From positions 1 through 50,325 of the IMG/VR virus record IMGVR_UViG_3300025508_000028: 50,325 bases of DNA. One strand, 5' to 3'. Below the pieces are notes generated by a model that saw only the letters and a list, made by a program, of their open reading frames with translations, ran no database searches and was not told where the DNA came from. Source of the DNA: a virus. Below are positions 1-50,325 of this stretch, piece after piece (the stretch's first letter is position 1; every line of letters begins with the position of its first letter). The translations under genes were made by a program, and so were the position numbers.

Positions 1-1
1 T

Positions 2-1945
2 TTAGATGCCAATACTACAGGCAACTACAATACTGCTTTTGGTTATTTTGCTTTATCAGCCAATACTACTGCGGACAGAAACGTAGCGATGGGTAATAGT
101 GCTTTAACTGCTACTACGACTGGTGCAAACAATACAGCAGTTGGTGACAGAGCGTTGAAAGCAAACACTACAGGTGCTAACAATGTAGCTGTTGGTAAAG
201 ATGCTTTAGATGCAAATACCACAGCTAATGCTAATGCTGCTGTTGGTTATGCTGCTCTAGGAGCAAATACAACTGGTGCTTTAAATTCTGCATTAGGTTC
301 AAATTCATTAGAATCTAATACGACAGGCGGTAGTAACACAGCAGTAGGACAAGAAGCACTTACAAATAATACAACCGCAGATGAAAATACAGCAGTTGGC
401 AAAAGTGCTTTAGCGGCAAACACTACAGGTTATTACAATACTGCTGTAGGAAAAGATGCACTAGCAGCTAATACAACAGCATCTAGTAATACAGCAGTTG
501 GTAGGGATGCTTTAACAGCCAACACTACAGGAGCAAATAATACAGCAGTTGGTAAAGAAGCTCTTGACGCTAATACTACAGGAGATGAAAATACAGCACT
601 AGGTCAAGGTGCTTTAAGTGCTAATACCACAGCAGGTGGAAATGTTGCTGTAGGTCAATCATCTTTATTAGCAAACACGACTGGTGCTGCTAACACAGCA
701 GTTGGTAGAAGCTCATTAGCATCAAATACAACAGCTTCTAACAATACTGGAATTGGTAGAAGTGCTTTATTAGCAAACACTACAGGTGGTCAAAATGTAG
801 CTGTAGGTGCAACAGCTTTAGATGCAAATACAACAGGCGGAGAAAATACAGCAGTAGGACAAGCTGCTCTAACTACAAACACTACAGGAGCAGGTAACGT
901 AGGAGTAGGTAGAGAGTCATTACAATACAATACAACTGGTGATAATAATGTGGCTGTTGGCGAACAGGCTCTTAAACAAAATACAACAGCCGATAACAAT
1001 ACTGCTGTCGGTGATTTTGCTTTAAATGCAAACACTACAGGTGCTTCTAACGTGGCGGTTGGTGCTTTAGCCTTAGACGCTAATACTACGGGAGTTACTA
1101 ATGTTGCTGTAGGAAACAACACTTTATCCGCAAACACCACAGCAGACGGTAATACTGCAGTAGGTCATGCTGCTTTAGAAGCAAACACCACAGGTGCATC
1201 TAACACAGCTACTGGCTATAAATCTTTACAGACAAATACCACAGGAGACCAAAATACTGCTCATGGGTTATATGCTTTACGGGTACTCACCACAGCTTCC
1301 AGAAATACTGCTGTAGGTTATAATGCGGGTTCAGCAATAACCACAGGCAATGAAAATGTTTGTCTTGGAAATGCCGCAGGAAATGAGCTTACTACTGGAA
1401 GTGATAACGTAGTTATAGGAGGAGATGCAAGTTCTGGAGCTTCAGGTAGTGTTGATAGAATAGTTATCGGAAGAAACGCAACTGGCACAGCTAATGACAG
1501 AATAACTATTGGTATTTCAAGTAATAAAGCTGAATTAGATTTAAATGGTTCAGATACATCGTGGGCTGCATCGTCTGATGAAAGACTTAAAGAAAATATA
1601 AATGACTCTGAAGCGGGATTATCGTTCCTTAATGATTTACGAGTAAGAACATTTGATTGGAGAAAGAAAAAAGATATTTCTCCTGAGTTAGAAAATTACT
1701 ATGAAGACTCTAATGAAAGAATACATGGCGAAGAAGACCATACTTATCATGGCTTTATAGCTCAAGAAGTACAAGAAGTGCTTACAAACCACACCGAAGT
1801 TAAAAATGGTTTAGGTTTGATAAAGAATAGAGATGATGGAGTTTTAGCAGCAGCACCATCAGCATTAGTACCTGTTTTAGTAAAAGCAATACAAGAACTT
1901 TCGGCAAAAGTCGAAGAATTAGAAAATAAATTAAACGGAGAATAA
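2..1945 (+). CDS. Tail fibre C-terminal part with S74 chaperone (5' end outside window)
   Basis: The reading frame is open to the left edge, so the protein starts outside the window; an ATG at 89 is only an internal Met. It consists of 27 tandem 17-residue units of the form NTAVGxxALxxNTTGxx, then a linker, then a C-terminal peptidase S74 (endosialidase-type intramolecular chaperone) domain. The SSDERLKENI motif at 1571-1600 marks the S74 start; in this family the chaperone cleaves itself off at the Ser of the Ser-Asp pair (here 1574-1579). The last ~25 residues are a coiled coil (LSAKVEELENKL). The family trimerises fibres and is then released. The glycine- and Asn-Thr-rich repeats suggest a trimeric beta-helical shaft. 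Probably the same gene as the fibre N-terminal part at 47713-50325. Confidence 0.88.
   Translation, partial: LDANTTGNYNTAFGYFALSANTTADRNVAMGNSALTATTTGANNTAVGDRALKANTTGANNVAVGKDALDANTTANANAAVGYAALGANTTGALNSALGSNSLESNTTGGSNTAVGQEALTNNTTADENTAVGKSALAANTTGYYNTAVGKDALAANTTASSNTAVGRDALTANTTGANNTAVGKEALDANTTGDENTALGQGALSANTTAGGNVAVGQSSLLANTTGAANTAVGRSSLASNTTASNNTGIGRSALLANTTGGQNVAVGATALDANTTGGENTAVGQAALTTNTTGAGNVGVGRESLQYNTTGDNNVAVGEQALKQNTTADNNTAVGDFALNANTTGASNVAVGALALDANTTGVTNVAVGNNTLSANTTADGNTAVGHAALEANTTGASNTATGYKSLQTNTTGDQNTAHGLYALRVLTTASRNTAVGYNAGSAITTGNENVCLGNAAGNELTTGSDNVVIGGDASSGASGSVDRIVIGRNATGTANDRITIGISSNKAELDLNGSDTSWAASSDERLKENINDSEAGLSFLNDLRVRTFDWRKKKDISPELENYYEDSNERIHGEEDHTYHGFIAQEVQEVLTNHTEVKNGLGLIKNRDDGVLAAAPSALVPVLVKAIQELSAKVEELENKLNGE
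29..1405 (+). repeat. 27 tandem 51-nt (17-aa) fibre repeats
   Basis: Twenty-seven units with no length variation run in frame; each encodes Asn-(Thr/Val)-Ala-(Val/Leu)-Gly-x2-(Ala/Ser)-Leu-x2-Asn-Thr-Thr-(Gly/Ala)-x2. The nucleotide sequence has diverged between units while the protein pattern is kept, so the array is under protein-level constraint rather than freshly duplicated. The last two units decay (GNAAGNELTTG) and the array probably continues leftward outside the window. Confidence 0.93.
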
Positions 1946-1946
1946 T

Positions 1947-2231
1947 ATGGCTGAACAAACAGTAGCAGAAGTGCTAACAGCAGCAACAGATAGCGTAACA
2001 GTTATTAACGACATCAATACGAATGGTAAGAAATCAACGTATGTTGGTGGTTCATCAGAAGCAGATACAGAGATGTCACAGGCTGATATAAATTCTACAG
2101 TACAACGTAATGTTGACCACTTAGAAACTATCTTAGAATACACAGACCCTGATGTTAAAGGCTCTAGTGATAGCAAAACAGCTTACACAGGTGCAGTAAC
2201 AACTGGTAAAGCTTATATAGCAGCAAACTAA
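1947..2231 (+). CDS. Small protein downstream of tail fibre
   Basis: 94 aa, starting one base after the fibre stop with a GGAG ribosome site at the end of the fibre gene, so translation is probably coupled. It is soluble, rich in Thr, Ser, Ala and Asp, with no membrane segment or Cys. I do not recognise the family. Position directly behind the fibre suggests a virion or fibre-associated protein; function unknown. Confidence 0.75.
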   Translation: MAEQTVAEVLTAATDSVTVINDINTNGKKSTYVGGSSEADTEMSQADINSTVQRNVDHLETILEYTDPDVKGSSDSKTAYTGAVTTGKAYIAAN

Positions 2232-2245
2232 TTAAGGAGTAAAAC

Positions 2246-2356
2246 ATGGAAACATTAGTAATATTTTTAATACTTAGTGGTGTCGCATACTTTGTAGTAT
2301 CTTCACAAAGACCAGAGTGGATTGAATTAATTAAATCAAAACTTAAAAAGAAATAA
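2246..2356 (+). CDS. 36-aa single-TM peptide
   Basis: ATG at 2246 follows an AAGGAG ribosome site. The peptide METLVIFLILSGVAYFVVSS has a hydrophobic N-terminal segment (residues 3-19) and a basic tail ending in Lys-Lys-Lys. It sits between two tightly packed genes and fills the space between them. It could be a small holin-like or membrane-anchoring peptide; no family is recognised. Confidence 0.6.
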   Translation: METLVIFLILSGVAYFVVSSQRPEWIELIKSKLKKK

Positions 2357-2362
2357 AGACCT

Positions 2363-2605
2363 ATGGAGTTTACTGCACATTGGTTATGGAATATAATTCT
2401 TACCCTAGTAGTTGCTCCTATACTTTACAGCATTCGTGAGAACACAGCAGAGATTAAAAGACTCGACATACTTTTAAATAAAACAAGAGAAGAAATGGCA
2501 AAAGAATACGTAACTAAACAAGAAGTTAAAGATGATATGGCTCGTGTGTTTGATACGTTGGATAAGATTGAAGAAAAACTTGACAAGCTTTTCGAGGTTA
2601 AATAA
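2363..2605 (+). CDS. Membrane-anchored coiled-coil protein
   Basis: 80 aa. An N-terminal hydrophobic helix (about residues 6-24, HWLWNIILTLVVAPILYSI) is followed by a charged heptad helix to the C-terminus (NTAEIKRLDILL, then DTLDKIEEKLDKLFEV). Topology resembles small phage holin-associated or spanin-like proteins, but no family is certain. Its stop codon shares one base with the ATG of the next gene (TAATG), so the two are co-translated. Confidence 0.72.
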   Translation: MEFTAHWLWNIILTLVVAPILYSIRENTAEIKRLDILLNKTREEMAKEYVTKQEVKDDMARVFDTLDKIEEKLDKLFEVK

Positions 2606-5217
2606 TGAGAAAAAATAGAAATAGTACAAGACTAAAACACTACATGGGAAGTCGTGCTGACTATCGTACTGGTGGTCGTGTAACAGCTTTTGGTGGTGGA
2701 GGGTTCGGTAACATAGGAAATTTTAAATTACCTACTAACTTTAAAATGCCTTCACAAGAAGAAATTCAAAAGTCTGTTAATGCTTCTATGGCTAAAGCTA
2801 AACCTCCAATAGAGCAAACAACAGTTGGTAAAGAAAAGGAAGCTCCGGTAGTTACACCTACACCTACACCTACACCTGCACCTAGTCCTGCTCCTAGTCC
2901 TGCTCCTACTCCTGTTGCTAAAAAAGCTCCTGTAGAAAAAAATGTAGGTATTAAAACACAACAACCTCCTATTGCCACTAAAGAACCACAAGTAACAGTA
3001 GACAAAGCACAGTCTGAAAAAGTTGAAACTGTACGACCTCTTCCTCCTAAAATGAAATCAGGAAATAGTCTAATAACAAATATTACAGCAAAAGTAAAAA
3101 ATGAAATTGCCTTACAAGATTATTATCTAGCTAATCCGAGCAACCCATTAGCAGGTCAATCAGACTTAGGTAAGAGAATTGCAGGTGGAGAAAGAGTTGA
3201 GTCTATGAATTTTTATTGGGTTCAACCAGATGGTACAGTTGGCTCAACAAATAAAGGATGGAGTAGAGTACCCAAAGAATTTAGAAACCAAGTATTTTTA
3301 ACACAAGGCGAAGCCAATAGTAAATCTTCAGATTATTTTAGTTGGCAGAAAGGTGATGATATGAAAGACGGAGACGATGAAGTAACAAGTGGACTTCCTG
3401 ACAAACAAGAACAATTTGAAAAAGAACGTGGTGAAAGAATTATTCGTACAGGTCAAACTGCAGAACAACTAGCTGCAGGTGAAATACCTGAAGGTATGAT
3501 ACCTAAACAAGAACTTGTTAAAACTGCAAAGGGTGAAGAATACATTGATGAAGCTGTACAGATGGGAGAGCTTACGGCAATAGAAGCAGAAAAAATTAAA
3601 AATGTAACTCCAGAAAAAGTAGCACAAATGGAAGCTTCACAGGCTGAACGTCCTGAAGTTATTGAAGCAGCTAAAATGCAAGCTGAAAAAGTTACAGAGT
3701 CTCCAGAGGTTCAAGCAGCCGAAGGAGAAGTAAGAAAAGAATCATTAGCTAAAGCTGCTAATGTTGATAGAGTTTCTCCTATTGAAGGAGTTGATGTTGA
3801 TATTCCTGAAGGAGCATTAACAGAAAGAGTTATAGGACAAATTAGTGAAGGAGCTAAAGCTAATGCTGCAATTAATGCAGGAACAAGTTTATCTAGAATT
3901 ACTAGAGCTAAAAAACAATTAACTAAAGCAGGTTTAAGTGAAGAACAAATACAAGAAATTGGTAACGACCCTGCAGCTTTAGAAGATAAATTAGCTGATT
4001 TTAGTGAATCAGAAAGAGGAATTATTGAAGGTCTTCCAGAAGAAGCTTTAATTTCTACACAAATTAATGGTTTGCTAGAAGGAATGGAAGACGGAAATAT
4101 TCCTGTTTGGGCAGGACCGGCAGTATCGCAAGTAGAACAAATGTTAGCTTCAAGAGGTTTAAGTGCTTCAACAGTTGGTAGAGATAGTTTATTTAATTCT
4201 ATTATACAAGCAGCTATGCCAATTGCTCAAAGCAATGCACAGGCTATACAGGCAAGTGTTAGCCAACAAAAAAATATAGAAGCTGCTGCTAATGAAGCCA
4301 ATGCTCAAAGACAACAACAGACAGCATCACAAAATGCTCAGAATGTTTTTAACATGGACATGGCTCAATTTAACTCTGACCAACAAATTGCTTTGTCTAA
4401 TAGTAAATTTTTACAAACTGTAGGTTTAACAGAAGCTAATAATGACCAACAAGCTGCAGTACAAAATGCATTACTAATGTCACAAGCTAATTTAGCTGAA
4501 GCAGATTTTTATCAAAAATCTCAAATACAAAATGCTCAAGCTTTTTTAACAACAGATATGTCTAATTTAAATAATGAGCAACAAGCAAATGTTTTAAAAA
4601 GTCAATTCCAACAACAAACATTATTAAGTAATCAATCGGCTGAAAATGCTTCTAGACAATTTAATTCAGCTAGTGAGAATCAAACACAACAGTTTATGGC
4701 TAGTTTAAATAATCAGGTTAATCAATTTAATACTGCTCAAGCTAATGCTACTTCTCAGTTTAATACACAGCAACAAAATGCTGCAGAGGCTCGAAGAGTT
4801 GGTATAGAAGCAGATATTAATAAAGCTAATGCTGCAATAGTAAATCAAACAAAACAATTTAATGCTCAGTTAGATTTTCAAAAAGACCAATGGAACGCTG
4901 CTAATCAACAAGCAGTTCAAAACTCTAATGTAAATTGGAGAAGAAAAGCTAATCTAGCAGATACTGCTGCAGCTAATGCAGTTAATCAACAAAACGTACA
5001 GAATGCTTTTGGTTTAACTCAAGCAGCTCAATCGTTTTTATGGCAAGAATTACGTGACCAAGCATCTTTTGATTTTCAATGGGCTGATAATACAGCAACA
5101 AGAAAAAATAATGCTATGATAGCTGCTGCTAGTTCTGAAGGTGATGCAGCTAAAAATTGGTCTAGTAATTATAATAATGTAGCAGATACAGTAGATAAAA
5201 TATTTGGAATAGGATAA
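2605..5217 (+). CDS. Large Ala/Gln/Asn-rich structural (internal virion-type) protein
   Basis: 870 aa. Order: a short Gly-rich N-terminus, a Pro-Thr/Pro-Ala repeat linker at about residues 84-107, a region rich in Glu, Lys and Ala, and from about residue 540 a long Gln/Asn/Ala-rich helical part with repeated FNxxQQN and NAxxFN elements. No catalytic motif is visible. Long Q/A/N-rich helical proteins between the tail-fibre and lysozyme-type genes are usual in marine T7-like phages and are taken as internal or ejected virion proteins. Followed after 9 bases by the next structural gene, which has an AAGGAG ribosome site. Confidence 0.75.
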   Translation: MRKNRNSTRLKHYMGSRADYRTGGRVTAFGGGGFGNIGNFKLPTNFKMPSQEEIQKSVNASMAKAKPPIEQTTVGKEKEAPVVTPTPTPTPAPSPAPSPAPTPVAKKAPVEKNVGIKTQQPPIATKEPQVTVDKAQSEKVETVRPLPPKMKSGNSLITNITAKVKNEIALQDYYLANPSNPLAGQSDLGKRIAGGERVESMNFYWVQPDGTVGSTNKGWSRVPKEFRNQVFLTQGEANSKSSDYFSWQKGDDMKDGDDEVTSGLPDKQEQFEKERGERIIRTGQTAEQLAAGEIPEGMIPKQELVKTAKGEEYIDEAVQMGELTAIEAEKIKNVTPEKVAQMEASQAERPEVIEAAKMQAEKVTESPEVQAAEGEVRKESLAKAANVDRVSPIEGVDVDIPEGALTERVIGQISEGAKANAAINAGTSLSRITRAKKQLTKAGLSEEQIQEIGNDPAALEDKLADFSESERGIIEGLPEEALISTQINGLLEGMEDGNIPVWAGPAVSQVEQMLASRGLSASTVGRDSLFNSIIQAAMPIAQSNAQAIQASVSQQKNIEAAANEANAQRQQQTASQNAQNVFNMDMAQFNSDQQIALSNSKFLQTVGLTEANNDQQAAVQNALLMSQANLAEADFYQKSQIQNAQAFLTTDMSNLNNEQQANVLKSQFQQQTLLSNQSAENASRQFNSASENQTQQFMASLNNQVNQFNTAQANATSQFNTQQQNAAEARRVGIEADINKANAAIVNQTKQFNAQLDFQKDQWNAANQQAVQNSNVNWRRKANLADTAAANAVNQQNVQNAFGLTQAAQSFLWQELRDQASFDFQWADNTATRKNNAMIAAASSEGDAAKNWSSNYNNVADTVDKIFGIG

Positions 5218-5226
5218 GGAGATAGT

Positions 5227-6291
5227 ATGGGAATTTTTAGTAAAGTTTTTAAAGGCATCAAGAAAGTTGCTAAGAAAATAGGTAAAGGTATTAAAAAAAT
5301 AGGTAAAAAACTTTTAGGTGCTATTGGTAAGATTGGACCAATAGGACAATTAGCTTTAATGTTTATTGGTATACCTCCTGTTATTAGTAAATTTTTTAGT
5401 GGACTACCGGGAGCAATTGGAGGTTGGGTGTCTAAAGTAGCTCCAAATATGGCAAAAGCTTTTAATGCTATTAAGACTGCAGGGCAAGGAGCTTATAATA
5501 CAATTACACAAGCAATTGGTAATGGTGTGGATAGAGTTATGAACTTTACTAAAGGTAAAGGATTTAGTTTAAGTGGAGATAGAACATCTATATTTGGTGG
5601 TGTATCCGCTAAAGATATTCCTGTTCCCGGAACAGTTACTCCAGAAACTGCAGCAAAATTTGGTCCAGATATTCCTGATGTTTCTGATATTAAAGGAGAT
5701 GTATTTTCTAGTACAATAGATGCAAGTCCTGCTTCTTTAACACCTCCTTCAAATACACCATCTTTATTAGGTCGAGATACAATAGCTACGGATAGAGTAT
5801 TAGCTCCAGTACAAGATGTTAATGATATATTAAATACAGAACTTTTTCCTACAAAAGAAACATTAACTTTCGGTACAGAGGAAGCTACTAAAAAAACTTT
5901 AGGAGAAAAAACAAAAGATTATTTTTCAAGTCAACTAGAAGATTTTACAGAGACACTTAAAAATCCTGGACAGGCTTTAGGAGAGGCTGTAAAACAAGGA
6001 GGCTTACAAGCTGCTAGTGGTTTAACTACTAGAAAACTTATGGGAGATTCTCCAACTCACAAAGTACAACATATAAATATGGGGCAGTTTATGTCTCAAA
6101 CAACTCAACAACCATTAGATGCAGCTACATGGAATAATATTAATACTTCATATCAAAAAGCAGGAAGTTCTTTTGGAGCAGCAGGAGATGCAATGACTCC
6201 TTATTTTACAGAACTAGCAAACTTTGATAACGACATAAACTATCAAAGACAAATGGCAATGTTAAATCCTACATTTAATCCAATACGTTAA
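5227..6291 (+). CDS. Structural protein with cationic amphipathic N-terminus
   Basis: 354 aa. The first ~30 residues are a Lys/Gly/Ile-rich amphipathic stretch (FKGIKKVAKKIGKGIKKIG) leading into a hydrophobic segment (about residues 35-63). This looks like a membrane-active helix. The rest is soluble, rich in Thr, Pro, Ser and Ala, and ends in an Asn/Gln-rich part. No family is recognised. Its place among the internal virion proteins suggests a packaged protein that could interact with the host membrane at genome ejection; that role is inference. Confidence 0.7.
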   Translation: MGIFSKVFKGIKKVAKKIGKGIKKIGKKLLGAIGKIGPIGQLALMFIGIPPVISKFFSGLPGAIGGWVSKVAPNMAKAFNAIKTAGQGAYNTITQAIGNGVDRVMNFTKGKGFSLSGDRTSIFGGVSAKDIPVPGTVTPETAAKFGPDIPDVSDIKGDVFSSTIDASPASLTPPSNTPSLLGRDTIATDRVLAPVQDVNDILNTELFPTKETLTFGTEEATKKTLGEKTKDYFSSQLEDFTETLKNPGQALGEAVKQGGLQAASGLTTRKLMGDSPTHKVQHINMGQFMSQTTQQPLDAATWNNINTSYQKAGSSFGAAGDAMTPYFTELANFDNDINYQRQMAMLNPTFNPIR

Positions 6292-6303
6292 TAGGAACTA
6301 AAA

Positions 6304-6897
6304 ATGGCAGAAGAATATAATCAAGAAGGCATAGATGCTTTAGTAAATTCAAGCAGACCAATTCCGGGACAATCTTTAACTGAAGACCCTGATAACTCAT
6401 ATCCTTGGGAAGGTCCACCAGAATATACTGACTTTAGAACAGCATTTAACTATATAGCAGAAGAACTATTAGAAGAAGAAGTTTATGTACCTCTTGTTGT
6501 TGCAATGGGGCAAGGTGTACCAATATCTGATATAACATTACAACTTCTTCAAAGAGGTTTTCAAGAAGGTAAATGGAATCCTGATTTATTTATGATGTTG
6601 TTAGAACCTTTAATGTATTTTTTATTGGCTCTTGCGGAAAAAGCAGCTATTGAACCTAGACTATATGGCGATGAAGAAGATGATTTAGAACCAGAAGATG
6701 AAGACGATATAGCTAATATGAAAGCTACTAATTTAACTGCTTTAACAAAAGAAAAAGTAGGAGATATGTCTAAAGTTCCTGAAGGAGTTTTACCTGCAGA
6801 TATTGTAGAAGACATAGAAGAATTAGAAATACCAGAAAGTTTGTTAGCACCTGACAACAATACAGAACAGCCAAGTTTGTTGGCAAAATCGGAGTAA
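6304..6897 (+). CDS. Acidic structural-region protein
   Basis: 197 aa, strongly acidic, with a run DEEDDLEPEDEDD near residues 121-133 and a hydrophobic helix just before it (LMMFLLALAE-type). The N-terminus has a short Pro-rich part. It lies between two putative internal virion proteins, each a few bases away, with a GGAAC-type ribosome site. The acidic character could match the preceding cationic protein (chaperone or DNA mimic), which is speculation. Family not recognised. Confidence 0.7.
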   Translation: MAEEYNQEGIDALVNSSRPIPGQSLTEDPDNSYPWEGPPEYTDFRTAFNYIAEELLEEEVYVPLVVAMGQGVPISDITLQLLQRGFQEGKWNPDLFMMLLEPLMYFLLALAEKAAIEPRLYGDEEDDLEPEDEDDIANMKATNLTALTKEKVGDMSKVPEGVLPADIVEDIEELEIPESLLAPDNNTEQPSLLAKSE

Positions 6898-6900
6898 AGA

Positions 6901-8619
6901 ATGGCTAGATATGATGATGGTGGAATAGAGTTTGGACAAGAACAATTTGCTAAAGCTAGAGAATATAATGAAGAGCAAGCAAAGAAACAAGAAAGATTTT
7001 CTAAAAGACTTCAATTAGCTAATATAGCTGTAACAGGTGTTACAAGTCTTATTAATCAAAAAGCAGATGCATTAGAGACTAGCAGAGCAACTCAACGTGC
7101 TCATTACCTTACACAACTTGAAAATGCTAAAGGTTGGCAAACTATGGTGCAAGGTTATGAAAAAGATGGATTAACCCGTGAACAAATGTTGTATCGAGAA
7201 AAACAAAATCAATTAACTAATTATGTTCAAAATGAATTTGGTGCTGATTTTGATATTAGTGGTTATTCTGATGCTATAAATAGAATAGCTAAAGAATACT
7301 CAGATGATAAAGTTAATTTAGCTTCTTTTAATAAAGCAGTTGATGCACAGTTAGCTATACCTAATTTAAGTCAAGAAGATATGATAACTCGTATTCAACA
7401 AGAAGGAGCTGCACCAAGAAGTATAGCATCTTTTTTAGGTAACTCTATGATGAAAGTTGCTAAATCACATGATAAAGAAACTATGAGTGCTGCTGATAAA
7501 GAAGCTAAAAATAGAATGATTGGTGGATTACTTGGAGAGCAATTTAAAGCCTCTAAAACTGCATTAGAAGAATATGCAGCTAAAGGAAATCCAATAGGAA
7601 ACATTGTAGAATTTATGAAGAGTGAGGAAGGTAAAGCTATAAAAGTTTTTAAAGGTGCTGAACAAAGAATAGTAAAAAGAAAAGAAGTTGATAAGTTTGG
7701 TAATTTATTAGAAGTAGAATACATCGGTAACTTTGGAACAAAAAGAGATGGTAGCCCTGTTCAAATTGGAGAATTAATAGCAGCAAGTCAAAGTAAAAGT
7801 GCTGCTCCTGCTATTAGATATACTGAAAATGAAATTGCAACTGCTGCTGACCAAATTGATAGATATGTTAGAACATCAGGAAATTTAGATATTGAAAGTA
7901 AATATGAAGAATACATGGATGATAAAAATGGTAGAGGACTAGCTCATAATGTTATGACTGCTTCAAATAATTTACAAAAACAATTTGATATTCCTCAATC
8001 AAAAGCTATGGGATTAGCAGCTAAATTTATGCTACAACAAGATGGAGAAATATTAGATACAAGAATTAGTTTATATGACTATGATAAATTAGAAGGTGCA
8101 GTTGATACTGAAAAAGTTAATAGTTATATAGAAAGTATTAAAGGAACTAAATCAGAAAAAGCAGAACAAGAAATTGGAAATATGTACGGAGATATTGTTA
8201 AAGGTATTCAAAGGTCTGACTTATCAGAAGATGAAAAAATAGGTGAATTAAATGCTCTTAATCAAATTGTTTCTCCTTATATAGCTATTGTTGGTCCAGA
8301 GTCTAGAGTAAAAACTCCTGAAGATATGGACAAAGAAGTAGAAGAAATTCAAGAGCCTTTATCAACAGAAGAGCTTCAATCTAAATATAAAATTAATAAA
8401 GATTTAGTTAATAAATTTATTGCTATGACACCACCTAAAGGGTTATCAAAAAGTAAATTATTAATAAATAGACCTTTTAAAGAAGACATAATAGATTTAG
8501 TAACAAAAGATATGTTATATGAATTAAATTATATTACTAAAGGTAAAGATGCTCCGGGTTTTGTTCTTAGTGCTAAAAGAAAATTTGTTAAAGATTTTTA
8601 TAACGATTTAGGATATTAA
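6901..8619 (+). CDS. Large helical internal virion-type protein
   Basis: 572 aa, mostly charged and helical, with no membrane segment, no Cys cluster and no enzyme motif that I can see. The N-terminal 60 residues have a Glu/Gln/Lys heptad pattern and a short hydrophobic patch (LANIAVTGVTSLI). It begins three bases after the previous stop with a GGAG ribosome site and precedes the lysozyme-bearing giant protein, matching the usual order of ejected core proteins in T7-like phages. Confidence 0.72.
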   Translation: MARYDDGGIEFGQEQFAKAREYNEEQAKKQERFSKRLQLANIAVTGVTSLINQKADALETSRATQRAHYLTQLENAKGWQTMVQGYEKDGLTREQMLYREKQNQLTNYVQNEFGADFDISGYSDAINRIAKEYSDDKVNLASFNKAVDAQLAIPNLSQEDMITRIQQEGAAPRSIASFLGNSMMKVAKSHDKETMSAADKEAKNRMIGGLLGEQFKASKTALEEYAAKGNPIGNIVEFMKSEEGKAIKVFKGAEQRIVKRKEVDKFGNLLEVEYIGNFGTKRDGSPVQIGELIAASQSKSAAPAIRYTENEIATAADQIDRYVRTSGNLDIESKYEEYMDDKNGRGLAHNVMTASNNLQKQFDIPQSKAMGLAAKFMLQQDGEILDTRISLYDYDKLEGAVDTEKVNSYIESIKGTKSEKAEQEIGNMYGDIVKGIQRSDLSEDEKIGELNALNQIVSPYIAIVGPESRVKTPEDMDKEVEEIQEPLSTEELQSKYKINKDLVNKFIAMTPPKGLSKSKLLINRPFKEDIIDLVTKDMLYELNYITKGKDAPGFVLSAKRKFVKDFYNDLGY

Positions 8620-8623
8620 GTTT

Positions 8624-11600
8624 ATGGTAAAACTTTATGTTGATGATTCGTCTTCATCTCGTTTAGGTCGTAATTATACTTTAGATGACCTAGAAGACAA
8701 CGAAGAGTTTCAAGAAACTTCAGAAAGATTCTTAACATCAGTTGGAGAAAAATCTGATGATGTTTTTGAGTATTTACGAGATTCAGATTTTAATTTATTC
8801 TCAGGCATGCAACGTGCCATAGAAAGTGGTAAGTTTACTGACCAACAAAAAGAAGACTACAGATACTTACGTAAGCGTTTTGACAATGCAGACATGGGTA
8901 GCTTCAAGCAATACTTATCCTTAACTAAGGATGCTACTATTGATTTAGTAACTGACCCTACCGCTATGCTTGCTGCAATATTAACTCCTGTAACTGGAGG
9001 AACGTCACTTGCTATTAAATCTGGTATATCTAAAGGAGTTATTGAAGGCTCCAAAGCTATTGCAAAAGGTCAGCTTAAAGATGTGGGTAAAAAACAAATT
9101 GCTAAGACTGCTACTATTACAGGAGCAGAAGTAGGTACATGGACAGGTTTAGATAATCACTTTAGACAAAATACAGAAGTTAATACAGGCATTCGCAAGT
9201 TATATTCTAACACAGAACTTGTAGGCTCTGCTGCACTTGGAGTAGTGACAGGAGGAGTCTTAGGTGGTTTTGTACAACGTAATGCTTTATTTAATGATAG
9301 ACTAAGTAGACTCTATAGTAATGACACCTATAGAAAAGAATCTAAACTAAAATACAATATTAAAAAAAAGGGAGCAAAATTATTAGCTAAAACTATTGGT
9401 AATGCTTCAACAATTATGAAACCTTTTTCTAAAATATCTAGTTCTGCTGCAGAGTTAGGAGAAAGTTTTTCAGAAGAGTTTGCTAAAAATATTGGTGAGC
9501 GTTCTACAAAACGTATAGGGTTTAGTTACTTTGAAGACCTGTCAAATCGTAGAGGAAACTATTTACTTGACTTTGATAATATTATAGCACCATTAAGAAA
9601 AACAGGAACATTACTTCCTGAAGATGAATTGTCTGTTATACGTATACTTAGAGGTGCTAGTCCTAGAGGAGCAAGTAAAGAAGTACAAAAAGCTGCTAAA
9701 GATTTACGAATATTTTTTAATAAAATAGATGCAGATGCAAAAGCTGCAGGTATGGAAACTAATACAGTAGCAAATTATTTTACTAGACATTGGAATAGAG
9801 AAGCAATTGAAAATGATAAAGTTGGTTTTAAAAATTTATTACTTTCAAAGGGTATAGTTAAAAAGAAAGATGTTGATAAAGTTATTGACGGAATGTTAGA
9901 CAAACAAAATGAATTGTATTCTTCACATTCTAATTTAATATCTCAATCTAGAGTTTTTAAAAACATGAATGATAATGACTTTGAAGCATTTTTAACAAAT
10001 GATTTAGTTCCTGTTACTACAAATTATTTTATGAATGCTTCTAAAACTATAGAGCATAAGTTACATTTTTTAGGGGCAGGTAAAAATGTTAAAGTTTTAA
10101 AAAAATATAAAGCAGATGATTCAACTTCTGAAAAAGATAGATTATTATTATTTAAACAATCTAACGAAGAAATGTTTCAAACACGATGGCTTGATAAAAT
10201 TGCAGAAGAAGTAAAAGCAGGCGGTCAAACTTTAACAGGTAAAGATAAAAAAGATATACTTAATACGTATAAATCTATAACAGGTCAAGTAAATTATTTT
10301 GACTCAGGACTTATGCAAGGTATATATGATACTACAAAGTTAGCTAATGCTATGGCTTATTTACCATTAGCTACAGTATCTTCTTTATCAGAAGCATTTC
10401 TTACATTAGCTAAAGCACCTGTAAAATCATCTGTAAAAGGCTATCAAGACGGAATTACTAAAGGTCATAAAATCTTTACAGATGAAATAAGTCAACTTTT
10501 AAAAGAAAAGCATAAAATGTCTGATGATGAAATTCGTAGAGAAATGAATAGTGTTTTTATTGCAGTAGACGAAGCAATGGGTGACGTAACCAATCGTATA
10601 TCAGGGGAAGGATTACAAAGTCCTTTTTTACAAAAAGCAGCTAGAGGATTTTATAGATTTAATCTTTTGATTCCTTGGACAAAAACTGTACAGCTTTCTG
10701 CGTTTTCTACAGGCAAAGATTTAATTACTGAAAATTTATCTAAGCTTTATGCTATTCAACAAAAAAGTAATCTTAATATTAAAAAGTTTTCATCAGATGA
10801 ATTTGCACAGGATGCTAAAGTTCAAAGATTAAAAGGAGAACTTTTTGATTTAGGTATTGATGTTGAACAAGGACTATTATGGACTGCAAGAGGAGCAAAA
10901 CCAAAGGCTAAGTTTTATAACAATGTAGTCAGAGGAGCAGGTAGATTTACAAATGGTATAATACTTCCAACATCTAGAGAGTCTGCTAGAGTACCTACAT
11001 TTATGACTAATCCTAAGATTGATATCTTTACACAGTTTTTAAGATATCCTACAGTATTTGGTAATACTATATTAAAAAACTTTGCAAGAGATACTATAAA
11101 TGACCCGACTGTAAATGCTCCGAAAGTTGCTGCGTTTGTTGCTATGGCTACTAATGTTGCTAAGGCTACAAACTACTGGAGAAGTAACGAAGAAAAAAGA
11201 GATAAAGTAGCTAGGAAAGGTAATGATTGGCAAGACACTTTAAAAGCTTATCAAAGAGTTGGATTACTTGGACCGCTTGAATATGGATTAAGAGTATCAG
11301 AAGGTTTAAGTTATGGACAAAATCCACTTGTAGCAGGTGTAGGAGTAGGTGGTCCAGTTATAAATGATGTAATAGGAATGACATTGTACAACAGAGGATT
11401 AATAGAAACTGCTGCACGTAAACTTCCATTAACAGGCACTAAGACAGTTTTCGATAGGAACTTAGGAGACTTTATGGAAGAGTATACAGGTTTTAGAGAG
11501 CCTTATACTCCGCTTCAAAAAGCTGCTAAAGAAGCTGACAAACTTGTGGGTGGTACAATTAGAAAAGGAGCTAGTTTTTTAGTAGGCGAACCTGAAAGTA

Positions 11601-12460
11601 AATCTAATGTACCAAGATTACTTAGGTCAACAGGTGGTCTTATTCCTAAAGTAGACCCATACACAGGACAACCCTATGATGAAATTAAAACTCATAGAGT
11701 ACAATACTCAGGCGGTGGACTTGCTACTAAAATCTATGCACGTAAGGTCTATAAAGATGGTTTAAGCGTAGAAAGAGATGTGCCTAATGTCGAAGCAGAC
11801 CCTGCAGATAGGAGCGTAGATGGTACAGGACAATCCTTTAAAGAAGTTGCAGGACAAGACACAGGAGCTAAGACTCCTGAAGCAGTTACAAATATTCCTG
11901 CAACTAAAGAACCTATTAACACACCTATACAAGAAAATATAGTTTATAATAATCCGGGAAATATAGAAGAAGGACAAGGATTTGCAGGAGAAACAGGGGA
12001 AGTTTATGCTACTAGCAGACGAGAAGAAAAAAATAAAGGAGCTTTTGTAGTTTTTGATACTCCTGAAGCAGGATTAAGAGCAGTAGTAAGAGATTTAACA
12101 AACAAAATAAACGATTTTAATGGAGATTTGCAATCTATAGTTTCTAAATATGCTCCTCCAAAAGATAATAATCCTACTACAGAATATTTTAAATATTTAC
12201 AACAAAAAGTAGGTGATAAAACTACAGTAACTTTAGATGATTTGCCTGAATTACTAGAAGGCATTGTAGAGTTTGAAAATAAACCTACAGAAAAAATGAC
12301 TCCTCAACAAAAACAACAAGCTCAAGCACGAGTAAATAAATATTTAACTCCAAGTATATTTAATACTGCTTTAGCAATAGGACAATATGACTATCCAACA
12401 GGCACGACTACTGAACAAATGATTGACGATTTAACATCAGGACTTTTTAGAACGAAATAA
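8624..12460 (+). CDS. Giant internal virion protein with C-terminal lysozyme-like domain
   Basis: 1278 aa. The main body is helical with two hydrophobic Gly/Ala-rich segments (about residues 110-140 and 190-215) that could insert in membranes. The C-terminal part (about residues 1105-1250) carries NNPGNI, then FDTPEAGLRAVVRDL, then SKYAPPKDNNP and LLEGIVEFEN, the pattern of phage virion-associated peptidoglycan hydrolases of lysozyme/transglycosylase fold. Role by family: local cell-wall opening and formation of the DNA ejection channel, as for T7 gp16, though there the lytic domain is N-terminal. It ends the first + strand structural block; a promoter follows directly. Confidence 0.82.
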   Translation: MVKLYVDDSSSSRLGRNYTLDDLEDNEEFQETSERFLTSVGEKSDDVFEYLRDSDFNLFSGMQRAIESGKFTDQQKEDYRYLRKRFDNADMGSFKQYLSLTKDATIDLVTDPTAMLAAILTPVTGGTSLAIKSGISKGVIEGSKAIAKGQLKDVGKKQIAKTATITGAEVGTWTGLDNHFRQNTEVNTGIRKLYSNTELVGSAALGVVTGGVLGGFVQRNALFNDRLSRLYSNDTYRKESKLKYNIKKKGAKLLAKTIGNASTIMKPFSKISSSAAELGESFSEEFAKNIGERSTKRIGFSYFEDLSNRRGNYLLDFDNIIAPLRKTGTLLPEDELSVIRILRGASPRGASKEVQKAAKDLRIFFNKIDADAKAAGMETNTVANYFTRHWNREAIENDKVGFKNLLLSKGIVKKKDVDKVIDGMLDKQNELYSSHSNLISQSRVFKNMNDNDFEAFLTNDLVPVTTNYFMNASKTIEHKLHFLGAGKNVKVLKKYKADDSTSEKDRLLLFKQSNEEMFQTRWLDKIAEEVKAGGQTLTGKDKKDILNTYKSITGQVNYFDSGLMQGIYDTTKLANAMAYLPLATVSSLSEAFLTLAKAPVKSSVKGYQDGITKGHKIFTDEISQLLKEKHKMSDDEIRREMNSVFIAVDEAMGDVTNRISGEGLQSPFLQKAARGFYRFNLLIPWTKTVQLSAFSTGKDLITENLSKLYAIQQKSNLNIKKFSSDEFAQDAKVQRLKGELFDLGIDVEQGLLWTARGAKPKAKFYNNVVRGAGRFTNGIILPTSRESARVPTFMTNPKIDIFTQFLRYPTVFGNTILKNFARDTINDPTVNAPKVAAFVAMATNVAKATNYWRSNEEKRDKVARKGNDWQDTLKAYQRVGLLGPLEYGLRVSEGLSYGQNPLVAGVGVGGPVINDVIGMTLYNRGLIETAARKLPLTGTKTVFDRNLGDFMEEYTGFREPYTPLQKAAKEADKLVGGTIRKGASFLVGEPESKSNVPRLLRSTGGLIPKVDPYTGQPYDEIKTHRVQYSGGGLATKIYARKVYKDGLSVERDVPNVEADPADRSVDGTGQSFKEVAGQDTGAKTPEAVTNIPATKEPINTPIQENIVYNNPGNIEEGQGFAGETGEVYATSRREEKNKGAFVVFDTPEAGLRAVVRDLTNKINDFNGDLQSIVSKYAPPKDNNPTTEYFKYLQQKVGDKTTVTLDDLPELLEGIVEFENKPTEKMTPQQKQQAQARVNKYLTPSIFNTALAIGQYDYPTGTTTEQMIDDLTSGLFRTK

Positions 12461-12461
12461 C

Positions 12462-12490
12462 TTGACAACTTATAAATCTACCTGTATAAT
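12462..12490 (+). promoter_or_regulatory. Consensus sigma-70 promoter of the holin/curli block
   Basis: TTGACA (12462-12467), 17-nt spacer, TATAAT (12485-12490): 12/12 match to the sigma-70 consensus. The expected start of transcription (about 12497) is only ~2 nt before the ATG at 12499, so the first message would be leaderless or nearly so. The sequence around the -10 is closely similar to the TerS promoter at 36229-36257. Confidence 0.85.
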
Positions 12491-12498
12491 ACAATAAC

Positions 12499-12651
12499 AT
12501 GATACTGTATCTAGAAGACCAATTAGAAGGATGTTACCGAGAGTATCGTTTACACCAAATAAAACAAGACATGCCCTTTATGTCTCTAGATGATTTTAGA
12601 GATATGTTTGAAGCAATGATGGCAGTTATATATAAGGACGAAGACGAATGA
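12499..12651 (+). CDS. 50-aa acidic protein
   Basis: ATG 12499 lies 8 nt after the -10 box. The product (MILYLEDQLEGCYREYRLHQ onward, ending KDEDE) is a small charged helical protein with Asp/Glu and Met richness in its second half. No ribosome-binding site is possible in the expected message, so initiation would be leaderless. Its stop overlaps the holin start (ATGA), which couples the two. I do not recognise the family. Confidence 0.65.
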   Translation: MILYLEDQLEGCYREYRLHQIKQDMPFMSLDDFRDMFEAMMAVIYKDEDE

Positions 12652-13118
12652 AAGATATGTTAAAAAGTTTAGTAGGAGCAGTAGCCCCTACAATAGGTAC
12701 TGCACTAGGCGGTCCTATGGGAGGCATGGCAGCTAATATGATAGCTGATGTACTCGGAGTACCTAACAATCCTAAAGCGATTGAAAAAGCTATACAAGAA
12801 GCTACACCTGAACAAATGCTTGAACTTAAAAAAGTTGAACAAGAGTTTGAAGTTAAGATGAAAGAACTTGATGTAGATGTGTTTAAACTTGAGACAGCAG
12901 ATATACAAGATGCTAGAGGAAAGTTTAGTAAAGACTGGACAGCACGTATCATGGGCATGGCTACAGTAGGTGGGTTCTTAGGTTATATATTTCTTATAAC
13001 TCTTCAGCCCCCAGAAGCCAACTCAGAGGCATTGGTCAATTTAATTTTAGGATACCTAGGTGGTTTAGCATCAGCTATTGTTAGCTTCTATTTTGGAGCA
13101 TCACATAAACAAGATTAA
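12648..13118 (+). CDS. Holin, 3-TM family
   Basis: 156 aa. A hydrophobic Gly/Ala-rich N-terminus (TIGTALGGPMGGMAANMI), a charged middle with ELKKVEQEFEVKMKELDVDV and DIQDARGKF, and two C-terminal membrane segments (about residues 107-122 and 130-150). This arrangement is that of the holin family with three TMs known from gene-transfer agents and marine phages. It would permeabilise the inner membrane at lysis. The start overlaps the preceding gene by four bases; an AAGGA ribosome site lies about 10 nt upstream. Confidence 0.82.
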   Translation: MKDMLKSLVGAVAPTIGTALGGPMGGMAANMIADVLGVPNNPKAIEKAIQEATPEQMLELKKVEQEFEVKMKELDVDVFKLETADIQDARGKFSKDWTARIMGMATVGGFLGYIFLITLQPPEANSEALVNLILGYLGGLASAIVSFYFGASHKQD

Positions 13119-13303
13119 TGAAACAGAAAATAAAAGACGTTATAGCAGACGGACGATGGAATTGGTTCGGGCTAATAAACGAAGAAGAAGACTCTCAAGA
13201 TAATTGTTATAAAGGATTGTTTTGGGATTTAGAAACCAGAGAGTTCCTTAGATGGAACGAATTTAAACAGGAGTGTAAATCAACTGAAAGCAGTGACCGA
13301 TAG
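13118..13303 (+). CDS. Small charged protein after holin
   Basis: 61 aa, TAATG overlap with the holin stop. It is rich in Trp (5), Glu and Asp with two Cys (30 and 53 approximately) and no membrane segment. No family recognised. The tight overlap argues that it is translated with the holin; a lysis accessory role is only a guess. Confidence 0.6.
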   Translation: MKQKIKDVIADGRWNWFGLINEEEDSQDNCYKGLFWDLETREFLRWNEFKQECKSTESSDR

Positions 13304-13338
13304 TGTCTGCGTTGTATGTATTGTTGGTTGGATATATT

Positions 13339-13368
13339 TAGTAGTTTCGGGATACTACTACTTTTTTT
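13339..13368 (+). terminator. Possible rho-independent terminator
   Basis: TAGTAGT (13339-13345) and ACTACTA (13354-13360) form a 7-bp stem with an 8-nt loop, followed by C and seven T. The stem is weak (2 G-C pairs). It would separate the holin message from the membrane/curli genes, probably with read-through because no strong promoter is seen between here and 13443. Confidence 0.45.
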
Positions 13369-13442
13369 AACCACTACTAAAACTTAAGAAGGATTTTAAA
13401 GAACGCTATTGTTAGCTTCACAGGGAAGTTGCACCTCAAAAT

Positions 13443-13793
13443 ATGGAACAAGCAATTCAATTTATTAATGAAGTTGGTTTTCCAATAGCTGCTGCATTAG
13501 GTTTAGGTTTCTTTATTTGGAAACTTATCAATAGAATCATTGATGGTATGGAGACTAAGTTAGATGTACTAGATGACAAAGTAGCTGACCAAATAGAACA
13601 AATGGAAATAAGACTAGGTACTAAACTAGATGCACAACATGGTATTTTAGTAGCTCTTATAGATAGAGTACGTAGTTTAGACAACGAGATTATAAGACAA
13701 GATACACTTATTAAAACTATACTAGGAGTTCCTCAACTAATAGACAGTAACAAGATTGCTAAAGCAGATAGAGATGACCAAAGGAAAGATTAA
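13443..13793 (+). CDS. Membrane-anchored coiled-coil protein
   Basis: 116 aa. An N-terminal hydrophobic helix (about residues 10-30, VGFPIAAALGLGFFIWKLI) is followed by a long coiled coil (about 36-88) and a hydrophilic tail. The layout is that of a type II inner-membrane protein reaching into one compartment. It lies between the holin and csgF and its end overlaps the csgF start by 20 bases. It could be a lysis accessory protein or belong to the curli block; no family is certain. Confidence 0.72.
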   Translation: MEQAIQFINEVGFPIAAALGLGFFIWKLINRIIDGMETKLDVLDDKVADQIEQMEIRLGTKLDAQHGILVALIDRVRSLDNEIIRQDTLIKTILGVPQLIDSNKIAKADRDDQRKD

Positions 13794-14289
13794 GGTTGAA
13801 GACACACACCCCCTAACACACGTAGCAATTATGTTTGTTATGCAGATAATTGCTTTAAGTTTTGTAGTACTCTCCATGTTTTTTATTGGTGTTTTATCTG
13901 CAGACCAAATGGTACATAAGTTTAAGAACCCTAGTTTTTCAGGTAACAATACAAGCTCTCATTACCTCACAATAGAAAATCAAGAGTTTAATAGAAAAGA
14001 AGCAGTCAAGGCAGAAATAGAAGCTTATAAAGATGAGCTTGCAAGAGAAGCAAAGAACACAACCCTTGCTAGATTTATTAGAAACTTAGAGTCACGTATC
14101 TATGCACAGCTTTCAAGACAGTTAGTAGAAAATTTATTTGGAGAGAATCCTTCTGACTCAGGACAGGTAGAACTAGAAGGTAATACGATTGAATACGAAT
14201 CAGACGGGGAATATATAACTTTAAAAATAACAGATGCAGAAGGGAATGAAACAATTATTACTTTGCCTATCGGCTCTTTTACTTTCTAG
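13774..14289 (+). CDS. csgF: CsgF-like curli assembly factor
   Basis: 171 aa from ATG 13774 (a TTG at 13756 is a poorer alternative). A hydrophobic export segment (residues 18-41) ends in LSA-DQ, a signal peptidase-like site at residue 43. The mature start contains MVHKFKNPSFSGNN, matching the FRNPNFGGN signature of CsgF, which in curli systems inserts into and narrows the CsgG pore. The C-terminus (GNTIEYESDGEYITLKITDA onward) matches the CsgF tail of paired beta strands. A longer middle helix than in E. coli CsgF is present. It overlaps the preceding gene by 20 bases and csgG by 44, and is directly followed by csgG and a curlin-repeat gene, which supports the call. Confidence 0.82.
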   Translation: MTKGKIKVEDTHPLTHVAIMFVMQIIALSFVVLSMFFIGVLSADQMVHKFKNPSFSGNNTSSHYLTIENQEFNRKEAVKAEIEAYKDELAREAKNTTLARFIRNLESRIYAQLSRQLVENLFGENPSDSGQVELEGNTIEYESDGEYITLKITDAEGNETIITLPIGSFTF

Positions 14290-15097
14290 TTGTGCACTAA
14301 ATTATGATTCATTATTAACTACGGGTGGTATTCCAAATATAGTTATTAAAGAATCCTCTGTATTAGATTTACAGTCAAAAGAATTAAAAGATTTACCGGC
14401 AGCTTTAAATAAACCAACCATTGCTGTATACCCTAATAGTTTTAAAGACTTGACAGGGCAACGTAAAAGTAATAGTGAGTTTGCTTTATTTAGTACAGCT
14501 ATCACACAAGCTCCTGAAGCTTTTTTAATCAGGGCTTTTAAACATGCTGCTAATGGTGAGTTCTTTAAAGTTGTAGAACGAGTAGGGTTAGATGACCTTA
14601 CTAAAGAAAGACAACTTATAAGAACCACAAGAAAAGAATTCAAAGAGGATAATAAATTAAAACCATTACTCTTTGCAGGTTTGTTAGTACAAGGCGGAGT
14701 AATTAGTTACGATACAAATCTAAGTAGTGGTGGATTAGGTGCAAGATATTTAGGCATAGGTACGAGTAAACAGTACCGAGAAGATACAGTCAGTATCTCC
14801 CTACGATTGGTTTCTGTAAGCACAGGTGAAGTACTGATAGAAGTATTAGTTTCTAAAAGTATTTTATCTGTAGGTTTGTCACAAGATATATTTCGGTTCA
14901 TAGAACTTGGAACTGAACTTGTCGAAGTTGAAGGAGGGTTTACAGAAAACGAATCTGTATCTATAGCTTTGCAAAGAGCAGTAGAGACAGGTGTTTTAAA
15001 TATAATAACGACAGGTATAGATAGAGGATATTGGGCATATGAAGAAAATAACATTAAGCCTATTGATTGTGGTGAGTGCGTGGGCATTCGGGGCTGA
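14246..15097 (+). CDS. csgG: CsgG outer-membrane curli secretion lipoprotein
   Basis: 283 aa from ATG 14246; an ATG at 14234 is an alternative. The lipoprotein signal ends in the lipobox LLSSC (Cys16). Family signatures in order: IAVYPNSFKDLTGQ, FFKVVERVGLDDL, TKERQLIR, GGVISYDTN, GGLGARYLGIGTSKQYRED, LRLVSVSTGEVL, and GGFTENESVSIALQRAVE. CsgG makes a nonameric 36-strand beta-barrel in the outer membrane that exports curlin subunits. Length is near that of E. coli CsgG (277 aa), and no domain is missing. The gene overlaps csgF and the curlin-like gene on either side, so the three are translated as a unit. Confidence 0.95.
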   Translation: MKQLLLCLSALLLSSCALNYDSLLTTGGIPNIVIKESSVLDLQSKELKDLPAALNKPTIAVYPNSFKDLTGQRKSNSEFALFSTAITQAPEAFLIRAFKHAANGEFFKVVERVGLDDLTKERQLIRTTRKEFKEDNKLKPLLFAGLLVQGGVISYDTNLSSGGLGARYLGIGTSKQYREDTVSISLRLVSVSTGEVLIEVLVSKSILSVGLSQDIFRFIELGTELVEVEGGFTENESVSIALQRAVETGVLNIITTGIDRGYWAYEENNIKPIDCGECVGIRG

Positions 15098-15749
15098 TAA
15101 CGAAATATACGTTGACCAGTCAGGTGCTACAGCTAATATAGATTTAGAGCAGTTAGGTTCAGGTAACATTATTGGTGGTACTGATGCAGTTGCAGGGACA
15201 ATGACTCCTTTAGATTTAGATGGTACAGGAATGACACTAGACATAAATCAAATAGGTGACTCAAATAAATTTCTTGGAGATATTCTGGCTGATAGTTTGA
15301 CAGGCTTCTTTGAGTTTGATGGAGATAGTAACACGTTTAATATACAGGTTGACCCATCAAATACATATGGGGCTGATAGTTCAAACTTAAATGTAGATGT
15401 AACAGGTACAAGTAACAATTTTACTTTAGACTTAGCAACTGTAGCCATGGCAAGTACAACTGATTTAGATTGGATAATACAAGGAGATAGTAATACACTA
15501 AACTTTGATATTGATTATGATTCAGGTACAAGCTATGTAGATATAGATGGTGATTCAAACAATGTAACTTTTGATGGTGATGGTTACGCAGGTGGTTACT
15601 TTTACTTAGACCAAACAGGTAGCTCAAGAACATTTAATATTGACCAACAGAGTACATTAGATAATGATTGGCTTAGAATCAATTCGACAGGTAGTAACGG
15701 GACAGTCTGTGTGGTTCAGTCTGATGGTGGCTTGTCCACTTCTTGCTGA
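15039..15749 (+). CDS. Curlin-repeat (CsgA/CsgB-like) secreted protein
   Basis: 236 aa. The signal peptide MKKITLSLLIVVSAWAFGA is predicted to be cut before Asp20. The mature part has about eight degenerate strand-turn-strand repeats with Gly-x-Ser-Asn turns (DQSGATANIDL, NQIGDSNKF, DGDSNTFNI, TGTSNNFTL, QGDSNTLNF, DGDSNNVTF, DQTGSSRTF), the pattern of curlin amyloid subunits, here Asp-rich. Two Cys near the C-terminus (228 and 236) could form a disulfide. It overlaps csgG by 59 bases. The expected route is Sec export, then CsgG/CsgF. Whether it makes fibres cannot be told from sequence. Confidence 0.8.
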   Translation: MKKITLSLLIVVSAWAFGADNEIYVDQSGATANIDLEQLGSGNIIGGTDAVAGTMTPLDLDGTGMTLDINQIGDSNKFLGDILADSLTGFFEFDGDSNTFNIQVDPSNTYGADSSNLNVDVTGTSNNFTLDLATVAMASTTDLDWIIQGDSNTLNFDIDYDSGTSYVDIDGDSNNVTFDGDGYAGGYFYLDQTGSSRTFNIDQQSTLDNDWLRINSTGSNGTVCVVQSDGGLSTSC

Positions 15750-16773
15750 TATTGGAAGCATAACAGAACTAGAAGGTTCGGGTAGAGTTGTAAGAGACGA
15801 TGCTTACAATGCTACCCTAGCTTTTAATATAGATAGTTACGATAATGTACAAACGTCTAATGGAAGATTAGGCATTACATTTCTAGATGACAGTCAAGTT
15901 CGTTTGACTGAGCATTCAGAATTAATTATAGATGAATTTATCTATGACCCTGACCCATCTAAATCTAAGATGGCTTTACAGTTTGCTAGTGGAACAGCAC
16001 GTTTTATTACTGGTAAACTGTCTACAATTAAAAAAGAAAACATTTTAATTCAAACTCCTTCTGCAACAGTAGGAATAAGAGGTACTGATTTTACAGTAAC
16101 TGTAGATGAATTAGGAAGGTCTTTAATTATTTTATTACCCAAAGAAGACGGACTACCATCTGGAGAGATAGTGGTCAGTACTGCTATGGGGCAAGTAATT
16201 CTAAACAAACCCTATCAAGCTACAACAGTTTCGATGTTTGAAACTTCGCCTAGTAATCCTGTAATCCTTGATTTAACTCTAGAGCTTATAGACAACATGT
16301 TAATAGTAAGTGCTCCACGAGAAGTACAAGGTTTAGAGTCTAGTTCTGCAGAAGTAAAAACCGACAATCTATTAGATATAGACTACTTAGAGTTTGAAGA
16401 GTTAGAAAAAGATTACTTAGAAGAGGATGAACTAGAGTTTACCGAGTTAGATATAAACTATTTAGATGTAAATTTTTTGGAAGACCTTTTAAATGTTATT
16501 GAAGAAGTAAATGAACTAGATACAACCAAGACACTTTTAAAAGCTGACATAGATTTAAAAGGAACGACCTTTGGTTTTGATGCAGAAACTCAAATCAATA
16601 CCTTTATGACAGATTCAGTTATTACTTTTTATAAATCTTTAGAAGATACAGTAAGATTAGACTTAGACAAAAGCAACTCCTATACCTTTATCTTAGTACA
16701 GAATGGCAAGAGTACACAGATAGTTGTAAACGGAGGAGGCTCGTCACAAATTACTATAACACAAGGAAACTAA
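15664..16773 (+). CDS. FecR-domain exported protein
   Basis: 369 aa from ATG 15664, an 86-base overlap with the curlin gene; GTG 15709 (after a GGGA-type site) or ATG 15724 may be the true start. A hydrophobic segment ends in PLLA-DIG, a likely signal peptidase site. The FecR domain follows: GSITELEGSGRVVRDD, NVQTSNGRLGITFLDDSQVR, GTARFITGKLS and TPSATVGIRGTDFTV. FecR domains are periplasmic ligand-sensing or scaffold modules. The second half has acidic Leu-rich repeats (DYLEFEELEKDYLEE) and a beta-rich tail. It ends two bases before the CHASE2 cyclase. FecR-like and CHASE2 cyclase genes often occur side by side in bacteria, which suggests joint function. Confidence 0.85.
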   Translation: MIGLESIRQVVTGQSVWFSLMVACPLLADIGSITELEGSGRVVRDDAYNATLAFNIDSYDNVQTSNGRLGITFLDDSQVRLTEHSELIIDEFIYDPDPSKSKMALQFASGTARFITGKLSTIKKENILIQTPSATVGIRGTDFTVTVDELGRSLIILLPKEDGLPSGEIVVSTAMGQVILNKPYQATTVSMFETSPSNPVILDLTLELIDNMLIVSAPREVQGLESSSAEVKTDNLLDIDYLEFEELEKDYLEEDELEFTELDINYLDVNFLEDLLNVIEEVNELDTTKTLLKADIDLKGTTFGFDAETQINTFMTDSVITFYKSLEDTVRLDLDKSNSYTFILVQNGKSTQIVVNGGGSSQITITQGN

Positions 16774-16774
16774 T

Positions 16775-18532
16775 ATGAAATGGTCTTTACCTTTAATTGG
16801 CTTGTTGACTCTTCCCTTATTGTTTAATGCAGTTCCTTTACAAATACTTAAACTAAAAACCTTTGATGCTTTTATAGAGACTCCTGACCCAACAGGTTAC
16901 TTTAGTATTTTAAATATTACGGAAGAAGATTTAGATGCAGAAGGAGGTTATCCTTTACCAAGAGAAAGTTTAGCAAACATACATACAAAGTTACTGGAGA
17001 AAGGAGCTATAGGTGTAGGGTGGGTTATGTTGTTCCCACATCCTGATAGATTAGGAGGGGATGATGCGTTTGCCAAGGCTTTACAAAGTTCTCCCTCTGT
17101 CATAGGAATGCCTGAAGTTAATAATGCGTTTTACCCCGCTACCCATGGTACAGTAATAAAGGGCATTGAGGTTTCTTTGCCTAAAGCATCAGGATTTTTA
17201 GAGAACATTGAAGTCTTAAAAGACTCTGCAAGTCAAGGAGCTATATCAGCAAACGTAGATGTAGATAATTTAGTAAGACAACTACCTCTTTTACAACAGA
17301 CTCCGAATGGTTGGGTCGCTTCTTTTGGCACAGAGGTTCTAAAGATTTTAGGTGGAGGTAATACTTATCAAATAGTAACCAATGAAAATGGCATAGAGAT
17401 GATAAGAGTTAGAGGACTACCTCCTATACCGACTGATAGTCTTGGTCGTAAATGGATTAGTTGGGTTGATACACCTCAAACAACTTTAAAAGAAATGAAT
17501 GTAGAAGGTAAGTTTGTTTTTGTGGGCTTTACTGCAAAGGGTATCATGCCTCAACTAGCCACTCCAACAGGCTTATTAGAACCTCATAAGATACAAACAG
17601 CACTAGCAGAATCTATCTTGCTACCAACACCTCAGATACCTGATTACTATCTAGTCATAGAACTGTTACTATTATGCCTCTCAGGGCTCTGTATTGCGTT
17701 TCTAATAAACTTTCTAGGTATGACTAGTGGGGTAGTCGCAGTCTTTTTTGCAATGTCTTCTGTAGGCTACTTGGGACTGCATCTTATTGGATTAAATTAT
17801 TTGATAGATGTTACGTGGTCTTTAGTAGGGATGCTCTTTGTTGCAACCCAACAATTCTATTTAAACTTTAGAAAACAATTTAAACTAAGGCAACAAATAA
17901 AGAAACAGTTTGAACACTACCTTGACCCTGCTCAAATAAAAAGATTGCAGGACAATCCGAAACTTTTAAAACTAGGTGGAGAAAAAAGGTACTGTACATT
18001 TTTGTTTACAGATGTTAGAGGTTTCACGGCTATGTCAGAGAACTTAGAGCCTGAAGAAGTTGCTTTAGTAATGAATAAAGCTTTAACTGTACAACAGAAA
18101 TCAGTTCAGAAATATGGTGGAATGGTAGATAAATATATAGGGGACGCAATGATGGCTATATTTAATGCACCATTAGACTTAGATAATCATGAGCAACGAG
18201 CAGTAGACTGTGCATTAGACATGCAGGAAGGAATGTTATTTTTAAATGATGAGTTAGAAAAAGAAGGATTACCCTCGATAACTATTGGGATTGGTATTAA
18301 TAGTGGAGAAGCTGTGGTTGGTAACATGGGAAGTGATACCCGTTTTGATTACACAGCAATAGGTGATGCAGTTAATACTGCAGCTAGAACTGAATCAGCT
18401 TGTAAAGAAGCAGGACATAACCTTTTAATAACTAAACAAACAATTCAAAAATGTTCCAATTCGTTTGAAGTTCTTACACCCATTCCTGTAAAAGGTAAAT
18501 CCATTCCTCTTAGAATAAATACTATACTTTAA
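16775..18532 (+). CDS. CHASE2-domain class III adenylate cyclase
   Basis: 585 aa. One N-terminal membrane segment, a periplasmic CHASE2 sensor (about 25-285), three membrane segments (about 290-365), a short linker and a class III cyclase domain (about 400-580). Catalytic residues look complete: metal Asp413 in LFTDVRGF, substrate Lys453 in VDKYIGDA, metal Asp457, Thr527 in FDYTAIGDAVN, Asn534 and Arg538. The Lys/Thr pair is that of class IIIb adenylate cyclases, so cAMP is the likely product. It begins two bases after fecR. The block thus ends with a membrane signalling enzyme that could raise host cAMP during infection. Transcription converges here with the leftward RNR operon. Confidence 0.92.
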   Translation: MKWSLPLIGLLTLPLLFNAVPLQILKLKTFDAFIETPDPTGYFSILNITEEDLDAEGGYPLPRESLANIHTKLLEKGAIGVGWVMLFPHPDRLGGDDAFAKALQSSPSVIGMPEVNNAFYPATHGTVIKGIEVSLPKASGFLENIEVLKDSASQGAISANVDVDNLVRQLPLLQQTPNGWVASFGTEVLKILGGGNTYQIVTNENGIEMIRVRGLPPIPTDSLGRKWISWVDTPQTTLKEMNVEGKFVFVGFTAKGIMPQLATPTGLLEPHKIQTALAESILLPTPQIPDYYLVIELLLLCLSGLCIAFLINFLGMTSGVVAVFFAMSSVGYLGLHLIGLNYLIDVTWSLVGMLFVATQQFYLNFRKQFKLRQQIKKQFEHYLDPAQIKRLQDNPKLLKLGGEKRYCTFLFTDVRGFTAMSENLEPEEVALVMNKALTVQQKSVQKYGGMVDKYIGDAMMAIFNAPLDLDNHEQRAVDCALDMQEGMLFLNDELEKEGLPSITIGIGINSGEAVVGNMGSDTRFDYTAIGDAVNTAARTESACKEAGHNLLITKQTIQKCSNSFEVLTPIPVKGKSIPLRINTIL

Positions 18533-18741
18533 AAGGTAGCATCTAACTGAACTTCTATATTTTTATGTAGAGGTTCTAAAGCTAGTTTAGCTTCTTTTAT
18601 TGCTTTTAGTATAACAAGTCTATCATCTTTTTGAAATCTATGTATTTCTTCCTCAGGGAAACTAGATATTTCTGTAACTAATTTGTTATCAGAATCAATA
18701 ACTAACTTCCAACTAATAAGATTAGCTTCCGATGCTTTCAT
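18529..18741 (-). CDS. Small protein downstream of nrdB
   Basis: 70 aa, overlapping the nrdB end by 20 bases and the end of the convergent cyclase gene by four. It is a soluble, charged protein with EEIHRFQKDDRLVILKAIKEAKLAL, likely mostly helical. It is the last gene of the leftward operon. Family not recognised. Confidence 0.65.
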   Translation of the reverse strand: MKASEANLISWKLVIDSDNKLVTEISSFPEEEIHRFQKDDRLVILKAIKEAKLALEPLHKNIEVQLDATF

Positions 18742-19711
18742 TATTTATCTCCGTAAAGTTTACAACGTCCTGTTTACCACGAAGCCCTGCTTTCATGTAG
18801 GATGTTGCTCGACCTTCAAAGAAATTTTGGTGTTCGACACCCATTACTTCATCAATCCAACCCAAAGGATTTTCTCGTTGGTCATAATTTGTTTTTAATC
18901 CTAGCTGTAGTAATCTTCTATCAGCTATATATCTATTGTAGGCATACATATCTTTCTTTGTAAGACCTTGTAAGTCTCCCATTTCAAATACTAAATCAAG
19001 AAATTTATCTTCTAACTCTACCATTTCTCTACAGATTTGATAAAGCTCTCCTTTAAAATCATCTGTCCATATGTCTAAGTTTTCTTTTATAAACTCTCTA
19101 AATAATTTAGTCATAGCTTCAACATGCATAGACTCGTCACGTATAGAGTAGGTAACTATCTGCCCCATGCCTTTCATCTTTCCAAATCTAGGAAAGTTTA
19201 ACAGGATTGCAAAGCTACTAAAGAGTTGTAAGCCTTCTGTAAAAGCTGAGTATACTGCAAGTGTTTTTGCAATAGTTCTTTTATCATTCTTACGTGGTTT
19301 AAATGTAGAAACATAGTCATGCTTTGCTGACATCTCTTCATACTCTGCAAAAGCTTTGTATTCTATTTCAGGCATACCTACTGTATCAAGAAGAATACTG
19401 TAAGCATCTTGATGTATACCTTCCATATTTATAAATGAACCCATCATCATTCTAGCTTCAGGTTTTTTAAACATAGGCATATATTTATCTATGTACCCCG
19501 AAGCTACATCTACATCTGATTGAGTAAATAGTCTAAAGATTTGTGTCAATAAGTTTTTTTCTGCAGGTGATATATCTTGCCAGTCTTTTACATCTGTGTG
19601 TAAAGGAACAGACTCAGTCATCCAATGCATTTGATTTTGTAATTTAAAGTAATCGTACATCCACGGGTACTCAAAAGGTTTGTAATAATTTCTAGTGCTT
19701 AATAGGCTCAT
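18722..19711 (-). CDS. nrdB: Ribonucleotide reductase class I small subunit
   Basis: 329 aa. Metal ligands of the ferritin-like fold are visible: Asp66 (TQSDVD), Glu97 and His100 (NMEGIHQDAY), Glu159 (FTEGLQLF), Glu193 and His196 (RDESMHVEA). Tyr104 sits at the radical position, so this is a tyrosyl-radical type and not one of the Tyr-less marine groups. It generates the radical for NrdA and supplies dNTPs for phage DNA synthesis. The start overlaps the upstream small gene (ATGA). The gene order nrdA, two small genes, nrdB suggests that the small genes travel with RNR. Confidence 0.96.
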   Translation of the reverse strand: MSLLSTRNYYKPFEYPWMYDYFKLQNQMHWMTESVPLHTDVKDWQDISPAEKNLLTQIFRLFTQSDVDVASGYIDKYMPMFKKPEARMMMGSFINMEGIHQDAYSILLDTVGMPEIEYKAFAEYEEMSAKHDYVSTFKPRKNDKRTIAKTLAVYSAFTEGLQLFSSFAILLNFPRFGKMKGMGQIVTYSIRDESMHVEAMTKLFREFIKENLDIWTDDFKGELYQICREMVELEDKFLDLVFEMGDLQGLTKKDMYAYNRYIADRRLLQLGLKTNYDQRENPLGWIDEVMGVEHQNFFEGRATSYMKAGLRGKQDVVNFTEINNESIGS

Positions 19712-19866
19712 ATTTTTTCCTGTTCTTTAGCATACTTTTCAAGTAGCCATTTGTTAAATTCTTTTTTATATTCTTGTTCTGTATATGTTGTAGAGTATGG
19801 TGTTTTATTTTCATCACAATGGTCTAACCACATTCTCCTACAAAATGAACTAAACGTATTAGACAT
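19708..19866 (-). CDS. 52-aa protein between nrdA and nrdB
   Basis: Begins at 19866 with ATG overlapping the preceding stop by one base and ends in an ATGA overlap with nrdB. The product contains FCRRMWLDHCDENKTP and a C-terminal NKWLLEKYAKEQ; similar short proteins with MWLDxCDEN accompany phage RNR genes as far as I recall. Two Cys and one His could bind metal. Function unknown; coupling suggests a role with RNR. Confidence 0.75.
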   Translation of the reverse strand: MSNTFSSFCRRMWLDHCDENKTPYSTTYTEQEYKKEFNKWLLEKYAKEQEKI

Positions 19867-20087
19867 TAAAACTCCTTAAGAAGCAAGTCTAACTTCTCTT
19901 GAGCAGTTGCCATTTTTTCTAATAGCAAATCCATAGACTCTATTAAATGTGGATGTTCTGCTACTCCCACACTTAGTTCTAAGTACGTATCTAATTCAGT
20001 TTTTGCTATAGCTATCTCAGCTTCGTACTTTTTTTGTAGAGCATTAAATCTACTTTCATACATTCTATCAAATTTATCTTCTTTCAT
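19866..20087 (-). CDS. Small coiled-coil protein
   Basis: 73 aa, almost wholly helical with two heptad stretches (ESRFNALQKKYEAEIAIAKT and LLLEKMATAQEKLDLLLKEF). It starts three bases after nrdA and shares one base with the next start. No family recognised; its position inside the RNR operon is the only functional hint. Confidence 0.72.
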   Translation of the reverse strand: MKEDKFDRMYESRFNALQKKYEAEIAIAKTELDTYLELSVGVAEHPHLIESMDLLLEKMATAQEKLDLLLKEF

Positions 20088-20090
20088 ATT

Positions 20091-21983
20091 TTATCCTTCA
20101 CAGGCTATACATTCTGTGTCTTCTAAATTAATTCGTGGTATCTTAATGTTTACATTTTCTGCGTCTCGTGCTGACTCTGACCTAAAGTAATATAAAGATT
20201 TTAGTTTATGCATTGCATACCAATGGACATCATTAAGATATTGTAAATAGTTATCGTGTACTTCTTGAGTCTCTGTAGCCTTAGGAGCTACAAAAAATAA
20301 ATTAACACTTTGACTTTGACAAACATACTGTTGTCTCATGTGGGCATGTTCAACAATCCAAATTTGATTTAGTTCATCCGCAGTTTTAAATACTTCTTTT
20401 TCTTTATCTGTAAAGATATCCATACTTTGTATAGAACCTTTGTTCGCAGTAATATCTTTCCAAATATTTGTTTTGTTTCCTTTTTTCTTAGAGATTATTT
20501 TATCTAAGTATTTATTTTTAACTTGGTACGAACCTGATAAAGTTTTGTGTGTAAATATGTTCGCACGATATGGTTCAATGCTAGGGGAAGTACCGCCACA
20601 TATAATACTACTACTGGCATTAGGAGCAATAGCCAAAAGGTGAGCGTTACGCATACCTGAACCACTAATATCAGGAGCTTCCCCACGAGTCTCCGCAAGA
20701 ACTTTACTTGCATCCACGGACTTACTTTTAATATGGTTAAAAGCTTTGTTGTTAAATCCTGTTGCAAAGATTCCTTCAAACGGAAGATTATTTTTTTGAA
20801 GATAGGCATGGAAGCCCATTGCTCCCAAGCCAAGCGACCTTTCTCTATAAGCTGAGAAGCTAGACTTCGTAAAGCCTTCTTTCCCTTCTCGTATATGATT
20901 TTTAAATCTTTTAAAGTTAGCATTGTAGTCTCCTAATTCTGTAGTATCTATTGCATTGTCTATAAAATGTTGAATGACATTATCCAACATAGTAATTAAA
21001 TCTTTTATAAAGTTTTCATCTGTTGACCATTCATCATAGTGTTCTAAATTAACACTTGATAAACAACAGACTGCGGTTCTTTCTTCATTGGTTGGTAAAG
21101 TTATTTCAGAACAAAGATTGCTTTGTTTAATATCTAAGCCCAAAGCTTTTTGTTCTTTCGGTAATGCCTCATTACAAGTATCTATATTAATCATATAAGG
21201 CTCACCTGTTTCTGCTCTAGCATTTATTATTTGCCACCATAAATCTCTAGCATTAACAGTCTTAACTGCTTCGCCTGTCTTAGGGTCTATTAATCTCCAG
21301 TCATTGTCTTCCTGAACTGCTTGTAAAAACTCATTGGTAAGATTAACTCCGTTGTGTATGTTAAGACATTTTCGATTAATGTCTCCACCTGACTCTTTGC
21401 GTATGTTTATAAACTCTTCTATCTCAGGGTGGTTGATATCCATGTATGAAGCATAACTTCCTCTTCTTGTAACTCCCTGATTAAATGCTAACATCTGAGA
21501 GTCAACTACCTTCATGAATGGAATTGAACCAGTAGAACGACTATTGTTAGCAGTAGCGATGCCATTACTCCTAATATCTCCCCAATATCCACCAATACCT
21601 CCACCTGAACTTGCGAGCCATATGTTTTCATCATAGTGAGCAGATAACCCATTACGACTATCAGGTACGTAATTGAGAAAACAGCTAATAGGTAAACCCC
21701 GATTAGTTCCCCCATTGCTAAGAATAGGAGTGCTAAACATGAACCATAAGTCGGAACTGTACTGATAAAGTCTCTGAGCCAACTGAAAATCTGTGACCCC
21801 TTTGAAGGTTGCTCCAAAGACTGAGGCTCTTGCGAATGCTTCTTGTGCATGTGTTTCTCCTGATGCTTCATAAAGATACCTATCCTTTAGAGTATCTAAA
21901 CTAAATTTATTTAATTTGTTTTCTTTGTTGTAGTCTATTTTAATACCTAAGTATTCTTTCTGACCAACCTTGTCTTCGACCAT
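20091..21983 (-). CDS. nrdA: Ribonucleotide reductase class I large subunit
   Basis: 630 aa. Key residues: Cys101 (GLPISCFLN) and Cys307 (CLSSVNL) as the redox pair, thiyl Cys291 with Asn289 and Glu293 (QSNLCSE), the phosphate loop PNASSSIICGGTSPSIEP, and a C-terminal CIAC that re-reduces the active site. The protein begins only ~40 residues before the barrel, so the N-terminal ATP-cone that mediates dATP inhibition in many NrdA proteins is absent. It reduces ribonucleoside diphosphates for phage DNA synthesis. The start shares one base with the DUF3310 stop. Confidence 0.96.
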   Translation of the reverse strand: MVEDKVGQKEYLGIKIDYNKENKLNKFSLDTLKDRYLYEASGETHAQEAFARASVFGATFKGVTDFQLAQRLYQYSSDLWFMFSTPILSNGGTNRGLPISCFLNYVPDSRNGLSAHYDENIWLASSGGGIGGYWGDIRSNGIATANNSRSTGSIPFMKVVDSQMLAFNQGVTRRGSYASYMDINHPEIEEFINIRKESGGDINRKCLNIHNGVNLTNEFLQAVQEDNDWRLIDPKTGEAVKTVNARDLWWQIINARAETGEPYMINIDTCNEALPKEQKALGLDIKQSNLCSEITLPTNEERTAVCCLSSVNLEHYDEWSTDENFIKDLITMLDNVIQHFIDNAIDTTELGDYNANFKRFKNHIREGKEGFTKSSFSAYRERSLGLGAMGFHAYLQKNNLPFEGIFATGFNNKAFNHIKSKSVDASKVLAETRGEAPDISGSGMRNAHLLAIAPNASSSIICGGTSPSIEPYRANIFTHKTLSGSYQVKNKYLDKIISKKKGNKTNIWKDITANKGSIQSMDIFTDKEKEVFKTADELNQIWIVEHAHMRQQYVCQSQSVNLFFVAPKATETQEVHDNYLQYLNDVHWYAMHKLKSLYYFRSESARDAENVNIKIPRINLEDTECIACEG

Positions 21984-22249
21984 TACTCCTTCTCCTTGTC
22001 GTTTAAGTGTAGTGCAATCAATGCATAGTGTATAATTTTAAGTAGGTCTGCATCAGACTTACCATTCTTTTTACCATACCTCATAGCATACTTCATGATG
22101 TTACCTATACAAAAACCTTCACCATGTCCTGCATCTATAATCATATCAGTTGCTTGATATTTAGAATGAGCATAGTGTTGTGTATAGGTGCTATCAATGT
22201 ATTGTTTAACACCATGTAGGTTTATACTCTCGTCAAATTTATATTCCAT
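21983..22249 (-). CDS. DUF3310-family protein
   Basis: 88 aa. The core DMIIDAGHGEGFCIGNIMKY with YGKKNGKSDADLLKIIHYAL matches the small phage family DUF3310, often called nucleotide kinase-like without firm biochemical proof. It overlaps nrdA by one base and follows endonuclease I by two, placing it in nucleotide metabolism. A regulatory or nucleotide-binding role is inference. Confidence 0.75.
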   Translation of the reverse strand: MEYKFDESINLHGVKQYIDSTYTQHYAHSKYQATDMIIDAGHGEGFCIGNIMKYAMRYGKKNGKSDADLLKIIHYALIALHLNDKEKE

Positions 22250-22251
22250 AT

Positions 22252-22683
22252 TTATATCCAGTCTTTAGGTAGTGTGTGTTCAGAGTACCACCTAAAATTA
22301 TTTTTTTCTGCCCACTCTGCATGGCTTCTTTTAGTTCCGTCTTTTCTTCTTTTAGCTTGAGGCATAGGAGAACTAGGGCTAGAAAACAAAAAGACTAACT
22401 CCTGATTATCTTTAAGACATTTACGTATCCAAACATACTTATTGTATTCTTGATAATCCCAAAACCTACCTTTAGCTTCTAGTAAATATTCTACACCATT
22501 AATAACTTTTGTAAAGTCAGGCTCATATGTATGCTCTACAACATAAGAAATTTTATCTGAATGATGTGACCACTTAGTTAAAACATTAGTGTGAAGTTTA
22601 TACTCCCACCCTGAGTCATAACCCTTAGGTATATTCTTTTCAGTAGGTCGAATTTTTCGTGGCTTACGATAACCTCGTTTCAT
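22252..22683 (-). CDS. Endonuclease I (T7 gp3-like Holliday-junction resolvase)
   Basis: 143 aa. The PD-(D/E)xK site is intact: Glu27 (DSGWEYK), Asp56 (YEPDF), Glu69 and Lys71 (LLEAKGRFW). The spacing matches T7 gp3 Glu20, Asp55, Glu65 and Lys67, and the C-terminal HAEWAEKNNF with LPKDWI also matches. It resolves branched DNA before packaging and, in T7, helps to degrade host DNA. Its start overlaps the preceding gene by 20 bases. Confidence 0.93.
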   Translation of the reverse strand: MKRGYRKPRKIRPTEKNIPKGYDSGWEYKLHTNVLTKWSHHSDKISYVVEHTYEPDFTKVINGVEYLLEAKGRFWDYQEYNKYVWIRKCLKDNQELVFLFSSPSSPMPQAKRRKDGTKRSHAEWAEKNNFRWYSEHTLPKDWI

Positions 22684-22900
22684 AAAATTCCTTTTTTAAT
22701 TTTTTATTAAACCACTTATGAGAAAAAGAAGAAAGCATAATTTTTTTATTAGCAAACACATGAGTTTGTTCAGGCATATAGTCTTTAAAGTTTTGTGTTG
22801 TTATCTTTTCTGCTTCATCCTCAGGCAGTAAAGATTGTAACCATTCAACTGTTAAGTCTTTAGCTTGTCTTCTTAATTTCTTAGCTTGTCTACCATTCAT
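22664..22900 (-). CDS. Conserved small phage protein
   Basis: 78 aa, starting MNGRQAKKLRRQAKDLTVEW and containing MPEQTHVFANKK. I recall similar basic N-terminal sequences in cyanophage and pelagiphage genomes beside the exonuclease gene, without known function. ATGA overlap with the exonuclease stop and 20-base overlap with endonuclease I. Confidence 0.8.
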   Translation of the reverse strand: MNGRQAKKLRRQAKDLTVEWLQSLLPEDEAEKITTQNFKDYMPEQTHVFANKKIMLSSFSHKWFNKKLKKEFYETRLS

Positions 22901-23781
22901 ATTATTTCTCGTACATTAGGTAATTTTTCTACCTTAGTTAAATATACATTACCTTTTGCATAAGCAAAAGTTCTTAACCCCTGACCTTCGTTAGAGTCTT
23001 TGTAACAAATAAATTTATGGGGACAGTAGTTGCATCCCATAGGTAATTTCATATTACCTGAGACACCCTCAGCTATAACATTATAACACCTGTCGGGGGG
23101 ACTGTCAAGAGAAATCGCTTTTTTAACTGATTTTATTTTATGTACAATATTTGGTTTCTCTAAATCATCAGGTATAAACGTGGTTAGTTCTCCTGTTTCT
23201 TTATTCATAACTAAGAAACCACCCTTAGAAGTTTGTTCTGCTTCTTCATACCCTGCTAACTGTGAGAGATATCCAAAGCTATCGTTCTGTGCTAGAGTAC
23301 CTTCTTTAAATTTCTTAAAGGCATAACCTGATGCAGTTTTAACATCAATAACTTCTCCATCTATAATAGAATCCATGTGTCCTTTAATACCTTGTACTGA
23401 TATTTCTTTTTGTTCTCCTGACACAACATGCCCTGAAAGACGAACAAAGAATAAAAGTAAAACCTCAAGTAAGTGCCCATATAAAAACTTAATAAAAGTA
23501 GGTGGGTCTATTTTTTCTTGATGTGCGTCTGAAAGATTTAAGTCATACCATAATCTACGTAGGGGTCTACCTATATTAGACATTCTTAAACCGCTTTTAG
23601 GTCTAGGTTGAGGAGTTGCCCAACCTTTTAAAGCATCAGCCATATCTTGACCAAACTTTTCATATTCTTTGTCTGATATCTTTATAGCTTTATCTTCTGA
23701 TAAAACTCCAATAGTCTTATAGATATCCTCTACAAGCGTATCTAATTTAGGCAACTTCTTTTTTGTCTGTTTCTTTGTCAT
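22897..23781 (-). CDS. Cas4/RecB-like exonuclease with Fe-S type Cys cluster
   Basis: 294 aa from ATG 23781; ATG 23811 is possible but would lengthen the overlap with the upstream gene and lacks a ribosome site. The nuclease core shows GHMDSIIDGEVIDVKTASG (Asp, Asp and Lys of a PD-(D/E)xK site). The C-terminal CNYCPHKFIC with an earlier Cys (DRCYNV) resembles the four-Cys iron-sulfur cluster of Cas4/AddB-type nucleases. It occupies the place of T7 gp6 exonuclease after the polymerase. Role: 5'-end processing or degradation of DNA in replication and recombination. A consensus promoter lies inside the gene. Confidence 0.85.
   Translation of the reverse strand: MTKKQTKKKLPKLDTLVEDIYKTIGVLSEDKAIKISDKEYEKFGQDMADALKGWATPQPRPKSGLRMSNIGRPLRRLWYDLNLSDAHQEKIDPPTFIKFLYGHLLEVLLLFFVRLSGHVVSGEQKEISVQGIKGHMDSIIDGEVIDVKTASGYAFKKFKEGTLAQNDSFGYLSQLAGYEEAEQTSKGGFLVMNKETGELTTFIPDDLEKPNIVHKIKSVKKAISLDSPPDRCYNVIAEGVSGNMKLPMGCNYCPHKFICYKDSNEGQGLRTFAYAKGNVYLTKVEKLPNVREII
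23080..23108 (-). promoter_or_regulatory. Intragenic consensus sigma-70 promoter
   Basis: On the minus strand, TTGACA (23108-23103), 17 nt, TATAAT (23085-23080), a 12/12 match, inside the exonuclease coding sequence (codons LDSPPDRCYNV). The spacer is unusually G/C-rich for this genome. It would drive endonuclease I, DUF3310 and the RNR genes separately from the replication genes. Confidence 0.55.
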
Positions 23782-24187
23782 CTTTAATTTCTTTAAAAGC
23801 TTTAATAACATCTGACGAGAATAGTTTCTGTAAGTTTACTAGAAACATACGACTCGCATTATTATCTCCACCCGATACAGTTTTAAAAGTATCTAGTTTA
23901 TCTACTATTTTTCTGAGAGTATCTGTATGGAACACAAGAGTACAGTACTCGTCTTTACCTATACAAAGGTTATGAAACCAGTAATCAGATTCAGTTGCTC
24001 TGATACCTGAGGGCTTGCCCCATGACTCATACTCTATACAAATGTTACCTGACTTCTGCCAAATATCTCTTTCTGATTTGACTTCTATCTTTTTATTGGT
24101 AAGCATTTCTGCTATCTTATCCTCACGGATGCTACCATATTGTAAATCTAAATCAAACTTCTTTCTATCTTTTTTAGTGGGTTTCAT
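23747..24187 (-). CDS. Conserved phage protein, possible nuclease fold
   Basis: 146 aa. The segment DLDLQYGSIREDKIAEML then IEVKSERDIW and NICIEYESWGKPSGI could be a PD-(D/E)xK-like core (Glu, Lys in IEVK; Asp upstream). Genes of this size between the polymerase and exonuclease are common in T7-like marine phages, unnamed. It overlaps the polymerase end by 14 bases and the exonuclease by 35. Confidence 0.72.
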   Translation of the reverse strand: MKPTKKDRKKFDLDLQYGSIREDKIAEMLTNKKIEVKSERDIWQKSGNICIEYESWGKPSGIRATESDYWFHNLCIGKDEYCTLVFHTDTLRKIVDKLDTFKTVSGGDNNASRMFLVNLQKLFSSDVIKAFKEIKDDKETDKKEVA

Positions 24188-25913
24188 ACCAACTGTCTCC
24201 TATATTAAATTCGCCCGTCAATGGACATCTTAAGTTATATTCTTTAGATGCTTGTTCTATACATCTAACTGCCAATGCACCCACCCCATTTGCATGAGAT
24301 TCAGGTACTTCTATCTGCCATTCGTCATGAATATTAGCAACTATTTTAGCAGGGATAGTCCCTAATTTTAACATATCCGCTAATATAATCAAAGCTTTTT
24401 TCATAACTATTGCACCTGCTCCTTGTAATAATGTATTCAAAGAAGCGTGTCTGTGTCTGATAAATATCTTACGTCCGTCCAAACCTTTTAAGTATCCTCT
24501 TGCAGACGCTCGTTCAACCCTGTCTCTAAGAGTTTTAAATGCAGGGTTATTATTGATAAAAGACTCTCTAAGTTGTTTACCATGCTTTCTACTTCCTTGC
24601 ACGATTGTACCAAGCTTCTCGTCTCCTGCCCCGTAAATGAGTGCATAGATGAATGTCTTAGCCTGATTTCTTGATTCAAGTCCTGCAGACTTTTGGTTTG
24701 TTGTGTGAATATCTCCGTTGATAATTTCATTTATATAATCCTCGTCAGCCATATAGTGTGCCAACAATCTTAATTCTAAACCACTAGCATCTATACCTAC
24801 TAGCTTGTTCCCTTTGTCTACTATCCAACAGGCTCTACATTCCTTACCATAAGGACTACTAACACTAGGAACTTGTGCCATGTTAGGATTTCTATGTGCC
24901 ATTCTACCTGTAATTGCACCCGTAGAAAGAACCGCACCATGTACTCTATCATCCTCTTCTACTGAATCTAACCATGAACTAATTTGTGCAATTCTTTTTT
25001 GATATAACAAGAAGTCTGCTATTAATTTAGCTTCTTTAATATGAGTTATATTTTTTAGTGTACCTTCATCTACAATAGGTTGACCTGTTGGTGTAAATTT
25101 ATTAGGCTTCCAACCAAAACTAATTAAGTATTCACCAATCTGTTTACGAGAACCTAAATTAAATTCTACTAATTCTTTACGCATAAAGGGTTTCATGTTA
25201 CCTGATGCCTGTATGTCTGCATACTCGTACTCTGTTAATCCTGATTTAGAAAGAGTTCCGTCTTGTTTTGTTTTAGGAGTTACCTCTTTGATGTCAACCC
25301 ATTTAGGTTTAAAAGTTCTATGTACCTCGTCTTGTACTTTTTTTATTTTACAATTTAATTCAGCTAATAAATTAGTAGCATATTGAATGTCAATTTTAAA
25401 TCCGTTTTGTTTTTGTTGTTCTAAAATATAAGTTACTCGATGCTCAAGTTCTATACTTTCTTTTGAAAAACCTGCTGATTCTTTTTTAAGATAATCAAAT
25501 AAAAGTTTATTAAGAACAACATCTTTTATACAATACTTTAAAGTATCTTTAGTATAAATATGAAAGTCCTCAGGAGGTAAATCTTTTGCTACACCTAACT
25601 TAGAACCCCAAACTTTTAATGAATGTCCTTTCTCTCGTACAGGATTTAAAAGTCTAGATAATACTAAAGTGTCTACAACTTTTTCTTTGTCCCATAAATC
25701 AATACCATGTAGTTTTTTAATTACAGGAATATCAAATCCTATAATGTTGTGACCTATAAGTTTATCAGCTTCTGCTAAGAAGTCTAAACCTTTTAAAATA
25801 TTATCATCTATAATATCAAAGGTATACTGTTTATTGTTTTCGTCTATTGCTACAATACAATGTATCTCTGTAGCATGTAAATCGTCTGTCTCTATATCAA
25901 ATACTAATTCCAC
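24174..25913 (-). CDS. DNA polymerase, family A (T7 gp5-like)
   Basis: 579 aa. The 3'-5' exonuclease motifs are FDIETD (residues 5-10), NIIGFDIP and YCIKDV. Polymerase motif A is GIDASGLELR (Asp375), motif B RNQAKTFIYALIYGAG and motif C IHDEW (Asp530). The residue equivalent to E. coli Pol I 762 is Tyr423, as in T7. It replicates the phage genome with the gp4-like primase-helicase encoded just upstream. It is shorter than T7 gp5 (704 aa), and I could not place a thioredoxin-binding loop. Confidence 0.96.
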   Translation of the reverse strand: MELVFDIETDDLHATEIHCIVAIDENNKQYTFDIIDDNILKGLDFLAEADKLIGHNIIGFDIPVIKKLHGIDLWDKEKVVDTLVLSRLLNPVREKGHSLKVWGSKLGVAKDLPPEDFHIYTKDTLKYCIKDVVLNKLLFDYLKKESAGFSKESIELEHRVTYILEQQKQNGFKIDIQYATNLLAELNCKIKKVQDEVHRTFKPKWVDIKEVTPKTKQDGTLSKSGLTEYEYADIQASGNMKPFMRKELVEFNLGSRKQIGEYLISFGWKPNKFTPTGQPIVDEGTLKNITHIKEAKLIADFLLYQKRIAQISSWLDSVEEDDRVHGAVLSTGAITGRMAHRNPNMAQVPSVSSPYGKECRACWIVDKGNKLVGIDASGLELRLLAHYMADEDYINEIINGDIHTTNQKSAGLESRNQAKTFIYALIYGAGDEKLGTIVQGSRKHGKQLRESFINNNPAFKTLRDRVERASARGYLKGLDGRKIFIRHRHASLNTLLQGAGAIVMKKALIILADMLKLGTIPAKIVANIHDEWQIEVPESHANGVGALAVRCIEQASKEYNLRCPLTGEFNIGDSWYETH

Positions 25914-25925
25914 ATAACTTCTCCA

Positions 25926-27590
25926 TTAGAATGGTATTGTATCATCTGAACTAAAACTATTCAAGATTTCTTCATCTTCATATTCAGACAGTCTACCTGT
26001 ATCTTTATTATAAACCAATGCAGTAGCTAACCCTACATCCCCTGTATAACGTGACTTAAGTACACGTAATCTTGTCGTTCTAGATTCTAATTCATCCTCT
26101 GATTGTTGATTCCTTTCTAAAGCTATAACACAGTCTGATAGTTGAGCGATAGCATTAGAGCCTCTTAGATGTGATAAGCTTACACTTACTCCATTTTCAT
26201 GCCCTTTATCACCCTGAACTCTACGAAGGTGAGAGACAAGTATAATACCTGCACCTGTCTCTTCAACTAAACTTCTAAGACGAGTCATAATATTATCTAT
26301 TGCTCTACGCTCATCACCTTCTGTCATAGAACTAACTAGCATATGAAGGTGGTCTACGACAACCCATTTACAATCACAACCAACAATAAGATAACGAAGT
26401 TTTGAAAAGATATCTTCAATGTCATTCGTACCAAAGTGAGCATGAATAAATACTTTGTCTTGTTCAAAAGTCTTATCAAACATTTTGATTAAGTCTTGCT
26501 CCCTATACTTATCTCTAATATCATCAATATAAAGTCTATCGTTCGCTTCAATAGATAAGATTCCGTCTACTGTACGTCTCCAATCTTCTTCTAAAGCTAT
26601 GACTCCTACATTATCTTCTGTCTGATGTATAAGCCAATGCTCTAGTTCTCTAGTGACAGAAGACTTACCAAGACCTGTACCTCCTGTAAGCGTAAGTAGT
26701 TCACCTTGTCGTAAGCCAATAAGTTTTTTGTTAAGACCATGCCAAGGGTAAGGTACACTACTTTTCTTTTCTCGTTCTAAGAAATCTTTTTGTTTCTCTG
26801 ATACTCTAATGATACCACTAGGTGTATAGACCTTTGCATCCCACCAAGCCTGAGTAAATTCTTTATGCAAATTCTTACGAAGCATATCATTGGCATCTTT
26901 ATAACCATTAGGTATTGACACTATCTTAGCCTTACGAGGCTTGATAATACTTGCTACTTTTTGTGCGGCTTCTATGCCTTGCTTGTCATTGTCAAAACAA
27001 ATAACTACATTGTCAAAACTTTCTACATATTCTATGTTTTCTTTTATATCTCTGACTGCACTTTGAGCCCCATTCTTTATTGATACTACTGCCCACTTGC
27101 TACCTAGTAATTCATAGCCTGCCATAGCATCACATTCTCCTTCAACTATAGTTAGGTATTTACCACCTTCTTTAAAGAGTTGTTGACCAAACAAACCTGT
27201 ACCTGCAGTTGTACCTTCAAACTTAAAGTTTTTATCTTTAACAAATCTAATCTTTGTACCTGTTTGTTCGTTGTTTATATGATAAGGATATCTATGTTGG
27301 GCTAGTACACCTTGAGAGTCATATACAACCTTGACTCCATACTTTGTCGCAGTCTCTTTAGATATACTTCTATCTGTAAGAGGTGCATATGTCCCACTAT
27401 GGACTGTTTCTGTTGGTGGAGTTGGTGGTTTATAATTATTATTCATAGGTACAATATTTGGTTTAGGGGTAAACTTACCACAACTAAAACATTTAGTTGA
27501 CCTGTCCTCATTGATACATAAAGCATCACTACTATTACAGTCAGGACAAGGTTGATGAGTTTTATAAAAAGGACTTCTGTGATTATTCAT
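25926..27590 (-). CDS. Primase-helicase (T7 gp4-like)
   Basis: 554 aa from ATG 27590. An in-frame ATG at 27617 lies inside a terminator hairpin, so the later start, with GGA six bases upstream, is preferred. Order: zinc-binding primase part (CPDC then CFSC), TOPRIM part (IVEGECDAMAG, ICFDNDKQG), then a RecA-like helicase with Walker A GGTGLGKSS, Walker B VVVDH and an arginine-rich C-terminus. It unwinds DNA and primes lagging-strand synthesis. The C-terminus ends in acidic residues then TIPF. Confidence 0.94.
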   Translation of the reverse strand: MNNHRSPFYKTHQPCPDCNSSDALCINEDRSTKCFSCGKFTPKPNIVPMNNNYKPPTPPTETVHSGTYAPLTDRSISKETATKYGVKVVYDSQGVLAQHRYPYHINNEQTGTKIRFVKDKNFKFEGTTAGTGLFGQQLFKEGGKYLTIVEGECDAMAGYELLGSKWAVVSIKNGAQSAVRDIKENIEYVESFDNVVICFDNDKQGIEAAQKVASIIKPRKAKIVSIPNGYKDANDMLRKNLHKEFTQAWWDAKVYTPSGIIRVSEKQKDFLEREKKSSVPYPWHGLNKKLIGLRQGELLTLTGGTGLGKSSVTRELEHWLIHQTEDNVGVIALEEDWRRTVDGILSIEANDRLYIDDIRDKYREQDLIKMFDKTFEQDKVFIHAHFGTNDIEDIFSKLRYLIVGCDCKWVVVDHLHMLVSSMTEGDERRAIDNIMTRLRSLVEETGAGIILVSHLRRVQGDKGHENGVSVSLSHLRGSNAIAQLSDCVIALERNQQSEDELESRTTRLRVLKSRYTGDVGLATALVYNKDTGRLSEYEDEEILNSFSSDDTIPF

Positions 27591-27601
27591 ATTTGTTCCA
27601 T

Positions 27602-27638
27602 AAAAAAGGCTAGACATTATACACAGTAATGCCTAGCC
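27602..27638 (-). terminator. Rho-independent terminator/attenuator ahead of primase-helicase
   Basis: On the minus strand an 11-bp stem, GGCTAGGCATT with AATGTCTAGCC (one G-U pair), 9-nt loop, is followed by TTTTTT (27607-27602). It lies between the 89-aa gene (stop 27654) and the primase-helicase start, inside an otherwise continuous operon. It would set the ratio of SSB to replication enzymes. Confidence 0.75.
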
Positions 27639-27653
27639 AACTTTTAAATAAAC

Positions 27654-27923
27654 TTAACTTTTTTCTGTGCTATCGTCAAGTTCAGTTTCTGCGGGAGCAC
27701 CTTCATCATTGTAGATTGCTACGATTCTATTCGAAAAGAAATTAATACCTGCTTGTAACTCTTCCAAGTCAAGTGTGACATTAGCTTTCTTTTGATTGAG
27801 TCGTTGAAGTCTTCCAAAGATTTGCTGACCTTCCTCAGGCAAATCCTCTACAAAAACTTGTACATCATCAATAGTAATAAAAGGTTTATTAGGTTCTTCT
27901 AACATGATATCTTCATCAGTCAT
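27654..27923 (-). CDS. Small acidic helical protein between SSB and helicase
   Basis: 89 aa, acidic, with a heptad-like helix FGRLQRLNQKKANVTLDLEE and an acidic C-terminal tail. It shares one base with the SSB stop. The fixed place in a replication operon suggests an accessory role, but the family is not recognised. Confidence 0.72.
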   Translation of the reverse strand: MTDEDIMLEEPNKPFITIDDVQVFVEDLPEEGQQIFGRLQRLNQKKANVTLDLEELQAGINFFSNRIVAIYNDEGAPAETELDDSTEKS

Positions 27924-28372
27924 TAAAACTCCTCCCCGTCACCAAATGGATTCAATTCGTCTCCGTCTTGTGACTTTACAGGTACTAAGTCTAGCACTTG
28001 CATGGCTTGAAAGTCTAAGCTAACACCTGATTTGCCTGCATAATCCCAAGCAAACTCATTGTATTGTACCTTGACTGCAGAGCCATTACCTACTGTAGTA
28101 TCCATTGGCTCTTTATTTAGATTGTAGAGCTTTGGAGCAGGTCTTCTGCCATTCTTAGCATTTACTTTTCTTTTGATAGTCACGGCTTTACCTATGTATT
28201 GAGGTTCACCGCTCTCATCTTTCAATGAAAAGTCTTTAACTTTAACTCCTCGTGAGATAAAGTCTTGAGCGTCTTCATCACTAATTACTAGGTCTACTGT
28301 GTAGACTGGTTCAAAAGTTTCGTTAGGTGCTAGGACGCTCGCCCAGTACGCTATTCCTGTTGCTACTGCCAT
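27923..28372 (-). CDS. Single-stranded DNA-binding protein (T7 gp2.5-like)
   Basis: 149 aa. An OB-fold-like beta-rich core with GIAYWASVLAPNE, VKDFSLKDESGEPQYIGKAV and VKVQYNEFAWDYAGKSGVSL ends in an acidic tail with a terminal aromatic (NPFGDGEEF), the gp2.5 hallmark by which it contacts polymerase and helicase. An AAGGAG ribosome site precedes the ATG. It has its own consensus promoter (28415-28444). Confidence 0.85.
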   Translation of the reverse strand: MAVATGIAYWASVLAPNETFEPVYTVDLVISDEDAQDFISRGVKVKDFSLKDESGEPQYIGKAVTIKRKVNAKNGRRPAPKLYNLNKEPMDTTVGNGSAVKVQYNEFAWDYAGKSGVSLDFQAMQVLDLVPVKSQDGDELNPFGDGEEF

Positions 28373-28414
28373 ATGTTTTACTCCTTATATATTAGTAGTT
28401 ATTAATGTGGAGTT

Positions 28415-28444
28415 ATTATACTCCGATTTTCTAGAAAGTGTCAA
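28415..28444 (-). promoter_or_regulatory. Consensus promoter of SSB/replication genes
   Basis: Minus strand TTGACA (28444-28439), 18 nt, TATAAT (28420-28415). The -35 box overlaps the last codons of the preceding gene. The -10 box sits in a small inverted repeat, GGAGT with ACTCC (28424-28409), a possible operator. Confidence 0.8.
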
Positions 28445-28631
28445 GCACTTTTTCTAAAAACTTTATGATTCCTGATTGTTCTGTTTGAGATACACGCACA
28501 CTAAATGTTTTAGTGTCCTCGTCATACCCATTCATATAAGCATCACCATTTTTATACATGGTTTCACCATTGTCTAAACAAAAGTTATCCCATTGATTAA
28601 ATTGTGTCTGTGTTAAAATAAATTGTTGCAT
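28431..28631 (-). CDS. Small early protein
   Basis: 66 aa, starting MQQFILTQTQFNQWDNFCLD. Predicted mixed alpha/beta, soluble. It begins directly at the end of the membrane coiled-coil gene, without a gap, and its end carries the -35 box of the SSB promoter. No family recognised. Confidence 0.65.
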   Translation of the reverse strand: MQQFILTQTQFNQWDNFCLDNGETMYKNGDAYMNGYDEDTKTFSVRVSQTEQSGIIKFLEKVLDTF

Positions 28632-29285
28632 TTAATTTCCTAGTATTTTTATTGGTACGTAGCAATCCTTAACATTTCCTCTTAAAGTAAATGAATCTAA
28701 ATATTTTTCCATACCTCGTTTAAGTTTGTTGGGGATTGCAGGTTTATAGTTTACATTTACTATAGAATTATCTTGCACATCATACGAAACTCTAAATGAA
28801 TAGTCTCTTCGTAAAGAGATATCCTCTATATAAGATAACAATTTGTTGTGCGGGGTGGGGCAAGAAGCAGTAGTTGTTATCTTAACGACAGGCACTTCGA
28901 CAGGTAATTCTACTACCTCTTGCTCCTTAGTTTCCAATACTATTTCCTCAGTCGGAACTTTATCTTCAACTAATTCTTCTTCAACTCTTTGTGGTTGAGT
29001 GTCAAAAAACATTTGATAAAATGTTTCGGCAGAGTCTTGAGTCTCCTTTAATTGTCGTTGAACTTCTTCTAACTCCACCGAATTATCTTCTATTTTCTGT
29101 TCTAAATATTCAAAGTCTGTCATATTGCTTTGGACATATTGTGATATTTTTAATAAATCATTATTTAATTTATTAATTTTTTGAAATTGTTCGTCTTGAT
29201 ATGTCAACTCTTCTACTAATGTTGTAATAAAAAATCCAAAAAACAATACATAAGCTCCGATATAAATATAATCTTTACGTTTCAT
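28632..29285 (-). CDS. Membrane coiled-coil protein with TonB-C-like end
   Basis: 217 aa. A membrane helix (about residues 8-26, IYIGAYVLFFGFFITTLV), a coiled coil (35-95), a Glu/Val/Pro-rich linker, and a C-terminal domain (about 145-217) with SYIEDISLRRDYSFRVSYDV and NVNYKPAIPNKLKRGMEKYL. Anchor, rigid spacer and a small alpha/beta end resemble TonB-type periplasm-spanning proteins; the C-terminal assignment is tentative. It could be a spanin-like or host-envelope-modifying early protein. AAAGGAG ribosome site. Confidence 0.72.
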   Translation of the reverse strand: MKRKDYIYIGAYVLFFGFFITTLVEELTYQDEQFQKINKLNNDLLKISQYVQSNMTDFEYLEQKIEDNSVELEEVQRQLKETQDSAETFYQMFFDTQPQRVEEELVEDKVPTEEIVLETKEQEVVELPVEVPVVKITTTASCPTPHNKLLSYIEDISLRRDYSFRVSYDVQDNSIVNVNYKPAIPNKLKRGMEKYLDSFTLRGNVKDCYVPIKILGN

Positions 29286-29454
29286 ACTTTCTCCTTTTAA
29301 TTCTTTTAAGTTTTCCTCGCCAGTTTAGTTTCCAAACTTCCATTGTATCATCTCCATAGTAAACTGTCAACACTCCATTGTCTGCATAAAGTGCAGTTAC
29401 TCTATCTTTTGATTGTTGCTCTTCAAATATTTTATGGATGTCATACTCTGTCAT
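29275..29454 (-). CDS. 59-aa early protein
   Basis: Starts at 29454 in an ATGA overlap with the upstream gene and overlaps the following gene by 11 bases. Beta-rich centre (TALYADNGVLTVYYGDD) and very basic C-terminus (WRGKLKRIKRRKYE), so a nucleic acid-binding role is possible. The region would otherwise be a 165-base gap in a gap-free operon. Confidence 0.65.
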   Translation of the reverse strand: MTEYDIHKIFEEQQSKDRVTALYADNGVLTVYYGDDTMEVWKLNWRGKLKRIKRRKYET

Positions 29455-29795
29455 GCTATAGGTTTAAGTGTGTACATAATAGGTTCAGCACTATCTAATA
29501 GCTGATGTAATTCTTCGGCTACTTCTTTATCAGTAGGATAACCAACAACTTCTAACTCTACAAAAACTTTATAGTTTAAAGGTGTGCCTTGCCACTCTGT
29601 TACTCTGTCAAAACTAAACTTTCTAAACCTATTTTTGTCGTGCGATTCTGTGCCTTCAAATCCGTAGAAGTCACCATAAAAACCTGTTGGGTTAATTGTC
29701 CTAATGCCTTCATGACTTCCATATTTAAACTGTACTACGTTTTGGTTTCGTATAGCTTCAATAATTTCTAGTGTTACATTTGATACGTCAATCAT
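29451..29795 (-). CDS. WYL-domain-like protein
   Basis: 114 aa from ATG 29795, which follows a GAGGA ribosome site; an upstream ATG at 29825 gives a 10-residue longer form. The part IIEAIRNQNVVQFKYGSHEG with RTINPTGFYGDFYGFEG and FRKFSFDRVTEW matches the WYL domain pattern (Ile-x2-Ala-Ile, aromatic-x-Tyr, Arg-x-(Ile/Val)-x-Pro, Phe-x3-Phe-Asp-Arg-(Ile/Val)). WYL domains sense ligands or nucleic acid, usually behind a helix-turn-helix, which is absent here. It could modulate host transcription or defence regulators that use WYL proteins. Confidence 0.65.
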   Translation of the reverse strand: MIDVSNVTLEIIEAIRNQNVVQFKYGSHEGIRTINPTGFYGDFYGFEGTESHDKNRFRKFSFDRVTEWQGTPLNYKVFVELEVVGYPTDKEVAEELHQLLDSAEPIMYTLKPIA

Positions 29796-29913
29796 CTTTA
29801 GTTTCCTCATCATCCAACCCAACAAAAATAAGTTTTTTATCCATCCAATCTTTATTGATTCCGTCTTTAACTAATCTATCTTTAAATAATTTTTCTAGTT
29901 CTTTAGTTTTCAT
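29788..29913 (-). CDS. 41-aa early protein
   Basis: Starts in an ATGA overlap at 29913 and ends eight bases into the WYL-like gene. The product (MKTKELEKLFKDRLVKDGIN onward, ending DEETKDD) has a basic first half and acidic second half. The gene's end carries the GAGGA ribosome site of the next gene. No family recognised. Confidence 0.62.
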   Translation of the reverse strand: MKTKELEKLFKDRLVKDGINKDWMDKKLIFVGLDDEETKDD

Positions 29914-30059
29914 TTTCCTTGCCCTCTATAAGCTTTGTAGGTTTGTCGTTTTCTTTTAGGCATAGTAGAGTAACTTACATTCCCTCTTCCTATGTGTGTC
30001 TTCTTACCTCTTGAACCTGTTAAAGATTCATGAGATACTTGTCCTTTACTTGTTCTCAT
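29910..30059 (-). CDS. 49-aa basic early protein
   Basis: ATG 30059 overlaps the preceding stop (ATGA); an ATG at 30065 adds two residues. The product is strongly basic and Gly/Ser/Tyr-rich (GSRGKKTHIGRGNVSYST, PKRKRQTYKAYRGQ), so RNA or DNA binding is likely. No fold recognised. Confidence 0.62.
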   Translation of the reverse strand: MRTSKGQVSHESLTGSRGKKTHIGRGNVSYSTMPKRKRQTYKAYRGQGK

Positions 30060-30391
30060 TGCCATGTGTCAAATCCTGTTGGGTGAAAGTCTATTGCTTC
30101 TTCTACTTCTTTTACAGTTATGGTAGGAGATATATTATTTCCTTCACTATCTACTCCTAAGATTAAACCATTTCCTCCTAGAGTTTGACTATAGTTATCA
30201 CCATGATAAGTAAAGAATAGTTGGTCTTCAACAAACAATCCTTCATCATCTACATAGATGCCATTCACTCCGTCTAATCTAAGCACATCAAAGGTAGAAC
30301 ATTCAACAAAATTATAAATTTCTTTACGAGTATCATCATGCTCTACCTCTCTGACTTCTTCATTCTTTACATCAATTAATATTGCTTTCAT
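30056..30391 (-). CDS. DUF3846-like early protein
   Basis: 111 aa, beta-rich and acidic. MKAILIDVKNEEVREVEHDD followed by YVDDEGLF and LGGNGLILGVDSEGN resembles DUF3846, a phage- and plasmid-borne family of unknown function with a conserved asparagine/aspartate-Glu-Gly-Leu motif. It leads into three ATGA-linked small genes. Confidence 0.7.
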   Translation of the reverse strand: MKAILIDVKNEEVREVEHDDTRKEIYNFVECSTFDVLRLDGVNGIYVDDEGLFVEDQLFFTYHGDNYSQTLGGNGLILGVDSEGNNISPTITVKEVEEAIDFHPTGFDTWQ

Positions 30392-30399
30392 ATTTTTCC

Positions 30400-30669
30400 T
30401 TATGTTATTGTTAATAATCTTTCTTTCTCAGCTAATGCCATAAACTCTAAGTCTTTTGACGAGTATGCAGATGTGCAATGTTCTTGTAAAAATCTAAAGG
30501 CTTCACTAAGTATTTGCTCTGCATAGTTGAAATTTGCATCATACACAGGGTATGCTTTTACAACGTGGTCAACCACATCTTGAAATAAATCAGGTCTACC
30601 TTTTAAATACCAAAAGTCTCCTAAATACTCTGTTACTTCTTCTTTCCAAATTAATTCTTCTTCGGTCAT
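30400..30669 (-). CDS. Small early protein, helical
   Basis: 89 aa, acidic, with several aromatic residues in the first half (YLGDFWYLKGRPDLFQD) and a helical second half. ATGA overlap with the gene upstream. Family not recognised. Confidence 0.65.
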   Translation of the reverse strand: MTEEELIWKEEVTEYLGDFWYLKGRPDLFQDVVDHVVKAYPVYDANFNYAEQILSEAFRFLQEHCTSAYSSKDLEFMALAEKERLLTIT

Positions 30670-30941
30670 TTCTGTAATTCCTCTATCATTTGTTTTAAAT
30701 CATCTATATCATTTCTCAATGACTCAATATCAGTTTCAACATAAGCACGTAGAGTATTACATTCATCAGTAATATGTTCCATAGCATACCTGTGATTATC
30801 ATCTTCGATTTGTTTATTATCCATGATATCATTATGAATATCAAGTATTGTTTCTGAATACTCAACCACTTCTTCGATATATCTTTTGTTACTATTTAGA
30901 AAATTATTTTCCATTGCAGTTTTTTCCCATGCACTACTCAT
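30666..30941 (-). CDS. Small acidic coiled-coil protein
   Basis: 91 aa, acidic, with a C-terminal coiled coil (TDIESLRNDIDDLKQMIEEL). It overlaps both neighbours by four bases. A DNA-mimic or binding-partner role is possible from its acidity, but there is no direct evidence. Confidence 0.65.
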   Translation of the reverse strand: MSSAWEKTAMENNFLNSNKRYIEEVVEYSETILDIHNDIMDNKQIEDDNHRYAMEHITDECNTLRAYVETDIESLRNDIDDLKQMIEELQK

Positions 30942-31231
30942 GCTATTACCCTCTCTTTTTTCTTGTGTCCTATTGTATCATACTCAGGATATAAATGTGA
31001 ATACTTCCATGTCCAATCAATTTTAATAGCATCTAATAAAGATACCACGAATAATTGTGCTTCTAAATCATCTTCAAATAATTCACAGTTATCACATCTT
31101 GATATACCCATACCTCCGTCAGACTGATTAGTTTCAAAATATCCTAAACCACCACAACTTTCACAGTCAGACCACTTCCTATTATATTCATTAGGTCTTT
31201 TAAAATTCTTACCAAATCTTTTGTATTTCAT
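30938..31231 (-). CDS. Small zinc-ribbon-like protein
   Basis: 97 aa. CESCGGLGYF and RCDNCELF give two CxxC pairs, the first in a CxxCxGxG context like the DnaJ zinc module, so one zinc is probably bound. The N-terminus is basic. ATGA overlaps on both sides. Possibly a nucleic acid- or protein-binding early factor. Confidence 0.7.
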   Translation of the reverse strand: MKYKRFGKNFKRPNEYNRKWSDCESCGGLGYFETNQSDGGMGISRCDNCELFEDDLEAQLFVVSLLDAIKIDWTWKYSHLYPEYDTIGHKKKERVIA

Positions 31232-31962
31232 GCCACCAATCTCACTTCTATTTTCTCGTTATCAATTACAAAACCTGAATTATCATTCTTAGCTTTGCCC
31301 TTTGCTTTTAGTCCAACAACTACATTGTCTTTATCTAAAAATCTCATGTCGTGTTCATCACCATTGATAACCTCTAAACCTTTGAAGGTTTTAGGTATAT
31401 CTTTTCTGAACACTACTGCTTTATTTTCCAATACAATATCAAAGAGTTTAGAATACTTTTTATTAGCTTCTGAGTAACTCCATGTCAAGTGATAGTTATC
31501 AATACCATTTATCTTTCTTGTAGGTATCTTAGTGTAGTCATAAAACTGTATTTCAGGAAACATATCAAACACAGTTTTACCATTTACTTCTTGATACTCC
31601 CATTGAATATCTGATGTACCATTCAATCTAAGACTAGGTTGCTTACCTAACTTGTCGCATTCTTTTGCAAACTTAGTAATGTCTGAGACTAACTGCCCCA
31701 TAAAATTATCATACTCGTTGAAGTAAAGCAAGCTTTTTCTTATCCTAGCATTTTGAATGCTAGAATATACACCACCTAGTCCCGCAGTATTTAAACAAGG
31801 CTCTTCACACATAGCTATTTTAGCATAAGGACAAGTAGTCTTTACTCCGTCAGCTAAATCTGAGGGAGCAAGATACATAATCCTACTAAAGTATTTGTCT
31901 TGTATTTTATTGCTCTTGTCAATCTTAGGACTAGAACTTGATAGTAGTTTATATGTAGGCAT
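31228..31962 (-). CDS. Gp88-like family protein
   Basis: 244 aa. Signatures: YLAPSDLADGVKTTCPYAKI, CEEPCLNTAGLGG, RLNGTSDIQWE, FPEIQFYDYTKI, NYHLTWSYSE, DMRFLDKDNVVVGLKAKGKA. These match the phage family named after gene product 88, whose biochemical function is unsettled. Three Cys near the N-terminus (CPYA, CEEPC) could hold a metal or Fe-S cluster. It is the largest gene in the early cluster. Confidence 0.8.
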   Translation of the reverse strand: MPTYKLLSSSSPKIDKSNKIQDKYFSRIMYLAPSDLADGVKTTCPYAKIAMCEEPCLNTAGLGGVYSSIQNARIRKSLLYFNEYDNFMGQLVSDITKFAKECDKLGKQPSLRLNGTSDIQWEYQEVNGKTVFDMFPEIQFYDYTKIPTRKINGIDNYHLTWSYSEANKKYSKLFDIVLENKAVVFRKDIPKTFKGLEVINGDEHDMRFLDKDNVVVGLKAKGKAKNDNSGFVIDNEKIEVRLVA

Positions 31963-31973
31963 AGTTTCTCCAG

Positions 31974-32375
31974 TTAGAAAGACTCCTTAGTTATTTCATT
32001 TATAATTTGAGGAAGTCTATCTGTTGAATCTTTTGAAAGTAAAGCTATTGCAAGTTTATCAGATATTTCTTGATTTAGTGTATAGCCATTATCAACAAAA
32101 TCTAAATCATTTTTATAACCTAAAACTAAATTTACTTGATTGTTATGATTAAAAGAATTAATATGAGTTTTAAGTTCTTTCTGTAATTTTCTATGTTTGT
32201 TATAGATTTTTTGTTCTTGTTCTTGTAATTTTTCAATAGCTTCAATTTGTTTTTGAAAAGATAAATAATCTCTTTTATTAACTAACTGTCTAGCTTTTAT
32301 TTTTCTATTGATATTAATTTTTTTAGTTATTGTATTAACAATAGCATCTTGTTCAAATTTTCTTAATTGTTTCAT
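31974..32375 (-). CDS. Coiled-coil early protein
   Basis: 133 aa, basic, Lys/Gln/Asn-rich, with a coiled coil around residues 37-72 (FQKQIEAIEKLQEQEQKIYN). No Cys or membrane segment. Family not recognised. Confidence 0.65.
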   Translation of the reverse strand: MKQLRKFEQDAIVNTITKKININRKIKARQLVNKRDYLSFQKQIEAIEKLQEQEQKIYNKHRKLQKELKTHINSFNHNNQVNLVLGYKNDLDFVDNGYTLNQEISDKLAIALLSKDSTDRLPQIINEITKESF

Positions 32376-32379
32376 AATT

Positions 32380-32568
32380 TTACCTTATTGTTTGTATTTT
32401 ATATTTAGTATATTCATAGTTCTGTCTATGAGGTGTAACAGAAACTAACTTGAAACCTTTTTTATGAATTTCAAATATATCTTCTCTATGAGAATAATTT
32501 TCTAAGTATCTGTATTTGTTATCTTTTAGATATCGTTTAGCACTTTCTAGTGTATTGAATATTTTCAT
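32380..32568 (-). CDS. 62-aa basic early protein
   Basis: 62 aa, Lys/Tyr-rich (SAKRYLKDNKYRYLENYSHR). First gene behind the promoter at 32597-32626, which leaves a leader of about 20 nt with a GGA ribosome site. Its basic, aromatic composition would fit nucleic acid binding. Family not recognised. Confidence 0.62.
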   Translation of the reverse strand: MKIFNTLESAKRYLKDNKYRYLENYSHREDIFEIHKKGFKLVSVTPHRQNYEYTKYKIQTIR

Positions 32569-32596
32569 ATTGATTCCATTTGTTTCTTGTTGGAGT

Positions 32597-32626
32597 ATTA
32601 TACGCTCAACCCCAAAGCGAGGTCAA
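32597..32626 (-). promoter_or_regulatory. Early promoter, copy 3 of repeated cassette
   Basis: Minus strand TTGACC (32626-32621), 18 nt, TATAAT (32602-32597). Flanks match the copy at 33181-33209: upstream ACTTGTTAxTTACGC and downstream CAACAAGAAACxAATxG. It drives the long leftward early operon. Confidence 0.78.
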
Positions 32627-32642
32627 GCGTAAATAACAAGTA

Positions 32643-32669
32643 AAACTATATAACTCTATTATATAGTTT
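32643..32669 (-). terminator. Weak A/T hairpin at gene end
   Basis: An 11-bp stem (AAACTATATAA with its complement) and 5-nt loop cover the stop of the 154-aa gene; on the minus strand it ends in TTTT. Only one G-C pair, so termination would be weak. It separates that gene from the next promoter cassette. Confidence 0.35.
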
Positions 32670-33110
32670 AGTTATAAAGCTTGAGAAAGAACTCTCAGCA
32701 CTTCTGTCAAGTCTTAAAGCTTTAAAAGCACTATTAATATTTCTTTCAAACTCTGTAGGACTAGACATATAAGTATTAGGTACTCTTAAAATAGTCATAG
32801 TAGGATTCTTTTCACCTACTTTAATTTTCTCATTGAATCTAACTTCGTCTTGAATGTGTCCTGTCCTAAGATGTTTAGGTAAGACTTCATTAAGACTAAC
32901 TTTACCATAGTTATGTACTCTAAAAGATGTTCCGTCTTTGGTCTCATATCTTTCTTTATACTTTCTAACTTTAATCATAGAGATTCCTTCTTCATTACCT
33001 CTATTCCATAAGTCTTGTAACTCTTTTGGAGCAGAACTTATAGGTCTAGTAGTTTCAGAACCTCGTCTACTGTATTCTAGCACAGTAGAAGCTAATTGTT
33101 TATTGGTCAT
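32646..33110 (-). CDS. Early protein of 154 aa
   Basis: 154 aa, basic, with SRRGSETTRPISSAPKELQD, KVRKYKERYETKDGTSFRVH and LPKHLRTGHIQDEVRFNEKI. No membrane segment or Cys. It has its own promoter (33181-33209) and a 60-nt leader with a 7-bp hairpin (GAGTTTA with TAAACTC). Family not recognised. Confidence 0.68.
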   Translation of the reverse strand: MTNKQLASTVLEYSRRGSETTRPISSAPKELQDLWNRGNEEGISMIKVRKYKERYETKDGTSFRVHNYGKVSLNEVLPKHLRTGHIQDEVRFNEKIKVGEKNPTMTILRVPNTYMSSPTEFERNINSAFKALRLDRSAESSFSSFITKLYNRVI

Positions 33111-33180
33111 ATCTTATATTCCAATTAGTGAGTTTAAATAAAAGTGGTAAACTCATTCCACTATTCGTTTCTTGTTGAGC

Positions 33181-33209
33181 ATTTTACACTTGACCATTTT
33201 CACAGTCAA
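33181..33209 (-). promoter_or_regulatory. Early promoter, copy 2 of repeated cassette
   Basis: Minus strand TTGACT (33209-33204), 17 nt, TAAAAT (33186-33181), with the same upstream (ACTTGTTAxTTACGC) and downstream (CTCAACAAGAAACGAATAG) sequence as the copies at 32597 and, partly, 33859. It serves the 154-aa gene alone. Confidence 0.75.
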
Positions 33210-33230
33210 GCGTAAGTAACAAGTAATACT

Positions 33231-33584
33231 TTATCTCCAAATAAAATGTTTATGATTAAGATTAATATCTAAAGGATTGCTATCAAAACCATAATCATTC
33301 CACCAACCTTTAGGTTTAGTATTATTATTAAACCTTAAAGTGTCGCTGATTGCTGACTCTTTCCATTCTTTAAAAGCTATAGTTTTATATTTATCTAAAG
33401 AGATTCTTGCTCGGTGATTGTTGGAACGCATAGTAACCCACTTGCGACCAATCTTAATAGTATAAAGTCTATAACCATATTTACCACACATAAAAGTTTT
33501 AAAGTGGTCTGACATTCTAGGATTTAATAATCGTTCTTGTCTCTCAGGACTAATAGGTTCTAATAAATCTTCAATGGGTTTCAT
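33231..33584 (-). CDS. Early protein, basic, Trp-rich
   Basis: 117 aa, with FMCGKYGYRLYTIKIGRKWV, RSNNHRARISLDKY and PKGWWNDYG. Basic with six Trp; no clear fold. It overlaps the preceding gene by 14 bases, and both come from the outermost early promoter. Confidence 0.68.
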   Translation of the reverse strand: MKPIEDLLEPISPERQERLLNPRMSDHFKTFMCGKYGYRLYTIKIGRKWVTMRSNNHRARISLDKYKTIAFKEWKESAISDTLRFNNNTKPKGWWNDYGFDSNPLDINLNHKHFIWR

Positions 33585-33804
33585 CTGTAATCTCCTTAAC
33601 TTTTCTTAAAACCTGCATGATTTCTTTGCGGTCACAAAATCCAATTGACCACACATCAGCTTGTTCATAAAGATTAAAATAAGCATCAACATCAGGTGCA
33701 ACATTTTCTTTATTAGTATCTGTATAAACATTAAAGTCATACAATCTTTTGTCTCGGTTATACACCTCGACTACAACATCATTATTAAAATATAATGCTC
33801 TCAT
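33571..33804 (-). CDS. First leftward early gene
   Basis: 77 aa from ATG 33804, chosen over an upstream ATG at 33840 because of a perfect GGAGG ribosome site seven bases before it. Acidic, aromatic-rich protein (MRALYFNNDVVVEVYNRDKR, YFNLYEQADVW). As the first early gene behind a strong promoter and the strongest ribosome site in the cluster, it is a good candidate for a host-takeover protein, by position only. Confidence 0.7.
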   Translation of the reverse strand: MRALYFNNDVVVEVYNRDKRLYDFNVYTDTNKENVAPDVDAYFNLYEQADVWSIGFCDRKEIMQVLRKVKEITDETH

Positions 33805-33858
33805 AATAAACCTCCGTAGGTTTGTTTTAACTCCGCACAATTGCGTTGTTTGTTGAGC

Positions 33859-33887
33859 ATTCTAGCGACTGAAGTTTTCGGTGTCAA
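33859..33887 (-). promoter_or_regulatory. Early promoter, copy 1 of repeated cassette
   Basis: Minus strand TTGACA (33887-33882), 17 nt, TAGAAT (33864-33859): 11/12 match. Downstream GCTCAACAAxxAACG is shared with copies 2 and 3. It drives the first leftward genes. Confidence 0.82.
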
Positions 33888-33934
33888 GCGTAATCGCACG
33901 CGTGATTATAATTATAATAGAATTTGCTTGCTCT

Positions 33935-33983
33935 CAATCCTTGCAATCCTTAAAAATAATTGTTATAATGCCTTGCAATCCTT
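33935..33983 (+). repeat. Three CAATCCTT direct repeats
   Basis: Copies at 33935-33942, 33944-33951 and 33976-33983; the last two are within the longer shared sequence CCTTGCAATCCTTAA. Spacing of 9 and 32 bases is not a clear helical-phase array, but it could be an operator or iteron set. Confidence 0.5.
33941..33969 (+). promoter_or_regulatory. Possible rightward promoter
   Basis: TTGCAA (33941-33946), 17 nt, TATAAT (33964-33969). Perfect -10 with a 4/6 -35. It is the only reasonable rightward promoter I see before the gene at 34263, and would leave a leader of about 285 nt containing the 34044 hairpin. Confidence 0.4.
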
Positions 33984-34043
33984 AATATTAAAGTAAAATA
34001 ATGCTTATAAGAGAGGTGTGTTGGTGTAGTAGTACACTAAGAG

Positions 34044-34069
34044 TAGTGTGTTAGAACAGTAACACACTA
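34044..34069 (+). repeat. 10-bp inverted repeat
   Basis: TAGTGTGTTA and TAACACACTA around a 6-nt loop (GAACAG): a perfect palindromic hairpin without a T-run, so an operator or structured leader element rather than a terminator. Confidence 0.6.
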
Positions 34070-34262
34070 AAACAGACGAGGAGGAAAAATAATTGTTGAC
34101 AGGTTGAAATTTTTCTGAATGAGAAAAAAAATAGTTCTGGTAGCTGTAACTTTTTTATGGTAGCTAGAGAAAAATAATTCTAGGTGGTTTTGGTCGTTGG
34201 GTGTATTTTGTGTTTCAAGCGTTGGAAATGGTTTCAGCGTAATAACTTAAAAAGGATATAAA

Positions 34263-34604
34263 ATGGTTAATAAAACTAAAAAAACTTTTAAAGAATGGGT
34301 GGCTTCAAGCAAAGAAAACTTAGAAGCTTTATTGAAACAGTCGAAAGAAGAGCAAAACAAAAATATCTCTTATGGCGAAGTTAAATCTCTTGCTACTCAC
34401 TTGAGCAGTAGCGATATAAAAAATAAACCGAAAGAGGCGGTTTATAAGAGAGTAAATGCTTTTCTTCTCAACGAGGTAAATAATGGGAAAGGATTCACTA
34501 AATTACAGGTACTCAAGATTAAATCTTCTGAGACATTCCCAAAAACATTTGAGAAGAAATTTTTAGATAGTTTTAAGAAGTGGGAAACTGAAAATCTAGG
34601 GTAG
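34263..34604 (+). CDS. Basic small protein, rightward unit 1
   Basis: 113 aa, Lys-rich and helical (KTFKEWVASSKENLEALLKQ, KKFLDSFKKWETENLG). AAGGA ribosome site upstream. First gene right of the control region and followed after four bases by a 77-aa gene. A regulator is possible from its position and charge; no family recognised. Confidence 0.65.
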   Translation: MVNKTKKTFKEWVASSKENLEALLKQSKEEQNKNISYGEVKSLATHLSSSDIKNKPKEAVYKRVNAFLLNEVNNGKGFTKLQVLKIKSSETFPKTFEKKFLDSFKKWETENLG

Positions 34605-34608
34605 CATC

Positions 34609-34842
34609 ATGGGACAAGTTAAACAGTCAATAAATGAAAAATATTTTATGACGAAATACAGCAAACCAAAACTTTCTTTTTTTTGGGCAAAGTATACGGA
34701 CATGAAAGCAGAGCGTTTTTACTTTAGGCAAGAAAACCCATATGAAGATTTTCAGGACTATTTAGAAAAAAATAAAGCTTATCTTTATGCTGAATACTGG
34801 AAAAATTATTTTCAAAGATTGAAGGAGATTATTAGACACTAA
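34609..34842 (+). CDS. Small aromatic-rich protein, rightward unit 1
   Basis: 77 aa, with many Tyr, Phe and Trp (KLSFFWAKYTDMKAERFYFR, YLYAEYWKNYFQRLK), basic, helical. A strong terminator follows 50 bases after its stop, closing a two-gene unit. Family not recognised. Confidence 0.63.
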   Translation: MGQVKQSINEKYFMTKYSKPKLSFFWAKYTDMKAERFYFRQENPYEDFQDYLEKNKAYLYAEYWKNYFQRLKEIIRH

Positions 34843-34892
34843 CAGAGAACAAAAAAAGAGATTCAAGAACCCCAACTTGAATTAAATTTTTT

Positions 34893-34919
34893 AAGGAGGT
34901 TAAGAGCCTCCTTTTTTTT
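34893..34919 (+). terminator. Strong rho-independent terminator, unit 1
   Basis: AAGGAGG and CCTCCTT form a 7-bp G/C-rich stem with a 7-nt loop followed by eight T (34912-34919). Confidence 0.9.
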
Positions 34920-34984
34920 GTTTACTTAATTAATTAAATGTTATAAATTAGCATTTAATGTTAAATAAAAATGAGGTAAAAAAT

Positions 34985-35236
34985 ATGTATTATGACATTG
35001 AAAAAGGAATTCCAATTCCAGAGAAAACAATAGAACATAAAAAATTAGGAACAAAAGTACCTAAGGGATTATGTTCAGCTTTATATAAAAATATGGAAAT
35101 AGGCGACTCGATAGAATTACCTAGCATGGGAGCATTAAAAACTTTTCTTAATTTAGACGGCTACGGGAAAAATAAAAAGTTAGTACATAGAACTTTAATT
35201 AAAAATAAGTCTTACAGAATATGGAGGATAAAATAG
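34985..35236 (+). CDS. Small protein, rightward unit 2
   Basis: 83 aa from ATG 34985, which has GAGG eight bases upstream; ATG 34958 would add nine residues without a ribosome site. The product (MYYDIEKGIPIPEKTIEHKK, then GDSIELPSMGALKTFL and YRIWRIK) has the look of a small DNA-binding alpha/beta fold, unproven. It stands alone between two terminators. Confidence 0.65.
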   Translation: MYYDIEKGIPIPEKTIEHKKLGTKVPKGLCSALYKNMEIGDSIELPSMGALKTFLNLDGYGKNKKLVHRTLIKNKSYRIWRIK

Positions 35237-35258
35237 ATAACTAAATAAACTTTTAAAA

Positions 35259-35287
35259 GGGGTACTTTAATCAGTACCCTTTTTTTT
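35259..35287 (+). terminator. Strong rho-independent terminator, unit 2
   Basis: GGGTACT and AGTACCC form a 7-bp stem (longer with A-U pairs) with a 6-nt loop followed by eight T. Confidence 0.9.
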
Positions 35288-35336
35288 ATTTAAAAATAAT
35301 TTGTAACATTTTTAAAACCTGTTCGTTGTATAGGGT

Positions 35337-35549
35337 ATGAATGAAAAAATAAAAAGTCTTAACGACTATAAAATAAACGATAGTACAAACACACAAGTTA
35401 AAATCTATCATGAACTAATAGAGAGCATTATCAAGGTAGCAGAGCATTCAAGTGCTGAGAATACTCAAGATGCGATTAATCTAGCGTGGGAACTCTTTAA
35501 GAGTGATGATAGGCTTACTTTAGTCTTTGAAGATGATTACTTAAACTAG
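35337..35549 (+). CDS. Small acidic protein, rightward unit 3
   Basis: 70 aa, acidic and helical (YHELIESIIKVAEHSSAENT, WELFKSDDRLTLVFEDDY). ATG 35337 follows TAGGGT closely, with no spaced ribosome site. It stands alone between two terminators. No family recognised. Confidence 0.62.
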   Translation: MNEKIKSLNDYKINDSTNTQVKIYHELIESIIKVAEHSSAENTQDAINLAWELFKSDDRLTLVFEDDYLN

Positions 35550-35567
35550 GAGAATAAATAAACTAAA

Positions 35568-35595
35568 AGAAGGGGCTTAATTGCCTCTTTTTTTT
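35568..35595 (+). terminator. Rho-independent terminator, unit 3
   Basis: GGGGC and GCCTC (one G-U pair), extended by A-U pairs, with a 6-nt loop, followed by eight T. Ends the short rightward units. Confidence 0.85.
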
Positions 35596-36171
35596 GTGTT
35601 GGTAACTAGGAATGAATTTAAGACGTTCTAAGCCCTGAAAACTAGCCTACCCCTTACGATACCCTTAGAAACTTTTGAAAGTCTCTCTAAGCTTCTGTAT
35701 TTGCGTTAGAAGTGTGCTTAACTCTGTGGAGTGTAACCCGTATAACATACATTGATTATTTCCCTATATTCTAAGTAAACTTCATAAACTACTAAAATCT
35801 CTGTAGGTTTTGGTCTGTTTCTCTGTAAAGTTTCTAAAGTTTTTAAAGTTTTATAGAGTCTTTAAAGTCTGTATGATTTTTGAACAGTTATATATTTAAT
35901 TTCTGTTAAATCTTTAGAAGTTTTTGAAGTCTTTTAAAGTCTGTTAGGTGTGTTAGTGTTGTAGGACACTAGGGAGGCAGGACACCCGTACCCCCTACCC
36001 CCTATATATGCACAATCTCATACATTTCCAAGAGTTTTGAATGTTAAGTAGAGTGGAGAGTATTAGGGAGTCAATTGTTTTGAAGGTTTGGTCGGGGGTC
36101 TGTGGAACTTCTAAGTCTAAGAAGTCTTGAGAGGATATTGTGGGTACTATGACCGGGCATAGTTAACTATT
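35596..36171 (+). other. Gene-free stretch of about 0.6 kb
   Basis: No frame longer than about 30 codons with coding character. It contains many AAAGTTTTTAAAG-like runs (35820-35945), an AGTGT/ACACT hairpin near 35956, a C-rich strand with two CCCCCTA copies (35992-36003), and no + strand promoter. It is downstream of the leftward consensus promoter at 36172-36200, so a non-coding leftward RNA is the likeliest content. Packaging or origin sequences could also lie here, just before terS. Confidence 0.55.
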
Positions 36172-36200
36172 ATTATACAGTTAAAACCTGTTTCTGTCAA
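36172..36200 (-). promoter_or_regulatory. Orphan leftward consensus promoter
   Basis: Minus strand TTGACA (36200-36195), 17 nt, TATAAT (36177-36172): 12/12 match. It fires into the gene-free stretch; the only frame after it is a 29-codon one starting 11 nt past the -10 box. It is divergent from the terS promoter 28 bases away. Confidence 0.8.
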
Positions 36201-36228
36201 GCAATATTTAATTTATTTTAATATAAAC

Positions 36229-36257
36229 TTGACAGAATCCAAATTCACCTATATAAT
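36229..36257 (+). promoter_or_regulatory. Consensus promoter of packaging/head genes
   Basis: TTGACA (36229-36234), 17 nt, TATAAT (36252-36257): 12/12 match. Expected transcription start about 36264, three bases before the terS ATG, so the message is nearly leaderless. ACCT-(A/G)-TATAATA and ATAACAT are shared with the promoter at 12462. Confidence 0.87.
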
Positions 36258-36266
36258 AGATAACAT

Positions 36267-36683
36267 ATGAACTTGCCCAGTAATTCAAAAAGGAATCTTA
36301 CAGATAAACAACAAGATTTCTTGAATAACTTAATCGAAACAAAAGGAAATTTAAAACTTTCAGCCGAACTTGCAGGCTATGCAGGAAATCACTACCAAGT
36401 AATAAATAGTCTTAGACAAGAAATAGTGGATTTAGCCTCAACAGTCCTCGCAAGGGAAGCACCTAAAGCAGCCTTTAAACTTGTAGAAGTTATGGAGAGC
36501 GATACAGCTATACCTCAAGCTAACACAAAGCTTCAGGCAGCTCAAACAATCCTTGATAGGGTTGGGGTGTCAAAGACAGAACGATTAGATATTAATCAGA
36601 ATGTTAATGGAGGCATATTCATATTGCCTGAAAAGCAATTAATAGATATTAAAGAAGAAGACTATGAAGATATTTCTGACTGA
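36267..36683 (+). CDS. terS: Terminase small subunit
   Basis: 138 aa. N-terminal LTDKQQDFLNNLIETKGNLK with LSAELAGYA is the DNA-binding helix-turn-helix of phage small terminases; VLAREAPKAAFKLVEVM, KLQAAQTILDRVGVSKTERL and a C-terminal GGIFILPEK follow, as in T7-like TerS families. It recognises phage DNA and loads TerL. First gene of the late head operon, directly behind a consensus promoter. Confidence 0.85.
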   Translation: MNLPSNSKRNLTDKQQDFLNNLIETKGNLKLSAELAGYAGNHYQVINSLRQEIVDLASTVLAREAPKAAFKLVEVMESDTAIPQANTKLQAAQTILDRVGVSKTERLDINQNVNGGIFILPEKQLIDIKEEDYEDISD

Positions 36684-36876
36684 ATACCAAGTAGAGAATA
36701 AAATCTATGCAGGAGTAAACATCTTTGCTTTAGATGAACAAGAAGCAGATTTAATTGCAGAAGAACATGGTGTTACTATTGTAGGTGAAATAACTTCTAT
36801 TGCATTTAGAGAAGAATTTGATAATTATTTATCTTTAGTAGAAGAAGCTCATACAGAAGAAAGGACAATACACTAA
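36664..36876 (+). CDS. Small protein after terS
   Basis: 70 aa, acidic, alpha/beta, starting MKIFLTEYQVENKIYAGVNI; overlaps terS by 20 bases and shares one base with the next start. Seems conserved in position in related marine phages from memory. Function unknown. Confidence 0.72.
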   Translation: MKIFLTEYQVENKIYAGVNIFALDEQEADLIAEEHGVTIVGEITSIAFREEFDNYLSLVEEAHTEERTIH

Positions 36877-37061
36877 TGGCAGCAAAGAAAAAGAAATCGA
36901 CAGTAAATAAAGCAGGTAACTACACCAAGCCTACTATGCGTAAAAGACTATTTAATAAGATTAAAGCAGGAAGCAAAGGCGGTAAAGCAGGTCAATGGTC
37001 TGCTAGGAAAGCTCAGATGCTTGCTAAAGAATACAAAGCTAAAGGTGGAGGCTATAAGTAG
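36876..37061 (+). CDS. Basic protein, N-terminal half of a usually fused family
   Basis: 61 aa, very basic: NKAGNYTKPTMRKRLFNKIK, GGKAGQWSARKAQMLAKEYK, GGGYK. In other phages and bacteria, as I recall, this sequence runs straight on into the kind of sequence found in the next gene. Charge and position suggest a DNA-associated packaging or head protein. Confidence 0.75.
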   Translation: MAAKKKKSTVNKAGNYTKPTMRKRLFNKIKAGSKGGKAGQWSARKAQMLAKEYKAKGGGYK

Positions 37062-37063
37062 TC

Positions 37064-37306
37064 ATGGCACTAAAAAAGTCTCAGAAGTCTCTTAAGCGTT
37101 GGACTAAACAGAAGTGGAGAACTGCTAGTGGTAAGAAGTCCTCAGAGACAGGAGAGGTCTATGCACCTGCAGCTACGATAAAGAAACTTAAATCAACTGC
37201 AAAGGGTAAGAGTAAACTAGCAGCAGCAAACAAAAAGAAAAGAGAAGCGACTGCAAAAGGAAAACAACATGCTAAACATGGACTGCATAAAGGAAAGAAA
37301 AGATAA
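37064..37306 (+). CDS. Basic protein, DUF5872-like
   Basis: 80 aa: SQKSLKRWTKQKWRTASGKK, SSETGEVYAPAATIKKL, AANKKKREATAKGKQHAKHG. This resembles DUF5872, a small basic family found in phages and bacteria. It starts two bases after the previous stop and overlaps the next start by one base. Likely nucleic acid-binding. Confidence 0.75.
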   Translation: MALKKSQKSLKRWTKQKWRTASGKKSSETGEVYAPAATIKKLKSTAKGKSKLAAANKKKREATAKGKQHAKHGLHKGKKR

Positions 37307-37587
37307 TGGCTAAAGATACTAAACTAGTTAAAGCAGGAGTAAGTGGATATAATAAACCAAAACGTACTCCTAATCATCCAACTAAATCTCATGTTGTTGT
37401 TGCTAAGAAAGGTGATAAAACTAAAACAATTCGTTTTGGACAGCAAGGAGTAAAAGGAGCAGGAAAGAATCCTAAGACTGCTAAAGATAAAGCACGTAAA
37501 AAAAGTTACTATGCTAGACACAACGCACAGGATTCTAGTCCTGATAAGTTTAGTGCTAGGTATTGGTCACATAAAGTTAAATGGTAA
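37306..37587 (+). CDS. Basic conserved small protein
   Basis: 93 aa: KAGVSGYNKPKRTPNHPTKS, HVVVAKKGDKTKTIRFGQQG, then a C-terminal FSARYWSHKVKW. The combination of PTKSHVV, IRFGQQG and SARYWS is a recurring family in phages and bacteria without known function. Basic charge fits DNA or RNA binding. Confidence 0.8.
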   Translation: MAKDTKLVKAGVSGYNKPKRTPNHPTKSHVVVAKKGDKTKTIRFGQQGVKGAGKNPKTAKDKARKKSYYARHNAQDSSPDKFSARYWSHKVKW

Positions 37588-37737
37588 ATGAGTAGACAAT
37601 TAGGCACAGACCAACAACCTGTAAAGTTTAAAGCCCTTGCAAAACAAAAGGGACGTTTATCCATGAGAGGTAAAGGTATTCGTGACCAAAAACAATTTGA
37701 AGAAAACTGGGATAAAATATTTAATAAGAAGAAGTAA
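37588..37737 (+). CDS. 49-aa basic protein before iscU
   Basis: Starts directly after the preceding stop and its stop shares one base with the iscU start. Product MSRQLGTDQQPVKFKALAKQ onward, ending NKIFNKKK-like, is basic and hydrophilic. No family recognised. Confidence 0.68.
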   Translation: MSRQLGTDQQPVKFKALAKQKGRLSMRGKGIRDQKQFEENWDKIFNKKK

Positions 37738-38153
37738 TGGCTTATTCTCAACAGGTTCTAGATAGGTTTAGTAGTGTATTAGCTGAACCTGAAAAACATT
37801 CAGTAGGGCGATTCGACCCTCAAGACCCAAATGTAGCAACAGGAATGACAGGAGCACCTGCCTGTGGTGATGTTATGCGCTTACAATTAAAACTAAATGG
37901 AAACTTAATAGAAGACGTTAAGTTTAAAACCTATGGTTGTGGTTCTGCTATAGCATCCTCTACTATGTTTGTAGAGATGTTAAAGGGCAAAACAGTCGAA
38001 GAAGCTAAACAAATAAAAGATAAAGATATTGCAGAGGCTTTAGAACTACCCCCTATAAAGTTACATTGTTCTGTTCTTGCAGAAGAGAGCATACACAAAG
38101 CGATAGAAGATTGGGAAACTAAAGTTGCACATAGACAACATAATCAAACATGA
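37737..38153 (+). CDS. iscU: IscU-type Fe-S cluster scaffold
   Basis: 138 aa, near the usual IscU length. All cluster ligands are present: Cys43 with Asp45 (GAPACGDVMRLQ), Cys68 (KTYGCGSAIASS) and Cys111 with His110 (LPPIKLHCSVLAE). The LPPIK motif (104-108) is the site by which the HscA chaperone recognises IscU. Thus it looks functional and able to use host IscS and HscA/HscB. It lies between terS-linked genes and terL, overlapping both neighbours, so it is part of the late operon. Possible clients in this genome: the Cas4-like exonuclease and the Cys-rich gp88-like protein. Confidence 0.95.
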   Translation: MAYSQQVLDRFSSVLAEPEKHSVGRFDPQDPNVATGMTGAPACGDVMRLQLKLNGNLIEDVKFKTYGCGSAIASSTMFVEMLKGKTVEEAKQIKDKDIAEALELPPIKLHCSVLAEESIHKAIEDWETKVAHRQHNQT

Positions 38154-39943
38154 ATGGTTATATAAAAAAGAAAGGAAAAACTATTCCTTTTGGCTATGAG
38201 CTATCAGAAATAAAAGGCTATGTTAAGCCTATACCTGCCCAACAAGATAGCCTAGCAAAGTTTATTAAGCTTGTACAAGAACAAAGTTTAACACTTCGAG
38301 AAGCAGCAACACAACTTTCAGAAGAAGCAGGTAGGTCTATTAGTCATGTAGGTCTATCTAAGATTATAAAAAAACTAGAACCTCCTCCACCTCCAAGTAA
38401 ATATAGATACTCTGCTGAACAAAAGCGGAAGATGGCTTTAGCTAAAAAAGAAAGAGAAATAAAAAAAGCTAAAGAAAAAATCTTAGCAAAAGAAAGAAAA
38501 GTTAAAAAAGAAAAAGAAGTAATTAAAAAAGCAACGGAGTCTACTACAAGTAACATTGTAACATCTGAAGACTTAGAGTCCGTTGCTCCTTCAGTACAAG
38601 AAGTTATTAGAGACTCTAAAGTTATTTTTCATCCGAATGATGGACCACAGACTGAGTTCTTAGCTGCGGATGAAAAAGATGTTTTATATGGTGGTGCTGC
38701 AGGTGGTGGTAAAAGTTATGCAATGATAGTAGACCCTCTACGATACGCACACCGACCTGCACACCGAGCCTTAATACTTAGAAGGTCTATGCCAGAATTA
38801 CGAGAAATGATTGACAAGTCTCGTGAGCTTTACCCTCAAGCATTTCCGGGAGCTAAGTTTAGAGAGGTTGAGAAGCTTTGGAACTTTCCTTCAGGAGCGA
38901 AAGTAGAGTTCGGCTTCCTAGAAAGAGATGCAGATGTATATCGTTATCAAGGACAAGCATATAGTTGGATAGGCTTTGATGAGATAACACATCTACCTAC
39001 AGAGTTTTCATGGAACTACCTTGCCTCTCGTTTAAGAACAACAGACCCTGAGATAAAAACTTACTTACGTTGTACAGCTAACCCCGGTGGTGTTGGTTCT
39101 CATTGGGTAAAAAATAGATACATACAACCTAATGATTCTAATAAAAGTTTTTTAGGTCACGATGGTTTAACTAGAAAGTTTATTCCTGCAAAATTAGCAG
39201 ACAATCCCTACTTGGCTAAAGATGGTATCTATGAACAGATGCTAAAATCTTTACCTCCTATCCAACGTAGACAACTGTTAGAAGGTAACTGGGATGTAGC
39301 AGAAGGAGCTGCATTCGTAGAATTTGACCCTCTTAATCATGTTATTCCTCCTTTTGCTTTACCTGTTCATTGGGAAAGAGTAAAAGGCATTGACTATGGA
39401 TATGCTTCTGAAAGCTGTTGTTTATGGGGAATATTAGATATAAATGACAATACTTTAATTATTTATCGTGAATTGTATCGAAAAGGCTTGACAGGTCAGG
39501 AATTAGGTGCTATAATAACCGATATGGAGCTAGAAGACCCTTTCTCCGTAAATGGTGTATTAGATACTGCAGCATGGGCTAAGACAGGAACGACTGGACC
39601 AACTGTAGGTGAAGAGCTTTTAAAAGCAGGACATAAACTAAGAAGAGCAGATAAGAATCGTGTTCAAGGTAAAATTCAAATACACGAGTATTTAAAAGTA
39701 AGAGAAAACGGAAGACCAAAATTGCAAATATTTAATACGTGTCCTAACTTAATAAGAGAGTTACAAAGTATTCCGTTATCAAAAACAAATCCAGAAGATG
39801 TGGACACACATGCTTCGGACCACGCATATGATGCGTTAAGATATATGATAATGAGTAGACCACGTATGGAAAACCCATTAGAAAGAATGAGAGGTTTTAA
39901 AAGAGAAATGTATAAACCTGCTGATTCTGAATTTGGATATTAA
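38150..39943 (+). CDS. terL: Terminase large subunit with N-terminal extension
   Basis: 597 aa. ATPase: Walker A GGAAGGGKS (Lys188), Walker B WIGFDEIT (Asp277, Glu278), coupling motif CTANPGG. Nuclease: Asp415 (GIDYGY), Asp472 (VLDTAAW), Asp557/Asp561 (SDHAYDALRY). The Walker A lysine is at 188, over 100 residues later than usual; the extension has an HTH-like part (LTLREAATQLSEEAGRSISH) and a Lys/Glu coiled coil (about 85-125). It packages DNA and cuts concatemers. Start overlaps iscU (ATGA). Confidence 0.95.
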   Translation: MNGYIKKKGKTIPFGYELSEIKGYVKPIPAQQDSLAKFIKLVQEQSLTLREAATQLSEEAGRSISHVGLSKIIKKLEPPPPPSKYRYSAEQKRKMALAKKEREIKKAKEKILAKERKVKKEKEVIKKATESTTSNIVTSEDLESVAPSVQEVIRDSKVIFHPNDGPQTEFLAADEKDVLYGGAAGGGKSYAMIVDPLRYAHRPAHRALILRRSMPELREMIDKSRELYPQAFPGAKFREVEKLWNFPSGAKVEFGFLERDADVYRYQGQAYSWIGFDEITHLPTEFSWNYLASRLRTTDPEIKTYLRCTANPGGVGSHWVKNRYIQPNDSNKSFLGHDGLTRKFIPAKLADNPYLAKDGIYEQMLKSLPPIQRRQLLEGNWDVAEGAAFVEFDPLNHVIPPFALPVHWERVKGIDYGYASESCCLWGILDINDNTLIIYRELYRKGLTGQELGAIITDMELEDPFSVNGVLDTAAWAKTGTTGPTVGEELLKAGHKLRRADKNRVQGKIQIHEYLKVRENGRPKLQIFNTCPNLIRELQSIPLSKTNPEDVDTHASDHAYDALRYMIMSRPRMENPLERMRGFKREMYKPADSEFGY

Positions 39944-39948
39944 AATTT

Positions 39949-42111
39949 ATGGCAGAAGATAATACATTTTTAAGTGCTGATAATATCTACGAAGATGTAG
40001 AAGGTGAATCAGGTAAAACTTTAAATTTAGAGATAGACCAAAAACAAAATCTTGTTGGTATTATTAATGGTCGTTATGCTCAAGCAGAAGATGCTAGACA
40101 AACCGATGAAACTCGTTGGTTAAAAGCATACGAAAACTACAGAGGACTTTACAAAAACTCAGTTAAGTTTAGAGACTCAGAAAAATCTCGTATCTTTGTA
40201 AAAATAACTAAAACAAAAGTACTAGCTGCTTTTGGTCAATTAGTTGATGTTATATTTGGAACAGGTAAGTTTCCTATAGGTATAGCAGAAACTAAACTTC
40301 CTGAGGGTGAAAAAGAAAACGCATACCTAGATACACAAAACCCTACTCCTAGTATAGAAATAACAGATGAAAATAGAGGCAACATAGTTGACCCATTTGA
40401 TGTTGGTTACGAAGGTGATGGTAGAGTTTTAGGAGCAGGTTCAACTTACAATAAAGTTGAAAGCATAGAAGAAAAAGCTGATGCTATGCTGACAGAAGGT
40501 TTATCAGCTATTCCAGATATACCTGAAGTAAGTCCTGCAGAAAAAGCTGCAAGGCGAATGGAAAAATTAATCCATGACCAAATAGAAGAATCAAATGGTT
40601 CTGCCGAAATTAGAAATGCTTTATTAGAATCTGCATTATTAGGTACAGGGATAGTTAAAGGACCATTTAACTTTAATAAAAAATTACATCAATGGTCTTC
40701 AGAAGGAGACGAAAGAAATTACAATCCATTAGAGGTAAGAGTACCTCGTATAGAGTTTGTTAGTTGTTGGGATTTTTATCCAGACCCTGCTGCTACAAAC
40801 ATAGAAGAATGTGAGTTTATAGTTCATAGACATAAAATGAACAAAAGTCAATTAAGGCAATTACGAAATATGCCTTATTTTGATAAAGATGCAATACGTA
40901 GTTGTATACAAAAAGGAGCTAACTACGTTGAAAAAGATTTTGAAAGTCAACTTAAAGATGACAATAGAAGTGATGAAAGCTATACAAGTAATTTTGAAAT
41001 TCTTGAATACTGGGGAATCATGGATGCGGAGTATGCTCGTGAAGTTGGAATTGAACTTGATGATGAAATAGATGACTTAGACGAAGTTCAAATTAATGCA
41101 TGGGTATGCGGAGATACATTACTTAGAGCAGTAATTAATCCTTTTACTCCTTATCGTATACCTTACAATGCATTTCCATATGAAAGAAATCCATATAACT
41201 TCTTTGGTATTGGAGTTGCAGAGAACATGGATGATTCTCAACAAATAATGAATGGACATGCTAGAATGGCTATTGATAACTTAGCACTAGCAGGTTCTCT
41301 TGTTTTCGATGTAGATGAGTCTGCTTTAGTAGGTGGACAATCAATGGAAGTATATCCCGGAAAAGTCTTTAGAAGACAAGCAGGGATGCCGGGACAGTCA
41401 ATATATGGCTTAAAGTTTCCGAATACTGCTCCAGAAAACATGATGATGTTTGACAAGTTTAGACAACTTGCAGACGAACAAACAGGCATACCTAGTTATT
41501 CTCATGGACAAACAGGTGTACAAAGTATGACAAGAACTGCCTCAGGCATGTCAATGTTATTGGGTGCATCTAGTCTAAACATTAAAACAGTTATAAAAAA
41601 TCTTGATGACTTTTTATTAAAGCCTTTAGGAGAATCGTATTTCCAATGGAACATGCAATTCTTTGAGGGTGGTCTTGATGTTAAAGGTGATTTAGAAGTT
41701 AAAGCTACAGGAACAAATAGTTTAATGCAAAAAGAAGTTAGAAGCCAAAGGCTTACTATGTTTTTACAGACTGCACAAAGTCCTGCTATTGCTCCTTTCG
41801 TTAAGATTTCTAAACTCGTTAGTGAACTAGCCTACAGCTTAGATTTAGACCCTGATGAAATACTCAATGACCCTGAAGAAGCTGCAATTATGGCTCAAAT
41901 TATAGGAATGCAAAATGCTCAACAAGCAACAGGCGAAGAACCTAGCCCTCTTGGTCAACAACCCGGAAACATGGGAACCGCTACAGGAACACCTCAAGAA
42001 CCTCAAAGCCTTGGAAGTACAGGCACTGGTGGGGGCAACATCGGAACAGGAGATGTACCGCAGTCAGGGGAAACTACGTTTAGTGGTACACCTAGAGCAG
42101 TTGAGGGATGA
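39949..42111 (+). CDS. Portal protein
   Basis: 720 aa. Position after terL and before scaffold and capsid genes, size, and sequence elements (NAFPYERNPYNFFGIGVAEN, DDSQQIMNGHARMAIDNL, GQTGVQSMTRTASGMSMLLG) identify the dodecameric portal through which DNA passes. The final ~60 residues are low-complexity Gly/Thr/Pro/Gln sequence and lie over a second gene in another frame. Confidence 0.9.
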   Translation: MAEDNTFLSADNIYEDVEGESGKTLNLEIDQKQNLVGIINGRYAQAEDARQTDETRWLKAYENYRGLYKNSVKFRDSEKSRIFVKITKTKVLAAFGQLVDVIFGTGKFPIGIAETKLPEGEKENAYLDTQNPTPSIEITDENRGNIVDPFDVGYEGDGRVLGAGSTYNKVESIEEKADAMLTEGLSAIPDIPEVSPAEKAARRMEKLIHDQIEESNGSAEIRNALLESALLGTGIVKGPFNFNKKLHQWSSEGDERNYNPLEVRVPRIEFVSCWDFYPDPAATNIEECEFIVHRHKMNKSQLRQLRNMPYFDKDAIRSCIQKGANYVEKDFESQLKDDNRSDESYTSNFEILEYWGIMDAEYAREVGIELDDEIDDLDEVQINAWVCGDTLLRAVINPFTPYRIPYNAFPYERNPYNFFGIGVAENMDDSQQIMNGHARMAIDNLALAGSLVFDVDESALVGGQSMEVYPGKVFRRQAGMPGQSIYGLKFPNTAPENMMMFDKFRQLADEQTGIPSYSHGQTGVQSMTRTASGMSMLLGASSLNIKTVIKNLDDFLLKPLGESYFQWNMQFFEGGLDVKGDLEVKATGTNSLMQKEVRSQRLTMFLQTAQSPAIAPFVKISKLVSELAYSLDLDPDEILNDPEEAAIMAQIIGMQNAQQATGEEPSPLGQQPGNMGTATGTPQEPQSLGSTGTGGGNIGTGDVPQSGETTFSGTPRAVEG

Positions 42112-42145
42112 AGTAATAGAAGCAATTAATAGACAGGAAGAATAA
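41915..42145 (+). CDS. Overprinted small helical protein on the portal tail
   Basis: 76 aa in the +1 frame, overlapping the portal end by 197 bases. ATG 41915 has AGGA seven bases upstream. The product (WEPLQEHLKNLKALEVQALV, EMYRSQGKLRLVVHLEQLRD) is a regular amphipathic helix protein of the type found after portal genes in other phages, while the portal frame is low-complexity here. Its stop shares one base with the next gene. Confidence 0.75.
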   Translation: MLNKQQAKNLALLVNNPETWEPLQEHLKNLKALEVQALVGATSEQEMYRSQGKLRLVVHLEQLRDEVIEAINRQEE

Positions 42146-43032
42146 TGGAACGATATATTGACCCGACAGGAAAAAATAAATATTTAACTGAAGAAGTTAT
42201 TGAGTTAAATAAAGAAAGAGACAGAGTTTTAAAATCTTCTATTGAAAATAAAAAAGACTTTAATAAAATTTTAGATGATAGAGTTAGTCAAGGAAGTCTT
42301 ACAGAAAAGTCTGCAGAGTTAATTTCTCAAATTCATACATTACATTTAATGCATGATAAAAAAGAAAAAAAATCTACTCCTAAAATGTATGCTAAACCCG
42401 GAGCACCACTAGACAGAAAGAAAAAAGCAGAAGGCGGAGATATTAATTCTCAAATGGAAATGATGCTTGGGGAAGAAGGTGTGCCCATGGAAGAAGAAAT
42501 GCCCATGGAAGAACCTATGGTTTCAGATGAAACTATGGAAAGTGATTACCTAGACTTTATATTAGATGAAGCTCTAGATGAAGAAGAAGAAGACTTCTTA
42601 ATGGAACAATTAGAAAGCAACGATAAACTATCATTAATATTTGATAAGGTAATAGATGTTGCAACAGAATTCGCAGGGTCTGGACCAGTTGAAGGTCCGG
42701 GTTCTGGAGTATCCGATTCGATACCCGCAAGGTTATCGGATGGGGAGTTTGTCTTTACTGCTAAAGCAACTGAAGAAATCGGAGCTGATAATTTAGAAGC
42801 TATGATGAAAGAAGCAGAAGCTAATGCAGAAGGAAGACAACAAATAGCTGAAGGTGGTATGGTTGAAGAAGATAATAATGTTGAAATGCCTGTACAGGCT
42901 GAACAACAACCAAACATTCGAGTTTCAAGACCCACAGTATCTGCTCTTGCTGCAAGGCAAGAACAAAAAGATATTGTCGGTGATGAAATTAAAAAAGGAA
43001 TGTTATCTTCAAGACAATACGTTAGAAGCTAA
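42145..43032 (+). CDS. Head-region protein with phage SDGEFV motif
   Basis: 295 aa. A helical N-terminus, a Met/Glu-rich acidic middle (about 105-155) and a conserved segment (about 180-215) GPGSGVSDSIPARLSDGEFV then FTAKATEEIGADNLEAMM. That segment recurs in phage virion or tail-associated proteins; function unclear. Between portal and scaffold it may act in head assembly. AGGAAG ribosome site within the preceding gene. Confidence 0.75.
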   Translation: MERYIDPTGKNKYLTEEVIELNKERDRVLKSSIENKKDFNKILDDRVSQGSLTEKSAELISQIHTLHLMHDKKEKKSTPKMYAKPGAPLDRKKKAEGGDINSQMEMMLGEEGVPMEEEMPMEEPMVSDETMESDYLDFILDEALDEEEEDFLMEQLESNDKLSLIFDKVIDVATEFAGSGPVEGPGSGVSDSIPARLSDGEFVFTAKATEEIGADNLEAMMKEAEANAEGRQQIAEGGMVEEDNNVEMPVQAEQQPNIRVSRPTVSALAARQEQKDIVGDEIKKGMLSSRQYVRS

Positions 43033-43146
43033 TAGTCGATAGAGCTACCCTAAAATATTAGGCACTTTATCAAAATAATAACCGAAAGGCTACCTTTACA
43101 AACAAGCCCTCTAGTCGACATAGAGCTACCTTGTGAACGAAGCCCT
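43033..43146 (+). repeat. Repeats in the leader of the scaffold gene
   Basis: Two imperfect 22-base direct repeats (43089-43110 and 43125-43146) share GCTACCTT and AGCCCT ends; a second pair (43033-43049 and 43112-43130) shares TAGTCGA and ATAGAGCTACC. No gene fits in the 131-base gap (43033-43163). Similar leaders precede capsid genes in other marine phages as I recall; likely RNA structure controlling scaffold and capsid expression. Confidence 0.6.
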
Positions 43147-43163
43147 GAGTAGGAGATAAGAAA

Positions 43164-44021
43164 ATGACTGAACAAGTCTTAAAAGAAGAAGAAGCCAATC
43201 CTTATAATGCAAAAAAAGAATGGCACAATATAGAAGATAAACCTTTTGTATCATCAGATAGTTTATTTTTTACACCAGAAAGTCAAGCTAACGCTGAACC
43301 TGAAAGTGTAGAAGAAATAGAGCAGGTAGTAAGTGAGGATAAACCTTACAAACGTCCTAACTATAAAAAACGATATGATGATTTAAAGAAACATTATGAT
43401 GCTAAACTTAATGAATTTAAGTCTAGAGAACAAGAGTTATTAGAAGAAGCTACTAAAAATAGAACTGAATATAATACTCCTAAATCTCCAGAAGAACTTG
43501 AACAATTTAAGAATGAATATCCTGATGTGTACGAAGTGGTAGAAACTGTAGCTCACTTACAAAGTGAATCTAAGGCAAAAGTTCTAGAAGAACGTCTTAG
43601 TCAACTCCAACAAAGAGAGCAAGAATTATCCCAACGTGATGCTTTAAAAAGGTTAGCAGATAAACATCCTGATTTTGAAGATATCAAAAATAGTGATACC
43701 TTTCAAGATTGGACAAAAGAACAACCTGCATCTATTCAACAATGGATAACAGGGAATACTGATGATGCTGATTTAGCTTCTCGTGCTCTTGATTTGTTTA
43801 AAAAAGATTTTGGCATTGAAGCTTCTCAAAAGAAAAAGTCAATTTCTAAACCGACCAAACAATCGGCTGCTGACATGGTTTCAACAAAAACAACAAATGT
43901 TGACCCACGACAGGAAAAGATTTGGTCAGAAAGGGAGATTGCTGCATTGAGTATGGCAGAGTTTGATAGATACGAAAAGGAAATATCAGACGCTATGCAA
44001 GAAGGCAGAATCACAAAATAA
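43164..44021 (+). CDS. Capsid scaffold protein
   Basis: 285 aa, charged, helical, Glu/Lys/Gln-rich, with a coiled coil (about 75-100 and 130-165), directly before the capsid gene: the hallmark of podovirus scaffolds. C-terminal basic/acidic helix (WSEREIAALSMAEFDRYEKE) would bind the capsid protein. GGAG ribosome site. Sequence gives no other function. Confidence 0.85.
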   Translation: MTEQVLKEEEANPYNAKKEWHNIEDKPFVSSDSLFFTPESQANAEPESVEEIEQVVSEDKPYKRPNYKKRYDDLKKHYDAKLNEFKSREQELLEEATKNRTEYNTPKSPEELEQFKNEYPDVYEVVETVAHLQSESKAKVLEERLSQLQQREQELSQRDALKRLADKHPDFEDIKNSDTFQDWTKEQPASIQQWITGNTDDADLASRALDLFKKDFGIEASQKKKSISKPTKQSAADMVSTKTTNVDPRQEKIWSEREIAALSMAEFDRYEKEISDAMQEGRITK

Positions 44022-44049
44022 ACTATAACTTAACAAAGGAGAATGTATC

Positions 44050-45021
44050 ATGGCTCAATTTTTTGAACCCGGAACGGATACTGATGCTAACTTTGCTAAC
44101 TCCGTAGCAGGACAAACTAATAGTTTCTTTTTACCTTCGGTTTACTCTAAAAAGGTTTTAAACTTTTTTAGAAAAGCCTCGGTAATTGAAGCTATTACTA
44201 ACACCGACTATGCCGGTGAAATATCCTCATTCGGAGACTCAGTAAAGATTATCAAAGAACCCGTTATTTCTGTGTCTGATTACACAAGAAATAGCGATAC
44301 CACAGAAACAAGACTAACAGACCAAGAAATTACTTTGGTCGTTGATAGTGCTAAAGCTTTCAAATTCATCGTAGATGATATTGAAACTAATATGTCACAT
44401 GTCAACTTCAAAGAAGTAGCTTCTAGCTCTGCTGCATATGCATTGAAAGATTCATATGATGCAGCAGTTCTTGCTGTTATGTTTGCAGGATTGTCTGCTT
44501 CATCACCTAATCACGTTTTAGGTGCTGATAGTGCAACTGATTTAGGAGCAGGAGTCTATGATGGCTCTGGTGCTGCTGACTTAGGACAGTCTGGTGAAAC
44601 TGACCCTCTAGACCTTATGGCTAGAATGGCAAGACTATTAGACGAACAAAATGTACCTGAAGAAGGTAGATGGTTCGTTGGAAGTCCTGACTTCTATGAG
44701 GTTTTAGGTCAATCATCTTCTAAATTATTATCTGTAGACTTCAACGCAGGTCAAGGTTCTATTAGAAATGGTTTAGTTTCAAGTGGAAAACTACGTGGAT
44801 TTGATATGTACAAGTCTAATAACATTGCTGCGACATCTAATGCTGCAGGTAAATGTTTAGGTGGTCACATATCGTCTACTGCAACTGCTAACACAATTCT
44901 TTCAACAGAAGTGTTGAGAGACCCAACATCGTTTGGTGACATTGTTAGAGGTCTTCATGTCTATGGTGCGAAAGTACTTAGAGACGAAGCCTTAGTAGGT
45001 GCATTCTACGGAATCGACTAA
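44050..45021 (+). CDS. Major capsid protein
   Basis: 323 aa, HK97-type fold by context and composition, with SVYSKKVLNFFRKASVIEAI, VDSAKAFKFIVDDIETNMSH, RWFVGSPDFYEVL and VLRDPTSFGDIVRGLHVYGA. AAAGGAG ribosome site nine bases upstream. A strong terminator directly after the gene limits read-through to the tail genes and would keep capsid mRNA abundant. Confidence 0.92.
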   Translation: MAQFFEPGTDTDANFANSVAGQTNSFFLPSVYSKKVLNFFRKASVIEAITNTDYAGEISSFGDSVKIIKEPVISVSDYTRNSDTTETRLTDQEITLVVDSAKAFKFIVDDIETNMSHVNFKEVASSSAAYALKDSYDAAVLAVMFAGLSASSPNHVLGADSATDLGAGVYDGSGAADLGQSGETDPLDLMARMARLLDEQNVPEEGRWFVGSPDFYEVLGQSSSKLLSVDFNAGQGSIRNGLVSSGKLRGFDMYKSNNIAATSNAAGKCLGGHISSTATANTILSTEVLRDPTSFGDIVRGLHVYGAKVLRDEALVGAFYGID

Positions 45022-45030
45022 TCATAAATT

Positions 45031-45059
45031 GGGGGAGTCTTCGGACTCCTCCTTTTTTT
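45031..45059 (+). terminator. Strong terminator after capsid gene
   Basis: GGGGGAGTC and GACTCCTCC (one G-U pair) form a 9-bp stem with a TTCG tetraloop, followed by seven T (45053-45059). Confidence 0.95.
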
Positions 45060-45070
45060 ATAAGGAAAAA

Positions 45071-45187
45071 ATGTATAAAGAAAAAAGAATGAAAAAAATG
45101 GATGGTGGTATGGCTAGAAAAAAGAAAGGTCATGGTGGACGTATGATGTACAAAGATGGTGGAATGCCTAAAGCTAAACCTTGCTAA
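45071..45187 (+). CDS. 38-aa basic Met/Gly/Lys-rich peptide
   Basis: AAGGA ribosome site before ATG 45071. The peptide (MYKEKRMKKMDGGMARKKKG onward) is one of the short basic Gly/Met peptides often found beside capsid genes in marine phages. A longer frame from 44999 overlaps the terminator and is not used. Confidence 0.65.
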   Translation: MYKEKRMKKMDGGMARKKKGHGGRMMYKDGGMPKAKPC

Positions 45188-45188
45188 A

Positions 45189-45332
45189 ATGAAAGTAACA
45201 GCACCAAAAGGATACCATTGGATGAAAGATGGTAAAGAACATAAATTAATGAAGCACACTGGTAAGTTTGTTAAACATAAAGGTGCAAGTTTAACAGCTA
45301 ACTTTGCAGTTCAAAAGAAACATAAAAAATAA
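45189..45332 (+). CDS. 47-aa basic peptide
   Basis: Starts two bases after the previous stop and shares one base with the next ATG. Product MKVTAPKGYHWMKDGKEHKL onward, ending KKHKK, is basic and His-rich. The pattern APKGYHWM and its place between capsid and tail genes suggest a small virion decoration or DNA-binding peptide; unproven. Confidence 0.65.
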   Translation: MKVTAPKGYHWMKDGKEHKLMKHTGKFVKHKGASLTANFAVQKKHKK

Positions 45333-46099
45333 TGGCAACTACATACTTAACATTAACAAACGATATTCTTAGAGAACTTAATGAGATTGAATTAACATCT
45401 GCCACATTTGCAAATGCAAAGGGAGTTCAAAATTTTGTTAAAGAAAGTATTAATAAATCTATTAAAGATATTGCAAATGAAGAACCACAACTTCCTTTCT
45501 TTGCAGTTGCAGCTAGTGGAGAAACAGACCCTTTTTATGGTAATGTAACTGTAGCAAGTGTAGCAGGAACAAGATGGTACACTTTAAAGTCTGGTAGTTC
45601 TAGTATAACTACTGACTATTCATCCGTTGATTGGGATGATTTTTATGTGACAACAATAAACGTAAGTGGTGAATCAGCTCCTTATGTTTCAAAAGGTTTA
45701 TCTTTTATTACATTAGAAGATTGGACAAGATATTATAGAGATTCTGAAAATGCAGATGATTCAGATTCACAAAACTACGGAGAGCCTCAATATGTTATTC
45801 GTAGTCCAGACCATCGTAAGTTTGGATTAAGTCCTATACCTGATAAAGTTTATAATGTGCATTTTTATGCATATAGTGCACCAACTGCTTTATCAGCTTA
45901 TAGTGATGAAATAGTATTTCCTGACCAGTACTCTAATGTAATAACAGCTAGAACAAGATATTATGTATGGCAGTTTAAAGAAAGTCCACAGCAAGCAGCT
46001 TTTGCTTTAGATGATTATAAAAAAGGAATGAGACAAATGAAGTCTAATTTAATTAATCCTAGTCCTTCTTATATGACAGACGATAGGAGATATTTCTAA
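45332..46099 (+). CDS. Head-tail adaptor/tail tubular protein A-like
   Basis: 255 aa, with the usual adaptor start TYLTLTNDILRELNEIELTS (helical), VKESINKSIKDIANEEP, and FPDQYSNVITARTRYYVWQF at the C-terminal part. It follows capsid genes and precedes the tail hub-like gene, as T7 gp11-type adaptors do. It would sit under the portal. Confidence 0.8.
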   Translation: MATTYLTLTNDILRELNEIELTSATFANAKGVQNFVKESINKSIKDIANEEPQLPFFAVAASGETDPFYGNVTVASVAGTRWYTLKSGSSSITTDYSSVDWDDFYVTTINVSGESAPYVSKGLSFITLEDWTRYYRDSENADDSDSQNYGEPQYVIRSPDHRKFGLSPIPDKVYNVHFYAYSAPTALSAYSDEIVFPDQYSNVITARTRYYVWQFKESPQQAAFALDDYKKGMRQMKSNLINPSPSYMTDDRRYF

Positions 46100-46101
46100 G
46101 A

Positions 46102-47709
46102 ATGCCTGCATCTCAACCATATACAGTTGCAGTTAATGGAGGACTCGTAAGTTCATCTAATGTTATAGATTTACTTAAGACTCCCGGAGTTGCAAAAGAT
46201 TTAAGAAACTTTGAAGTATCTACAGAGGGCGGATACAGACGTATTAATGGTTATCAAAAGTATGGTACTACTAATGCAACAAGACCTACAGGTGGTGCAA
46301 CCAATATACTAGGTACATTTACATACGCTGATGGAGTAATTGTTACTGCAGCAACAGGAATATATTTTAGTAATGATGGACAGAATTGGTTAAACATAGG
46401 AAGAAGCTCTGTAGATGCAAGCGGAGATAATCATACAGCATTTACAGGACGTAGTACGCTTACTAGAACTGGACAAGGGCAATGTCAATTTACATTGTTT
46501 GACGGAGCTACATTTGATTATGGTCAAGTTATCATAGCAGATGGAGCAAACAAACCTTACATATTTAGAATGGAAGGCACAGGTGCTTTAAGTACTAGAA
46601 CTTTTTTTGCAGAAGAAATTACTGTAACAGGAACTAAACATGCTAAGTATGTTACAACACATGATAAACATTTAATTGTTGCAGGGGTTGAAGATAATTT
46701 AAGTACAGTATTTTATAGTTCTTTATTAGACCCTACAAGCTTTAGTGGAAGTGGTTCAGGCTCTATAGTAGTTGAAGACCAAATAGAAGGTATCAAAGGT
46801 TTCCGTAATGAGTTATTTATATTCTGTACAAACAGTATATTTAAACTAATAAATATAAATAATTCTAGCTCAATTGCTATCATACCTGTTACTAAAAACG
46901 TAGGGTGTTTAAGTGGCTATAGTATTCAAGAGATTGGTGGTGATTTAATATTTTTAGCACCAGATGGTTTAAGAACAGTTGCAGGTACAGCAAGAATTGG
47001 TGACGTTGAACTAGGTACAGTTAGTAAAGCTATACAACCTTTAGTTACAGATGTTGCAGAAAATATAAATACATTTATTATTAGTAGTGTAGTTTTAAGA
47101 GATAAATCTCAATATAGATTATTTTATTGTAATGATAGTTTAGAACAAACACAACAAAAAGGAATCATAGGCACACTTAGACCTGAAGGCTTTCAATGGT
47201 CTGAAACAAGAAGTTTAGAAGTTACTGCTATTGGTTCAGGATTTGATAGTAGTAATGTAGAACATTATTATCATGGAGATACAGAAGGATATGTATATCA
47301 ACACGATACTGGAAATAGTTTTGATGGAACAAACATACTTGCACGTTACGAAACACCAAACTATGATTACGGAGATTTAGGAACTTTAAAAACTTTACAT
47401 TATGTTAGAGTTTCTGCAAGTGCAGAAGGCATTGTAGAACCAGATGTACAAGTTAGATTTGATTACGGAAATACAGACATACCTCAACCCCCAGATTTAT
47501 TTGATATAGGAGTTATAAATCCTCCTTCAAAGTTTGGTGATGCATTATTTAATACAAATGTATTTGGTGGTGGAGATAACCCTTTAATAAGAATTCCATT
47601 ACAAGGGAGTGGAACAAGTAATAATTTTACCATTATAAGTAATGATACTAAAGCACCTTATACTATAAATGGTTTTTATGTAGACTACATACCTTCAGGC
47701 AGGAGATAA
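46102..47709 (+). CDS. Tail tubular protein B-like/tail nozzle protein
   Basis: 535 aa, beta-rich, beginning ASQPYTVAVNGGLVSSSNVI with GGYRRINGYQKYG and repeated blades such as TGIYFSNDGQNW and DNLSTVFYSSLLDPTSFSGS, suggesting a beta-propeller. It lies between the adaptor and the fibre, the position of the nozzle protein of short-tailed phages. Two bases separate it from its upstream gene. Confidence 0.78.
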   Translation: MPASQPYTVAVNGGLVSSSNVIDLLKTPGVAKDLRNFEVSTEGGYRRINGYQKYGTTNATRPTGGATNILGTFTYADGVIVTAATGIYFSNDGQNWLNIGRSSVDASGDNHTAFTGRSTLTRTGQGQCQFTLFDGATFDYGQVIIADGANKPYIFRMEGTGALSTRTFFAEEITVTGTKHAKYVTTHDKHLIVAGVEDNLSTVFYSSLLDPTSFSGSGSGSIVVEDQIEGIKGFRNELFIFCTNSIFKLININNSSSIAIIPVTKNVGCLSGYSIQEIGGDLIFLAPDGLRTVAGTARIGDVELGTVSKAIQPLVTDVAENINTFIISSVVLRDKSQYRLFYCNDSLEQTQQKGIIGTLRPEGFQWSETRSLEVTAIGSGFDSSNVEHYYHGDTEGYVYQHDTGNSFDGTNILARYETPNYDYGDLGTLKTLHYVRVSASAEGIVEPDVQVRFDYGNTDIPQPPDLFDIGVINPPSKFGDALFNTNVFGGGDNPLIRIPLQGSGTSNNFTIISNDTKAPYTINGFYVDYIPSGRR

Positions 47710-47712
47710 TAA

Positions 47713-50325
47713 ATGGCACAGACTTATACAAGACAAAGCTCATTCGCAGATGGAGATACTATAACTGCTGCGTTATTCAACAATGAATACAATCAATTAG
47801 TAAACGCATTTGCATACAGTTCAAGTAGTGCTAGTTCGACAGGTCATAGACATGATGGCACAGCAGGACAAGGTGGTAACATTCATACGATTGGTGACTT
47901 AGACTTTTTAAACAAGATTGTCGTAGACGATTCAAACAATAGATGGGGAGTCTTTGTCGAAGTCTCTTCAGCAGCAGTAGAACAAATAAGAATTCAAGAT
48001 GGAGCTATTGTACCTGTTACAGATAGTGACATAGATTTAGGAACAACTGGTGTAAGATTTAAAGATGCTTACATAGACTCAATAACCACTACAGGTAACG
48101 TAGCTGTAGGTGGTAACTTAACAGTAACAGGAACAACTACTTTTAATGGTGGTACAATCACTATGGGTGATGCAGCTACAGATAATGTAGTCTTTGGAGC
48201 TGACGTAGACTCAAACATTATACCTGACGATGATGATTCATATGACTTAGGAAGTTCTTCACAACAATGGAGAAATTTATTTATCGATGGAACAGCCAAC
48301 ATCGATAGCTTAGTAGCAGACACAGCAGATATAAATGGTGGTACAGTTGATGGTGCAGTTATTGGTGGGTCAACTGCAGCAGCTATAACTGGTACAACTA
48401 TTACAGGTACTGCAATTACTGGTACTAGCTTTGTAATAGGTTCAGCAGATATAAGTGAAGCAGAACTAGAAACAATTGATGGAGTTACAGCAGGAACTGT
48501 TGCAGCTTCTAAGGCTATCGTAGTAGATAGCAACAAAGACTTTACAGGGGCTAGAAACATTACATTGACTGGAGAACTTGATGCAGGTTCATTAGATGTA
48601 AGTGGTGATGTAGATGTAGATGGTACACTTGAAACAGATGCTTTATCTATAAATGGGACAGCAGTTACTTCAACTGCAGCAGAACTCAACATACTTGACG
48701 GAGTTACAAGCACAGCAGCAGAACTTAATATTCTTGATGGAGTTACTTCAACTGCAACAGAACTAAACTTATTGGATGGTGTTACAAGTACAACTGCAGA
48801 GTTAAACATACTAGATGGTGTTACAGCTAGTGCAGCAGATATAAACCTTATAGATGGTATTACAAATGGTACTGTTATTGCTAGTAAGGCTATTATAACA
48901 GATGCTAATAAAGACATTACTGGTGGTAGAAACATAACCATTAGTGGTGAGTTAGATGCAGGGTCACTTGACATATCAGGTGATGCAGACATAGATGGTA
49001 CACTAGAAGCCGATGCAATTACAATCGGTGGTGTTACACTAGCAGAAACAATTAGTGATACTGTTGGAGCTATGGTTAGTTCTAACACAGAGACTAACAT
49101 CACAGTTACTTACGAAGACTCAGACAACACACTAGACTTTGTAATCGGTACACTTAACCAAGATACTACAGGCTTAGCAGGAACAGCAACCGCATTAGCC
49201 ACAGCTAGAACTATTCACGGAGTTAGCTTTGATGGTACAGCAAACATAGACCTATCAGAAGTTGTACAGGATACAGTCGGAGCTATGTTTAGTTCTAATA
49301 CTGAATCAGGTATTACAGTTGATTATCAAGATGGTGATGGTACAATAGACTTAACAGTAGGAACGCTTAATCAAAATACTACAGGCTCTGCAGCTACATT
49401 AACAACTGCAAGAACAATTGGTGGAGTAAGCTTTGATGGTTCAGCCAATATTACACCTACAACTTTTACAACTGCTACATTCTCAGGTGACGTTAATGTC
49501 GATAGTGGATTATTATTTGCAGACGTAAGTGCTAATAGAGTTGGTATAAACCAAGCCTCTCCTGATGTCTCTTTAGACTTAGGTGCAAACACAGATGCTG
49601 TACACGTTCCGGTTGGAACTACAGCTCAAAGACCCGGAAGTCCTGCAGCAGGGTATTTCAGATATAACTCAGAGACAGGAGACTTCGAAGGCTACACAGA
49701 TGCGTGGGGAGCTATTGCAGGAAGTGGTGGTACTGCTCCTGCTGTAGATACGATGACAGGTGATGGTAGTGATACTACACTAACCTTAACCTCTGCACCA
49801 GTCAATGAAAATGCTACAGTCGTTACACTAGATGGTGTCGTACAACATAAGAGTACTTATTCAGTTTCAGGAAATACTTTAACATTCTCTACAGCTCCTC
49901 CAAGTGGTGTAGCAGTAGAATGTATTACATGGACTAATACAGCTATCAATGCAGCTTTGCTTATGCAAGATGCTGATGGTGATACACAGATACAGGTAGA
50001 AGAAGGCTCTGATGAAGATAAGATACGTTTTGATACTGGTGGTACTGAGCGTATGATTATTGACAGTACTGGTGTAGGCATAGGAACTTCGAGTCCTAAT
50101 TATAAATTAGAAATTAATCATACAGGAGCAAATACAAATGCATTAGTTTTAAATGATGAAGATACTGTTTCTAACGCAACAGGACTTTATTTACGAAGTA
50201 CATCCGAAGGTAGAATTTCTTTTGGTTCAGGTGCTGCTTTAACTTTTGCGGGTGCGGGTGGCAGTTCAGAAAGAATGCGTATTGATTCTTCTGGAAAAGT
50301 AGGCATAGGAACTACGAGTCCTAGT
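47713..50325 (+). CDS. Tail fibre N-terminal part (3' end outside window)
   Basis: At least 871 aa, open to the right edge. N-terminus MAQTYTRQSSFADGDTITAA with NNEYNQLVNAFAYS and GHRHDG resembles the virion-binding part of marine phage fibres. Then beta-helical repeats with TxTAAELNILDGV, ITLTGELDAGSLDVSGD, DTVGAMFSSNTESGITVDYQ and GTLNQNTTGSAATLTTARTI, and a final GIGTSSP-type part (ERMRIDSSGKVGIGTTSPS) that in this family leads into the NTAVG repeat array and S74 domain, found at the left edge. So the fibre would exceed 1500 aa. Confidence 0.88.
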   Translation, partial: MAQTYTRQSSFADGDTITAALFNNEYNQLVNAFAYSSSSASSTGHRHDGTAGQGGNIHTIGDLDFLNKIVVDDSNNRWGVFVEVSSAAVEQIRIQDGAIVPVTDSDIDLGTTGVRFKDAYIDSITTTGNVAVGGNLTVTGTTTFNGGTITMGDAATDNVVFGADVDSNIIPDDDDSYDLGSSSQQWRNLFIDGTANIDSLVADTADINGGTVDGAVIGGSTAAAITGTTITGTAITGTSFVIGSADISEAELETIDGVTAGTVAASKAIVVDSNKDFTGARNITLTGELDAGSLDVSGDVDVDGTLETDALSINGTAVTSTAAELNILDGVTSTAAELNILDGVTSTATELNLLDGVTSTTAELNILDGVTASAADINLIDGITNGTVIASKAIITDANKDITGGRNITISGELDAGSLDISGDADIDGTLEADAITIGGVTLAETISDTVGAMVSSNTETNITVTYEDSDNTLDFVIGTLNQDTTGLAGTATALATARTIHGVSFDGTANIDLSEVVQDTVGAMFSSNTESGITVDYQDGDGTIDLTVGTLNQNTTGSAATLTTARTIGGVSFDGSANITPTTFTTATFSGDVNVDSGLLFADVSANRVGINQASPDVSLDLGANTDAVHVPVGTTAQRPGSPAAGYFRYNSETGDFEGYTDAWGAIAGSGGTAPAVDTMTGDGSDTTLTLTSAPVNENATVVTLDGVVQHKSTYSVSGNTLTFSTAPPSGVAVECITWTNTAINAALLMQDADGDTQIQVEEGSDEDKIRFDTGGTERMIIDSTGVGIGTSSPNYKLEINHTGANTNALVLNDEDTVSNATGLYLRSTSEGRISFGSGAALTFAGAGGSSERMRIDSSGKVGIGTTSPS
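48667..48861 (+). repeat. Five 39-nt repeats in tail fibre
   Basis: Five in-frame 13-residue units TSTAAELNILDGV with the last degenerate (ASAADINLIDGI). Codon use differs between units. Part of the fibre's beta-helix. Confidence 0.88.

Follow-up and report, generated by a model that had tools for sequence, protein, structure and literature searches.

What does a marine phage gain from carrying the genes of a curli-type secretion system? Three competing explanations exist for phage curli blocks: a lysis pore, an uptake pore and a surface fibre. Such a block is found in the window, as we call the whole 50,325-nucleotide stretch analysed here. The initial annotation had described five genes at positions 13774-18532 of the + strand, encoding CsgF, CsgG, a curlin-like protein, a FecR protein and a CHASE2-cyclase. 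This arrangement is confirmed and the gene identities are supported by family matches. Neighbouring genes overlap or are 1 nt apart, and all features given below lie on the + strand.

The host of this phage is probably a SAR11 bacterium. Its DNA polymerase is 50% identical to those of HTVC115P, HTVC103P and HTVC104P (next best match, 42%) and its portal protein shows 61, 57 and 57% identity to those of HTVC103P-type pelagiphages, placing it, as judged from these sequences, nearest to HTVC103P/104P/115P and in a lineage other than the HTVC023P-type. HTVC103P-type phages combine a DNA polymerase of their own with HMO-2011-type structural genes (PMC8528129), and both are present here. An HMO-2011-type assignment, hinted at by the portal, was dropped since the DNA polymerase lacks the CXXCXGXG motifs of the partial DnaJ domain. 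Four odd carriers of the block (L026, L029, L030 and L032) could not be placed with the HTVC023P-type, as they gave no HTVC023P polymerase match; the portal or polymerase of the window was also not found in them, where searched.

The families of the block are of bacterial origin, and it had been envisaged that the contig might be a bacterial-phage assembly chimera. However, the cassette is flanked by phage genes on both sides (structural genes to one side, the genes for RNR and DNA polymerase to the other), identical junctions recur across many independent contigs, the block is also present in the isolates HTVC008M and Melnitz, and viral CsgG sequences cluster together. The recurrent junctions already refute a chimera, whose probability we consider next to nil. 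An alphaproteobacterial origin has been proposed for CsgG (PMC9599517); our CsgG tree, which has long branches, neither confirms nor excludes it.

The csgF gene (13774..14289) encodes a protein with an N-terminal hydrophobic segment followed by the motif FKNPSFSG and a CsgF domain (PF10614, 2.9e-20; phrog_35372, 1.1e-42). The next gene (14234..15097) encodes the CsgG outer-membrane pore lipoprotein (PF03783, 5.5e-50), and its profile matches solved CsgG chains at 1.4e-63, so the fold expected by the initial annotation is borne out. The sequence also contains the features that had been pointed out, namely the CsgG lipobox (LSSC), the FKNPSFSG motif of CsgF and the G-x-S-N turns. The third gene (15039..15749) encodes a curlin-type repeat protein with a signal peptide, the presumed substrate. 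The window copy has no Pfam match above cut-off; the curlin repeat (Curlin_rpt, PF07012) matches 10 of 30 aligned homologues (best, 8.6e-6), and the protein is 29.6% identical to a curlin-associated protein of HTVC008M. Its AlphaFold model is all-beta (pLDDT 78.6), and a Foldseek comparison of this model with the PDB gave no solved structure at E <= 0.001. With respect to the CsgE gate, no PF10627 match was detected in the window, the E. coli control being positive. CsgE is helpful but has been reported to be non-essential in E. coli (PMC7029224).

The remaining two genes encode an exported FecR-domain protein (15664..16773; PF04773, 6.2e-11; phrog_37870, 4.7e-81) that lacks the usual cytoplasmic part, and a CHASE2 membrane sensor fused to a class III (IIIb-type) cyclase (16775..18532; PF05226, 2.5e-27; PF00211, Guanylate_cyc, 7.7e-20). 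The cyclase matches solved cyclase structures at 1.2e-34. Of 95 sequences, 93-95 share its residues D413, K453, D457, N534 and R538, and 93 have T or S at position 527 (T527 here), as in class IIIb; the class IIIb set (two metal-binding Asp, the Lys/Thr substrate pair, and the transition-state Asn and Arg) is thus complete. With its catalytic residues intact, cAMP signalling by this phage cyclase is plausible. FecR and the cyclase co-diverge (r 0.89), and a new observation is that the C-terminal part of FecR recombines together with the cyclase, which is missing from several relatives. Three further ideas were abandoned: the FecR AlphaFold model is unusable (pLDDT 36); a curlin-like repeat in the FecR C-terminus, suggested by common I-x-I-x-Q endings, scored a probability of 0.5% in a profile comparison; and PADLOC matches of the cyclase to Pycsar reflect generic class III cyclase similarity.

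The FecR name and the iron-limited habitat would suit a pore through which the infected cell takes up nutrients or cofactors, and an iron-linked regulatory role of FecR (PMC7029224, PMC9599517), and without CsgE such a pore could be ungated. However, FecR is exported here and matches the FecR domain alone, and a scan of the block and of neighbouring genes gave no FecI/FecA-type partner (sigma factor, TonB transporter). Among Alphaproteobacteria without curli genes, FecR-CHASE2 pairs are common, and this bacterial pairing points to envelope sensing in general. In Burkholderia contaminans an operon of FecR and a CHASE2-kinase is required for biofilm (PMC5192318). Uptake would also leave the conserved curlin-type substrate and CsgF unexplained, and the alternative cassette described below has no recognised pore. 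We therefore regard an uptake function as improbable.

The exchanged unit contains one gene in addition to the five annotated initially, so that the module has six genes; the inclusion of this first gene is new in this analysis. It (13443..13793; phrog_18771, 3.8e-15) encodes a 116-aa protein with one N-terminal membrane segment followed by a coiled coil, and in HTVC008M and Melnitz, too, a member of the phrog_18771 family precedes csgF. The unit, in which the cyclase is usually included, is under purifying selection, with dN/dS medians of 0.12-0.24. Among 32 relatives scored, 13 have both csgG and fecR, 19 have neither and none has only one; the possibility that the genes occur only singly in relatives, raised initially, can be set aside, as csgG was never found without fecR.

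Upstream of the unit lie a 61-aa protein gene (13118..13303), which precedes both cassette types, and a gene for a 156-aa holin-like membrane protein (12648..13118; phrog_1544, 6.1e-27). A homologue of the latter, found with the L032 copy as query, is annotated as a holin in a Manatee Spring phage. Both genes flank the cassette, and the holin-like gene is outside the unit. A candidate sigma-70 promoter with the perfect consensus TTGACA-17-TATAAT (12462..12490), recognised by its consensus match, precedes the holin-like gene and the cassette. Six such perfect sites occur in the window against 0.10 expected, and this one is kept in 12 of 12 close relatives, whichever cassette they carry. A hairpin followed by a T-run at about 13337-13368 is not claimed as a terminator, since a hydrophobic micro-ORF runs into it, and the differences that relatives show in this ORF resemble third-position changes. 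An Rfam search gave no match.

The block comes after the structural operon, as would befit virion parts or a virion decoration instead of cell-surface proteins. Yet the signal peptides, the lipobox and the membrane cyclase imply a location in the cell envelope, and the block is wholly missing from closely related phages, making a virion role very improbable.

Sequence comparison shows that the curli block is exchanged whole with an unrelated cassette, in a slot that lies after the holin-like gene and before the RNR operon. A blastn comparison with the related contig L366 matched the flanks at 12499-13446 (82%) and 18553-19861 (77%) with no match between them, delimiting an exchanged segment at 13447..18552. 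A 28-nt conserved sequence (13400..13427) precedes both cassettes, and the left exchange junction follows it. Exact copies are present in 42 viral contigs, 11 with the curli block, 29 with the alternative cassette and 2 too short to tell; none of the 40 informative contigs has both. The alternative cassette encodes an exported Asn/Thr-repeat protein, an exported protein of 650-750 aa and a small membrane coiled-coil protein. The large protein belongs to no family in Pfam, NCBIfam or PHROGs; its N-terminus seems nidogen-like to us, an impression that we do not put forward as a claim.

This exchange bears on the proposal, made for Melnitz, that CsgG and CsgF form a device for lysis, i.e., a gated pore or pinholin timing progeny release (PMC9004378). 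The cassette adjoins the holin-like gene and, in relatives, also a lysozyme gene; the window has no CsgE gate, and a narrowed pore was argued by the Melnitz authors (PMC9004378). The cassette closes the late operon and sits beside lysis-type genes, a position that also fits a lysis role. However, lysis-type genes, the holin-like gene included, keep their position beside either cassette, and since the holin-like gene is retained where the cassette is replaced by one without CsgG, the pore would not be needed for phage lysis. Moreover, CsgG belongs to the outer membrane whereas holins belong to the inner one, and a pore alone leaves unexplained the conservation of the curlin-type protein and FecR and their all-or-none occurrence. 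A lysis device is thus rather unlikely. Because the whole unit is swapped for a secreted-protein cassette while the holin-like gene stays, a surface role is favoured.

The surface remodelling suggested by the initial annotation is therefore supported in its direction, and we consider it probable that the module is a cell-surface conversion cassette, in which a curlin-like protein would be exported via CsgG-CsgF next to an envelope-sensing cAMP pair. Host RNA polymerase would transcribe the cassette from the promoter at 12462, or the late operon would be read through. CsgG and CsgF would form an outer-membrane pore, through which the curlin-type protein would pass to the surface of the infected cell and form a beta-rich, perhaps amyloid, coat. 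Periplasmic FecR and the CHASE2 domain would together inform the cyclase of the state of the envelope or of secretion, and the cyclase would make cAMP. The likely benefit is that an altered, sticky surface may exclude competing phages or retain progeny near new hosts.

In favour of this surface role we counted the purifying selection, the all-or-none presence, the mutual exclusion with an exported-protein cassette, the secure families, the co-divergence and co-recombination of FecR and cyclase, the intact cyclase residues and the B. contaminans biofilm operon. Against it were counted the lack of a CsgE gate in the window, the absence of the cyclase from several relatives, the failure of the curlin-type model to match a solved structure (E <= 0.001) and the report that Melnitz-infected cells do not clump (PMC9004378).

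More tentatively, HTVC103P-like pelagiphages might possess a two-allele surface-cassette locus, with a curli module bearing an envelope-to-cAMP sensor as one allele and an undescribed cassette as the other. Both would do the same job, a repetitive and possibly amyloid coat, with unrelated machinery, and surface competition, such as superinfection exclusion, would drive the exchange. The swapped cassettes of sister phages offer natural pairs for testing a surface versus a lysis role, and the FecR-cyclase sub-unit, being compact, lends itself to asking what FecR-CHASE2 pairs sense.

Compared with known systems, the block resembles the Escherichia coli curli or type VIII secretion system (T8SS) in its CsgG pore, CsgF and curlin-repeat substrate, but it has no counterparts of CsgE, CsgD and CsgC and adds FecR and the cyclase, both of which were absent from all 42 bacterial csgFG regions examined. 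The BiofilmReg operon of B. contaminans (PMC5192318) likewise sets a gene for an exported FecR protein beside a CHASE2 membrane sensor, in a biofilm-linked context. Its output, however, is a histidine kinase and a response regulator instead of a cyclase, its FecR protein has a LysM domain, and it includes no csg genes.

The initial annotation mentioned CsgG-like genes in some marine phages, where such gene sets are indeed known; the csgFG genes of pelagimyophages and Melnitz have been discussed (PMC7029224, PMC9004378). The view that the full combination had not been described was wrong: the GenBank entries of HTVC008M and Melnitz include it, and HK-CsgF-CsgG-CsgA/B-FecR-(CsgA/B)-AC was reported for pelagimyophages and for nine genomes of HTVC023P-type podoviruses (PMC9599517, Wittmers et al. 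2022), with superinfection defence and aggregation proposed for the phage T8SS module (PMC9599517). Pelagibacter phage HTVC008M and Methylophilales phage Melnitz (Kyanoviridae) share the gene order, including phrog_18771, FecR and the cyclase, and their CsgG is about 45-47% identical to that of the window; they are myoviruses of 141-147 kb in which a second curlin-repeat gene separates fecR from the cyclase gene, whereas the window has a single curlin gene. The HTVC023P-type module, also from marine podoviruses, has the same order of CsgF, CsgG, CsgA/B-like protein, FecR and adenylate cyclase. The window phage differs in its lineage (DNA polymerase and portal nearest to HTVC103P/104P/115P, for which we found no paper reporting the block), in its single curlin gene and in the preceding gene, which encodes the 116-aa coiled-coil protein and no kinase domain. 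No HisKA domain was found in the window, in seven related carriers, in HTVC008M or in Melnitz, and the published label "histidine kinase" for this neighbour seems to find no support. Exchange with an alternative cassette was not reported for the HTVC023P-type module; what is new here, among the curli-type gene sets known in other marine phages, is the exchange as a unit in one slot.

The five plus-strand genes csgF (13774-14289), csgG (14234-15097), a curlin-like gene (15039-15749), fecR (15664-16773) and a CHASE2-cyclase gene (16775-18532) most likely form a surface-conversion cassette, with secretion, amyloid formation, cAMP production and a benefit to the phage all predicted from sequence. 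The positions proposed in the initial annotation coincide exactly with the gene calls, and its assignments to CsgF, CsgG, FecR and CHASE2 plus class III cyclase are all secure in Pfam. The curlin-like protein of the window has no Pfam match above the cut-off. The Curlin repeat (PF07012) is matched by 10 of its 30 aligned homologues (best 8.6e-6), the homologue in Pelagibacter phage HTVC008M is annotated as curlin-associated, and the AlphaFold model is all-beta (pLDDT 78.6). The median dN/dS of the five genes to relatives is 0.13-0.24, and the catalytic residues of the cyclase are kept.

In blastn comparisons with L366, a related contig lacking the block, homology is present at the flanks (12499-13446 and 18553-19861) and absent in between. 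Since this homology ends at 13446, the exchanged segment starts at the beginning of a 116-aa gene (13443-13793, plus strand; median dN/dS 0.12), and the curli module is composed of six genes. The product of this first gene combines a single membrane segment at the N terminus with a coiled coil, and belongs to phrog_18771, as do the genes immediately upstream of csgF in HTVC008M and in Methylophilales phage Melnitz. It is probably the gene called "histidine kinase" in PMC9599517. At 116 aa the protein is too short to contain a histidine kinase and lacks a HisKA domain, which was found neither in the window nor in seven related carriers, HTVC008M or Melnitz. A conserved, hydrophobic micro-ORF of 25 aa with a GTG start (13293-13370, plus strand; VTDSVCVVCIVGWIYLVVSGYYYFF) lies between a 61-aa gene and the cassette; its variation among relatives appears mostly third-position, and it is possibly a small lysis protein.

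The presence of the block is all-or-none. Among 32 relatives selected by RNR beta, which lies outside the block, and scored if they extended at least 5 kb beyond it, csgG and fecR were both present in 13, both absent in 19 and never found singly. Another cassette occupies the same region in 12 of these 19 relatives and in none of the tested block carriers. A second sampling, based on a conserved 28-nt sequence before either cassette (13400-13427) and thus independent of cassette content, gave 42 contigs: 11 with curli, 29 with the alternative (29 of 40 informative), two too short and none with both. Some contigs occur in both samplings, and related ones do not count as independent events. Three proteins are encoded by the alternative cassette (L366:1496-5110; L361:6717-10336; L349:10198-14284, minus strand). 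One, exported and about 350 aa in length, has long Thr-Asn repeats followed by a C-terminal part that is conserved (phrog_20531); another is a small membrane coiled coil of 112-122 aa; and the third is an exported protein of 650-750 aa to which Pfam assigned no family and whose two halves were unmatched in the annotated phage collection. A holin-like gene (12648-13118) adjoins either cassette, and in many relatives a lysozyme gene does as well. A lytic role as a pinholin or secretin-like pore has been proposed (Buchholz et al. 2022, PMC9004378). Lysis through the CsgG pore is less likely than surface conversion, because the holin-like gene remains in place when the block is replaced by a cassette without a recognised pore.

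Six perfect sigma-70 consensus matches (TTGACA-N16-18-TATAAT) occur in the window against 0.10 expected (12462, 23080, 28415, the divergent pair 36172 and 36229, and 39488), so that host-type sigma-70 promoters appear to drive its transcription units. The match at 12462-12490, ahead of the holin-like gene and the cassette, is kept in 12 of 12 close relatives with either cassette; more distant ones do not have it at this position. This putative promoter suggests that the cassette is transcribed by the host RNA polymerase, independently of the structural operon.

Across 34 distinct carriers, no gene pair shows a higher distance correlation than FecR and the cyclase (r 0.89, against 0.87 for csgG-curlin and 0.86 for csgF-csgG). 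The CsgF, CsgG and curlin-type proteins of contigs L006 and L007 are 92-98% identical to those of the window, whereas FecR and the cyclase are 65-68% identical; at the DNA level identity falls from about 16000, within fecR, up to the end of the cyclase gene. Therefore, the C-terminal part of FecR and the cyclase travel together, as would be expected of interacting partners. In L012, a step from about 89% to about 62% DNA identity to the window lies within the cyclase gene (around 17900), as if exchange had been limited to the catalytic domain. The cyclase is an optional part of the block: natural variants (L011, L013, L016 and L019-L023) carry csgF-csgG-curlin-fecR without it before RNR beta, and there FecR must therefore function by itself or through a partner supplied by the host.

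CHASE2 genes are common in Alphaproteobacteria (138 of 289 genomes); 4 of 30 such genes have a FecR gene no more than 1.5 kb away, and tables read by hand gave about 30 genomes in which the two are separated by at most some 5 kb. In 42 bacterial csgF/csgG regions (flanks up to 8-10 kb), viral profiles that do recognise the bacterial proteins detected neither FecR nor class III cyclase genes. Thus, the phage block looks like two bacterial modules joined, in agreement with PMC9599517, according to which bacterial curli operons do not include FecR and AC. A useful precedent is Burkholderia contaminans, whose biofilm requires a FecR/CHASE2-kinase operon (PMC5192318).

Viral sequences group together in the CsgG tree, with modest support (72/69), and those from podoviruses make up a clade (100/100) separate from HTVC008M and Melnitz; deeper order is unsafe because of long branches. 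L026 and L028, carriers on an unidentified backbone, are placed among HTVC103P-like carriers, which suggests block transfer between phage lineages. The same block, with the holin-like gene after the cyclase, is found on a podovirus-like backbone in L026, L029, L030 and L032 (contig IMGVR_UViG_3300030106_000856), perhaps a further carrier lineage; this backbone gave no match to the HTVC023P polymerase, nor, where these were searched for, to the portal or polymerase of the window. A CsgG relative (42%) is also encoded by OR851715.1, a 1,499-bp record named Salmonella phage S.Kent 1-2-1, perhaps a host csgG deposited as phage.

The window is a complete IMG/VR virus record of 50,325 bases. The nearest relatives of the window polymerase (50%) and portal (57-61%) are in Pelagibacter phages HTVC103P, HTVC104P and HTVC115P, and the portal is complete and 78-83% identical in eleven long, related records that carry the block. 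The DnaJ motif found in HMO-2011-type phages (PMC9038755) is absent from the polymerase. This agrees with membership of the HTVC103P-type group, in which structural genes of HMO-2011 type occur together with a replication module of the group's own (PMC8528129). The GC content is 34.6%. The host is likely SAR11. In cultured HTVC115P the block is absent, and the region from RNR beta to the large late gene contains an Hsp20 gene as well as small genes.

No paper naming HMO-2011 together with curli was found in our literature search; the pelagiphage papers on curli cited here treat HTVC023P-type podoviruses and myoviruses. The initial annotation regarded the full combination as undescribed, which does not hold in view of prior reports and GenBank records. 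The csgFG genes were reported in pelagimyophages (Zaragoza-Solas et al. 2020, PMC7029224), and the block, with FecR and adenylate cyclase, in pelagimyophages and nine HTVC023P-type podovirus genomes, with aggregation, superinfection defence or uptake as proposed functions (Wittmers et al. 2022, PMC9599517). The GenBank records of the myoviruses HTVC008M and Melnitz show the same gene order as the window, but with an additional, second curlin-repeat gene.
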